Shown here: one piece after another, positions 1 to 64,000 of the stretch | How positions within the stretch are numbered: the stretch's first letter is position 1 | Layout of the letters: the number at the start of each line of letters is the position of its first letter | NCBI RefSeq assembly: GCF_032854445.1 | Contig: NC_088300.1 | Coordinates: 21,621,608 to 21,685,607 of the forward strand | Direction: 5' to 3' | Length of the DNA stretch: 64,000 nucleotides | From: Liolophura sinensis | Taxonomy: Eukaryota; Mollusca; Polyplacophora; Chitonida; Chitonidae | The notes under the pieces: model-generated | The model's database searches: none | What the model saw: only the letters and a program-made list of their open reading frames with translations | What the model was told of the DNA's origin: nothing | Made by a program: the position numbers and the translations under genes

Positions 1-3000
1 ATAGACTTAACTTGAGGTGACTTAAATGGTTAGGTGGAACAATACATGCTTAGATCCCCATGTAATAAATGTAAACATTTGGCACTTACACGTGCATGAT
101 CCACATTATACCCTGCAGGATCAAGGCCCAATTTCAACGCCAATAATAATGTGACAATCACATAACTAGTTGTAGATAAAGTTACATGCACAAAAATACT
201 TCAACAAACTAGTCAACAAGCTGTTACAGACAGAAGATTACATTTGTATTTATTTATGTATTTGATTAGTGTTTATACTATACTCAAGAATATTTCACTT
301 ATGCTTTAATGTATACAATGACAACCAGCATTATGGTGGGAGGAAACTGAGTAGGGGCCATGGGAAACTCAATGATGACTCCAGCCTCTGAGTATCGTAA
401 TCGCGAGTCACTGCTGCACACCTTGAACTTTTGGACTTCGAGGTAGAAGATGAGGTCCTTGTCTATGAGTGGGAATCCGTCTTCCTCGCCGTGCTTGACC
501 AGGTACTTGTAGAAGTAAAGGAGCTGGATGGAGATATGCCCCAGCACCGACTGGTTCAGGGCCATCAGAAAGCCTACCTTATCCTCCTTAGTGGGCTGAC
601 CACGCCCTGTTTGCTGGAACAGACATGATGCAGTTTGTGATGTTAGTACTGTACCTTCCTCACCACAATGCTGCCGGACAATGCCTGGTTACCAATATGG
701 TCTGATTCATTCATTTATTTTATTTACTGAAATATTTTTTTTTTTGAATTATACATTGTACTTAAGAATATTTCACTTAATTATACAAACATGGCCAGAA
801 GTATGGTGGGAAGAAACTGGGCAGAACCCGGGGGGAAATCCATCACCATCTGTGGGTTGCTGTCAGACCCTCCGACGTATGATTGAAGAGGGAGCCAGCA
901 CGAGATGGACTTGAACTCACATCGATTGCATTGCTCTGATGTTCCTGAATCAATGCATGGTCTAATTCATGTCTGCACACACAAAACTTGGTAACAACCA
1001 ATAACCACAGTGAACAACTTGGCCATAGGGAAATTTGCAGGTATCAGAATTATTTTCAATTATTTTTAACAGTTTGGCTATCATGGTATACATGTAGATT
1101 ATGAAATAATCAGGTAAATTGAAAGAGATCAGCTTGTGGAGGTGTTAACTTTAGATATCTATTGTTCTGAAGCTAAGCAGACATCAGTTCTGTGTACGGT
1201 ATTAAACCAGACTCCTTATGTGGACTGAAAATTTTCCAGTTGGTTGTAAAAAAAACCCTGATTCAGCTTCCCACATACATGTAAGTGCAGTAGGTAGCTA
1301 ATGTCTTAATTTCATAAACAAACAGTTTGCCAAACAGGTCTTTTTAACATTCCTGTTACCACAAGCATGGTAAAAACATGGTTAAAAAAGCATGTAAGAA
1401 GCAATGAAAAAACAAAGCAGAATGGATACAGATCATACAGTATACGCACGTGTACAATTAAAAACTAACACACATCAAAAAGATATTAATTCAATAATAT
1501 GCCCAAAAAAAACCCCATAAAATCTGAAAGAGAGCATTTGGCAGTAGCACAAATGAATACAGGGGAGGCTAGCTGAATACAAGTTGTAGAATTGTAGAGG
1601 TTTTCATAGTGGGGGTTTAGAGGAGGGTTTGTGGGATGCATCGGAGAGCGGAGGCTTCTATAAATGTGGCCATGGTATTTAAGGTGCTGATGCTTGATTG
1701 TGGCTTGGGAGGTTAATGGTGTAATGCTGGAAGCCATATGGCTGTGGTGGTGTGGATTTTTGATAGTGTGATGTGTCTCAGTGGAGGTTCCTGGGCATTC
1801 GTGATAGGTTTATGAATGCTGTGTTGGTAATTTTGGGGACGTTGTAATGGTAGCTCTGGGGATATTGTGCATGTAGGTTTGGGTATTAGTGGTAGCTTTG
1901 AGTTATTTCGAATCCCACTGAGTTTGGGTAATCACTGGAAGTTATGGTAATGAGTGGGAGATTAGGGTGGGAACTTTAGGTATTGGTCAGAGCACTGCTA
2001 GTGTAGTGGTAGGAACGAGGTGTTGGAGTGACAGTGGCCTAATGTTCTTTGGGTACTGGTGGGAGTAAGCTGGTTAACAGTGGGGGTTTTGGGGACGCTG
2101 TGCTGGTATCTTTGAGTATTAGAGGGTCCTTGGGAATATATAGGTGGTAGTGGATGTGGTGGGATGTTTGGGGATGCTGTGCTGGTATCTTTGAGTATTA
2201 GAGGAGCTTTGGGAATATATAGGTGGTAGTGGATGTGGCAAGAGTTTTGGAGATGCTGAGCTGGTATCTTTGAGTATTAGAGGGGCTTTGGGAATATATA
2301 GGTGGTAGTGGATGTGGTGGGATGTTTGGGGATGCTGTGCTGGTATCTTTGAGTATTAGAGGGTCCTTGGGAATATATAGGTGGTAGTGGATGTGGTGGG
2401 ATGTTTGGGGATGCTGTGCTGGTATCTTTGAGTATTAGAGGAGCTTTGGGAATATATAGGTGGTAGTGGATGTGGCAAGAGTTTTGGAGATGCTGAGCTG
2501 GTATCTTTGAGTATTAGAGGGGCTTTGGGAATATATAGGTGGTAGTGGATGTGGTGGGATGTTTGGGGATGCTGTGCTGGTATCTTTGAGTATTAGAGGG
2601 GCTTTGGGAATATATAGGTGGTAGTGGATGTGGTGGGATGTTTGGAGATGCTGAGCTGGTATCTTTGAGTATTAGAGGAGCTTTGGGAATATATAGGTGG
2701 TAGTGAATGTGGCGAGAGTTTTGGAAATGCTGAGCTGGTATTTTTGAGTATTAGAGGGGCTTTGGGAATATATAGGTGGTAGTGGATGCGACAGGAGTTT
2801 TGGAGATGCTGAGCTGGTATCTTTGAGTATTAGAGGGGCTTTGGGAATATATAGGTGGTAGTGGATGTGGCAAGAGTTTTGGAGATGCTGAGCTGGTATC
2901 TTTGAGTATTAGAGGGGCTTTGGGAATATATAGGTGGTAGTGGATGTGGCAGGAGTTTTGGAGATGCTGAGCTGGTATCTTTGAGTATTAGAGAGGTTTT

Positions 3001-6000
3001 GGGAATATATAGGTGGTAGTGGATGTGGTGGGACGTTTGGGGATGCTGTGCTGGTATCTTTGAGTATTAGAGAGGTTTCGGGAATATATAGGTGGTAGTG
3101 GATGTGGCGGGAGTTTTGGAGATGCTGAGCTGGTGTCTTTGAGTATTAGAGGGGCTTTGGGAATATATAGGTGGTAGTGGATGCGGCAGGAGTTTTGGAG
3201 ATGCTGAGCTGGTATCTTTGAGTATTAGAGGGGCTTTGGGAATATATAGGTGGTAGTGGATGTGGCGGGAGTTTTGGAGATGCTGAGCTGGTATCTTTGA
3301 GTATTAGACGGGCTTTGAGAATATATAGGTGGTAGTGGATGTGGCGGGAGTTTTGGAGATGCTGAGCTGGTATCTTTGAGTATTAGAGGGGCTTTGGGAA
3401 TATATAGGTGGTAGTGGATGTGGCGAGAGTTTTGGAAATGCTGAGCTGGTATTTTTGAGTATTAGAGGGGCTTTGGGAATATATAGGTGGTAGTGGATGT
3501 GGCGGGAGTTTTGGAGATGCTGAGCTGGTATCTTTGAGTATTAGAGGGGCTTTGGGAATATATAGGTGGTAGTGGATGTGGCGGGAGTTTTGGAGATGCT
3601 GAGCTGGTATCTTTGAGTATTAGAGGGGCTTTGGGAATATATAGGTGGTAGTGGATGTGGTGGGATGTTTGGAGATGCTGAGCTGGTATCTTTGAGTATT
3701 AGAGGGGCTTTGGGAATATATAGGTGGTAGTGGATGTGGCGGGAGTTTTGGAGATGCTGAGCTGGTATCTTTGAGTATTAGAGGGGCTTTGGGAATATAT
3801 AGGTGGTAGTGGATGTGGTGGGACGTTTGGAGATGCTGAGCTGGTATCTTTGAGTATTAGAGGGGCTTTGGGAATATATAGGTGGTAGTGGATGTGGCGG
3901 GAGTTTTGGAGATGCTGAGCTGGTATCTTTGAGTATTAGAGGGGCTTTGGGAATATATAGGTGGTAGTGGATGCGGCAGGAGTTTTGGAGATGCTGAGCT
4001 GGTATCTTTGAGTATTAGAGGGGCTTTGGGAATATATAGGTGGTAGTGGATGCGGCAGGAGTTTTGGAGATGCTGAGCTGGTATCTTTGAGTATTAGAGG
4101 GGCTTTGGGAATATATAGGTGGTAGTGGATGCGGCAGGAGTTTTGGAGATGCTGAGCTGGTATCTTTGAGTATTAGAGGGACTTTGGGAATATATAGGTG
4201 GTAGTGGATGTGGCAAGAGTTTTGGAGATGCTGTGCTGGTATCTTTGAGAATATATAGGTGGTAGTGGATGTGGCAAGAGTTTTGGAGATGCTGAGCTGG
4301 TATCTTTGAGTATTAGAGGGGCTTTGGGAATATATAGGTGGTAGTGGATGTGGTGTGACGTTTGGGGATGCTGTGCTGGTATCTTTGAGTATTAGAGGGG
4401 CTTTGAGAATATATAGGTGATAGTGGATGTGACGGGAGGTTTGGGGATTTACATGTACAGGTAGTGGTGTACATGGGTTTTGTTTGCTGCTTTGGGTTTT
4501 GTTTACTGCTTATGGGGTCCTAGTGGAAGTCAAAGTGGGACTTTTGAGTACTTATGGGAACTGATGAGGTATCGCAGTGGAACCTTTGGTGGTTGCTGGG
4601 AGCTGTATGGCATTAGTGGGTGTTGTGAAAGTTTTGAGTGTTTGGAAGCCGTAGGGGTTGCCATCAATGAAACTTGTGTGGTAATAATGACTTTAAGAGT
4701 GGGAGGACTATCAGGTGCATAAACAAATATTGTAATGACAAAAGACAGTGGATTGATGAAGATAAATACATATAGCAAAATAATAAGAGTGGTTCACAAT
4801 TATATCAAATCATGATTAAATGAAAATGAACAGAACATGAGATAATGTGTATGAAATAAAATCAAATCACAGCAAACTGGATGTTAATGGTGAACTTTGG
4901 ATTAGTACATGCAGGACGGTGCAGGTGCTGGTGCCATATGGTGCAGAGCTGGATACCTTCTTTTGGCGGCGTTTAGAGCTGACCATGGCAGACATGGCCG
5001 ACTTCTCACTGTAGTGCTCCATCTGTAAGAGGTGAGGCCAGCACATAATAACAACAACAACAACCATGCACTGTTATTTCATTCCCTAAAACCACAGTAA
5101 CCAGGGACCAAAAAACAGATTAGGTTCATTGAGAATGTGAAGATGAATGTGTGTGAATGTGTAAACGTAATTGTAATGTGTACTTCTGCATGGCACAAAG
5201 GAATACCAAAAAACCCATTAACTGAAAGCTAATTTGCATCATCTGGTTGAGAACATGTAACTGATGGATGATTGAAATTGGACTTTTGGAGCTATTCTAA
5301 AGTCAAATCACATTTATTTATTTATTTGATTGGTGTTTTATGCCGTACTCAAGAATATTTCACTTATATGATGACAACCAGCATTATGGTGGAAGGAAAC
5401 CGGGCAGAGCCTGGGAAAAACCCACGACCATCCACAGGTTGCTGGTAGACCTTCCCACTTACGGCTGGAGAATGTCAAATTACAGTTATATTGCCCACCT
5501 GTTACACTTGGTGCAAATTTTACAAATGAATTACGGTTAATACAGTATGTATGCATGTAAATGTGTTTTGTTGTTCTGTTGTTTTGTTTAAGGCTGTTAG
5601 GGATTATGAGAGATCAAGTGTTGCATGCAGTCTTGTAATGGTTACGAACATACAGAATTTGTCCCTGGAACCAGATACAAAAGAGAGAAGCCAAAACCTT
5701 TAGTTAGCAGTAAACAAACCACTATTCACTCTGTACAAATCAACTCAGATACATGTATGTATACTTGAAAATAAACCTATATATTAACAGATTCAATGCA
5801 CTGAAAAGCATTTTCTTCATGGATAAATTTATCTATGTGTCCTTTTATTCTTTGCAATTATCTGTAGGCCCACTTGATAGCAAATTGCATGTAGACTTGA
5901 AACTTTCAGTCATGAAAGAGAATCAAATATATGAGATACAAAAGTAAAATCAAATGTTCAACTCTTACAAAAATAGTTGTAAAATGTTTATGAACACTGC

Positions 6001-9000
6001 AAACAATTCACACCATAACCCTCATGACAAGCATTAATCCAGCAAGCTATACAGATCATAATGTTACCAGGGCATACACATGTAATATTTACATTGTACA
6101 CCTAAAGCCAAACATACACAATCAACAATTAGCACACACAGCAAGACAAAAACAACATTAAGCCATGTGACAAACCATAACAAATAACAAATACATTTAC
6201 AGCAAAAAGCAGAATGGGCATTACATAAACGTATGCAAATTAACATATGGATACCATGTCATTTACATACAATGCACTGAACATTAAAATATTAAATCAA
6301 CAATAAGGACTGCTTCATTCCCTCATGAAACATCCAGCATTATGAAAGATGGCTCAAGAAATGGTCTTCTTGACTGAACACCTCCTGTAGCATGATGCTT
6401 GGGTTCTATAACAGCCATCTGTGGGCAGATCCTGATAATTCACATAAACACAGGTGGGATAAGAGTTAAGCATTAGTTTTTAAGACCTATACCTCCACTG
6501 TGAAGGTGATTTAACTCCCTAATAAACCCTCCTTAAAAGAGAAGTTTTCCATGAAAGTAAGGCACTTTATGTTACACATGCTCAATTTGGGCAGTTGGGG
6601 TCCAAGACTCGCCTCCGAACTGAAGGAGCACTGATTGGGTAATACTGCCATACTGACATTTTAGGTTGTTCATACACTATAAGCCTCTGTACCGTTATTG
6701 TGCACCTAGTTAAAATATACCAGAATTTTGTCTCTTTTGGGTAGAATTGAAAACTTTTTGCCCAATGTTACTTCCCACCCCCAAGGTAACAAAATGTTAT
6801 GATTTCACGTCCAACAACCTTGATCACCTCAAGATGGTCATGCTAGGACGTTTATTTTTGATATGTTGTAGAGGAAAGTGCAAGCTGCATGTGGTGGTAT
6901 GGCATGGGACCACAGGAGATATGGGAGATTAGGAGATATAAAGTTGACAAATTCACTACCGGTACATAAATAATAAAGAAAATCAATGGCAATTACCATT
7001 TTTCAGACAACCAGAACCTAAGCCACACTTCTCCCACAATTTTAATTTGGTGCAAATTCTAACTATTTCTCACCTTACCCTGAACTAAGCCTCATTTGAA
7101 AAAAAAGATTTTAACTTGGTGCTAATCTGATCACAAACTACAAAGCTACCCATCTACTATCACTATACCTCCATACCAGTTTTTATCGTTTTCTACACTT
7201 CTCCGAACATTTTAACTTTGTAAACAAACTTATGATTTTTGAGCCACATATTAAACACTCTGCTATATGCTGATATCATTTATATGGATGTTAGATTTAA
7301 GCTTCAACACTCTGCTATATGCTGATATCATTTATCTGGATACTAGTTTTGGCCTCCAACACTGTTATGTGCTGACATCATTTATATGGAAGTTAGATTT
7401 AAGCTTCAACACTCTGCTATATGCTGATATCATTTACATGGATACCAGCTTTGACCTCCAACACTGCTAAATGCTGATATCATTTATATGGAAGTTAGAT
7501 TTAAGCTTCAGCACTCTGCTATATGCTGATATCATTTATATGGATACCAGCTTTGACCTCCAACACTGATAAATGCTGATATCACTTATATGGAAGTTAG
7601 ATTTAAAATTCAACACTGCTACATGCTGATATCATTTATATGGACGTTACATTTAAGCTTCAACACTCTGCTATATGCTGATATCATTTATATGGATACT
7701 AGTTTTGACCTCCAACACTGCTATATGCTGATATCACTTATATGGATGTTAGATTTAAGCTTCAACACTCTTCCATATGCTGATATCATTTATATGGACG
7801 TTAGATTTAAGCTTCAACACTTTGCTATATGCTGATATCATTTATATGGGTGCCAGCTTTAAGCTTCAACACTCTGCTATATGCTGACATCATTTATATA
7901 TATGCCAGCTTTAAGCTTCAACACTCTGCTACATGTATATACTGATATAATTTATATGGATGACAGCTTTAAGCTTCAACACTCTGTTATGTGCTGATAT
8001 CATTCACACAGATATCAATTTTATAAAGCTGCAACAGTCTGCTATATACTGATATGATTTACATGGATGTCACCTGTAAGCTTCAACACTCAGTGGGTAT
8101 ACAAACTGTCCATGGGTCATAACACTGACCACAATATCCACTGACCCTCTTAAGAGCAGCTCTGATACGCTCCTTAGCTCTTGGTTTTACAACGGACCGG
8201 GCCTCGACGTCTCGCGGATGAGAGACTTGTGACTTGAACCGAACTCTCCGCTTGCTGCCAAGGGAAGAGTCGGTCTGCTCTGATTGGATCTTCTCTTCCA
8301 GGGGCGGAGTCTCTTGGGAGTCCTCCTCCTCCAGCCCGAGCAAAGAGTCTGGGTATTGCTCATCTAACAGCTTACCCTGACACAGGTTATATGTGTAGTG
8401 TGAAGATATAGGGATATAAAGTATCAATAGCATTCACAGTGCTACCTATTCCCGTATTCACATTCAAGCAATATCATGACACACCTTTCCTATTTGCCTG
8501 TACATATAACACAGGAGATGCCAAGTCATACTTTCCATTTTAGATGACATACTTGTCCATGTAGTAATCTAACATCATGGCCATATGTGGGACGGTCTGG
8601 CCACAACCTGCGGATGGTCGTGACTTCCCCCTGGCTTTTCCTGGATTCCTCCCACCATAATAAAGGCCACCATCGTACAAGTGAAATATATATTCTTGAG
8701 TACATCGTAAAACACCAATTAAATAAACCTAACTAAATAAAACAAACATCATAATGCAGGCACTTGGAAGTCATTCTACTACTGGAACACTCTTATCACG
8801 TCGGTATTTCATATACTCTTTCAAACCTGGGTAACAAGCCCATGTAGTGATCGGTGTTATGCATATCTTAACATAATACTCATAGATATGACAAATTAAT
8901 ATTGCTAATTAACATGGCAGTCACATATTAATGTAACAATAATCATTATGACACTATGTTAACATGACACTAATATATTTATAAAACAACCGTTAAATAA

Positions 9001-12000
9001 TGATGATCACCGTAACAAACTGTAACATCAGACTGATCGACACAACTGTAATACAATATTAACAATGACAACAATAACATAGTGCCACTGACCATTATTA
9101 CATGACACGTACAATATAGTATAATGTTAGCACAATACACATGGCAATTATTCACGGAAAGATCATATCTGGATTAAGCCAAATGATGGACCACTGATAT
9201 CCATCTACTTGTCAAACAAAGTATCAAACAAATATTATTTTGTGAAAAATGTAGTGTTTTTAAATTACCCTAAATAACAATAAATTTCGTCCATGACTAA
9301 CATGCCTAATTTTCTTGATTCTGAGAGTTCTATTTATTTTAGAAAGGTGTTTTGAGGTTTGCCTGAAACAGGGGGTGATATTCTAATGGAAAACTGTACG
9401 TATTGGCACTAAAAATATTTTGTGACCTTTATTTGCCTCTAAAAATGCACTTTTGAGGGCAAATTTTTAGGTCATTTGGGGCATGCCACATATTTAATCT
9501 TACAGACATCACAACTAGAACACACATTATCAACATGCAAAATTCTGTGAAAATGTGAAACAAAATATGAAGGTAATAAGATTTATTACTGACCTTCCCA
9601 GATTTTCCTTTCTTCTTGTTCCATCCTGCCATAAGTGACGAGTCTGACTCTAGCCTCATTGCCATCTCTGATCTTGACATACTGCTCAGTGACTGAGGCT
9701 CCAGTCCCATGCTCTCAGCCTGTACCTGTACAGGTAACATGAGACATTAGTAACCAGCTGACTAACACTGCTCAGTGACTGAGGCTCCAGTCCCATGCTC
9801 TCTGTCTGTACCTGAACAGCTAATGTAAGACATTAGTAACCAGCAGACTAACACTGCTCAGTGACTGAGGCTCCAGTTCCATAATCTCAGCCTGTACCTG
9901 AACAGGTAATGTAAGACATCAGTAACCAGCAGACTAACACTGCTCAGTGACTGAGGCTCCAGTCCCATGCTCTCTGTCTGTACCTGAACAGGTAATGTAA
10001 GACATTAGTAACCAGGTGACTAACACTGCTCAGCGACTGAGGCTCCAGTCCCAAACTCTCAGCCTGTACCTGAACTGGTAATGTAAGACATCAACCTGCT
10101 GACTAACACTGCTCAGTGACTGAGGCTCCAGTCCCATGCTCTCAGCCTGTACCTGTACAGGTAACATGAGACATTAGTAACCAGCTGACTAACACTGCTC
10201 AGTGACTGAGGCTCCAGTCCCATGCTCTCTGTCTGTACCTGTACAGGTAACATGAGACATCAGTAACCAGCAGACTAACACTGCTCAGTGACTGAGGCTC
10301 CAGTCCCATGCTCTCAGCCTGTACCTGTACAGGTAACATGAGACATTAGTAACCAGCTGACTAACACTGCTCAGTGACTGAGGCTCCAGTCCCATGCTCT
10401 CTGTCTGTACCTGAACAGGTAATGTAAGACATTAGTAACCAGGTGACTAACACTGCTCAGCGACTGAGGCTCCAGTCCCAAACTCTCAGCCTGTACCTGA
10501 ACTGGTAATGTAAGACATCAACCTGCTGACTAACACTGCTCAGTGACTGAGGCTCCAGTTCCATGCTCTCAGCCTGTACCTGTACAGGTAATATGAGACA
10601 TTAGTAACCAGCTGACTAACACTGCTCAGTGACTGAGGCTCCAGTCCCATGCTCTCTGTCTGTACCTGTACAGGTAACATGAGACATCAGTAACCAGCAG
10701 ACTAACACTGCTCAGTGACTGAGGCTCCAGTCCCATGCTCTCTGTCTGTACCTGTACAGGTAACATGAGACATTAGTAACCAGCTGACTAACACTGCTCA
10801 GTGACTGAGGCTCCAGTCCCATGCTCTCTGTCTGTACCTGAACAGCTAATGTAAGACATCAGTAACCAGCAGGCTGACACTGCTCAGTAACTGAGGCTCC
10901 AGTTCCATAATCTCAACCTGTACCTGAACAGGCAATGTAAGACATCAGTAACCAGCAGACTAACACTGCTCAGTGACTGAGGCTCCAGTTCCATAATCTC
11001 AGCCTGTACCTGAACAGGTAATGTAAGACATCAGTAACCAGCAGACTAACACTGCTCAGTGACTGAGGCTCCAGTTCCATAATCTCAGCCTGTACCTGAA
11101 CAGGCAATGTAAGACATCACTTCAGCCAACTTCAGTACTACAGTCTGCGCATCATCCTGAATATACAATTGCAAATAAAAAACAACAACCGTTATACTAA
11201 ACACTGCTTTCTCTCACATCAAATAATCTTATGTTATAAATTCTTACATCTGGTCCCCCTTACCTCTACAAATGCCTTGAAAGCCTCATCCACTGTGGGG
11301 AGGACATGAACCTGTATCTCCTTCAGCACTGGGGTGCGGGGACGGTCTTTATCTGCCGCTAGCTTATGTGTGATCTTCTCGGGTAGAGGTGTGTGTTTCT
11401 TGCCATTCTGGTCCAGGTAAGTTCTACAACAGTTAAGTCAACTCATCATCTAGGCCTATAAGTTCTTCAGAAGGCCAATCTGACACCACTATTATCTTTT
11501 GCATAAATAACATCAAAAGTACACGTATTACTACTTTTTTTCACCCACCCTATAACATTTCGCAGAAATACAAGTAATGTAAGTACTGGGAAATATATTT
11601 ATGGTAAGAAACCTGTTTTTATTGATTTATTTGACTGTTCTTTAATGTCATCTTTAAGAAGTTTTTAATATTTTATGGCAGCCAGTATTACGGATGAAGG
11701 AAACCAAGAGTTTCCTTAGTCATAAACTACTGTAACTAAAGCTAGTTACGGGTGAACTTTTCCAGATGTAGCATATCTCACGTAGGTAGAAAGCAAGTGG
11801 TGATTAGCAAACATCAAATAAGTCGACACAAGAGAGCATTGTCAACTGCAAATTGTCACCAATCAAGGCCCCGAGAAGCAAGGGAATCTAGAAAATCTGT
11901 TCTCTCCTTTCTGTTTGTGATCCTGGGTTCTCACATACTTGTACATGCATATGCTGATTACTAATGACCTTTGCCTCCTCCCATACTTGTGCATGCACAT

Positions 12001-15000
12001 GCTGATTACTCATGACTTTTGCCTCCTCCCAAACTTGTACATGCACATGCTGGTTACTCATGACCTTCGCCTCCTCCCATACTTGTACATGCACATGCTG
12101 ATTACTGATGACCTTCGCCTCCTCCCATACTTGTACATGCACATGCTGATTACTGATGACCTTTGCCTCCTCCCATACTTGTACATGCACATGCTGATTA
12201 CTCATGGCCTTTGCCTCCTCCCATACTTGTACTTGCACATGCTGATTACTCATGGCCTTTGCCTCCTCCCATACTTGTACATGCGCATGCTGATTACTCA
12301 TGGCCTTTGCCTCCTCCCATATTTGTACATGCACATGCTGATTACTCATGACCTTTGCCTCCTCCCATACTTGTACATGCACATGCTGATTACTCATGGC
12401 CTTTGCCTCCTCCCATATTTGTACATGCACATGCTGATTACTCATGGCCTTTGCCTCCTCCCATATTTGTACATGCACATGCTGATTACTCATGGCCTTT
12501 GCCTCCTCCCATATTTGTACATGCACATGCTGATTACTCATGACCTTTGCCTCCTCCCATACTTGTACATGCACATGCTGATTACTCATGGCCTTTGCCT
12601 CCTCCCATACTTGTACATGCGCATGCTGATTACTCATGGCCTTTGCCTCCTCCCATACTTGTACATGCGCACGCTGATTACTCATGACTTTTGCCTCCTC
12701 CCATGCTTACATTCTGTAAATCTCCAATCTTTTCAACTTCTAAAGCACTTTTTACAGTAGAATTTATGCATAGAATTTATATTTATAAAATGCTAAAAAT
12801 GATTTGTTTGTGTAACTAAAGTTTTCTTTACACCCCATATTTCCCCCAGAAAGTTTCAGAATATTGGTCACGGAGGTGGTTGAAAAGGTTAAAGAATTGG
12901 ACTGTGTACATACTGTTATTCATTCCCTATTACTATCCCTTACTTTTGTATCAGAGCAGCTTGTGTTTCCTTCTTCTGCTTATGGTCCTTGCCACCTCCC
13001 ATACTTGTGTAAGTCTGGATGTCCATGTAGAGGCCAGTGCTGTTCAGGGTTTCCTTGTTCTCTTTATCCTGAAGGTACTTCTTAAACAGTGTGATCAGCC
13101 TGTGGTCAAACAGCAACACGGAAACGTAATGGTCAACCAGCATGTATCATACATTTCTCAGCATCCCACTGTGGGTGGCCACAGACTCACAGATGTAACA
13201 TTGTACTGTACGTGTATTGGAACCGATTGCTAGCATACAGTATATTACCTATAGTTTTACTAGAATCCTTTCTGAGGTCTATAGATCACATACGGAATTC
13301 TGTACAAAATTTATGCTCAGTCTTTAAGTATAGGTGTTTATACAGTAGGGTGACTATATTATATAAGCCTTTAGCCTTGCCTTTATACAACCCTAACATG
13401 GGCTAATATGTGTATGAAAAGTGTTTGCTTCTATTTCTATAAAGGCCATTCACAAACACAAAGCATAAGTATTTTAACTTCAGCTGTAGACCTCATGATC
13501 CCACTACATGTATATGTATATTACATATTTTAGTAGAGTTTTACACAAGAGGGATTTAGTGTCATTCAGCCCATAAGGAAATTTTTTCTTGCTGGTTTTT
13601 GTTTAAAAATAGTTTTGATGCAGTATACAGAAATATATGTGCAGACTCTATAAAATGCCCATTTCCTAACCATTTTAATAGGAAAAACAATGGTTTAGGT
13701 TAAGGGCCCATTCTGCATGGTTTATGTAAAGTACACATGTTAAATGACAGAAGACCCTACTCATGGTTTATGTAAAGTACACATATTAAATGATAGAAGA
13801 CCCAACTCATGATTTATGTAAAGTACACATGTTAAATGACAGAAGACCCAGGTCATGGTTTATGTAAAGTACACATATTAAATGAGGATGACCCAACTCA
13901 TGGTTTATGTAAAGTATACATATTAAATGAGGATGACCCAACTCATGGTTAATGTAAAGTACACATATTAAATGAGGATGACCCAAGTCATGGTTTATGT
14001 AAAGTACACATATTAAATGAGGATGACCCAACTCATGATTTATGTAAAGTACACATATTAAATGAGGATGACCCAACTCATGGTTTATGTAAAGTACACA
14101 TGTTAAATGAGGATGACCCAACTCATGATTTATGTAAAGTACACATATTAAATGATAGAAGACCCAACTCATGATTTATGTTAAGTACACATGTTAAATG
14201 ACAGAAGACCCAGGTCATGGTTTGTGTAAAGTACACATATTAAATGAGGATGACCCAACTCATGGTTTATGTAAAGTACACATATTAAATGAGAATGACC
14301 CAACTCATGGTTTATGTAAAGTACACATATTAAATGAGGATGACCCAACTCATGATTTATGTAAAGTACACATAATGACAGAAGGATGGCTTAATTATGT
14401 ATGATGAATGAGCCTACTCACGCTTTATGTGAAGTCATATCCGCAAAGTTGACAGGTTTAGGTTCTCCATCTTGTCCGTCAGGGAGGTCCCCCTCTGCCG
14501 ACCCCGTCTGCTCATCACGCTAGAAGCACAACAACACCAACACTTATTGCCAGCCAAGTGCTCCTCCATGTGATATTTTATTTCCATTTTCATGTAAATG
14601 TATTTCAAATACATGCAGGTCAAATATACTGCTAAAAACCTGATTAGTATATCATACCTGAATGCTGATGTCTCAGCAATATAACATCATGTAGGGTGTA
14701 CAGGATTTCCGATTAGGAATCCTAGCGACATGTTACTCACCTCTGATGGAGAAGATTTCTTCTCTTTCGCAGCCCTCTGCCTCATTCGTGCTGCTCTGAT
14801 TGCTTTTCTCCTCTCTCGCTCCATCTCCTTACGGCGCTCCTTTGCCAGGCGTTTTCTCTCAGCACGGCGCTCCTCATCAATACTTTCAGCCAATGACAGG
14901 GCAGAGCGTAGACGGCGGGCGCGCTCTGTTTCTGTGGAACCAGGGTACCTAAGAAACAACAATCAGACTTACCTCACTGATGGGCATGTATTCTATGTGG

Positions 15001-18000
15001 TTAACAGAGAGCCTTAACTCTGTCATCATTTTTATGTAAAATCTGCATAAAATTTAGCAAACAAAATTGAACACATATTGGCCAGAAAACTCCAGACTGA
15101 TTTAACTTGAAAACTTTAAATAAACAAAGCATATTTTCAACAATCAAAGAAAAAAAAATGTTCCAAGAAAATTTAGGCAAGTGACACACAGCACACTCAA
15201 CTTCTTCACAAATAAAATAATTAATTAATTACTCAGTTTCGTATCAAAACTCTTCACAGAAGTGAAAACGAGAATCATAACTGAACCATGTTGTTAGCCT
15301 GATACTTGGCCATTTCCTAAGGTAGCCTTTAATGCACACATATTTACTTCACTTTTATTTGTCAATAAACATTCTTGAGTTAAGTGCAAAACACCAATGA
15401 TGTTAGTAAATATATAAAATAGTATATATGTTTTCCTTCTGCATGACAAGTACTCCAGAAGCTGGCAAATTGCCATCTACTAAAATGTTTGAGAGTATGC
15501 ATATACAAAGCTGTAATAAACTGAGTTGCAGCATCTACAAGTCTGAAGATCCATGGAAGACAAGTGGTGTACACATGTCACTGTAGCTACATGTATAAGG
15601 TGACCAGCTGGTATTTACACTAAATGAAAGGCTGTAAGCAACTGGTTTATAAGGATAAGGCATGCATGCATACATGGCTATATCAAAGCTTTCTTAGTAC
15701 ATATTATACAAGCAAAATATCACCCTCATATACATATCACTACTTAACATAAATTGATAATAAAACTTAACTCATGTCATATTCCTTGTTATCTGGGTTA
15801 ATGTATTAGGCCACGAAAAGGAAACAAATGACATAAAATGTATTAACAGACATTATTTAAATAATTACTCATTCACACTTTTAACACAAATGACACGTCG
15901 AACATGATTAACTGCATAATCTCATGTTATTAAACTGCATCCAAAAATAAAATAACTTGCATCACTGTAAAATAAAATGCAACCATGAATATGCAATGTG
16001 CTAAAAATAATGTATTTACCGTGATCCCTTTCGTCTGCAGACAACAAAGCAGGAAATCATGCATATATTACAAACTGAAGAAGTCATGAAGCACAAATGG
16101 CCTTAATAGCTTAAATGTAAAAGTAACCCTCTGTGTAATCAGCAGTGTTTTATCTTGATATCTGTTTACCCTGTATATATTGCTTTCTTCAGTTGCAAAT
16201 GTATTTCATTGAATTGTTTTCTTGCAATACTTTGACTCCACGATGCAATACACAACAACCTATAATAATCTTGTTTGTTCAAGGAAACACCACGGAAACA
16301 TCGGAAAACACCAGAAGACTAGACTATTACAGATTTCCTTTTTGACAGGATACCTTAGGTTACTGCTTACTGAGTCTTTCTTGACTACATGTATGGGCCA
16401 AATCCCAAGGGGAAATCGCTCTGTTGTAAACATTGTAACCCCACTGTATTGTGTAGCACACTAGTTTGTGTAAAACTTGGCACTGGATTTCAGCCATGTT
16501 TAAATGAAGCCGTTTACCTTCGGACCCAGGGACGTGGCCTGGTGATAAGAATCTGGTTATCCTCTGTCTCAGTGATCTCCACCACAGATGCGGTGCTGGG
16601 TGGCACTGTGTCCTCATCACACCCAAACCTGCAACTGACAAGGGCATGCCAAGGTCAGGCACGCAACACAGTACAGGTGCTAAAACCTTAACATCGTTGT
16701 ATGAATTAACAGAACAGACAGATCTGTGTATTAAAATATCTCCCTTTTATAAAGCAAGACAACTGCAGCCATTTCATGAACAAAACACTTTCATTTGGTG
16801 TATTTATAATTTGGCATTCAATCTATATGTTATAAATGTTGAGATGTACTTAAACAGAGTGCAAATATACATGTATGTAAGTGCTTATGCTGACACTGTG
16901 GTACTTTGAATTTGAAAGAAAAACATAAAAACATAAAATATACATAATACATACTATACATAAAAAACAAAAAAATAAAAGAGCAATTTCAGAGCAGGAA
17001 TTTCACAGTCAACATCATTCTGAAAAAATCCTGTAACACTAGGACTCATCAGAGTGACATGACCCCCAGTTAAAAATCAACAGACTATTAGAATTTTTCC
17101 AGCCCCTGCTGCTTGGTCACTGAATATCTATAGCTTGACTTACTCTAGGAATGTCTTGAGATCTTCTTTAAGAAACCTGAGCCAGGCTTTCTCCAGATGA
17201 TCCACAACAACAGCCTTAGCAGAGTGAAACACCGAGGCCTCAATAAAGTCCTTGGCCTCAGTTAGCTTCTTAGCTAGGCAGTCACATTCCATACTGGACA
17301 AACCTGTGGGTAGATCAATGATACACAATGACATTTAACAACGAACAGCTTTGTATTAGGTATGTGAGACGTACTCAGCATGATCTAAAATTCCCACCTC
17401 AATGGACAATCAGTAGGAAAAGCATTATATCCTTTCATGTCATGTTGTTGTGTCATTCCTTTTTAATCTCAGCTTGGAAAGGGCGTGTTAAATAAACTGA
17501 AAATGAACGTTTCCGAAGACAAACTGATGTAGGGTTGCAAAAAACAACAGTTGCAAAATTTGGGTCAAATATAAATTAAATTTAAAGTTTAAATTGAATG
17601 TAAACCTAGTAGCACATATTTTGACAATAAAATATGCAGTCAATGTTCATTCTATTTTAACAGAAACTTTGCAAGTTTTTGATACACTGACCTATATTAG
17701 TATCGCTGTCTTCTGTCATGTACTTCCTGAAAATAGTCCAGGCATAGTTAAGACGTAGTAATCTGTCTGCAGAGCGGTCCTCAGCAGCACCATAGTCTGT
17801 CACATCTTGCCAAAATAATAACATGGACAAATTCAGGGTATTACCTTGTCTGAAATAGAAAACAGAAAAACTGTCACTAATAAACCAGGAATTTCACTTC
17901 AGTAAATGATGACATGATAACACACTGGCCATCACTCATATGGGCCAGTTTGTCATCAAAACCTCATAAGAATAATAAAGATGAAAGTCATCCACAAATT

Positions 18001-21000
18001 GAGAGACTGAAGGCTACTTGTAGTTCTATAGTACACAGTATTAAATGATCACCCATGGTACAATATATTAAAAAACAACCACACAAAATAATGAACATAC
18101 CGACGGAAGAAAATAATGTATACCAGACTGTGGATAATAATGTATACCCGACAGTACAAAATAATGTATACCCAACTGTACAAAATAATGTATACCTGAC
18201 TGTGGACAATAATGTATCCCCGACTGTACAAAATAATGTATACCACAACTGTACAAAATAATGTATGCCCATGTGAAAAAAAAAATGACTGTACACCTGT
18301 ACAAAATAATGTATACCCGACTGTACAAAATAATGTATTCCCAAGTTTAAAAATAATGTATACCCGACAGTACAAAATAATGTATACCCAACTGTACAAA
18401 ATAATGTATACCTGACTGTGCACAATAATGTATACCCGATGGTACAAAATAATGTATACTCCACTGCACAAAATAATGTATGCCCATGTGTACAAATAAT
18501 GTATGCCTGACTGTACAAAATAATGTATACCCGACTGTACAAAATAATGTATGTCCGAGTGTAAAAATAATGTATGCCCGACTGTACAAAATAATGTATG
18601 CCCATGTGTAAAAATAATGTACGCCTGACTGTACAAAATGATGTATGCCCATGTGTAAAAATAATGTACGCCTGACTGTACAAAATGATGTATGCCCATG
18701 TGTAAAAATAATGTACGCCTGACTGTACAAAATGATGTATGCCCAACTGTACAAAATAATATACATGTATACTCGACTGTGAAAAATAATGCATACCCAC
18801 TGTACGTAATAACCATGTGTGGTAAAGAAGTGGGCAGAAGATCATGTGAACATGATTCTTGACTGAGAATAGTGTACCTGAGGCGCTAATGAGTTAGGAC
18901 TGATGTATTGTGTATGTCACAGACCTGGTGAGGAATCTATGGAAGGGTCCACCAGCTGACTTGTCTGCAGTCAGCGCCAAGATTAACCCATCTCGTAAAG
19001 GTCTGCAGAAAAACAGAGAATACATGCTAGACAGTCCATCAGGATTTGCATCAGAAATATTTACACATGCCTGCATCTCTCTATAAGTATTATACTGAAA
19101 CTTGTCCTTGGTTTATACTGTTTAATACTTACGGTCACAGAGGAGAGTAGCGTCTGCAGGCTGTGTTTTAACCCAGTTAAATTATTATTAAATATAAATC
19201 AGTATACTATCATGTCCAAATCTTAAGGGAAAAGAAATAAGGAAAACTAAAAGTATATGTATTTTATCAGCACTTTCCGCTTTAGCCAGATGTATATTAC
19301 TGACACACAATTATTGCAGTTTTGCAGTTTATTGCAGTTCAACTGGACGGAGTTGGTTGTTTTTTTACCTATAATGTACTGTCCATTATCTGGACTAGTA
19401 ACTGGCTAAGTGCGCTGGTTTACTAATGGCATTTCAGTTTTCACAAAGCAAAAAGTTATGCTACATCACGTGCTTACATGGACTGAGTAAGTTGTCTCGC
19501 CAAGCTGTAGCTTACCTGGATTGCGCCTGTTGCCCCTCCTGTAGTGTACATGTATGTGCATTGTCTATTTTGCCTTGCTTTTAGCTTACCTGGATTTCAC
19601 CTGGATTATGTAAAGTTGTCACACTTTTTGTGTACATGTAACTTACCTGTTGCCTCAGATGCAGCTTACCTGGGTTGTGTATGCTGCCTTATCTGTGGTT
19701 TAACTGGTTCTCATACCTGCTGTGCCCCTGTAGCTTACCCAGATTGTGTATGCTGCTTTATTTGTAGCTTACCCAGATTGTGTATGCTGCTTTATTTGTA
19801 GCTTACCCAGATTGTGTACACAGCTTTATTTGTAGCTTACACAGATTGTGTATGCTGCTTTATTTGTAGCTTAACTAGACTTTGTATGTTGTCACATCTG
19901 TAGTTTACCTGGATTGTGTATGTTATCTAGTATGCAGCTTACCTGGATTGTGTATCTTGTCTCACCTGTAGCTTACCTGGATTGTGTATGTCATCTTGTC
20001 TGTAACTTGTCTTGATTGTGTATGTTATCTCCTGGATTGTGTATGTTATCTCGCCTTAGGGTTCCGGAATTAAGTATGTTACATGTATATGTTACATGCT
20101 TACCTGGATTATGTATGTTATCTCGCCTGAAGCTTCTCTGGATTATATATGTTATCTTGCCTGAAACTTACCTGGATTGTGTATGTTATCTCGTCTGTAG
20201 CTTGCCTGGATTGTGTATGTTATCTTGCCTGAAGCTTACCTGGATTGTGTATGTTGTCTCGCCTGAAGATTACCTAGACTGTGTATGTTATCTCGCATTA
20301 GGGTACGGAAAAAAAGGGGCCTCCTTGGCTCAGTCGGTTAGCGTGCTAGCGCAACATAATGACCCAAGAGTCTCTCACCAATGCAGTCGCTTTGAGTTCA
20401 AGTCCAACTCATGCTGGCTTCCTCTCAGGCCATACGTGGGAAGGTCTGTCAGCAACCTGGGGATGATCGTGGGTTTCCCCCAGGCTCTGCCCGGTTTCCT
20501 CCCTCCATAATGTTGGCTGTGTTGTATAAGTGAAATATTCTTGAGTACCGCGTAAAACACCAATCATATGTTATCTTGCCTGTAGCTTAAATGGATTGTG
20601 TATGTTATCTCACCTATAGCTTCCGTAGTTTGCGCATGTTGTCTTGTCTGTGGCTTACCTGGATTGTGTATGTTATCTTGTCTGTAGGCTACCTGAATTG
20701 TGCTGTCTCACCTGTAGCTTACCTGGATTATGTATGTTACCTCGTCTGTAGCTTACCTAGATTGTGTATGTTGTCTTGCCTGTAGCTTGCTCTTGGCTGA
20801 CTTGACCCTGTCATGGAACTGAGAGCCTCCTTTACTGACCACCTCCCAGCTGTTGAGTTTTGTGAGGGCCTTCAGTACATCGGCTTGGACAGGCAATGAG
20901 TTAACGAGTGAGATGGATGGGAAGATGGACATCGTGGATGTCTGACGACCAAACACTGCTGGCTGTCTGACACTGCTATGTCGGTCAGACCAAGAACTGG

Positions 21001-24000
21001 GTAACAAAATGAATCGCAGCTAAACATTACTACTTATTTCCACAGAGTGGAAAACTGTCCAGCCACAACTGGCAAAATAAATCATGAACTCATACAAACT
21101 GTATACATACTATATAAACCATGTTCACGGCTATTTCACTGTCAATTATATGGATATTTTTAACTTTGTAAATGAACAAACTGATGAAAGACATGCCTTT
21201 TTCCGTTTCATCATATCATGCAAAAAAGTTCACATCAAACCACTATATAAGTAAAATATTCTTGCGTGCGGTGTAAAACACCATTCAGATAAATAAATAA
21301 ATCAAATTAAGTTACAGTGTCCTTTGGTATACATGTCAACATGCACATTTTAAGGTAGAAAGTTATAACAAGACATTGTCGTCCCTTTGGAACATGTTGT
21401 CAGCAAGGTCAATCTGTCAGTTTTAACACTGGGTGGAATATAAAATATAGAAAATTAATTAAAACATGATTTGAGTAATTTTTTGAATTATATTCTTGGG
21501 TAGGGTTTAGTATCAAATACTTCACAAATAATATAATTTACGCCTACATTAATCACACATATACACGAAAAATGTAGGAGAGTACAAGTAGCCCTAAAGC
21601 TGTGATATCAATGGGATGTCACTCTATTGCCACAGACATAACTCAAAACTGTGTACGTATAAACTGAGTTAGATTTACCTGATGTCAGTGTTCTTCCTCT
21701 CGAGGTGTATCAGAAATCTGAGCACCCAATATGCCCTCAGGCGTCTCAGCACATCATACTGGGTGTGGATAAATACGGTATGACTCAGGCCCACATTACT
21801 GGCTGCCTTCAGCAGGTGATCCTTAGCCTCCTTTGTTAAGCTCATTTTGTATTTGTCCTGGATATCTCTAAAAGTGTAACCAGAGTAGATGATATAGGTT
21901 ATACTACATGCACTTTCTACAGACTTTGGATAATAACAAGAAAATATCTGCAGCATTCAGTAAGATGTTGAAAGGCAGGATGTTGAATTGTAGGATGTCG
22001 AACGACAGGGTGTCAAAAGGCGGGATGTCGAAACATAGCATGTCAAAAATTTAAGACACCAAACATCTGAAAGACCGACAGCCAGAGAGACAGACTTACA
22101 GAGCTGCTTGTCCCAGATAATGTATTGAATCTGTGACACACAACATATAGAAATTTTGCAATATTAAGAAATAAAAGACAAATACCCTCATAAAACATCA
22201 ATCTTCTACAACAAAGATATATCCCTGGAACAGTGTGCAGTCACATGCATAGCATATCAATCAAGAAACTCTCAAGGGTGGGCCAATGGTCTTTAACATA
22301 AATGTAATAACATATCTGTAGATATAAAATGTACAATGAATAACTGATTTTTTTAAACTTTCATGTAATGCTCTCTGTGACTGCCTATGACTAAACTGAC
22401 AGTCACATCAGGACACTGTAGAGGTATGTGTTAGCCAGCTGCCTAATATTGCAGTCTGGGTCTAGATCATTTCATTAGAACATGACGTCCCGTTGACTTG
22501 ATTTGAGTTTTAAGCACAGCTTTTATATTTTTAGAACAGATATTAGCAATGCTGTAAGCTGAAAATTACATTCTTCAGAAAAGTGACAAAAAAAGGAAAT
22601 GTTGTTCAACAGATGGACTAACAATGTGAGAAAAAAGGAACAGAGTATTTCTGCTATAATTATGTGCTGGCTTGGAAGATGTTCCAGATGTCCCAAAAAT
22701 TAGGAGAATTAAAGTATACTGCATTTATCTCACCAGAAGACTTGCCCCCATGCAAGGTTCACACTGCCCTCACCTGAACAGCCTGTTCCTGGTCTCCACA
22801 TTGGCCATCTCATCAAAGTCCTCCATCGTGTCCTTGAAGTCTTCACAATCCAGCCAGAAGTTGAGCAGATGAATCCCGGCTGTGTCAGACAGAAACTCCT
22901 TCAGATCTTCCATTCCTTCATACTGAAAACAGAAACATACATGTATAAGTGTGCTACATTGCAGTCATTTCTTTGGATTTGTGATACAACAAAGAGGAAA
23001 GGCTACCACTGGAACTATGTACTATGACCACTATACTATGTCTTTTGTTTGTTTAATCATTTTGTTACCACATGTGACCACAACTTTATATGAAATTTGT
23101 CCTCCTTTGTAGCTTGACTACGACAAAACTAAATGTCATCCTTTGTACATCAGAATGCAAAGTGACACCACATTAAAGTGTATCTACATGGTGTTTGCAC
23201 TGCATGAATATGGTTAGTTCATAGATGCCAACATTATAACAATCTGTATTGCTAAACTGCAACAATCATCACGTTAACCAGTCTAATTTACTACAGGTCT
23301 GCGTCAAGAGGATCAGGGGAGATAATTTCAAGGAACAAAGGGGAGATAACTTGTTATCTTGTTACTGAACAAATACACCTAAATCTCACATGACCATCCC
23401 CTACCGACTATATGAATTCATTACAGCAACTAAACTTTATGTCAAGATTAGGAGTATTTCAGCTGACCTTGACCTCTGTACTCACAGTGCCTAGAACTTG
23501 TTCTTTCATCTGCTGGAATGACATCTTGAGCCTGCCTTCTAGATTCTTCATGTCTGTCTCTGTCTGTTCCTCACTGATACCCTCATCCTGGAACAGCACA
23601 TAATGCTGGCCTGTTGGTTCAGGCTCCTCTAGGCCAAACAGCACGTCAAAGTCGCTGTACGATGGGAACTTCAAGTATTCACGGTAGTTTGTGGGAGCCG
23701 ACACCGCCCGACTGAAACACAGCAATACAGGAAAATAATTTATTTATTTATTTGTATATTTGCTTGTTATTTACTGCCACACTCAAGAATTTTGGGTATG
23801 AAGGTAACCAGTTGCCATATTTATTTATTTATTTGATTTGTGTTTTACACCATACGCTGAATATTTCAATTATACCACGGCGGTCAGCATTATGGTGGGA
23901 GGAAACTGGGCAGAGGGTAAACCCATGACCATCCCCAGGTTGCTGGCAGACCTACCCACGTATGGCTGGAGAGTAAGCCAGTATGAGCTGGACTTGAACT

Positions 24001-27000
24001 CACAGCGACTGCATTGGTAAGAGGCTCCTGAGTCTTGTTCACCAATTAAAGGCATTACCTCAAGTCTCTGTAGAATGGATTGTGTCTGTAACAGGTCTGA
24101 GGCGTCTTGGAGCGTTTCTGCTCTATGTCATCATCTGGGGCTTCTGTAATGACAGAAGAAACAACAACATGTATGATAATGAATACGTGAACGATGTATT
24201 TATGTGTTTATGATGATGAGACATTACATGATGACTCTTACTTGCTGTTGATCAGGCACTTTCACCCCAGACACTTTAGTTTCCTTCCCTAAAATCTGAC
24301 TGCAGTCATGTATGTGAAAAATTACTGGGCACTGTGTTAAACGGCAACTGAATACATATATTACATATTTGTTATCTCTATTTTTATATCAATGCTGTTT
24401 TATACCATACCTGTACTCAAGAATATTTATGTGCTGGCTGCCTGATTTATGGGTGGAAGAAATCATCCCCCAAACCTCACATGGTCACTGACATGCCCTT
24501 CATAAAAAGCCATGGGAACCAACCATACCCAGAGTCAAAAGCAAGACCTTGTTAGTTTAAAGTGGCCAGTGGTCTTCGGAGAAGAACCTGTTAGAGAACT
24601 CAACCAGCATGTTCCTTGCATGTTCATCCGTTGTGAGCAACAAGGTTTACCTTACAATGTCCCAGCTATCCCACAACTACCCTATACACATGAATGTTAC
24701 CTTCCTCACACAAAAGGCCTGAATCACAAGCCTCAGTTCACAAGGTCCAATTTGTCTTATGGATTTGTCAATGATAACAAGAACAAGCTCTATTTATTAT
24801 CCTCTGACTGTACGGACAGACGAAAACTGAGTTGTGCATATCTAATATTCAGTACAGCCTATGACAGATCTCACTGTGTGACTACACATTCTTTCTGTGC
24901 ATTAGGCCAGGCTAATTAAATTTTTGTTTCATGGGCTGAATGAATCTTTTTTCAATCTTGGAAGAGGGTGTAAAAATAACACTAGAAAAATCATGTAAGA
25001 GACATGTACTGTCCCAGCAATTCTTCCTGTTTAACATGTAAATTTATTTATATGATTCAAAAGCCTTGCAAAACAGGAAAATGCAAAACAATCAGACAAA
25101 ATAAAAAGGTGAATTAACAATTTGAATTTTTTTTCCTGTTTTGGACTTTTTAGTGTTGACTCGCACGTAAAACACAAAACAAAATTGGTGTTGCCTTACA
25201 TGATTTATGTATAATTTTTTACATGAACTTACCACTTTGATAAAAGGAGACGACAGCTTCTTCACGCTTCCCCAATGACTGTTGTTCTTCAGCTGTTACA
25301 GGCAGACTGAAAGGAATGAAACCACAGCAACACATATGAGAATTTCAACAGTTTTATGAAAGCCAAGCTAATCCCATAACAATAAAGTTTAAATTTATTT
25401 CTACCACCTCAGCTGCTTTCCCTTGTTTCTGTGATACAATGTCAGAATGAGGTCCCTTTATGACACATTTACCAAGATGTATGGGGATTTTGCTATGAAC
25501 CTAGACAGATACACACTGGCAAACACATACTAGAAATGAATTTAAGAAAAAAAAAACAAGCATAGATATTTTTATGCTTTATAAAATTTTCTAACACTTG
25601 AAAACATAATATAGAGGATTTCTCTACTTGTTTAAATATATCATTTTAAATATTCTGAACCATGGAAAATTTCAAAAAATTTCAAATTTACAGAACGTGA
25701 CATTAAAGCAACATCATGCCCCAAAGGATGTGACTGTGCTGCTGTTGGGCCACAATAATTTAAAAACTTCACATCATCAAAATGAGATGACTAAGTATTC
25801 AATTCAGCCACAACAAATTTGTTCCGCATAAATTCTTACAGATGATATCTAAACGGAACACAAACCTATTTTCGCAGGACATTTTCTGTCCATCTCCCAT
25901 GGGAGGGTTAACAGCCATCTCAGTTATTCCCCTTTGCGACTGTGACGATAACTTTATAGGTGGAACTTTTCATACAAAGAGAAGGATACAAAACCAACTT
26001 GTTATATAACATAAAAATATCATAACTTATATGACATGTTACCTATATACAAGTATCTCAATTCAAGTCATCTTCCGTCACTTCAGATAGCAGTTACAAA
26101 CCAATATATGAATATTCTAACACCATTTTTTTTATATTTATCTGTATTTTTACATATTTATTTGATTTTTGTTAAATGCTATACTTCACTTTGCAAAAAC
26201 AGTAAATGTAGCTAGGGAACTGGCATGTTGAGGCTGCCAGTGTAAATCAATGAACTTTGGTAATTAATTGACAAATTTCCCATGTATGATGAACATGCAT
26301 GGATTAGTGGATGTGACTTTAATCAGCGCATTATTTTATCTGGACACCATTTCCAAAGTTTTTATACTCTCAAATCAGCAACACTTCACTCCATGTCCTG
26401 AAGTCTGCAGACACCTGTGTTCCCTATTTTTTTGTATGTCGATGTATCACAAACACAATCTCAAGCTGTTATTTCCTAGGCCATGTGAGCCCGTGAAGAT
26501 GCTCTCACCAAACGGGTATAATGACAGCCTTGACACATTTGACAAGGGCAGGTAACTGCATCAGGTTTTTAAATGGAGTGTGCTCTGAAACTGGCTTGGG
26601 GTCATCCTTGGCCAAACAAAATTTTGCCAAACCTAACGTAAGAGCAATGTCGGACTAGTCATGTGATGTCTGCATGCTTTCAAGCCATTAGCATGTTGGA
26701 ATCAACATTCTCAATGTATTATACAATATCCTGTAGAGTACAGTATACATATATGTACAGGCAGAAATAGCTTGTACCTGTCTTGTTGAAGTGCGCATGT
26801 GCAGGCAAACTGAGCGCCCGGCTACTGGGACGTTCCAGAGGGTGGAATGCTGAGTGAGGGAATTCTGACCACGTGAATTCTGATCCATGCTCAGCCACCT
26901 CATTAGCACTGTTGCCTGCACTGTTACTCAAACTGGACACATAGCTTTCTGTCTGACGGCTGTACCCCCGCACCGTTTGGCTCGACCCCCGATGACTCGC

Positions 27001-30000
27001 AGATGTCCGATCCTCCAGTGGACGCAACAATAACTTTGCCAGTTTGAACTCACGGAACAGCTGTGTCCTACGAAAAAAAAAAAAAATCTTATCTATCCAC
27101 CAAAATCTATAGATTTACCGAAACATTTCTACACTTATTTTCGACACTTCTCTTCCCCGTGTGAAGTTGTGCAAATTAACACAGTAGTTTTAAATCCAAC
27201 AAAACTGCATACAATTCCATGAAAGTCTCTGTTTACCAGTACATGTATCTAACACTATCTCCATATATAGTAAACTTTAGAATAAATGAAACAAACAATA
27301 ACAAAAAAGGGGAAACCTTTCTGCATGAATAAATTCTTATCTTTGCATTCTAACTGCATTTGTGAATGTGTCCATTGTCTTTTCATGTAAAGTTCAAAAT
27401 TACATTTGGGAGACAAAGATGAGGATTTATTTATGTGTTTATCGACTTGATTGGTGTTATACTCAGCATGACGGATGTACTTGGAAATACATTTTACACA
27501 ATAATGTTAACATGTAACAGTGAAAACATGAGAAGTCCAGTTTGCGTTGGTTTTCTCTGGCCATACATGTGCATGGGAAGGTCTGCCATTGCAATACCAT
27601 TCTCAAGAAAATTTCACTTAAACCAGGTCAGTCAGGGTGATACCCATGACCATACACAAGCAGACCATGGCAGACCTTCCCATGTACATTTGAAAACATT
27701 ACTGAAGTATTATGACAATCATGTTCAAGATTAGTTTATGGTGTAAAGCCAGGACAACTCTCCAAGTATACCTGGCATGCTACCTTACAGGTAAACATAC
27801 CGTAAAAACAGAGGTAACCTCTCCTCCTTTGCCCAGTCTAACATCCTCTCTCTCTCCTCATCTGTGATCCCATAGGGTGGGGTCACTGTGCCAGACCCCG
27901 TCATGGCAGTGCCCAGCCCCTGGACCTCATCAAACCCACCTGTAAGCCGGTTGTAAGCCAGAGCCTGGGGGAATACCTGAATGGGGAACAGGTCCACCGG
28001 TGTTGGGTGACGCATGTTACAGGAGAGTACTGATGCATAATCACAATGGGTAAGTCTAAAGCATACGAATGTCTTATATTTACTTGAACAAATTGTGGTG
28101 CATCTTTGTGGCTAAATGACAAAACTAATGAAAGAAATACTTGGAACCATGCTTTTTTTCACAAAGTAAGAGATGAGGAAAGTACAGATCTTCATGATGT
28201 TATCAGTGTTTCACTGGGCCACACACATGTTCTCCTAATCTAGATACAACCTTTATGAAGTAACCAGTAACATAATATAGCATACTTTTTATGTCTCAAC
28301 TATATGTATAAAAAACTGCTGGATATAATTTGTAAATGTCAATTCAACCTTTTCAACCACATCTGCAGCCAATGTTTTGAAATTACGCAAAATACTTTGC
28401 ACAGTTTTATGGAGTTTGCTTGTATCTTTAGTCACATAAAGGAATCATTGTATCATCATTTTTTATCAATAATTGCTCACATAAATTCCACTGGAAAAAG
28501 TGCTTTATAGGTCTAGAAGGCTGAGGATTTACAGTTTGAAGTATTTTTGCTAAGTAGGCTCAACCACAATGGGGGACCTCCGTGGCTCAGTTGGTTAGCA
28601 CACTAGAGCAGCGTAATGACCCAGGAGTCTCTCACCAATGCGGTCACTGTGAGTTCAAGTCCAGCTCATGCTGGCTTCCTCTCCAGTCGTACGTGGGAAG
28701 GTCTGGCAACAACCACCAGACGGTTGCATGTTTCCTCCGGGCTCTGCCCAGTTTCCACCCACAATAATGCTGACCGCCGTCGTATAAATGAAATATTCTT
28801 GAGTCAGTGTAAAACAAAAATCTAATAAATAAATAAATAAATAAATCAACCACAATGTGCTTACAGGTAGTGCCAAGAAGGCATTGAAGTAATCCAGGAA
28901 AAGGTCATCATAGGCCAGTAAATCCTCCAGGTTCTCTCCACTGATTTCCAGACCTAAAACATCAAAACAGAGGTTATGATATGAGAAGGACATATGATTT
29001 TTTTTTTTTTTTTTGATTGGTGTTTTACGCCGTACTCAAGAATATTTCTTATACGACGGCGGCCAGCATTATGGTGGGCGTAAAGCGGGCAGAGCCCGGG
29101 GGAAACCACGACCATCCGTATACGGCCAGAGAGGAAGCCAGCATGAGCTGGACTTGAACTCATAGCGACCGCATTGGTGAGAGACTCCTGGGTCATTACA
29201 CTGTGCTAGCGCGCTAACCAACTGAGCCACGGAAGCCCCGAAGGACATATGAGTCATATGAGAAACCTGGGTAGCTTGATGGTTAGAATCATAGAAAAAT
29301 ACTAACATCTGCTGAACTAATGTCTAGTCAGCCAGTGTGTAGGTTGACAAACAACAAGGTGTAACCCAGCCCTCAACACATATACATGTATGTAGTACAT
29401 TATGAACACCCAACTCAAGGTAAACAAATATATCTAAATGGACAATGATATCAAGCCTTTCCCATATAATTACATACCACCTCACCTTACCTCTAAAAAA
29501 TGAGTATCAATCCATGCCTATAAAAATAAGGGTACTGCCAGAATTGGCCAATGACTCCAGGTGACTGATTATCAACTTGGCCAACCAATCATGGGCCCAA
29601 AGACTCCAGATGGTTGGTTACCAGTTTAGCCAACCAATCATGGGACCAATGACTCCAGATGATTGATTACCAACTTGGCCAGCCAATCATGGGTCCAAAG
29701 ACTCCAGATGGTTGGTTACCAATTTGGCCAACCAATCATGGGCCCAATGACTCCAGATGACTGATTACCAATCTGGCCAACCAATCATGCGTCCAATGAC
29801 TCCAGATGATTGATTACCAATTTGGCCAACCAATCATGGGTCCAATGACTCCAGATGATTGATTACCAATTTGGCCAACCAATCATGGGTCCAGAGACTC
29901 CAGAAGATTGGTTACCAATTTGGCCAACCAATCATAGGTCCAAAGACTCCAGATGATTGATTACCAATTTGGCCAACCAATCATGGGTCCAATGACTCCA

Positions 30001-33000
30001 GATGACTGATTACCAATTTGGCCAACCAATCATGGGTCCAATGACTCCAGAAGATTGAGTACCACCTAGGTCACAAATCCTGAGCCTAATCACTCCAGAA
30101 GGCTGATTACCAACTTGGCCACCCATGAGGAGTCCAGTGACTCCAGATGGCTGATTACCACCTTGACCAATAATCATGAGTCCAATGACTCTAGATGACT
30201 GATTACCAACCAATCATGATGCCTACAAGTTCCAGATCTACACATGTTACTCAACCTAAGCAAGCTATCATAGACTGTTAACTTCTTAATATATAATTAA
30301 AATATTCTCCGTTACAAACTTGCACTAAGAAAAATGCCACATGACCACTGAAAGTGGAGAAACCATCTAAGCATTATCAATTCCTATCACAATGGCATGG
30401 TTAGCTTCCGTATACATGGTCGAAAGAAAAACAGCTTCACACTTGGCAATGGAGTATCACTATTTAGTCATATGTATACCAAAGCAGAATAAACCAAAGT
30501 CACACTTACTGGAATCCGTACCACTGTCACTATCCGATTCCATACACTGGAAATATCTGTACAGAAGTGTACACATCTGGATAAGGTTAAGAGCAGAGCA
30601 AAAGTCTGCCCATCGCTACAGAATATCAGAGATGTTATTCAATCTACCATGCATGTAGCTGTGCTCTGCAGATTCTGCTTGAGCATTCCCCAAGTCTCTA
30701 CATCTGATCCGTTCCAATTAAGTGCCAATCAGTTCAGGTAAGTACTTTCAGACGATCTGTTAGTGATATCCTAAACAGGCCTCAGGATTTGAGGTAAACC
30801 TGTTAAAAAATAACCCTGGTCACCACTGTGAATGTGAATACCTATAAGATTACAAACCATATGAACATGATGACAAAAAAGAATGTTTAATTATAACAGT
30901 ATGTGGTCTGAATTGTTGGGCATGCATCAACGCAACAATTCTGTCTGACAACCAACATTTAAAGTGAGTACTTTACGCAATCGGTGAAGATATTAGAGCC
31001 TTTACACCAGCCTAGCATGCTTGTCTAAACCTTCCATAAAAACATATAATCGGATGTACACATTACTGATCGATGGGGCACCTGATCCCCCCACACACAC
31101 ACACACACACGACCCCCTCTCCCCGGGAAACTGACACTCAGACAGGGGCAATACAGGGGGTTTTCACACTACACCCAGCACCTCATATATTCTATATCGC
31201 CGCAATAATACTGGAAGGCAAATGGGCTAATGGATGCCTACAGACATTAAGCAATTTATGCTGGCCATGATCAAAACAATCACTGCACACAATTAGCATG
31301 GATACCTGTGTAATTTCACAGGTGAAGATGGTGTGTTGTGATCACAGAAATCAATCAGTCAAAAGAATAGCTATTATTAATTCATCCCTGACTGGGGCAA
31401 CTTATGTGTCTGTCCCATGTGTACATATGTAGTGCATGTACATTTCCCCATTCTGAAGGTGTGTTCTCAACATTTAGCTGACCCTAATGGATTATGCGAA
31501 TATCATTAATGTCTTCTTCAAGCGCATGCATGTTCAAGCCATGATTGATTGTTCCCAACAAAACAATTTTAGCAACTTTATCTGGCCATTTACTACAAGG
31601 ATAGTTTCTGTTCAATGCTGAAAACCGGGTATTCCTAATACTAAGGGATTTCAACAAGTCAAAACCTATACATGGCAATCCAAGAGCAAAATGCTCTATG
31701 AACTGCATGAATTACCATTGCCGACACAGATAGGGACAATACTCTAAATTTTTTGTCCTATCTGTCAATGATGAGGAATCATTTAAAAAAATCCTGAATC
31801 TGGCTAGAATCTCGGATCACCACGAAAATTGAATGGATTAATAATTAGTCCAAGGCCAAGGCCAACATGTTCATCAAGTTTCATCCAAATCCATGAATAC
31901 TTTTTTTTGCAACATTGCTGACAAATAAATGCCAGAAGAAAAATAAGATCTTTGGCAGAGTTATAAAAAAAAGTAAGTTGAGATGTAAATAATGTAAATC
32001 ACAAAAAAACATCTTAGAAAGCTTTTAGCCTGATGTTCCACTACTATTACAGACTTTTACCACACTTACATTTACATATGCTAAAATGGATAGATACGGA
32101 AAGCTTATAATAAGACTTCTTACAAAAAGTAAAGAAAACATTCTCATGAGCCACATGCCACATTTTACACGAGGCCTTATACCTACAGGTAAGTAATATA
32201 ATACAGAATACAAAGAGCAAAATACCAGTCATAGACAGGTACATGTAGTAGACAGGTAATAAACTATAAACTAAAAGTTTATACTGAAATGACCACCAGT
32301 TAGTGGACATTTTAAAAGTATTCATTCCGCTTATTATTCTCAACATATGCTCCTGAACGGGTAGCTGACAACGTCTGAGCTATATCCTTGGATAAGTGAC
32401 AGTTTTACCTGTCAGGGATACAGTCTAAATTAATCAGTGAATGATCCATAGAATGTGGTCATGACAGAATGAATGAATTGATGATTGAACAACTGATGTT
32501 TGAGGCTCACTGGCAGTATTTCTATGATAAGTTAGGTAAAGTTTTTTAGTGTAAACAGTTCATCACTGAGTACCACCCACCACTCCTACAAACCAGGATA
32601 CCAGATATAGGCCTTCACCTATAAAGGAATAACATTGCAGACATGGATAACATAGACATCTTCATGGGGTCTAACAGGCCATGTTTTTTCTTCCTTTCTT
32701 TATATCTTTTTTTTCTTATACTGTTCAACATCTGGGAAAGTCTAGGATTCAGTTTACTTCTCTTAAATTGAAAGACATGCAAAATTTCACTAGTATATAG
32801 CCACAAATAAAAAGTATATGGCAGCCAGAAATCTGTGTTAAATTATTTAAAGGAATATAGTAAATTATGACAAATTATGCATGGACAACTTCTTGGTTTA
32901 TCAGAGCATTTATACCCAATGTCATATTCATTTATACAATTAATCATACAGCATCATGCTACTAAAATTAAAACCCTTAAAATAAAGTAAGGTTCAATGG

Positions 33001-33680
33001 TTACACTGTTGCTAACAAATATACACTGATGTCGCCCGGCTTTGCTCTCAGTATAAAGGATAACATTATTTATTTTGTCGTTTCGCTTTTAGACAAAATA
33101 TCAACAGGCTTATCTGGACAGAATAATAACATTGTTACTATTTATTATTAAAAGATAGTGGTGAATAATACAGCGTAATAAAGTGTTTCAAACACACAAT
33201 ATATCGTTTATTTGCAACGTTTTATCCTTTGAAATAACTGTACTTCATAAACAAACATGTAATACAATTTAATACGACGGGTTATGCATGGAATCTTGTG
33301 TGTCATTAAATTCTGCTTACTACAACAACAACAACCACACTGACAAATTCCCAGTCAGTTCTGGGGCTTCGTATATTGCGAGGCTGATTGGCTTACAAAT
33401 GATGTTTTAAATCAGTAAAATCCCTCGAGCCTCACCTTTCATGTTTCGCCGTTTACTAAATGTCCCTTTCGAGGGTCTCCTTGATGGTATAGGTCACATA
33501 AATCTAAGTAGTGCCATGTCCTGTCACAAGAGGTCCCCGTCACCCGGTGCCTGTCGTTCCCACCCAGGCGACACTCGGCGTTGTTTACCTTCGTTGCTAA
33601 GGCTTATTCCGCCCCGCCAAGCCGCTGTCTCTCTCCGTAAACGAGGTATTAAATTTCGGTCCAGTTCACCATGAGTCCGA
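1..33680 (-). CDS. RGS22: RGS22-like gene, 23 coding exons, 3' end outside window
   Basis: Regulator of G-protein signalling 22 family: large cytoplasmic proteins with several RGS boxes, which bind activated G-alpha subunits. Coding exons in transcript order: 30510-30543 (ATG at 30543), 28865-28953, 27801-27976, 26778-27067, 25866-25965, 25233-25306, 24059-24143, 23486-23711, 22774-22922, 21679-21867, 20757-20996, 18925-19002, 17692-17849, 17144-17303, 16518-16628, 14741-14948, 14422-14519, 12944-13099, 11264-11423, 9594-9725, 8146-8376, 4957-5022, 422-613. Every junction is GT-AG and every phase matches, giving 3402 nt (1134 codons), slightly short of the roughly 1260 residues of mammalian RGS22, so the C-terminal exons lie left of base 1. 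Recognition rests on the N-terminal LLAYDDLFLDYFNAFLALP motif, RGS-type helices at residues about 359-471 and 471-683, a basic helix at 720-789 and the FYKYLVKHGEEDGFPLIDKD segment near the end. A possible 15-nt microexon at 16020-16034 is extra. Exon entries below give detail. Confidence 0.85.
244..405 (-). mobile_element. SINE fragment (tail half)
   Basis: tttgtatttatttatgtatt, tactcaagaatatttcactt and cagcattatggtgggaggaa are present; the tRNA-like head is absent. It ends about 20 nt below RGS22 exon 24's donor. Confidence 0.7.
422..613 (-). CDS. RGS22: RGS22 exon 24 (last one in window)
   Basis: 192 nt, 64 codons, phase 0 at both ends. Encodes KVGFLMALNQSVLGHISIQL, LYFYKYLVKHGEEDGFPLID and KDLIFYLEVQKFK. 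The FYKYL-x-KHGEE-G-PLIDKDL-FY-E-QKFK block is what I recognise as RGS22-specific, near the third RGS box. Acceptor tctgttccag, donor AAG|GTGTGC. The gene continues left of base 1. Confidence 0.87.
614..2097. other. RGS22 intron sequence, no gene
   Basis: Part of the intron between exons 23 and 24. Holds a diverged SINE (704-965) and, from about 1600, G/T-rich degenerate sequence grading into the 79-bp array. No exon-like ORF with splice sites seen. Confidence 0.6.
704..965 (-). mobile_element. SINE copy, diverged
   Basis: tttattttatttactgaaat tail, acttaagaatatttcactta, tatggtgggaagaaactggg, gatggacttgaactcacatc. Diverged from the other copies by many substitutions. In the intron above RGS22 exon 24. 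Confidence 0.72.
2098..4446. repeat. Minisatellite, 79-bp unit, about 29 copies
   Basis: Units contain ggtggtagtggatgtgg, a Gly-like run, then gagtattagag and gggaatatata. Spacing of gaatatatagg is 79 bp (for example 3241 to 3320). Copies are 90% or more alike to the eye, with two alternating variants (gatgctgtgctgg and gatgctgagctgg). Lies in the intron between RGS22 exons 23 and 24. Degenerate G/T-rich flanks extend from about 1600 and to about 4720. Confidence 0.95.
4957..5022 (-). CDS. RGS22: RGS22 exon 23
   Basis: 66 nt, 22 codons, phase 0 at both ends: MEHYSEKSAMSAMVSSKRRQ then KK. Acceptor cacctcttacag, donor AAG|GTATCC. Short basic exon, called mainly from its splice signals and phase. 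Confidence 0.6.
5312..5475 (-). mobile_element. SINE fragment (tail half)
   Basis: tttatttatttatttgattg, gtactcaagaatatttcact, cagcattatggtggaaggaa and gcttccc-type body to about 5475. Head missing. In the intron between RGS22 exons 22 and 23. Confidence 0.78.
7255..8070. repeat. Minisatellite, 50-52-bp unit, about 15 copies
   Basis: Units of the form gctgatatcatttatatgg followed by a variable middle and caacactctgctatat. Two middle types alternate in the first half (gttagatttaagcttc and taccagctttgacctc), suggesting an older dimeric unit. Lies in the RGS22 intron just below exon 22. Confidence 0.93.
8146..8376 (-). CDS. RGS22: RGS22 exon 22
   Basis: 231 nt, 77 codons, phase 0 at both ends. 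Encodes GKLLDEQYPDSLLGLEEED, an acidic linker, then SKRRVRFKSQVSHPRDVEA and a basic helix KERIRAALKR. Acceptor cctgtgtcag, donor AGAGG|GTCAGT. The frame stays open past the donor to a stop at 8083, so intron retention would truncate the protein. Confidence 0.78.
8585..8745 (+). mobile_element. SINE fragment (tail half)
   Basis: gtgggacggtctggccacaa, ttcctcccaccataataaag, gtgaaatatatattcttgag and aaaacaccaattaaataaa. Head missing. Confidence 0.75.
9594..9725 (-). CDS. RGS22: RGS22 exon 21
   Basis: 132 nt, encodes VQAESMGLEPQSLSSMSRS, EMAMRLESDSSLM and AGWNKKKGKSGK. Acceptor acctgtacag; a second AG six bases on is also in phase. Donor GAAG|GTCAGT. Its acceptor and first 44 coding bases are copied about 16 times in the upstream intron (9.7-11.1 kb). 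Confidence 0.78.
9679..11118. repeat. Minisatellite, 86-bp unit carrying copies of a 3' splice site
   Basis: About 16 units containing gctcagtgactgaggctcca, a variable centre and gtacctgaacaggtaatg. On the minus strand each holds a polypyrimidine-AG acceptor followed by the first 44 nt of RGS22 exon 21, then intron-like sequence. The lowest unit is the real exon start itself. Several units are identical in blocks of three to four, showing higher-order duplication. Confidence 0.95.
11264..11423 (-). CDS. RGS22: RGS22 exon 20
   Basis: 160 nt, encodes TYLDQNGKKHTPLPEKITHK, then DRPRTPVLKEIQVHVLPTV and DEAFKAFVE. Acceptor ctgttgtag, donor GAG|GTAAGG, phase 0 out. Confidence 0.8.
11931..12712. 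repeat. Minisatellite, 48-bp unit, 16 copies
   Basis: Units start cttgtacatgcacatgctga and end cctttgcctcctcccata. 48 bp is a multiple of three, so long ORFs run through on both strands (16-residue period); they lack splice or start context and I treat them as repeat translation. The unit resembles part of RGS22 exon 19 (see findings). Confidence 0.95.
12944..13099 (-). CDS. RGS22: RGS22 exon 19
   Basis: 156 nt, encodes LITLFKKYLQDKENKETLNS, then TGLYMDIQTYTSMGGGKDH and KQKKETQAALIQ. RGS-like start (LFKKYL...N...L.LY.DIQ). Acceptor gaccacag, donor CAAAA|GTAAGG, the only GT donor giving the phase exon 20 needs. Its TSMGGGKDH-coding part resembles the 48-bp unit repeated in the next intron. 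Confidence 0.8.
13707..14398. repeat. Minisatellite, 45-bp unit, about 15 copies
   Basis: Units contain actcatggtttatgtaaagt, then acacatattaaatgagga and tgaccca. Lies in the intron immediately below RGS22 exon 18 and resembles that exon's end and donor. Confidence 0.95.
14422..14519 (-). CDS. RGS22: RGS22 exon 18
   Basis: 98 nt, encodes RDEQTGSAEGDLPDGQDGE and PKPVNFADMTSHK. Acceptor gcttctag, donor AAAGC|GTGAGT. The last ~20 bases and the donor resemble the unit of the 45-bp array that begins about 25 bp beyond the donor. Confidence 0.75.
14741..14948 (-). CDS. RGS22: RGS22 exon 17 (basic helix)
   Basis: 208 nt, encodes YPGSTETERARRLRSALSLA and then a long uninterrupted Arg/Lys/Glu/Ala helix (ERRKAIRAARMRQRAAKEKK). 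The heptad-poor, alternating-charge composition suggests a single alpha-helix or coiled coil between RGS boxes. Acceptor tttcttag, donor GAG|GTGAGT. Confidence 0.82.
15363..15418 (+). mobile_element. SINE tail fragment
   Basis: cattcttgagttaagtgcaa aacaccaatga only, about 55 bp. In the RGS22 intron between exons 16 and 17. Confidence 0.4.
16020..16034 (-). CDS. RGS22: Possible 15-nt microexon of RGS22
   Basis: Acceptor gttgtctgcag and donor CACG|GTAAATA bracket 15 bases whose phase (one base in, two out) fits between exons 16 and 17 and would insert R-K-G-S-R in frame. Exons 16 and 17 also join in frame without it, so it would be a cassette microexon if used at all. Confidence 0.25.
16518..16628 (-). 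CDS. RGS22: RGS22 exon 16
   Basis: 111 nt, encodes FGCDEDTVPPSTASVVEITE, then NQILITRPRPWVRR. Acceptor agttgcag, donor CGAAG|GTAAAC. Linker after the second RGS box. Confidence 0.78.
17144..17303 (-). CDS. RGS22: RGS22 exon 15 (second RGS box, C-terminal helices)
   Basis: 160 nt, encodes SSMECDCLAKKLTEAKDF, IEASVFHSAKAVVVDHLEKA and WLRFLKEDLKTFLE. F-x-x-A-x-x-V-V-x-x-x-L-x-x-x-W-x-x-FL matches the RGS C-terminal helix pattern. Acceptor ctacccacag, donor CTAGA|GTAAGT. Confidence 0.85.
17692..17849 (-). CDS. RGS22: RGS22 exon 14 (second RGS box)
   Basis: 158 nt, encodes QGNTLNLSMLLFWQDVTDY, then LLRLNYAWTIFRKYM and an acidic end TEDSDTNIG. The LLFW-x-D core corresponds to RGS helix IV. Acceptor tctatttcag, donor ATAG|GTCAGT. 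Confidence 0.85.
18085..18800. repeat. Minisatellite, 24-bp unit, about 29 copies
   Basis: Units of the form cccgactgtacaaaataatg plus tata, with variant centres (atgtgtaaa, aactgtac). In the intron between RGS22 exons 13 and 14. On the minus strand every unit reads attattttgtacag, an acceptor-like string, giving many decoy AG sites. Long minus-strand ORFs here are repeat artefacts. Confidence 0.95.
18925..19002 (-). CDS. RGS22: RGS22 exon 13 (second RGS box)
   Basis: 78 nt, encodes PLRDGLILALTADKSAGGPF and HRFLTR. The segment A-D-K-x-x-G-x-P-F-x-x-FL opens an RGS fold. Acceptor ttttctgcag, donor ACCAG|GTCTGT. Confidence 0.83.
19505..20785. repeat. Minisatellite, 34-bp unit, each with a splice-donor consensus
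   Basis: Units such as tagcttacctggattgtgta plus tgttatctcgcctg. On the minus strand each reads AATCCAG|GTAAGCTACAG, a strong donor. The array begins inside the end of RGS22 exon 12, and a complete SINE is inserted at about 20316-20565. Upper units are well conserved; units below about 19,900 are shorter and more diverged. Confidence 0.92.
20316..20565 (+). mobile_element. Full-length tRNA-derived SINE inside a minisatellite
   Basis: Head ggggcctccttggctcagtc, B box gagttcaagtcc, body and tail tgaaatattcttgagtaccg ending at caccaatca. Interrupts the 34-bp array, so the array predates this insertion. The SINE core carries an ORF on each strand that I disregard. Confidence 0.9.
20757..20996 (-). 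CDS. RGS22: RGS22 exon 12 (its end is a minisatellite unit)
   Basis: 240 nt, encodes a linker then FPSISLVNSLPVQADVLKAL and FHDRVKSAKSKLQARQHTQSR. Acceptor ttacccag. The donor TCTAG|GTAAGC was chosen because it alone gives the two overhanging bases exon 13 needs; a GC donor 21 nt earlier (CTACAG|GCAAGA) is out of phase. The last ~30 coding bases (KLQARQHTQSR) are themselves the first 34-bp unit of the array filling the downstream intron, so this exon end may be a recent extension. Confidence 0.75.
21240..21305 (+). mobile_element. SINE tail fragment
   Basis: aagtaaaatattcttgcgtg, cggtgtaaaacaccattcag and (ataa)n. In the RGS22 intron below exon 12's upstream neighbour. Confidence 0.65.
21679..21867 (-). 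CDS. RGS22: RGS22 exon 11 (first RGS box, continued)
   Basis: 189 nt, encodes DIQDKYKMSLTKEAKDHLL, then VFIHTQYDVLRRLRAYWVL and RFLIHLERKN. The F-x-x-x-Q-x-x-V-L-x-x-L-x-x-x-W-x-x-FL pattern is the C-terminal RGS helix bundle. Acceptor cttttag, donor ATCAG|GTAAAT. Confidence 0.87.
22774..22922 (-). CDS. RGS22: RGS22 exon 10 (start of first RGS box)
   Basis: 149 nt, encodes YEGMEDLKEFLSDTAGIHLL then NFWLDCEDFKDTMEDFDEMA. The pattern L-x-x-FL-x(4)-G-x-x-LL-x-FW-x-D-x-E is the classical RGS helix III-IV core that contacts switch regions of G-alpha. Acceptor ttttcag, donor TTCAG|GTGAGG. Confidence 0.88.
23486..23711 (-). CDS. RGS22: RGS22 exon 9
   Basis: 226 nt, encodes RAVSAPTNYREYLKFPSY, SDFDVLFGLEEPE, a loop, then the helix LEGRLKMSFQQMKEQVLGT. 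Donor taken as ACT|GTGAGT (end 23486). A weaker in-phase alternative GTCAGC, 18 nt downstream, would add VSTEVK. Leads directly into the first RGS box. Confidence 0.75.
23815..24045 (-). mobile_element. SINE copy, mostly complete
   Basis: tttatttatttgatttgtgt, then gtcagcattatggtgggagg, body, and head ending at ggctcctgagtc. Related fragment at 23740-23805. Lies just below RGS22 exon 8. Confidence 0.8.
24059..24143 (-). CDS. RGS22: RGS22 exon 8
   Basis: 85 nt, encodes APDDDIEQKRSKTPQTCY then RHNPFYRDLR. Acceptor ctgtcattacag, donor TTGAG|GTAATG. Both phases fit the neighbouring exons. A SINE copy on the minus strand (23815-24045) ends 14 nt below its donor. Confidence 0.7.
25233..25306 (-). 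CDS. RGS22: RGS22 exon 7
   Basis: 74 nt, encodes LPVTAEEQQSLGKREEAVV and SFYQS. Acceptor cctttcag, donor GTG|GTAAGT. Charged, probably helical linker before the first RGS box. Confidence 0.7.
25866..25965 (-). CDS. RGS22: RGS22 exon 6
   Basis: 100 nt, two bases in and two out, encoding VPPIKLSSQSQRGITEMAV and NPPMGDGQKMSCEN. The acceptor at tgaaaag was chosen over the nearer tcacag because only it keeps the frame open from exon 5. Low-complexity linker with no recognisable domain. Confidence 0.65.
26778..27067 (-). CDS. RGS22: RGS22 exon 5
   Basis: 290 nt. Starts TQLFREFKLAKLLLRPLED, completing the helical N-terminal region, then turns into a Ser-rich low-complexity stretch (SSQTVRGYSRQTES, SSLSNSAGNSANE) that is probably disordered. 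Acceptor follows a long T run (tttttcgtag); donor ACAG|GTAC. Confidence 0.75.
27801..27976 (-). CDS. RGS22: RGS22 exon 4
   Basis: 176 nt, phase 0 in, two bases out. Begins VFPQALAYNRLTGGFDEV and ends with ERMLDWAKEERLPLFLR. Acceptor ccccattcag, donor CG|GTATG. It follows LALP from exon 3, in keeping with the conserved N-terminal region of RGS22 proteins. A Gly/Thr-rich insert (GLGTAMTGSGTVTPPYG) looks like a loop. Confidence 0.8.
28572..28845 (+). mobile_element. Full-length tRNA-derived SINE
   Basis: tRNA-like head with A box tggctcagttgg (28583-28594) and B box agttcaagtcc (28652-28662), a conserved body (gctggcttcctct, gggctctgcccagtttcc), the tail motif tgaaatattcttgagt and an (aaat)n end. 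Flanked by a perfect 12-bp target-site duplication tcaaccacaatg (28560-28571 and 28846-28857). Inserted 19 nt beyond the 5' splice site side of RGS22 exon 3, antisense to the gene. Confidence 0.92.
28865..28953 (-). CDS. RGS22: RGS22 exon 3 (family N-terminal motif)
   Basis: 89 nt, phase 1 in and phase 0 out. Encodes LEISGENLEDLLAYDDLF and DYFNAFLALP, the conserved RGS22 N-terminal signature (acidic, then DYFN-FL-LP). Acceptor gttttag, donor CCT|GTAAGC. Odd context: a SINE in each orientation abuts it, 19 nt below the donor and 45 nt above the acceptor (see findings). Skipping this exon would shift the frame. Confidence 0.85.
28999..29240 (-). mobile_element. Full-length tRNA-derived SINE
   Basis: Same family in the opposite orientation: T-rich end, then gtgttttacgccgtactcaa, body and tRNA-like head ending ctgagccacggaagcccc. 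Perfect 12-bp target-site duplication aaggacatatga (28987-28998 and 29241-29252). Its near end lies 45 nt above the acceptor of RGS22 exon 3, sense with the gene. Confidence 0.92.
29545..30225. repeat. Minisatellite, 49-bp unit, about 14 copies
   Basis: Units contain aatgactccagatgattgat, taccaatttggccaaccaat and catgggtc; spacing 49 bp (29821, 29870, 29919). In the intron between RGS22 exons 2 and 3. Units at the upper end are more diverged. Confidence 0.93.
30510..30546 (-). CDS. RGS22: RGS22 exon 2 (start codon)
   Basis: Acceptor tttccag at 30547-30548, then TGT and ATG at 30543; coding part MESDSDSGTDS plus one base, donor A|GTAAGTG. The start was chosen because this ATG opens the frame that splices in phase into exon 3 and because only three bases of leader lie between acceptor and ATG in this exon. 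The acidic, serine-rich N-terminus fits the family loosely. Confidence 0.65.
30547..33435. other. Putative first intron of RGS22, no gene seen
   Basis: AT-rich, with the (AC)n microsatellite and no recognisable coding exon. A minus-strand ORF at 31484-31708 lacks family resemblance and splice context. Confidence 0.45.
31090..31112. repeat. (AC)n microsatellite
   Basis: ccccacacacacacacacac, about eleven AC repeats in the first RGS22 intron. Confidence 0.9.
33436..33680 (-). promoter_or_regulatory. RGS22: Putative 5' UTR exon / promoter region of RGS22
   Basis: A locally GC- and CpG-richer stretch than its AT-rich surroundings. On the minus strand it ends in a good splice donor (AAAG|GTGAGG, exon end 33436) with no in-frame coding sequence that would join the ATG exon at 30543. 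I infer a non-coding first exon followed by a 2.9-kb intron. The transcription start is not defined; no clear TATA box is seen. A half-site resembling an RFX X-box (GTTGCTAAGG on the plus strand, near 33593) lacks its second half. Confidence 0.4.
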
Positions 33681-33907
33681 CGATGTCATAGTACTGTTGG
33701 TATAATAGCATTAATTATTATTGAATAACATATAATTAACGGTTGTCTGCGATTAAAATACTGTTGACACGCAGGTATAGATAGCTTTATATTTATACCT
33801 CCATGATGTAACGGAAAAAAAAGCATTTACATATGCCTGTTATGGTAAAATACAGCGACAAGTGTTCCCTATAGTATATCAGGATATCATCATTTATAAA
33901 AAGTCCA

Positions 33908-34012
33908 GTGCTTTTTTTTTTATCTTTTTCCTTTGTTTTTTTTTTTTGTTTTTTTTTTTTTTTTGTTTCTGTTTTTTTTTTTTTTTCTGTTTTTTTTTGT
34001 TTTGTTTTAGGC
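33908..34012. repeat. Poly-T tract with G/C interruptions
   Basis: About 100 bp nearly pure T on the plus strand (tttttttttgtttttttttt), a few hundred bases above the putative RGS22 first exon. Could act as a nucleosome-depleting tract; that is inference. Confidence 0.85.
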
Positions 34013-34808
34013 CCAGTGATAATAATATGAGTGTACCACATTATAAGGGAAACACCAGTTGAGGACTAAATATTTGTCTATAACTTACAATAAAAAATAT
34101 AATTGCTTTGAGCATACAGTATAGATTTCTACCAGTAAAACATGAATGGGTTAGATGGGAAGGAGCTTGAACATCCCCACCTCTACTTTCCGCTGATATT
34201 ATTATTGTTTTTTTTTTATTTAGATTGAACATGATATTCATGAATTCATGAAGTTCACACTTCCAGTTGGCCAGCTATGTTTATATTACGTTTATAGGTG
34301 GAGCTAACCAGAACTCAATGCCTGGTGTAAACCTTCACCTTTTACAAGATATGTGAAACACTTCCTTGGTCAAACTGTCAAATTAGAGCTGGATTTGAAC
34401 ACTGGGTCTCGCCGGTTTAATCATTATTTGGAATTATTTGATTTCAGTCATAAAACATGATATGAGTTTGTGTGTTGTCAGATAGTGTTCTTGATACATA
34501 TGATTAAAAGTATTACTGCCAGTGGCTCATTTGTTCTTTTTCACAAGGTTAATAATGAAACGAGAGAGAATCCACCAACTTCAATGAGAGACATGTAAGT
34601 CAAGATAAAATTCCTGTTGAATGCAAATTAATCAATTATTGTCAACTACTCATATATAGGTTATACATTTTATATATGGGCGAAAATGATTGCTCAGCTT
34701 TAAATTTCGAAGAGAAGTACAAAGGTTTGCGGAAACATGTTAATATATTTCGTGTTACTTAATATATCATTATAAAATAAAAGGAGTGCCTGCCGCCGGA
34801 TTCTGGCT

Positions 34809-34881
34809 TGCCGAAACCCGGGATTGAACCAGGGACCTTTAGATCTTCAGTCTAACGCTCTCCCAACTGAGCTATTTCGGC
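34809..34881 (-). tRNA. tRNA-Phe (anticodon GAA)
   Basis: 73 nt on the minus strand, starting GCCGAAATAGCTCAGTTGG. Acceptor stem GCCGAAA pairs fully with TTTCGGC, D stem GCTC/GAGC, anticodon stem TTAGA/TCTAA around loop CTGAAGA with anticodon GAA, T stem CCTGG/CCGGG with loop TTCAATC, discriminator A. A box and B box (GGTTCAATCCC) are intact and a TTTT terminator lies about 27 nt downstream (34779-34782). No CCA is encoded, as expected for a eukaryotic nuclear gene. It sits alone between the two protein genes. Confidence 0.95.
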
Positions 34882-35494
34882 TGGCGAGAGTTGAAGGCGC
34901 ATTTTGGAAATATATTGTGATGGTTTTGGATATGAAATTTCATTTAACATAACATACGTAACGATGTTCCTGTTGTAATTTTAGCATATAGCTTATTATG
35001 TCTATCAATCCAAAAGGCCATACATTAAATTTGAGACGTTCATACTCCGGAAGATCACCTGTTTCATATCGCTACCACAACAACGCGGGCAGACAGGCGT
35101 AGTCTGATATGTAAGCCCTACGCACGTGGGCGACTCGTTTAAAGCAAACAGCAGTGTTATTTAGATGTACCTAAGTCTCGGAGAGGAAATGTAATTATAG
35201 CTAGAAATATCAATTTTCAACAGACACACTGTTCCTGTACCTTCGGATGTGCACACGGGTGCAAAACATTGAGTGAGTTTCTCATTGCTGTCCAGTGCAT
35301 TTAACGTTCGTGAGAACGTGGAGTGGATGCATGTGGTCAACCCATCAATGTTTAATACCTTCCATACGTGTCAACATTGTGATTCACTTAACATATATTG
35401 TATGTTAATTTACACCTATGTTACTTAACAAATGAAGGAAAGTATATACCAGCATAAGTTTCAGTTATCTTCTAGCAACATGCAGATGCATGGA

Positions 35495-35585
35495 TGTGGG
35501 TTTCGTCCTACCATAATGTTAATTGGCCGCCGTCGTTTAAGTGAAATATTTTTGAGTACGGTAAATGAAATAAATAAATACGTAA
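35495..35585 (+). mobile_element. SINE tail fragment
   Basis: gtttcgtcctaccataatgt, ggccgccgtcgtttaagtga, aatatttttgagtacgg and (aata)n. Intergenic. Confidence 0.65.
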
Positions 35586-36504
35586 GTTACCTATCTGTAG
35601 ACATATCCTTCATCAAACTAAATGGATGAGTATATAGGCGTTCAGGAGCGGCGGAACGCTAGAAAATTTGTAAAGGCGGGGGTGGGTGGGGGTTGGGGGA
35701 GGGGTGGGACCGCCTAGGCCCCAAGGGGCGAGGGACAGACTAGGCCCCGTAAGCACTTGCTAGTTAGATCGCTGGTGACGCAATTTAGGCAACAACAAAA
35801 AAAAATGTGATCAATGCAGGATAAACTGCTCATTGTTCTTTATTTATCACCGTAATCACTTTTATTCAAACTGCTCAGCCGATGTTATTTGATCTACAAA
35901 AAAAAAACATTATTTCAAGGGGGAAGGGGTTAGCTCCCCCACTTTAATTTTCAAGGGGGCCGCTGCCGATGTGTGGACGTTGTATGCTAACGATAAATAC
36001 ATATATCGTTAGCAAACATCTAATTCATCAGGTAATTTTTCATCAAACTTTACAAAATAGAACATGACATTAACATTTTAATGGATATTGGAATTAAGTT
36101 TTGGCTTTTGTTTTTAATTAATCAATCTGTGTTAATTAATCTGGGTTTACGTAATTTTTTGAAACACATTAAAAAGAAGAGAAAGGAAAGAAAGCAGAAA
36201 GAGGCCTTATTTCTACATGTCCGTGGTGTTTCCTTGGGGTTAAATGTCTCACAACGTCATTTAATTTAATTACATTGACTGTGCACCAGTCTGCACACAT
36301 GGTCTCCTTCTTAAGCTAACATAATGGTTAAGTTTTAATGATGCCTCACTGGAATGCTCTGCTAAAAATAACACCAGACTGAGACAGGAAAACCCACTTT
36401 GACCATATAGGCCTACTGACAATGGGCTCCCCACAGCATGTGCGTGGCCAATTTTGTGATCCATGCCTGGAAGAAACATTTGGCTCCCATTTATAATAAT
36501 ATGA

Positions 36505-36739
36505 TTTGTTTACTTATTTGATTGGTGTTTTACGACGTACTGAAGAATATTTCACTTACACCACGGCAGCCAGCATTATGGTGGGAGGAAACCGGGCGGA
36601 GCCTGGAGAAAACCCACGACCATCCACAGGTCGCTGGCAGACTTTCCCATTGACAGCCGGAGAGGAAACCAGCATGAGCTGGACTTGAACTCACACCGAC
36701 TGCATTGGCCAGAGGCTCCAGGGTCATTATGCTGCACTA
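36505..36739 (-). mobile_element. SINE copy, 5'-truncated
   Basis: ttacttatttgattggtgtt, then cagccagcattatggtggga, body and partial head ending near ggtcattatgctgcac; the A box is missing. A likely 9-bp target-site duplication tataataat occurs at 36492-36500 and 36740-36748. Intergenic. Confidence 0.82.
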
Positions 36740-36889
36740 TATAATAATGTTCTAATTATTGATCTATTGCAGTGCAGAATTTATCGTGGTAAATTTGAAA
36801 GACATTCCAAGGGCACTGCCGTCTCTTGGCTTTGAGCCATAGTTTTGATTAACTCAAAAGTATCAGCTGTATGGGTATCAGTGGTCATA

Positions 36890-39390
36890 ACAACTAAATG
36901 AATATCAGAGGTCATAACAATAGACTCAGAGGTCATAACAACATAGAGTATCAGAGGTCATGACAACAAAGAGTATCAGAGGTCAAACCAGTCACTGAAT
37001 GGGTACTGTAACAGAAGTCATAACACAATGTTTGTCAGAGGTCATAAGCAAATGGGTGTCAGAGGTCATAACAGCTGAACAAAGTATCGGAAGCCATCAC
37101 AACTGTCCAAGGTCAATATACTCGTAACAATTACTGAATGAGTATGAGAGGTCATAGCAGCTGAATGGGTATCCAAGATTATAGCAACTGAAAGATTACC
37201 AGAGGCCATAAGGACTGAATGAGTATGAGAGGTCATAGCAGCTGAATGGGTATCCAAGGTTATAGCAACTGAAAGATTACCAGTAGCCATAAGGACTGAA
37301 TGAGTATCAGACGTCACAGCAGCTGAATCGGTATCCAAGGTTATACAACTGATAGATTACCAGAGTCTATAAGGACTGAATGAGTATCAGAGGCCATAAG
37401 GACTGAATGAGTATCAGAGGTCATAGCAGCTGAATGGGTATCCAAGGTTATAGCAACTGATAGATTACCAGAGGCCATAAGGACTGAATGAGTATCAGAC
37501 GTCACAGCAGCTGAATCGGTATCCAAGGTTATAGCAACTGATAGATTACCAGAGACCATAAGGACTGAATGAGTGTCAGAGGTCATAGCAGCTGAATGGG
37601 TATCCAAGGTTATAGCAACTGATAGATTACCAGAGGCCATAAGGACTGAATGAGTGTCAGAGGTCATAGCAGCTGAATGGGTATCCAAGGTTATAGCAAC
37701 TGATAGATTACCAGAGTCTATAAGGACTGAATGAGTATCAGAGGTCATAGCAGCTGAATGGGTATCCAAGATTATAGCAACTGATAGATTACCAGAGGCC
37801 ATAAGGACTGAATGAGTATCAGAGGTCATAGCAGCTGAATGGGTATCCAAGGTTATAGCAACTGATAGATTACCAGAGGCCATAAGGACTGAATGAGTGT
37901 CAGAGGTCATAGCAGCTGAATGGGTATCCGAGGTTATAGCAACTGATAGATTACCAGAGGCCATAAGGACTGAATGAGTGTCAGAGGTCATAGCAGCTGA
38001 ATGGGTATCCGAGGTTATAGCAACTGATAGATTTCCATAGGCCATAAGGACTGAATGAGTATCAGAGGTCATAGCAGCTGAATGGGTATCCAAGGTTATA
38101 GCAACTGAAAGATTTCCAGAAGCCATAAGGACTGAATGAGTGTCAGAGGTCATAGCAGCTGAATGGGTATCCAAGGTTATAGCAACTGATAGATTTCCAG
38201 AGGCCATAAGGACTGAATGAGTATCAGAGGTCATAGCAGCTGAATGGGTATCCAAGGTTATAGCAACTGATAGATTTCCAGAGGCCATAAGGACTGAATG
38301 AGTATCAGAGGTCATAGCAGCTGAATGGGTATCCAAGGTTATAGCAACTGAAAGATTTCCAGAAGCCATAAGGACTGAATGAGTGTCAGAGGTCATAGCA
38401 GCTGAATGGGGTATCCAAGATTATAGCAACTGAAAGATTTCCAGAGGCCATAAGGACTGAATGAGTATCAGAGGTCATAGCAGCTGAATGGGGTATCCAA
38501 GGTTATAGCAACTGAAAGATTTCCAGAGGCCATAAGGACTGAATGAGTGTCAGAGGTCATAGCAGCTGAATGGGGTATCCGAGGTTATAGCAACTGATAG
38601 ATTACCAGAGGCCATAAGGACTGAATGAGTATCAGAGGTCATAGCAGCTGAATGGGTATCCAAGGTTATAGCAACTGATAGATTACCAGAGGCCATAAGG
38701 ACTGAATGAGTGTCAGAGGTCATAGCAGCTGAATGGGTATCCAAGGTTATAGCAACTGATAGATTACCAGAGGCCATAAGGACTGAATGAGTGTCAGAGG
38801 TCATAGCAGCTGAATGGGTATCCGAGGTTATAGCAACTGATAGATTACCAGAGGCCATAAGGACTGAATGAGTATCAGAGGCCATAAGGACTGAATGAGT
38901 ATCAGAGGTTATAGCAGCTGAATGGGTATCCAAGGTTATAGCAACTGAAAGATTACCAGAGGCCATAAGGACTGAATGAGTATTAGAGGTCATAGCAGCT
39001 GAATGGGTATCCAAGGTTATAGCAACTGAAAGATTTCTAGAGGTCATAAGGACTGAATGATTATCAGAGGTCACAGCAGCTGAATGGGTATCCAAGGTTA
39101 TAGCAACTAAAAGATTACCAGTAGCCATAAGGACTGAATGAGTATCAGTGGTTATAGCAGCTGAATGAGTGTCAGAGGTCAAGATAACTAAATAAGAATC
39201 AGAGGTCATAACTGAATGAGTGTCAGAGGTCATATTAACTAAATAAGTATGAGAGGTCAAAACAACTGAATAAGTATGAGAGGTCATAACAACTGAATGA
39301 GTATCAGTGATCATGTAAACTAAATGAGTATCAGTGGTCATAACAACTGAATGAGTATCAGAGGTCAAAGCAAATAAACACATATCAGAG
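36890..39390. repeat. Satellite array: 81-bp higher-order unit built from 27-bp subunits
   Basis: Core from about 37190 to 39130 is an 81-bp unit (aggactgaatgagtatcaga, ggtcatagcagctgaatggg, tatccaaggttatagcaact, gatagattaccagaggccat, a) in about 24 copies. Both flanks (36890-37070 and 39150-39390) hold simple 27-bp copies of gaatgagtatcagaggtcat. The unit is a multiple of three, so long minus-strand ORFs result; no start or splice context supports a protein. Intergenic. Confidence 0.93.
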
Positions 39391-39940
39391 GCCTGAAGGA
39401 GTCAGCAGTCCTGATACCAACTGACATTGTGGAGGCCTTGGTGTTATGGATTGGTTGATACTTCTTAACTGAGAGCATGAAGTTTGCTGCATACCACTTG
39501 CAATCCACCAACATGATGTTTGTTACCCAGGGGAATGTTCACCAGTAACTTGCTCATTGTTGGTTTTTTTTTCTTACTCTAGGCAACCCTGTTTTCTAAT
39601 CTTGTAAAACTGCCCAGATGCCATTTTATAAGCAATAAATTCTTGACTATGGCTTTGAACAACTATCAAACAAACTAACCCAAGAAACTATAAATTCTCC
39701 ATCCACAGGCAACAGCATTGTATCATTCTCAACACTTGAGCTGCTATAACTGTTGTAGTTGTCTTCAAGTACGTTCAAGAATTGTAGTATTGTCCACACA
39801 CACATCACTTGTCTAACAGAGCTTAAAATTGAGGACTTCATTCTCTGCAGAAAATAGAGATAGATTTTGAAATTGGTTACAGATAAGCTGAAAAAGTGGT
39901 TTATATTGTCAGATTCCTACATTCTGAATTGACGATTGTG

Positions 39941-39966
39941 GGGCGGGGGGGGGGGGGGGGGGGGGA
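39941..39966 (+). repeat. Poly-G run
   Basis: About 25 consecutive bases of G with one C near the start (gggcggggg...). A candidate G-quadruplex on the plus strand and a likely sequencing or replication slippage site. Intergenic, near the satellite array. Confidence 0.85.
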
Positions 39967-40514
39967 AGCCAAATGAAAACCATTTGGACTGGTACTGAAT
40001 ACATTTCAATTACTTAATTTACTGTAACACTGGCCTCCAATATACACAGACAATACATGACTCACCAACTGAAGTTTATCTGATTGTTGTTTGACACCAT
40101 AACCTAAAATTTTCAACTAGAAGTTTAATGAGTCCGGGAAACTGAAGAGGAAACAGTAACCCACCATCCTGTGGCAAGTTACTAATGAACTTTTTCCTCA
40201 TGGGAGTAACAGACATGTCTGCCATACAGATGGAAATCCAGTGGTATTCAGTAAGACCTGGCAAATATCCCCACAAACGCTGCTAACTGCTTATCTGTTA
40301 CCAAGATACAAAAACCTTACCACAAGTATGATCGACTGCTTATTGGTTACCCGAGCATGAAAACATTCCCACCAGCCATGCTGACTGCATATTTGTTACC
40401 AAGACATGACAACATTTCCACCAGCACTGTTGACTGTTACTCAAACCCCACGAGCAACGATACAACTGAATTTATCTTGTGTATGAACAAAATGAACACG
40501 TAACTAGATAACAC

Positions 40515-43506
40515 TTGTAATTTTTCCAAAATTTTATTCAGGACAAAAAAGGTCATCACACCTGAAACATGCTTATATTCAACTGGTGAGTCACCTCAGG
40601 GTGATACCTGCTGGTTTGTTATCTCACCTTTCTGCCCAGGTGAATATCCTGACAGACTGTCACAGTACACAGCACACTGTGTATATCCTTCCTACATACT
40701 ACAACAAATAGCTGTACTTATGTATATATAGATTTATATATAGTATTTATATAACAGTGTGTCAATCACCTTAGCAATGCACCATAGCACTAATGAATTG
40801 TCATCGTAAGACCAAAATGATAACGGCTACAAACCAAAACAAGTTCACAAAATGCTGACTCAGCTCTCTACTTAATAAACTCTCCTCTCTCAACAAATCT
40901 GTGCTCAACCAAAACTGGTGTGTCTATAAACTTGATAACAAAGGTGGCATATACTGTTTACAAAGTGATTTTGTTTCAATTTGTTTTGTTTTTTTTTTTC
41001 ATTTTCAAGAACATGATATTGATATATTCAAATTAGGATATTCCCTCCCTCCATTCCCTCCCACCCCACTTTCCCCACCCCCACCTTTCCCCACCCCATC
41101 AAATATTGTATAAATGCCAACACATTACCTAAGGCCCTGGACCAAGCAGAGACACAGAATAATAAAAGTAGGAGCAGAACAACTCAAATCGTAATACCAT
41201 TAGGACTATGATGTAATAGTACAAAAACCATCCTACTGTCAGTCACAAAAGCCGTATATCTAATTTTGTACATTTTCATCTGATTTCTTTTGAACCATAA
41301 TCTGTCTTAAAAGCAAAAAAAAACACTTTTTTTCCCTCCCTAAAAGGAGATAGTTTGGTCCCAGTCTACATACTACTTGTCATTCATGCAAGTGTTAAAA
41401 CACGCGATAAAACACCACAAAACAACAACAACAACTAGAGCTACACAAAACTCCTGTTTTAAAAATATATCATAGTCTGCACCCTGTGAGGACTGTTATA
41501 GTACGTTATGTAATATCTACTCTACAACTAAACAACAGCACAAATTCACACAACAATAGGCAGGTCCAGCCCACTGGGGCTGTGCAAGTTACAAGGCTGA
41601 ACATAATAACAATACTAGAGGAGATAAACACACGCAGTTCAAATTATGATGCAGGCTCTGACGACACAGCTTGAGAAAGGCAGAATAAGAAACCCTCTGG
41701 TTACATATTACACAAGAAAATTACTCCTGTCTGACAGCATCACGCTGCCTAGCACACAATGAATGCTGTATTTGACCCAAAATTTGCCCATTCTGACTGA
41801 CTTACCAACTGTTAAAGCTGCTTTACGACTGGTTTGGATGGTAGGATGATGTACTCCTGGACAAGCATGATTGTCAGCACCAAAGTAATATTTAATGACA
41901 TTTACTTGTCTGTAAAAATGTACAGTTTTTGGGCAAATGTTTAGAGCAATTACAATCATTTCAGTACATAAATTACTTGTTTGGATTTCCCAAATATTTA
42001 CTGGATGCAAAACTGTTATTACCAATAAACTATAATGAATCTAGACTGAGTGTTCACTGAAATTATGCCACACGGTTTAAGCTGTATATTTCACAATCAT
42101 ATATCATATATATCATTGCTTTTATAGCACTTTTTCCTATGTTCTTTTCTTTTTTCCTGATATGTTTGGGGAGGTGAAGTGAGGACCCCAACTCATACAT
42201 ATTTAGTCAAGTTCTCCAAATAAAATGAAACTGCACCGAACATGACAGTGACTTTATGTAAAATATAGAAATTTCTAAATATACCTCTGTGAAAATACTG
42301 GAGAATAGACTACAATCCATTATTTAAAGGATCTACTTACACACACACTCAAAAACCGTTTACCTTAGTAGCCCTTTACAGACCTTAATGAACACTAGAT
42401 GCCCAGAATCCAGACAGTGATGGATACTGAGGACTGAGCATGATGGCAAGGTTTATAGACAGGCTTTCTTTTGACTCGACGCCTGTTTTTTTAAGGCCAC
42501 ATAAGGACCGACATTTCGAGCGAATCTGGGAATAGATCTGTACCCAGCTGAATCCATTTACTGAGCGTTATATTTAACATGAAAGACAACATTGTTTTCT
42601 GTCAGGTTCACTGACATAAAGAAAACCCAAACTAAGCCATTACTGGACAGTTAGTCTCAGGAGGAGAAATAGCCATCTGCCATTTTACAGTTTTCACAGT
42701 CCACATTAACTCTCGTCCTTTTAATATAATATTATTGACTACTTCTAAAGCACTTCAGTTAACAGCATTACTACTTTTCTTCTTCTCCAAATTCAAGAGA
42801 ACATAGAATAATGAAATGTCCTCAAGACTTGCAACACGAAATATTTTTTCGAAAATGTTTTAAGTCTTGTTATGTAAACCCTATGCACAATTTGCATCCT
42901 ACACATTATAGAAAGCATCTAAAAATCTTTGACTGGAGAGCTTTACTTGGATGATTGCAAAACATATAATGGCAGTGCAAGATAACAAATTCACTGCCTG
43001 GTCATGACCTTTAATATGACCACTTTCTGTAGATCCACCTGCGAAGTGGGTTTGAATGAAGTTATGGCTGCAGAGGGGTAGACAACTCTGGTGTTACTTT
43101 GTAATCCTCTGTCTGTTATTTGCCCTTCTTCAAGCTTTCCCAGGTAACAACATGGTCACTTTCCACTACAGGATCCAAGCATGGACTAGTTGATTCGAAC
43201 TCAGTAATTCAACAGCTCCTTGTCTCTCCTGAAAATACTGCCAGATGATCAGAAATAATACAGTTGAGAGAGAGAGAGAACATGAAATGCCCTGTTCAAT
43301 CAGCACATGTGACGCAGTATACACAAGTCTTCTGTCCTGTTCTCAAAGCCATTCTTCTGTCTCTTTTGTCTCCACAACAAAAACGTGCATGCCTTATAAT
43401 GTTCCAGACAGAGTTTATGAAATCAAATACCAGTAAAAGAAATCTTCTGACAAAACAAAGTTGGGTGTGGAGGAGTGGCCATGTTGCCGCTCAGGCTCGC
43501 CTTGCC
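40515..43506 (-). other. HIF1A: Putative 3' UTR of HIF-alpha
   Basis: From the stop codon down, the first consensus AATAAA that I find on the minus strand is at 40533-40538, about 3 kb on, followed by a T/G-rich stretch. The interval is AT-rich with scattered ATTTA motifs, includes a C-rich/pyrimidine run on the plus strand near 41040-41100, and holds no credible ORF. ATTAAA variants nearer the stop could end the transcript earlier. Confidence 0.35.
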
Positions 43507-46500
43507 CTATCCTATGCTTGTCATAACGATAGGGGACATGGGTCGAGTCCCAGAGTCCAGCGCCCGGATGAGGTCTTCTCCCTGCAGGAGATTGAGGGAT
43601 TTAGTGGGGGCGTTGACTTCACAGTCCTGTTGGGTGATACTAGGCAGAAGCAGGGCCTGGGCACTAGGGGTGGGTTCCACAGAGTCTTCCTATAAAACAC
43701 ACATAATCTGGGTTAGCAGGTGCTTGTCTGAACATCTTGCATCTTTTTAATTTTCATTTATGATTTCACTTGTAATGATTTTCATGGGTTGTAGAAACCA
43801 TAGCGCCTGGGGTAAACCACTGAGTTTTGGCAAGTTACTCACAAACTTTCCCATATGTGATGCACAACATATTGGTGGAAGTATATGGTTTTCAATGAAC
43901 AGATTGTACACATGGCCACTTACTGTTACCCAGGCTCCAAGAACAGTCCACAAATTCCTAGTCCAAGGCCAGGATCTCTGGTCTCCTAGTGACAGAGATT
44001 GCTGTGTATTCATGAATACTTCACCCTTATGACGGCGGTAAAGTTTATGGATGGAGGAAGCTTGACACAACCCAGATGAGAGCCAGTTACCAGATAAATT
44101 TCCAATAATGAATCCCAAAGCCAGCAAGTGAGAGCTGCACAAGTACAGCTACACAAATTAACTCTACTGGTCACTATGCCAGCTAATCCTAGGAACATGT
44201 CATTTTTATTACATTAAAAAAAAAAACAATTTCAATGCCTTTGCTTGATTTTGAAAAAATAAATCAAATGATCCAGAATCACTGGAATCGAAGCTGTTAC
44301 CAAAGCAACAAATATTTAGCTTTTTACATGTTTTTTTATGTATAATATTAATTCTAGCCCTACACTATGACACGTTCACTATTTTACTACTCTAATGATT
44401 TACAACACATTTCCACACTATGTGAGACCATCCTTAAAAAACTGTTTGCCAGGCATATCTAACCCTATCATGCGGAACTGGATTAGACAGTAGGGAGTTT
44501 TCATGCTGGCTTATGAAAAAAATCAGGTCTTTCCAGAAATTAATACAGAGAGAAACACATTTTTAGAAGAAATCTTCTTAAATCCCCAAAAAGCTCCTTT
44601 TTGAAGAGTGGATGGGTTATGTTCTACAAACCTACTAATAATGATGGAAGGGTGAACATAAAATAATGTCCAAAATTAATGAATAGGTTCTCTTTATCAC
44701 ACCAGGACACAAAACACTGTCCACAGTTATTCTTGGCAAAGAAAGCCTAGAAGTTCAGCCTGTGACTGCACAAGACATAACTGGACTTCCTTTTGCAGTG
44801 CTACATGAACGTCACTTAAGTCAGATCATGTAAGGCCACTTACTTCCCCCGCATTAGACACACGCCGGATCAGAGAGTTGCGTACGCTGTAGCCATGGTT
44901 ACGATCTTCACCTGTCAGTAGCAGGTTCATTAAGACACTCTTGTCTTTCAGACTGGCCGCTGGAAAGAAAACAGCCCCCAGGGGATTAGATGGAGAAATG
45001 TGAGAGGGAGCCATCTAGACCAGATACCAACACAGAACCCTAATTATAAGGCAACTATCTGAAAGTGTGACACCCTGTTCTAGTGACTGAAACACAAGTA
45101 TCTTAATTTCTCCACCATTACCAGCTCCCCCTCCATCAAGTGTTTAAAAAAGGGTATTTGTGTTCGAAATCAGTAATTACGGGCCTAAAATTCATAAAGA
45201 AGGTTGTATTTTAATTTTCTCTGAATCATCTTAATACATTTAACATAAATAATTCAGGTACCGGCTTGAGATTTACAGAAAGGCAATAATTTTAGCCATT
45301 AAGCGAAAATCAAAGTTTTATTCAAGATCAAAGGTCAAAGAATATTTGCAGAGAGTCCAATCCATTTATCTGTGTCCACTGGTCCAGTTTCCTCCAACCA
45401 TAATGCTATCATATACAGTAAGTGAAATATTCTTGAGTACGGTATAAAACACAAATCGAAAAATAAAAAAATATCTGACTGGGACTGATATGCTCATGAA
45501 TTTTGTATTTATACATGATGACGGCTATCTGAATTATAGGTAGTGGAAACACAGCCGAGCCCTGTGCAAAAGTACTTACTAAGTTAACTGTATACAAAAG
45601 ACTGAACGTAAAATGTGAAAATAGCTCTTGGCTGTACAAAAAATGGGGACCTGTCCAATGCTCTGGAGCAGGACCTTGATGTCATTTTATGGGCCTCAAA
45701 TGTTCCTTTCCCATTTCATCACGATGACGTCACTTTAAAGACACTACAGCGTTACAATAGAAACTGACACACTGCAGCACTGTGGACGTTGCGCTACAAT
45801 CCGTTTCTGAAGTAACAATGGCTAAAGGTCCTACTTCTCACCAGCGCCACCCTACGTGATAAAAAAATATGGCGCCTCCCCATTACACACATAGCTTGAC
45901 ATAGAGGAGACAATTACAGAATGCTGGCCTTAGTCTTTTGTATTTGAGCAGGTGTATGATTATCCCACATAAACTCTGTGGAATGGAAATCAAGGGCTGG
46001 AATGAAAAACGCACAGTACCTATAGTTTCCTGTCCCGAGTCCAGCTTGGGGACTTTTGCCACAGGAGGACCTTTTTCGAAGCAGCTTCTCTCTAGTGGCC
46101 GTTTGGCTTGGTGCGGGGGTACGATGCGGGCCGGCTGGGTCATGTTTGTACCACTCTCTCGTAGCCACATCTCACGGATGGTTGGCATTGGGCTTGGCAA
46201 ACGACTGTTGTCTTGGAACAGCGATTTCGGCACAAACACACTCTCCGTGGTGCCAAAAAATCTGAAAGTAAACGTAGGAAAAATACCTGTTTGTCAAATT
46301 CTGATGATTCATGCTCACTTCCTCACTGCAGCATTGGCCACAGTTCAGTTTTCAAAATAGGACAGAGCAAATAAGATCTATAAACACATACAATACAAAT
46401 CTCCCAAATTCTGATTACAACACTAGCCACATGAATAAGACACTAATACACACAAAATGAGCAGGTAAATAGCTAGCGATAGCTTACTCACCTATTCAAC

Positions 46501-49500
46501 CATCTTGGTAGACAGGTCATCAACTAGGATACACTACTTGGAATAGTAGCCATATGGCATATTTTCAGGGGTAAACAATCAGGCCTATTATTTCAAAGGC
46601 TCTCAAACGACAGAGTTCTGCTTCATGTATTCCAAAGACTTTATTTCGTCTCTTTTTTCCAGGTGATATTTACAGTATTTGCCCAAAAATTCGCCATAAA
46701 AAATGCATTTCTTAGAGATATATAAATGTCACAAATCTTACTCTTACATTTTTCTACACCATACTACCTTCCACACAAAACTTACAAATCTTTCAATGCA
46801 ACTCTTAGAATGAGGCAAAATGGTTTCACTGCTGAAATTTTGGGTCAAATATAGTAGTTTTAGGTTGATTTTCTACTCACCCAGGATTGAAGTCTCCTGG
46901 CATACTGAACAGGGACTCGGTGGTTGGTGTGAAGAGGCCGAAGTCGTCCTCTGTATTCATGGGGATGTATGGAGCTCTCATGTCCAGGTCTTCATCCTGG
47001 TGGTTGGGAGAAAGACAAAGGGAGATAATCACTAACACTGAACATAGGAGCTTACAGAAATGTACAGCGGTAAGGGGAAGAACCTGCCCCAAAAAAGTCT
47101 GTACAAGTGATGTGCTCTTTGTTCTTGTGTAACTGTTTCGGTATAGATGTGCCTGTAAAAAACTATGACATAAGAGCAGAGAATGGTGTGCTTTTACACA
47201 GCATTAAATGTCCTTGTTACGATGATAGCATTTCATTATATGTGTACACTTTGAAAGCATGACTTACAGAGAAGAAATATTTATTTCTGTGTTTTATCTG
47301 ATTCTTTTTACTTTGTAACACTCTTGTCACATTAGCTTTTGTTGATTAGTGGGAAAAAAAAACATTTACTTTTTTATTAAATTTTATTTCCTTGGTATTA
47401 AATGCTGTATTTTTCATTTATGTAACAGTGGTCAGTTTTATGGGGAAACACCCAGTCTTTGTCAAGTATCTGACTAATGTACAATGGTAACTCAAGGGTG
47501 GAGGAAACAAGCAAGAGTCCATGGAAAACTGGGTCAGAACAAACATCTTTAATGGTTGATCAGATGATAAGACACAGGTGCTAATCGGCAAGAACAATTT
47601 TCCATCTTGTACAAGCCCGGCACTTACATTGAGAGGCTCCTGTGTGAGCTCGAGGGCTTGGTTTGTGTCCAGGGCTGAAAACTTGTTCATCAGGTCAGGA
47701 ACAGCCGGACTGAGGCTCTTACTGTACTCCATGGGGCTGTTCTGTTGTGTCTACACACCAAATAGAGGGAACTCAGTCTTAGGGATTAGACTAAGAAGGA
47801 TCAACATTCACATCAGGTATTTGTACTCTGTGTACAATTTAACATTTTTCAATTTCGTAATGCTTTCCTAAATCTGTTCCTTCATTCAATTTACTCATCA
47901 CTTTATAGCATGTTTCACTGGAGTTAGCACCAACTTACATAAAGGCAGCTAGAGTTTCACCATAGCTCACAGAGCTTTTAATATTCTTTAAGTGTAATGG
48001 GCTTCATTTTCACATGAGTTTATGCATGTACAATATCTTTATTGATCCAAAAAGCATTTTAACAGAACACATCTGTCGAACCACAAGCCTATATTAACAT
48101 CTATTGCACTTAGTACTGTTGACCATGTGGTCAGGAACAAGAGGGTCAGACAGACTAGAACAGGAAGCAGCCAGTGCAGCTGTATCATTAGGAAATCCTG
48201 TTGACTTACGTAAGGCGAAGAGGCCTGGCTACTGTTCAGGGGAGATAAGAGAGGAGGATCACGGCAGCGACTGAAGCTCGTCATATCCTGGGGCTCTTCT
48301 TTGAAGGATGAGAACGGCAGATCTTTTTTGAGAGGTGTGTCGGCCGGGCTGAGAATGTCCTCGATGATGATGCCAGTTTTAGAGTCAAATGTCACAGAGT
48401 CTGTACAAATCATAAAGTTTGTAAGTATGAGAACAGAAAACTGAAATTGGCAATGAGGTAAAGAGGAGAGTGAGAAAGAGAAATTATAAGTGCTGGTTGA
48501 TCACAGAACACTAACAATCTCACCCCATCCCTCCCCATTTTTTAATTATGGGGAACAATGAGTAAGACATCCACATACAAGTCGAACTTGTCGTATGGGG
48601 CCAGTGCAAGGAGACGAATTAAGTGGCCGCTTTGAGTAGGTGGCCACATAACACAGGCTGGTTAAAAGGCCGTGCCAATAAATAACATATGTTTCTGTTT
48701 TATCGGTATTAATTTCAGATATGATCAACGTTTATGGCTACATGCATTTAGTAGATACATGACAATGGTATACTAGTATTATATCTGAAAGCTGTGTGGG
48801 CTATAAGCCCAAAAGACCTAACAGAGTTGACACATAAGGTAAATAAACAAGCGCTTCCAATCCGAGTTTCAAGTCAGCACATGTGACTTGAGCACTTTCC
48901 CCCAAAACATTTCCATTGTCTAGACAAGTCTTGCGCTAGTTGGGCCAATGGAAATAATGAATATTCCAATAAAATTTTGGACTGCGAATCCCAGCTAGAC
49001 CGATGAGCTGCATGAAAGTTTATTCAGTTTGCCTTTATCGGTGAAACAACATACATGTACATGGATCAGGTGTTCATGAAAGGTCATACTTTGTTAAACC
49101 AAAAGGAAGACACAGCATCATTTGTCTACAAAGATAATGTCCATGCAAGCCAGATGCCTCGTCAAAGAAACCATTCATGGATAGAACCACAGGAGGTCAG
49201 ATTATATCCTGGTTTGCACACTGTGACTTAATGGCTTTCCCACCTCAGACAACCTCTATAAATTGAGCTAATAAATCACACTGCCTGTCAGCAGGTGTCT
49301 TGACAATAACCATCTGGGCATTAAAGCAAAACCACAAACTCCACTGGTCAAGGCAAAGATGCAGGTACAACACTGCAAATTTTCAATCACTATCAAAGCT
49401 GTGTAAGTTTGTTGCTACCATTTAGAGCCATTTTTTAATGTCCGATCGTCATTACTTCTGAAAATCTCGGCCGTGTAGGGTAGGTTGATATTGGGCATTG

Positions 49501-52500
49501 TTACAATACATAGTGGCTGCTGGCCGTGTAAGGCAGGTTGATATTGGGCATTGTTACAATACTTAGTGGCCGCTGGCCGTGTAGGGCAGGTTGATATTGG
49601 GCATTGTTACAATACTTAGTGGCCGCTGGCCGTGTAAGGCAGGTTGATATTGGGCATTGTTACAATACATAGTGGCCGCTGGCCGTGTAGGGCAGGTTGA
49701 TATTGGGCAATGTTACAATACATAGTGGCCACTGGCCATATAAGGCAGGTTGATATTGGGCATTGTTACAATACATAGTGGCCGCTGGCCATATAAGGCA
49801 GGTTGATATTGGGCACTGTTACAATACATAGCGGTCGCTGGCTGTGTAAGGCAGGTTGATATTGGGCATTGTTACAATACTTAGTGGCCGCTGGCCGTGT
49901 AAGGCAGGTTGATATTGGGCATTGTTACAATACACAGTGGCAGCTGGCCCTGTAGGGCAGGTTAATATTGGGCACTGTTACAATACATAGTGGCCGCTGG
50001 CCGTGTAGGGCAGGTTGATATTGGGCAATGTTACAATACACAGTGGCCGCTGGCCGTGTAGGGCAGGTTGATATTGGGCATTGTTACAATACATAGTGGC
50101 CGCTGGCCGTGTAGGGCAGGTTGATATTGGGCATTGTTACAATACACAGTGGCCGCTGGCCGTGTAGGGCAGGTTGATATTGGGCATTGTTACAATACAC
50201 AGTGGCAGCTGGCCGTGTAGGGCAGGTTGATATTGGGCATTGTTACAATACACAGTGGCCGCTGGCCGTGTAGGGCAGGTTGATATTGGGCATTGTTACA
50301 ATACACAGTGGCCGCTGGCCGTGTAGGGCAGGTTGATATTGGGCATTGTTACAATACACAGTGGCTGCTGGCCGTGTAGGGCAGGTTGATATTGGGCACT
50401 GTTACAATACACAGTGGTTGCTGGCCGTGTAGGGCAGGTTGATATTGGGCATTGTTACAATACACAGTGAACGCCAGCCGTGTAGGGCAGGTTGATATTG
50501 GGCATTGTTACAATACACAGTGGCCGCTGGCCGTGTAGGGTAGGTTGATATTGGGCACTGTTACAATACATAGTGGCTGCTGGCCGTGTAGGGCAGGTTG
50601 ATATTGGGCATTGTTACAATACACAGTGGTTGCTGGCCGTGTAGGGCAGGTTGATATTGGGCATTGTTACAATACACAGTGGCTGCTGGCCGTGTAGGGC
50701 AAGTTGATATTGGGCATTGTTACTATACACAGTGGCCGCCAGTCTGTTGGACAAGTGTCTGCATGTTACAGGTCGCTTAACTTCCAAACTCAAACTTGTG
50801 AAAACAAAAACAAATTCAAAAAATATTTATCAAAAGCTACATGTAATCAGACCACATTGTTGTGTTCCAAATTCCAGTGTTGTAAGTTATCAAAGTAGTT
50901 TGTGAAGTATACCACTGACAATGTAATAGTGCTAAACACAGAAAAGCCAAAATCTGAAAAATCTGGCAAAAATGTATGAAAATCAATAAACTGTATTCAA
51001 AATTTAATCAGATCATAATCAGTGATAAAAACACATGTACTAGATCTTACCAAAGTAAGTTAATACAAGTTAGATATATCCTGCTTCCTAGATAACACGT
51101 CCATAAACTAACACTGACACATATGACTCGACTGAGAGACAAGGACAAATGAACATGCTACATTGCAAGCGCAATTTGTCCTGTGTCAGCACTCACATAA
51201 ATAAAGCAAATGAAATGAACAGTTAACTTGGATCTATTTGGCAAACTTCTAGTTTGAGCGAATTCCATCAACATGTTTCACCTTTGGTCAGATGGCATGC
51301 TGTTAACTTATGTGAATTTACACAAAGATACTGGTGAAAGGTTAGTGATACCTAACAAACTTCATGCAAGGATAACTGAAAGTGATTGCTGATGCTGCCA
51401 ACATATTTCCGCAGAGGCCTGAAGGCAGTGGAGGCCTGGGAATTCACAGAATATACCTTGAAATGTAACACTGAAACCTTTCTGTTTCAGATTCAAAAGT
51501 TTACCTGGTGGGAAGGTGGAGAGAGTGAGAGGAACACAAACATCTCCTGCTGTGGGCGCCAGGTGAGTCAAGTCTTCAGGCTCATTACGAGCTGAAAAAC
51601 ACAGGTAAAGTAATTAGACATTATGGGTAACTGTCACCAATTTCGATATCAAACTGCACGTACCAAGTTTCTAATGCCTGGAAACATCTGAAGGAACTCA
51701 TGATCAAGAGAACAAGTTTTTGCACCTCATAAAGAAAATATGAAAGTGGTAAACATCAGGTTTGTATGCAAGACAGATCTTTCCACCATGACAAACTCCT
51801 ATCAACCCTTAATAAGGACAGTAGTAAAATCAAGTTCCGTCCAGTCTTGTATCTTTCAATTGTATGATACTAGTGAGGTTTATGTCTGAAGGGAAGAGGA
51901 AGTGTGAACTATGTTATAGGCAACCCTGCAAAGAAATATGTCACTTTTTGAAGCTTTGGCTGCTCACTAGTGATGTTCTTTGAGGCCTGTGATACATTAA
52001 ATTCACCTCTGTTTCCTTGCTGTAAGCACAGGTGCTAGAGCATTTACCTTTAGCATCCTTTTTAATCTCAGGTGGCATGTAGTACCCTTCTTCCATGTCC
52101 TTAGTTTTGGGAGCAAAGATTTTGTCAGTGCTCATGCTGATGTTCAATGGTGGCAGGATGTCCTCTAGGGCCACAGGCGACTGCTGCACATCTGACAGAA
52201 CTACTTTCTGGTTCTCCACAGCACTGAATGAACAAAACACAAGAGTTACTGCCTTTGTTTACTTCTGAAGCCTTCACTGCACAAATTTCAAATTAATGCT
52301 TAAATTTTGGGACTTATCTAGGTAATATCACCATGCTGACTTCCTCAAAAAATTTCTTTTGATTAATGAATTAGAATTCATGTTTTGTTCCTACTCTTTT
52401 CCACAATAAATAAATATGTAAAGTTAGTACCTAAAGGTAAAGGAATTTTTGATTTTCTAGTACCCTTATAACTTTGTGACTTCTATGTAAAAATACAAGA

Positions 52501-55500
52501 GTAGAGTAAAATACATTACTAAAGTGACATTCTTTTAATAAAATCTTCAAGGAATATCACACAATTATCAAATTTGAATACTATGTACTTTTTAAAGTAC
52601 TAAACCTGTTCTATTTTAGTTTCTTTTTTATCATCACAGAGCAAAATTAGACAGACAAAGCTGAGCTCAAAATCTCACCTGAGGACAAAGTGGACACAGA
52701 CCACACACTGGGGTTTCTGTGTGCGACTGTTGGAGATAATAGTGGCCTGAGAGATGACCTGTACATAGCCTCCGTTCTTAGCCAGGAATCTGTACTGACC
52801 AGTCATGGTCTGGCCTTTAGAAAACACTGAAACACAGTCACAAACATTCATGGTTAATACTGTACCCATGCAGATTTTGCCATAATGTATTATTTTTACT
52901 ACAACCTGCGGCATAAAACACCAATCAAATAAATAAATAAATAAGTTTTACTTCACACACAATGTATGATCAATAACAAAGATGCAGATCAGGAGTTTTT
53001 AGATTTTTTTTTAATGATGCACAGGAGCTAAGTTCCACAGATAGGATGCGTAGCACACCCAGTACATATATACAAAAACATTTTAAATAGTAATTATTTA
53101 TCTATTTATTTGATTGGTGTTTTACGCCATACTCAAGAATATTTCACTTATGCGACGGCAGAGAGCATTATAGTGGCAGGAAACCAGGTTAAAAGGTAAT
53201 GATAAATAAAAATGTATTACTGCACATGAAATGTTATCATGTGCTTAACAGAAACATTTAGTGTGCACAAGGCCATTAAAACATTTATGAGGTAATGAAA
53301 TGAATCCAGGGATGCTTTGGCACGCGGTCAAGAAATACTCAAGCTCCGATATACCTAACATGTATCCATAACGTGCATGTTTTGACTGTATAATGCAAGA
53401 TTTAAGTGCATGTGTACTCGACTGAAATTTACACAGGCATAGTTTGATGCACACAAAACTATATAAAGTTCATGATGCGTGCATATACATGTATGCTGAG
53501 CTCCACACTCAACCACCAGTTGGCCCATACCAGCGGAAGAGGCCTAGTGGGGTCAAGTGAGTGCAGTGCCCACTTACAGTACCCTAGTCATTATCTGTAG
53601 GTTGGGGTGTAGAGTTCAGAGCAGCCTTTGAGACAGAGCTCTTCTGGCCCACCTCTCCCAGTGTTAAAGCATGGTTATGTTAGTCTGTCAACTGACGGCC
53701 AACTGTAGAAGAATGAATATCATCCAAATGTACACTCTGACTTCTACAGGAAGAAGGCTTTTGAACTGTGACGTCAATCCCTTCTCAACTTCTAGAGAAA
53801 TTGCAACATTGCTCCCAAGAATCACGAAAAAGTTATTGGGATTGTGTACCAAAAAAAGCTTTTACTCAAAAGTTTGAGAGCATTTTTAAAGCAAGACAGA
53901 TCTCAGCATTTTAGGAAGTGTGTAATTTCCTGCTTCCAAAATCCATAAGTTATGGCGATGTAAAACACATAATACATGCAAGTCACATTTGGCACTTTTA
54001 GTGGAGCTGGGCGTGTTTAAATATCTCAAAAGTGTAGTAAGTCTCTTAAGAGTGCATTTTACAGCTTCAAAAGCCATTATGTCCTAAGTGTACAGGCCAA
54101 ATTTCAATTTCATCCTTTAAGATTTCTGTTCATGGGACCAAAATTAAAACAGAGTCAAAAACGCATGTTCCATACATTTTAAAATGATGTTCTATCTTGT
54201 TTTACTTGAAAAGGTGATCAACTGGTCCTCCATCTTCTCGGTAGACGGCGCGCAAGCGTTTCATCCATGAACTGATTGAGTCCCAAATCTCCTTAGGAGT
54301 AATTTTTTTCCAGCAGTCCTGGATGCGTGCTTTTAGTTCATCCTGAGTGAATTTTCCCGTGCGACCCTCATAGGTTCCCAACAGGTGATGCAATGTGGGT
54401 CATCGGAACGTGCGTTTTTGAGGCTATGTTTTCATTTTAACCTTGTGAACAGACTACCCAAGCTATGACCTTGAAAATTGGTCAGTATATTAACAAAATC
54501 ATGCCACTTGAATGTCTAAAGTTTGAAAGGGTTTGAACAAAGGATAATGTTTCAATGCGGCATCAAAGTACCGACCACTATTTATGCCCACCCGATACAT
54601 GCTCATTTATGGCAAAACAAAGTTTTGTTTTATAAGAAAGACTTTTCTTCCTGCTTTCTCTTTTCAAATTTCACACATGGCAATACATCAAAAACAAAAA
54701 AAATTCAAAATGTATTCAATGAAGAAACTAAAAATTTTCACATGTCTGTCTGAGGAGATACTGCAATGATGAGGTGGCAAAAGTGATGACCTTCCCATGG
54801 TTCCCATGGAGTCCTTGATACAGAACTTTTAGAGACTGTTATTCTCAGATGAGAAATATGGTTTATAAAGACAACTCTTATCACGCATTGAATCCCCTAT
54901 CACTCAACGAAAAGGCAGGAATGTCTCTAATTATCCAAACAGGATGACCAATCAGGTTATATTACTTTTCTTTTCAATAAATTCTCAAAAAACAGCATTG
55001 TAGAGTCCGATAATGGAAGACTATGCATGAATATCACTGACCAAGCTTTTCAAATGCGCTTCACAAGTATACCCAAGGCCCAGTCTTCAGCCCTTATCAA
55101 TCTGTGGGCATGGGCATAACATTCCATCTCTCTCCAAGCACTCATGTACATATGTAAGTGTTTATCAAACCAAACATGTACTTCGCTGTTTGATAAGTGT
55201 CTGGATATCAAAACACCCTCTAATTAAGTCTGGCAACAAGCTGATACAACAGACACTGCCTTCCCAGTTTGATTGTCTACACATTGCCTCAGGTGACAGA
55301 CAGGGTACTGATAACTCAATTCCTCTAGGTCATGACAACCTGAGGCGTTAAGGTCATCTGGACTTCAGGGAGGGACGGGGAACAACTACCCCATTATGTA
55401 AGACAGCAGAATAGGTGTGACCACATTCTTTCTTTCGTTTTTTTTTTAAGATCCAAGTCAAATGATAATAAAACATCTAAGAACTCTAAAAAAACACACA

Positions 55501-58500
55501 AAAAAACAGCTTCTTAGTTCTAAAACAAAGATTTCACCATAGTCCATGGTTTTAACACAAAGATTTGTCCATTATCCATGTTCTAAGCAAAGTTATGCCA
55601 ATTTTTCATGTTTTTAGAATAAAGATTTGTCCATGTTTGTATAAAAACAGATGTGTTCATGTTTCTAAAATGAAGGTTTGTTTATGTCTCTAAAACAAAG
55701 ATATGTCTAGGTTTCTATAACAAAGATTTGTCAACCATTCTTAAAACAAAGGTTTTTCCCCTTTCTAAAACAAAAATTTATTCATGGTTCTAAAACAAAG
55801 ATTTGTCCATATCTTCAAAACACAGATTTTTGATGCTAAGCCTTTCAAAACAAAGATTTGTTCATGTTTCTGGAAGAAAGGTTTATCATGGTTTCTAAAA
55901 GAGAGGTCTGTCCATGTTTATAAAATAAACCTTTGAATCTCCTCTCAAAGCACTTTTTGTTTTTGAGATTGATTTCATGGATATTGAAAGGAGAGGAAAA
56001 TGTTACATGTAAGTATGCTGGGCGTTTAACGTCGTACTTAACAATGTTCAGTCATATGATGACCAGGAGTGATTAGGAGTGTGTACATACATTGGTTCTT
56101 CTTTTGACAGGGCAAGTCTATGCTGCCAAAGTGATGCCCCCTCTGAAGTATGCCACAGACACGAAACATGACACCCCACCCAGTCACATTCACCCGGGTT
56201 TGATCCCAAGATCTCCAGACTTCAACATGGGTGCTCTCACCATGAGGCCACTGTAGCAAAGGACCATTTTAAAGTCTTTGGTATGACCTAACCCGGGTTT
56301 GATCCCAAGGTCTCCCGAATTCGACTCTGACGCTCTGACCATTTGGCCACCCAAGCGGTTCAAAATGTTGTATGGAGTTGGTCGACAGTTCATGTACACT
56401 GAGTGAATAATCTGGATGACATACCAAAATCAGGGCCAGTTACTAGAAATCCTGAAATATACCTTTATGATAGAATGTTAAAACATACTAAAGTATTGCT
56501 TGTACATGTGGCTTGGCTGATTTGGACTTGGGACTTATAACATTACTCTGATCATGTCATTATGACATCTCCATACATCAGACTGGTTCCAATATATTCG
56601 TAATAATGCATCACTACAATACTATGCCGAAGACACCTTGTATGTTTCCTATCCAGTTCCATCCTGTTAAGTACTTGCCCATTTCCTCCAATTGGCCAAA
56701 ATTACTTACTTTAAAGTTTAAGTATGACCCATAATTATGTTTATATCAAGAACGCATATATGTACCAACAAACTGGTTGAATATACACAGCATTTTTAGC
56801 AAATCTTACAAGAATCCTAGAGATCGTATTTTAGCCATTCTATAATGGCAGGTGACATTGGACAATCATCAACATCCCCAAGCCCTGTGTTTGTACGGCA
56901 ATTTTTCAACCTTTTCACACGTTTGCAATGTGTTTCAAGCTTATTCTGGAGACATTATTCTGTGTACACTGGTAAAATTAACGCCCAATCCAACCAATAT
57001 ATATGAAAAGCAATGAAAGTTGCTCTTTCAAATGCAAAGAGGTTGAGGAATTAGGGTATAACACACTGATGTAGAAAAGTTTTGTGCTCATCTGCATGAT
57101 ATCTTTAGATTGTAAAGGTCAATATCTCACGGTCTTTGTAAGCCCTTTTCCACGACCTCACTGTCCAGAGCATGGTGGTAATCGTACACGGACTTCCCAA
57201 TCAACTCATCGCTGTTGTAACCAATCAGATCTTTGATCCTGAAATGAAAAAGTAAAATTTCCTTTGAAATTGAAAGGATACCAACAACATGTTTTCTCCA
57301 CAGTTATATATGCTTGCATTTATTTCCTTGATTTATACTTGTAGCTAAAAGAGAGCAATATTTTGACAATATTACCTAATCACCCATTGACCTATACGAG
57401 AAAAGTACATAAACAGCATGAAGAATTATACTTTTTTTTTAATTTTTACAGCAAACTGTTATCTGTTGTAACAGATTTCAAGTTGAGTGTAGAAAAAATT
57501 AAGTTCAGTGTAGAAAAATTAATGAGGTTGCTGGTTCAAGTGCAGCTCTCTCTGAGGACTGTCATGACATATAATTTCACCTATGACATACCACAACCAT
57601 CAGGTAAACAAACACTTACACTTTAACAGCCAACACGCATTTTTCTCAAAATATTCATGTATGTGATAGGTGTTTGAAACCACACATTACTCCAACATAC
57701 TTTACCTCTATAAAGGCGGCCAGCATTATGGTGGGAGGAAACTACAAAGAGCTTCAAGGAAAGCCACAATCATTTGAAGTTTCCCAAAACAACAATGAAC
57801 ACAAAGAGTTGGTTGCAAATAAAATGGCAAACTAAATCCCTCACCTGTCATCACAAAATGTGAATTTCATGTCCATGTTGTGTCTGGTGAGGAAGGTCTT
57901 GCTATCCAGTGGGAACTCGATGTTTGAGGGGTGGGGGATGGGTTCGCCAATTGCCAGCAGGTACAGGAAATTCTCCATATTCTCCTTATCAGCGACTCCC
58001 TCAGTCATGGGGAACTCCAGCTCTTCCAGTTTCCCTGTGTACTTGATCACCTGTGATACAGGTAACAGCCACAGGTAAATATACATTTAGAGGAAAATTT
58101 TACATGTGTCATAGAGAACTCTAGCTCCTTAAATTTACCTGCATACTTGATCGCTTGTAATACAGATAGAGGTAACATACATGCTATATACATACAGATA
58201 AGAAAAAGAAATGTAGAAGTGATGTGCACGTACTCAAGGTTTACAGGTAAACTCATCATGTTCTCATCAGCTCCTCCAGTTTACCTGTATACTTGATCGC
58301 TTGTAATACAGATAGAGGTAACATACATGCTATATACATACAGATAAGAAAAAGAAATGTAAAAGTGATGTGCACGTACTCAAGGTTTACAGGTAAACTC
58401 ATCATGTTCTCATCAGCTCCTCCAGTTTACCTGTATACTTATCATCTGGAATACAGATTTACTTGATCATGAAGATACATGCAGCACACATCGAAACATA

Positions 58501-61500
58501 CACATACGATTGTACAGGTGAAAGAACATCTTGCTACAAATATCAATCATATTTTTTTATATCAAAATATAAATTGCACCAATGAATGAAGTATTAAAAC
58601 ATACATGCATATAATCTCATAGTGTCCTTGCTCTTTACTTGGCAATAATATATGTTAGTGGCAAGTGTACATGTAATCTATTATGATTTCTACCAATGAA
58701 ATGGGGTCTTTTCAAGAGCAACATTTTCAAAATATCTCTTTCATTGGTTGGGGGTGGGGGTGCAGGGCAAGGATTATCAGCCCATGTGTGAAGTAGGCAG
58801 GGAGGTGTAAAGTGACAGGATCTATCTGACAGTTATACCAGAGGAAACAGGCTGTCACAGGAAGCCAGAAAGTATACCTAACTCATATGTAAGACATGGC
58901 TGTGCTAAGTGGCCAGACTCGATAAGAAGTGCTACAAGTGGTTTACCACAATCTGTACACTGGGTTATTTTGGATAGAGATGCCAAAAACAAACTACATG
59001 CGCAACCCATTTTATAGGGGACACAGCAAATAAACGGTGAAACATGTCATTGTATTTATTGCATATTATAGTGCAATTATGCCCTCTATTAAAGAGATAA
59101 ATATAGATGATGCAGAAACACCATAGGTTTGTAATCAATGTCTAGTTTGGCTGACACAATAAGATGACCATGGGTAAGTCAAGGTGATACATCCTTTGAA
59201 CAATCCTACTATAAGCTCTCATTAAAATCAATACTGTTGTTAATTAAAATCAGTGCATTAACAGCTAATTAAGTCAATGATGTTTCCGGTAATTACAATC
59301 AGCACTGCTAATTAAAATCAGTACTGTGACGTAAATTGTCGTGTGAATGTACAGAACAGTACGGTACAAAATGGAGTGTTTTTTTTGTTTTGTTTTTTTT
59401 CTAAAGATAAAATGGACAATAAAAATGCAAAGGAGGATAAGGGCATTCAGCAGACGTTCAAATTTATAGTCATTAGCCAATAGCTCTATTGGCTAATGAC
59501 TCTCAAACCTCCCCTGTAGACAACCTAAACCCACAAGAAAACCTCCTTTGTTTTCATGCACAGCTGCAAAGAATTACTTACAGGAATCAAATTTGATAAA
59601 ACCATATAAGTCATTTATTTTCACCACTACAACTTGGCTGAATTTGAATCATCTGAATCTCAGAGTCACTGTAAGTCATAAACTAAAATCTCAGCAGGAA
59701 ATGGGATGAAAGAGTATGCACTGTGTCTGCATCTGGTAATATAAACACACTCTAATATGGTCATCAGGACATTTCAAACATTCTGAAGATTCAATAATAT
59801 CCTGTTATAGGCTACTTGAGTAGCACAAGCCGGACCACAGCATTGCAGCAACAGTTACTGCACTTAGTGCATATCCGCTTGGAAACAGGAGCGGCTGCAA
59901 ATGTGCATGCATACAGACGTCCTGTTACCAAGCTGCAAGTGTCTCGCACCCAGCCGGCCAGACGATGGCACTTCAATGGCGCCGCATCTACAGGAACCAA
60001 ACGTTACCATATGCAGACAGGATAAATCAGACGGAACCACCTAACCTCATATAAACAGCTTCTGATTTGCTCCACTATTCGGTGAACTGATAGCAGGGGC
60101 TCAGTAATTAGTGTGAGAAATAATTTCAACATCTTGAAAAAAAAAATAACAATAACTTAGTACATCTAACTGTGTCTTGCTGTCTTTTACAGTTGTCAGA
60201 AAGCTAATCTGAAAATATATTTAAAAAAATAATAATTCAATAATTATAAGTCAAAACTACAGTCTTTCAGACATTCATTTATCCATGTGCTAACAGGTCC
60301 ACATAAGCCAGAAAACTTATTGATTTCCAATTTATTTTAACAGCCTCACCACCTTTAATGGATCTCTGTCATAATTTAGGCCTGTTTATATCTTGCTCTT
60401 TGAATTCTTTAACAATGTTTTATCAATATACATTAGCTATTTACCCGCTTCATCACCCACATTACAAAGTGACCACGGTTAATATCATCTGCAATCTGTT
60501 AATTCAGTGAATTCTTAATGATAACACAGGCCAAATCTTTCTGACATCACCACTGGTGATTTGACAGAAATGAAATGCTGCTAACATTTCAAAATAGAAT
60601 TAAAAACTTTAAAATTTCGCCTGACTTGTGAATCAATGCCATATTGTTACTTTTTCTGTCAGTTATAAAAGCTCTGACAATTGGCAATCAGGAGCTGAAT
60701 ACACCTCAAGGTGATCTAGCTTTTATTTCAGTGACAAATTCTGGTCAATGATTACAAATTAACTCCAAACCACTGAAAGCAGTGTTGAGTTGGTGTTCTC
60801 AAACAGGTAGTGAAAAAATACTTTGAAATGAGCCCCGAAAATCTCTCTGCAACAATCCTTAAATGTTTACCATATATGCTAATCAGTTATTGACATGGGG
60901 ACAGTCGGTACATTGGTGAGAACCTAAAGGCCTTCAAAATATTGCCCCACAGAAAAAGACAGAACCAATCTGCCTGCTTCCAAAACACTACTTAACACCT
61001 CGCAATACTTTGTGGGTATCCTTGTACTGACTCTGCCTCTAGTTCAAAAGAGTCATGGTAGTGGTGTATTAATATGTAGTTTAAGGAATGCTGGTTTATT
61101 GAATCCCTCCTGACATATGTAAGCTGCTGATAGCACAGGAATCTCTTGATGGTCCTGTTTACCCTGATAACAACCCAGCTTGGGTTTCTCCGGTACCACA
61201 ATGAAGTCTTCTGTGTGTTTGCTGCACCTTGCCATCATCGCAGTTGAAACCTGACCAGACCACTGAACCCTGCAACTCAAAAGCCTGATCCCCAGGGTGG
61301 GGTATTGAATAACCCAGACTCCAGATCACCCCTTCTTACATCAAGCTGCAATGATGCAGGGTCAGAATATTGGGCCAGGACTTAGTGCTCCTGCACTGAC
61401 AGCTAACAGTTTGTTTATCACTGTAGCAAGGGGCTGTAGAAATTTAGAACTGTCTTAGTTTCGTTTCGTATACTAGTATAGACTTTACTTTCCAAGTCAG

Positions 61501-64000
61501 TTTCATATTACACATAGTGATTTTTATTCACAACAACTAAATTGGAAAGGTTTATTCTATTTATTGCATCCACAGTGGCCCATCCACTAAGGCAACATTC
61601 TATAGTAAAATGCCTCCAGTTAGTCATCAGCCTAAGTTAATCACAAATGCCAGAGTAGGAATTCGTTCTTGAATAATTAGACAATGCCATACACATAAAC
61701 ACTACAAAAGGCTATGTTTTTTTTGCCCTACAAATATATAAACACCCTGAGCTTCCAATGCCTCAAACACGAACCACATGCCGACCAGGTGAAACATCTC
61801 CTGCAGGAGAGGATGCCTAACTACCTGTGAAGCCAGCCCACGCTCTCTAAATTGACAGACTTTGAAAATGGTGAATTACCAATGAGCCTGAAACTGGTGG
61901 CTTCGCTCCTCAAATGAATTTGAAAATGGTGAATATAACCCAGTGGCTTCGCTCCTCAAACAACTCATCTTGAATTGGTGAATAATCATATCTCACATGA
62001 ACCACAAGAGTGAAAGTGGTTATCCATCATATGCCTTCATTTATCATACTATAAACCTGAAATCCTGGCCCCTATAACTAAACCTGAAAATGGTGAATAA
62101 CCTTGTAGCTTAATTGGCTCCTCAAATAATCTTGTGGTTTGGCCCATATAACTGAACCTGAAAATCTGAAATTGAGGCACAAGTCAGGGGCTTAGCTTCT
62201 CAAATGAATCTGAAATTGGTAAATAGTCTTATGGCTTGGCTCCTCAAATGAATCTGAAATGGGTGAATAACCCTGTGACTTGGCTCCTAAAATGAATCTG
62301 AAATTGGTGAATAACCTTGTTTTTCAGCTCCTGAAGTTGGTAATGGTCATGTCATATTCCTCTAGAGCCTAGAACTGGTGATCCACATTACATTTGCCTT
62401 TATTTATATCCTACTTACCTGACACTGATGAATAACACTGTGATTTGGCCCTTTAAATAACCTGAAACTGGCACATAACCCTGTGGTTTGGCCCCTTAAT
62501 GAACCTGAAATTGGTGAATAACCCAGTGGTTATGCACCTTAAATGAAAATGAAATTGGGGAACAACCCAGTGGTTTGGCACCTTAAATGAACCTGAAATT
62601 GGGGAACAACCCAGTGGTTTGGCACCTTAAATGAACCTGAAATCGGGGAACAACCCAGTGGTTAGGCACCTTAAATGAAACTGAAATTGGGGAACAACCC
62701 AGTGGTTTGGCACCTTAAATGAAACTGAAATTGGGGAACAACCCAGTGGTTTGGCACCTTAAATGAACCTGAAATTGGGGAATAACCCAGTGGTTTGGCA
62801 CCTTAAATGAACCTGAAATTGGTGGTTAGGCACCTTAAATGAACCTGAAATTGGCAAATAATAACATGCAATACTCACTATAAGCTGAAACTGGAAATCC
62901 ATAAGGCACCTTTTTATATTATACTACCCTGAATTTGGTGAATAACCCTGTCGTTTGGCCGCCTAAATAAAACTGAAAATGGTCTATAACCCTTCGGTTT
63001 GGTCCCCTAAATGAACCAGAAATTTGTCTATATCCTTGAGGTTTGGTCCCCCACATCAGCCTGAAATTGGTGAATAATTCCCTTGCTGTAGTCACCGCGA
63101 AAATGAAATCGATGCACCTTAATCTCTGTTTGCTCATCATATGAACCTGAAATCAGCAAACATTCTGAAACATAATAAATTGGTGTTGGCAGCTCAATTA
63201 TAAATGACAGTGCCATGTGTTTTTATTTTTCTGCCTACTCACCTTGTAAGTGGCTGATTTGAGGTTGATGTTGCGCCCCTTGCTGGTCAGGGTACATTTC
63301 ATGCGGGTGAAGAAGGTCCTCTCCATTCCCAGCTCCTTACTGTTATGACATTTGGCAGAGAGAACATCACGGATCTCATCATGGTCACACGGGTGGGAGA
63401 AGTCAAAAATGCTGTGACCCATTAGCTCAATCTGAAAAAAGATTTAAGAGACAATTGCTACTTCATGCTTATGCATTTTCCAGTTTGTACAAGTTTGGAA
63501 CACTATAGATCATAAAGTATACATATCATGACAGTATATACACCATATATAGGAGGCAAATCTCAACAACAATAAAATGACAGTGCTGCCAAACTGGAAC
63601 ACAATGCCAAAGACACCAAGACACAACAGTTCAGCCAATAAAGGTGTCCTGACACAGTGCTGCCGCATTACAACACAATGGCAATGGCAAAGACACCAAT
63701 GCATAATGATTCAGTCTATCACAGTGTCCAGACAGTGCTGCCTCACTGCAACTCAATGACAAAGACACCAAAGTATCCTGAAACTGGGCTGATTAATACC
63801 TTTTAAAATCCCCTTAGCAAAACATGTAGGAAGAAAGAAGTAAAACTGCCCATCATAAAGTCTTTGGGCCAACATGATTTTAGGATTGATCTTCCACCTC
63901 CCACTAGTCATTCAGCCAGACAGCATTCTCCCAAAATCTGTCTGATCATTTCATCCAACTGTTTAAGGTCCACCACAACAAAGATGGTACAGACTGTGGA
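40515..64000 (-). CDS. HIF1A: Hypoxia-inducible factor alpha subunit, 5' end outside window
   Basis: bHLH-PAS transcription factor that dimerises with ARNT and drives the hypoxia response in the nucleus. Coding exons in transcript order: 63243-63431, 57845-58050, 57131-57238, 52679-52826, 52048-52223, 51505-51591, 48210-48400, 47628-47750, 46881-46996, 46020-46261, 44844-44959, 43507-43689 (TAG at 43507-43509), about 627 codons. Seen: PAS-A ([22 protein letters not shown]), PAS-B ([19 protein letters not shown]), N-terminal degradation site [11 protein letters not shown]-terminal site [11 protein letters not shown], and transactivation domain with DCEVNAP. Known for the family: prolyl hydroxylases mark the LAP motifs for VHL and FIH hydroxylates the Asn of DCEVNAP. 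All phases agree except between exons 57131-57238 and 52679-52826 (see findings). bHLH exons lie right of 64000. Neighbour on the same strand: RGS22, with no functional link implied. Confidence 0.93.
43507..43689 (-). CDS. HIF1A: HIF-alpha last coding exon, C-terminal activation domain
   Basis: 183 nt including [63 protein letters not shown], stop. DCEVNAP holds the Asn that FIH hydroxylates (human Asn803), and [12 protein letters not shown] is the CBP/p300 TAZ1-binding helix. The protein has 14 residues after the point where human HIF-1alpha ends (ALDQVN). Acceptor gtgttttatag. Confidence 0.95.
   Translation of the reverse strand, partial: EDSVEPTPSAQALLLPSITQQDCEVNAPTKSLNLLQGEDLIRALDSGTRPMSPIVMTSIG
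44844..44959 (-). CDS. HIF1A: HIF-alpha exon before the C-terminal activation domain
   Basis: 116 nt. [19 protein letters not shown] then [30 protein letters not shown]-x-x-GY is typical of HIF-alpha just before the C-TAD. Acceptor gttttctttccag, chosen over an upstream CTAG because it matches the preceding phase; donor GAA|GTAAGT. Confidence 0.9.
45375..45470 (+). mobile_element. SINE tail fragment
   Basis: ccagtttcctccaaccataa, agtgaaatattcttgagtac, ggtataaaacacaaatcg. In a HIF-alpha intron. Confidence 0.7.
46020..46261 (-). CDS. HIF1A: HIF-alpha exon, inhibitory/linker region
   Basis: 242 nt. [40 protein letters not shown] and a basic segment [18 protein letters not shown], then [18 protein letters not shown] and VAKVPKL could contribute to a nuclear localisation signal. 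Acceptor tttactttcag, donor ATAG|GTACTG. Confidence 0.85.
46881..46996 (-). CDS. HIF1A: HIF-alpha exon with C-terminal prolyl-hydroxylation site
   Basis: 116 nt. Begins [19 protein letters not shown], equivalent to the human Pro564 VHL-binding region, but the consensus LxxLAP reads LDMRAP, Arg in place of the second Leu. Ends [14 protein letters not shown]. Acceptor tcccaaccaccag, donor GG|GTGAGT. Confidence 0.93.
47628..47750 (-). CDS. HIF1A: HIF-alpha exon, degradation domain
   Basis: 123 nt, 41 codons, phase 0 at both ends. [20 protein letters not shown] then [20 protein letters not shown]. Acceptor ggtgtgtag, donor AAT|GTAAGT. Leads straight into the second hydroxylation site. Confidence 0.87.
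48210..48400 (-). CDS. HIF1A: HIF-alpha exon, degradation domain
   Basis: 191 nt. [37 protein letters not shown] (an FKEEP motif resembling a sumoylation site), then [15 protein letters not shown]. Acceptor tgatttgtacag, donor TAC|GTAAGT. Confidence 0.87.
49470..50745. repeat. Minisatellite, 53-bp unit, about 24 copies
   Basis: Units contain gtggccgctggccgtgtagg, gcaggttgatattgggcatt and gttacaatacaca; spacing 53 bp (50281 to 50334). GC-richer than its surroundings. Lies in the HIF-alpha intron between exons 51505-51591 and 48210-48400. GGCCGCTGGCC gives a short palindrome in each unit. Confidence 0.95.
51505..51591 (-). CDS. HIF1A: HIF-alpha exon with N-terminal prolyl-hydroxylation site
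   Basis: 87 nt. [20 protein letters not shown] carries LTHLAP, the LxxLAP site equivalent to Pro402 of human HIF-1alpha, with the conserved AGD after it. Acceptor gtttttcag, donor CACCAG|GTAAAC. Confidence 0.93.
52048..52223 (-). CDS. HIF1A: HIF-alpha exon after PAS-B
   Basis: 176 nt. [20 protein letters not shown], then [20 protein letters not shown] and [15 protein letters not shown]. Linker between PAS-B and the degradation domain; K-I-F-x-P-K-x-x-x-x-E resembles the short TxxLFxxLxxEP-type linker segment of HIF proteins. Acceptor ttgttcattcag, donor AAAG|GTAAAT. Confidence 0.87.
52679..52826 (-). CDS. HIF1A: HIF-alpha exon, PAS-B end / PAC
   Basis: 148 nt. [20 protein letters not shown] and [20 protein letters not shown] then VVCVHFVL, the strongly conserved PAC part of HIF-alpha. 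Acceptor gactgtgtttcag, donor CTCAG|GTGAGA. Confidence 0.93.
52900..52947 (+). mobile_element. SINE tail fragment
   Basis: ggcataaaacaccaatcaaa followed by (taaa)n, just above the HIF PAC exon. Confidence 0.55.
53095..53195 (-). mobile_element. SINE tail fragment
   Basis: tttatctatttatttgattg, gtgttttacgccatactcaa, gaatatttcacttatgcgac, gcattatagtggcaggaaac. In a HIF-alpha intron. Confidence 0.75.
53880..54560 (-). mobile_element. Degraded Tc1/mariner-type (IS630 superfamily) transposon
   Basis: A minus-strand ORF 54202-54393 encodes the C-terminal piece of an IS630/Tc1-mariner-like transposase: [45 protein letters not shown], stop. DLKARI-x-x-W-x-x-I-x-x-x-x-W-x-R-x-x-GGP-x-DHLF is the typical end of that family. 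Inverted repeats flank it: caaaaacgcatgttcc (54156-54171) against the complement of ggaacgtgcgtttttg (from 54404), with similarity continuing outward for about 80 bp on each side. Most of the transposase (DDE core) is missing, so it is an internally deleted, inactive copy. Outer ends are not precisely fixed. Confidence 0.65.
55520..55935. repeat. Diverged tandem repeat, roughly 30-bp unit
   Basis: Recurring gtttctaaaacaaagatttg and tccat blocks at irregular spacing, about 13 copies, strongly diverged. In the HIF-alpha intron between 57131 and 52826. Confidence 0.75.
56160..56365 (-). mobile_element. Two tandem tRNA-like heads (different SINE family)
   Basis: On the minus strand two similar modules run ggtggccaaatggtcagagc ... 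gggatcaaacccgggtt and gtggcctcatggtgagagc ... gggatcaaacccgggtg, each with an A-box-like and a B-box-like motif about 45 nt apart. They differ from the main SINE family and are separated by about 25 bp. In a HIF-alpha intron. Confidence 0.6.
57131..57238 (-). CDS. HIF1A: HIF-alpha exon, PAS-B middle
   Basis: 108 nt to the donor AGACC|GTGAGA. Encodes [20 protein letters not shown] and [15 protein letters not shown], matching the PAS-B helix region (G-Y-x-x-x-EL-G-S-Y-Y-HALDS). Acceptor tttcatttcag. It leaves two overhanging bases whereas the next exon supplies two, so as written the frame breaks by one base. Confidence 0.88.
57712..57790 (-). mobile_element. SINE body fragment
   Basis: ggcggccagcattatggtgg, gaggaaac, then a diverged body (aaggaaagccacaatcattt). 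In the HIF-alpha intron between PAS-B exons. Confidence 0.55.
57845..58050 (-). CDS. HIF1A: HIF-alpha exon, PAS-A/PAS-B linker and PAS-B start
   Basis: 206 nt. [19 protein letters not shown] begins it; [20 protein letters not shown] and [15 protein letters not shown] are near-diagnostic of HIF-alpha PAS-B. Acceptor gtatcacag, donor ACAG|GTGATG. Two partial copies of its acceptor and first ~40 bases lie 75-400 bp upstream. Confidence 0.93.
58140..58445. repeat. 146-bp tandem duplication containing copies of a HIF exon start
   Basis: Two near-identical blocks with a 146-bp period (acttgatcgcttgtaataca at 58145 and 58291), plus a third truncated copy to about 58440. On the minus strand each block holds GATCAAGTAT-CAGGTAAA and GGAGCT, matching the start of the real PAS-B exon at 58050. 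Confidence 0.85.
58446..61869. other. HIF-alpha intron sequence, no gene seen
   Basis: Part of the 5.2-kb intron between the PAS-A exon and the PAS-A/PAS-B linker exon. AT-rich; overlapping ORFs near 59812-60025 occur on both strands and show no family resemblance. Confidence 0.55.
61870..63140. repeat. Minisatellite, about 44-bp unit
   Basis: Units of the form aacctgaaattggggaacaa, cccagtggtttggcacctta, aatg. The central block (62,520-62,840) is nearly perfect; outward units (61,870-62,500, 62,930-63,140) are diverged in gradient fashion. In the HIF-alpha intron ending about 100 bp below the PAS-A exon. Confidence 0.88.
63243..63431 (-). CDS. HIF1A: HIF-alpha exon, PAS-A C-terminal half
   Basis: 189 nt, 63 codons, phase 0. 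[19 protein letters not shown] is the HIF PAS-A hallmark and [20 protein letters not shown] its beta-sheet end. Acceptor cttttttcag, donor AAG|GTGAGT. The preceding PAS-A exon is not found up to 64000. Confidence 0.93.
63560..63780. repeat. Short tandem repeat, about 85-bp unit, 2.5 copies
   Basis: Recurring acagtgctgcc, acaatg and aaagacaccaa motifs at about 85-bp spacing. In the intron above the PAS-A exon of HIF-alpha. Confidence 0.6.

Follow-up and report, generated by a model that had tools for sequence, protein, structure and literature searches.

A 34-bp minisatellite begins in the last coding bases of exon 12 of an RGS22-like gene in Liolophura sinensis and runs on into the following intron, where it carries many copies of the exon's splice donor. 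The donor array is a real observation and exceeds chance: on the gene strand of 19505-20788 we count 18 strong donors including the exon's own (17 besides it), as against 0.83 on average and no more than 4 in any of 300 dinucleotide shuffles of the same interval, and none on the opposite strand. Hereby, a strong donor is one whose predicted duplex with the 5' end of U1 reaches -9 kcal/mol or lower. We regard the array, with a probability of roughly 70%, as a neutral by-product of a minisatellite straddling the exon 12 donor, in which the copies would be passive and the first donor productive. All positions refer to the window, that is, the whole 64,000-nucleotide stretch of DNA that was analysed. 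The features on which the argument depends are the following.

20757..20972, minus strand: exon 12 of the RGS22-like gene, 216 nt, phase 2 at both ends; acceptor GACATAGCAG|T; phase continuous with exons 11, 13 and 14
18925..19002, minus strand: exon 13 (PLRDGLILALTADKSAGGPFHRFLT), 78 nt, phase 2 at both ends
20755..20756, minus strand: GT of the exon 12 donor (TAG|GTAAGC), U1 score -9.4 kcal/mol; reads AGG TAA in frame
19478..20790, minus strand: 34-bp minisatellite of about 30 recognisable units, with 18 strong donors if that of the exon is included
~20296..20575 (edges approximate): SINE-like insert inside the minisatellite, with 11 other matches in the window

The gene and the repeat

The minus-strand gene is likely RGS22-like, because an RGS domain just exceeds the Pfam cut-off and two tblastn matches to an approximate query occur in the expected order. 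The domain (PF00615; 24.6 bits versus a cut-off of 23.9) lies upstream of exon 12 in a protein pasted from several open reading frames of the window. This query, an approximate human RGS22 sequence, gave eight tblastn matches in the window at E <= 10, of which two lie in the expected order with E < 0.01 (28945-28862, 57% identity, E = 2e-4; 27970-27749, E = 0.009), one is weak and collinear (568-410, E = 5.2) and five are weak and at other positions (E 2.4 to 8.9). Exons 11-14 themselves gave no match to this query at E <= 10. They form a single open frame with phase 2 at all three junctions, in a gene model made by hand whose exon numbers are those of an earlier, sequence-only reading; the first base of exon 13 had been placed correctly there, at 19002. 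As to orthologues, a scan of viral contigs with exon 12 gave 18 matching stretches, none of which was confirmed as a relative, and a search of solved structures at E <= 1 returned seven sequences (best E = 0.23), namely six RGS proteins, none of them RGS22, and one unrelated enzyme.

That a 34-bp minisatellite extends on the gene strand from the coding end of exon 12 into the intron, as first proposed from the letters of the window, is borne out both by Tandem Repeats Finder (rows 19728-20293 and 20567-20788) and by unit alignment. Wrap-around alignment on either side of the insert yields 33 rows, 30 of which match the consensus GTAAGCTACAGGCAAGATAACATACACAATCCAG at no fewer than 20 of 34 positions; the unit count at the far end of the array is rough because some of the last units need 4-8 inserted bases. 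The first full unit (20790-20757) coincides with the last 34 nt of exon 12, encodes SKLQARQHTQS plus the AG of the next codon, matches the consensus at 31 of 34 positions and aligns best without a gap (GC for GT). Since the SINE-like insert interrupts the array, the spacing of the units is not a plain multiple of 34. Its 11 other matches in the window show 77-90% identity, some of them being short (39 bases at the least), and a tRNA search with bacterial settings found no tRNA in it. The repeat would hint at a mollusc as its host.

Donor copies and reading frame

Within the array the motif CCAG|GTAAGC occurs nine times exactly, CAG|GTAAG(C/T) 11 times and GTAAGC 15 times, and the exact CCAG|GTAAGC is confined to the array, neither strand of the window containing it elsewhere. 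Among the other 12 listed arrays, ten hold no strong donor on either strand, one holds two on the plus strand and one holds a single donor on the minus strand. While the donor array as such stands, its earlier description as about 30 consensus donors is too generous, as a donor at or below -9 kcal/mol sits at only 14 of the 30 unit starts and is missing from the other 16, the remaining four of the 18 strong donors being internal to units; 25 GT sites reach -6 kcal/mol. Nor does every unit re-create CCAG|GTAAGC, given the nine exact occurrences and an exon donor that itself reads TAG|GTAAGC. This first donor scores -9.4 kcal/mol, the CAG|GTAAGC copies -11.0 and CAG|GTAAGT -11.8 kcal/mol.

The phase of the exons restricts which of these sites can serve the protein. 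Exon 13 requires two bases from exon 12, and at a threshold of -5 kcal/mol or lower exon 12 offers three GT or GC sites: 20842 (phase 0), 20779 (a GC, phase 0) and 20756, which is the sole phase-2 site among them. The site at 20779 (CTACAG|GC), previously suggested as the original donor, is thereby ruled out, as its phase 0 in place of the needed phase 2 would shift exon 13 out of frame and into a stop. Downstream of 20756 we considered 26 candidates (GT at or below -8 or GC at or below -6 kcal/mol). Ten of them keep the frame by length, which agrees with the expectation that only every third donor could do so, but none is open: in all 26, the stop AGG TAA follows directly after exon 12. Any phase-2 donor that begins with GTAA will end translation when it is read through. 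Hence, in the sequence as it stands, the downstream donors provide no new coding sequence, and the route by way of every third donor, from which such a gain had been anticipated, is closed by the in-frame TAA at the first donor.

Origin and role of the copies

According to the reading that we favor, a 34-bp minisatellite would have arisen over the junction between the 3' end of exon 12 and the start of its intron, a short AAGC match between exon and intron possibly seeding the first duplication, and would then have expanded into the intron. The donor would have been copied along because the repeat spans both the exon end and the intron start, and its copies would be passive passengers. From sequence and phase we infer that protein is made by way of the most upstream donor, 20756, since it alone among the scored sites has the phase needed by exon 13. 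If a downstream copy is used, the TAA stands right after SKLQARQHTQSR, and the resulting mRNA would probably be truncated or targeted for decay. Some leaky use of this kind would be expected, as several copies exceed the first donor by at least 1.6 kcal/mol in U1 pairing. The same difference also speaks against this reading: with -9.4 kcal/mol the first donor is weaker than copies at -11.0 and -11.8 kcal/mol, so 20756 may not win.

To judge whether the copies carry a trace of function, column conservation in the unit alignment is informative. The nine donor columns have a mean conservation of 0.804 compared to 0.791 for the other columns, and the donor block ranks 15 of 34 cyclic shifts. Selection on the donor copies is thus not seen by this measure, and as a force keeping the copies it was rejected; the donor columns are no better conserved than the others, and the copies decay as the unit at large does. 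Among 19 gap-free units, the exonic unit included, the latter departs from the consensus at three places, two of the changes being synonymous and one stop-to-sense (TAA in the consensus, CAA in the exon), with no amino-acid replacement, while the 18 others together show 43 synonymous and 50 replacement differences and 14 by which a stop is gained or lost; eight of these 18 are stop-free in the frame of the exon. This pattern is compatible with coding constraint on the exonic unit, three differences being a very small sample.

The exonic unit also bears on a different history, which would itself be compatible with passive copies and which we consider possible but doubtful, namely that the exon was extended by capture of a repeat unit. 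Here the ancestral donor would have been AAGAG|GTAAGC, after 20790, and a loss of its GT that shortened the sequence by one base net would simultaneously have abolished the donor and the in-frame TAA, turned the 34-nt unit into 33 nt and added 11 codons in frame. In line with this, AAG AG| provides the needed phase 2, the captured stretch (20789-20757) measures 33 nt, and the exonic unit departs from the consensus by the synonymous and stop-to-sense changes just described. Yet two mutations would be needed, one deletion and one T to C, compared to none for amplification of the exon end; a frame match is expected one time in three anyway; and the best alignment of the unit is gap-free, with GC for GT, in which case the ancestral phase would be 1.

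Two further proposals would give the copies a role. The downstream donors might act as a regulated switch of unproductive splicing, adjusting the output of the gene by way of isoforms with a stop. For this one could adduce the abundance of strong donors whose use always brings in a stop, and the strength of CAG|GTAAGC, which outscores 12 of the 13 scored donors of the gene model; with donor columns no better conserved than the others and more than half of the unit starts (16/30) below strength, we deem such a switch quite improbable. The array might instead remain unspliced and serve as an intronic platform for U1 binding, for example suppressing premature polyadenylation. It does hold, within about 1.3 kb, 18 of the 46 strong U1 sites counted over the full minus strand of the window, but these sites carry no conservation signal, and this role appears to us very unlikely indeed.

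Comparison with other arrays and known systems

Minisatellites are common in the window, the 13 listed arrays covering 14,178 of its 64,000 bp. One of them lies in the same gene and may be set beside the donor array as its counterpart at an acceptor, as it straddles a likely exon start.

9681..11119, minus strand: 86-bp array in the same gene, in which the acceptor CAGGTACAG is present 17 times

The start of a likely exon (9719-9594) is made up of the last CAGGTACAG copy together with the 39 nt that follow; this exon is in frame with the next one, while all four of the next upstream copies, when translated, run into stops. Two of eight arrays straddling exon edges is within chance, as shown by Monte Carlo placement with 14 hand-made exons (mean 1.14, P = 0.32) and with 17 (mean 1.31, P = 0.38), the latter set including three candidate exons at ~13110-12942, 5022-4957 and 613-422. 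By contrast in outcome, a donor lies within 120 nt of the start in four of the eight arrays (mean 0.70, P = 0.003 with 14 exons; mean 0.80, P = 0.005 with 17), a threshold picked post hoc on the same data and with the same hand-made gene model.

7254-8091: array starting within 120 nt of a donor
13716-14374: array starting within 120 nt of a donor
18083-18812: array starting within 120 nt of a donor
19505-20789: array starting within 120 nt of a donor (the 34-bp array)

Array position may therefore be non-random, which counts against passive copying by chance. Carried further, minisatellites in this genome would arise by preference where exons and introns join, take donors and acceptors along and act as a ratchet, the exon gaining one 11-codon unit whenever its first donor is lost with a net one-base deletion; we hold this to be unlikely. 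Two other arrays, 11930-12708 and 37133-39391, have units of 48 and 81 bp, both multiples of three, and contain long open frames, the former on both strands. A second gene on the minus strand at ~45000-53000, its extent guessed from open frames, encodes a PAS domain (Pfam PAS_3 and PAS_11; stretch near 52.7-52.9 kb) and is presumably HIF1A-like.

The closest precedent for the 34-bp array is found in another gene. In the human factor VII gene (F7), whose intron 7 contains 37-bp repeats, splicing normally uses the most upstream of their 5' splice sites and no other, according to a review. The likeness is one of layout: judged by sequence and phase, the first unit of the 34-bp array (20790-20757) holds the donor at the exon end, ending at the sole phase-2 site at or below -5 kcal/mol, and downstream units hold near-identical strong donors (17 besides the exon's own, with 14 of 30 unit starts). 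It differs from F7 by its SINE-like insert and its many decayed copies. F7 intron 7 also has fewer units. Whereas normal use of the most upstream donor is reported for F7, the array described here is known from its sequence, and by analogy with F7 we would expect 20756 to be mostly used.

Other systems share single features with the array. The 38-bp VNTR in intron 6 of TERT is likewise an intronic minisatellite with an effect on splicing, which it exerts by RNA:RNA pairing at a distance of over 1 kb from exons and not by copied donors (PMC3948165). Intron gain by tandem duplication resembles the array in that splice signals are copied when the duplicated segment spans an intron-exon boundary; it results in a new intron, whereas none is shown for the 34-bp array (PMC4974935). 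The CeRep25B minisatellite of C. elegans also lies near splicing decisions, being found close to alternative exons, and its association is through regulatory motifs, not copied donors (PMC4039745). The 34-bp array itself is not named in the portions of the literature searched, by which we do not claim that it is unpublished.

In conclusion, the array is mildly instructive and most likely arose passively, from a minisatellite that happened to lie across an exon end, a single donor being productive. It holds little promise for the gain of new coding sequence. Where near-identical donors stand in tandem beside a single exon, the selection made by the spliceosome among equivalent sites is put to the test in a natural setting; factor VII offers one such case in humans, and the 34-bp array would add another, in an invertebrate, in which a stop codon would expose each wrong choice. 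With a second array in the same gene that copies an acceptor, both ends of introns would become comparable.
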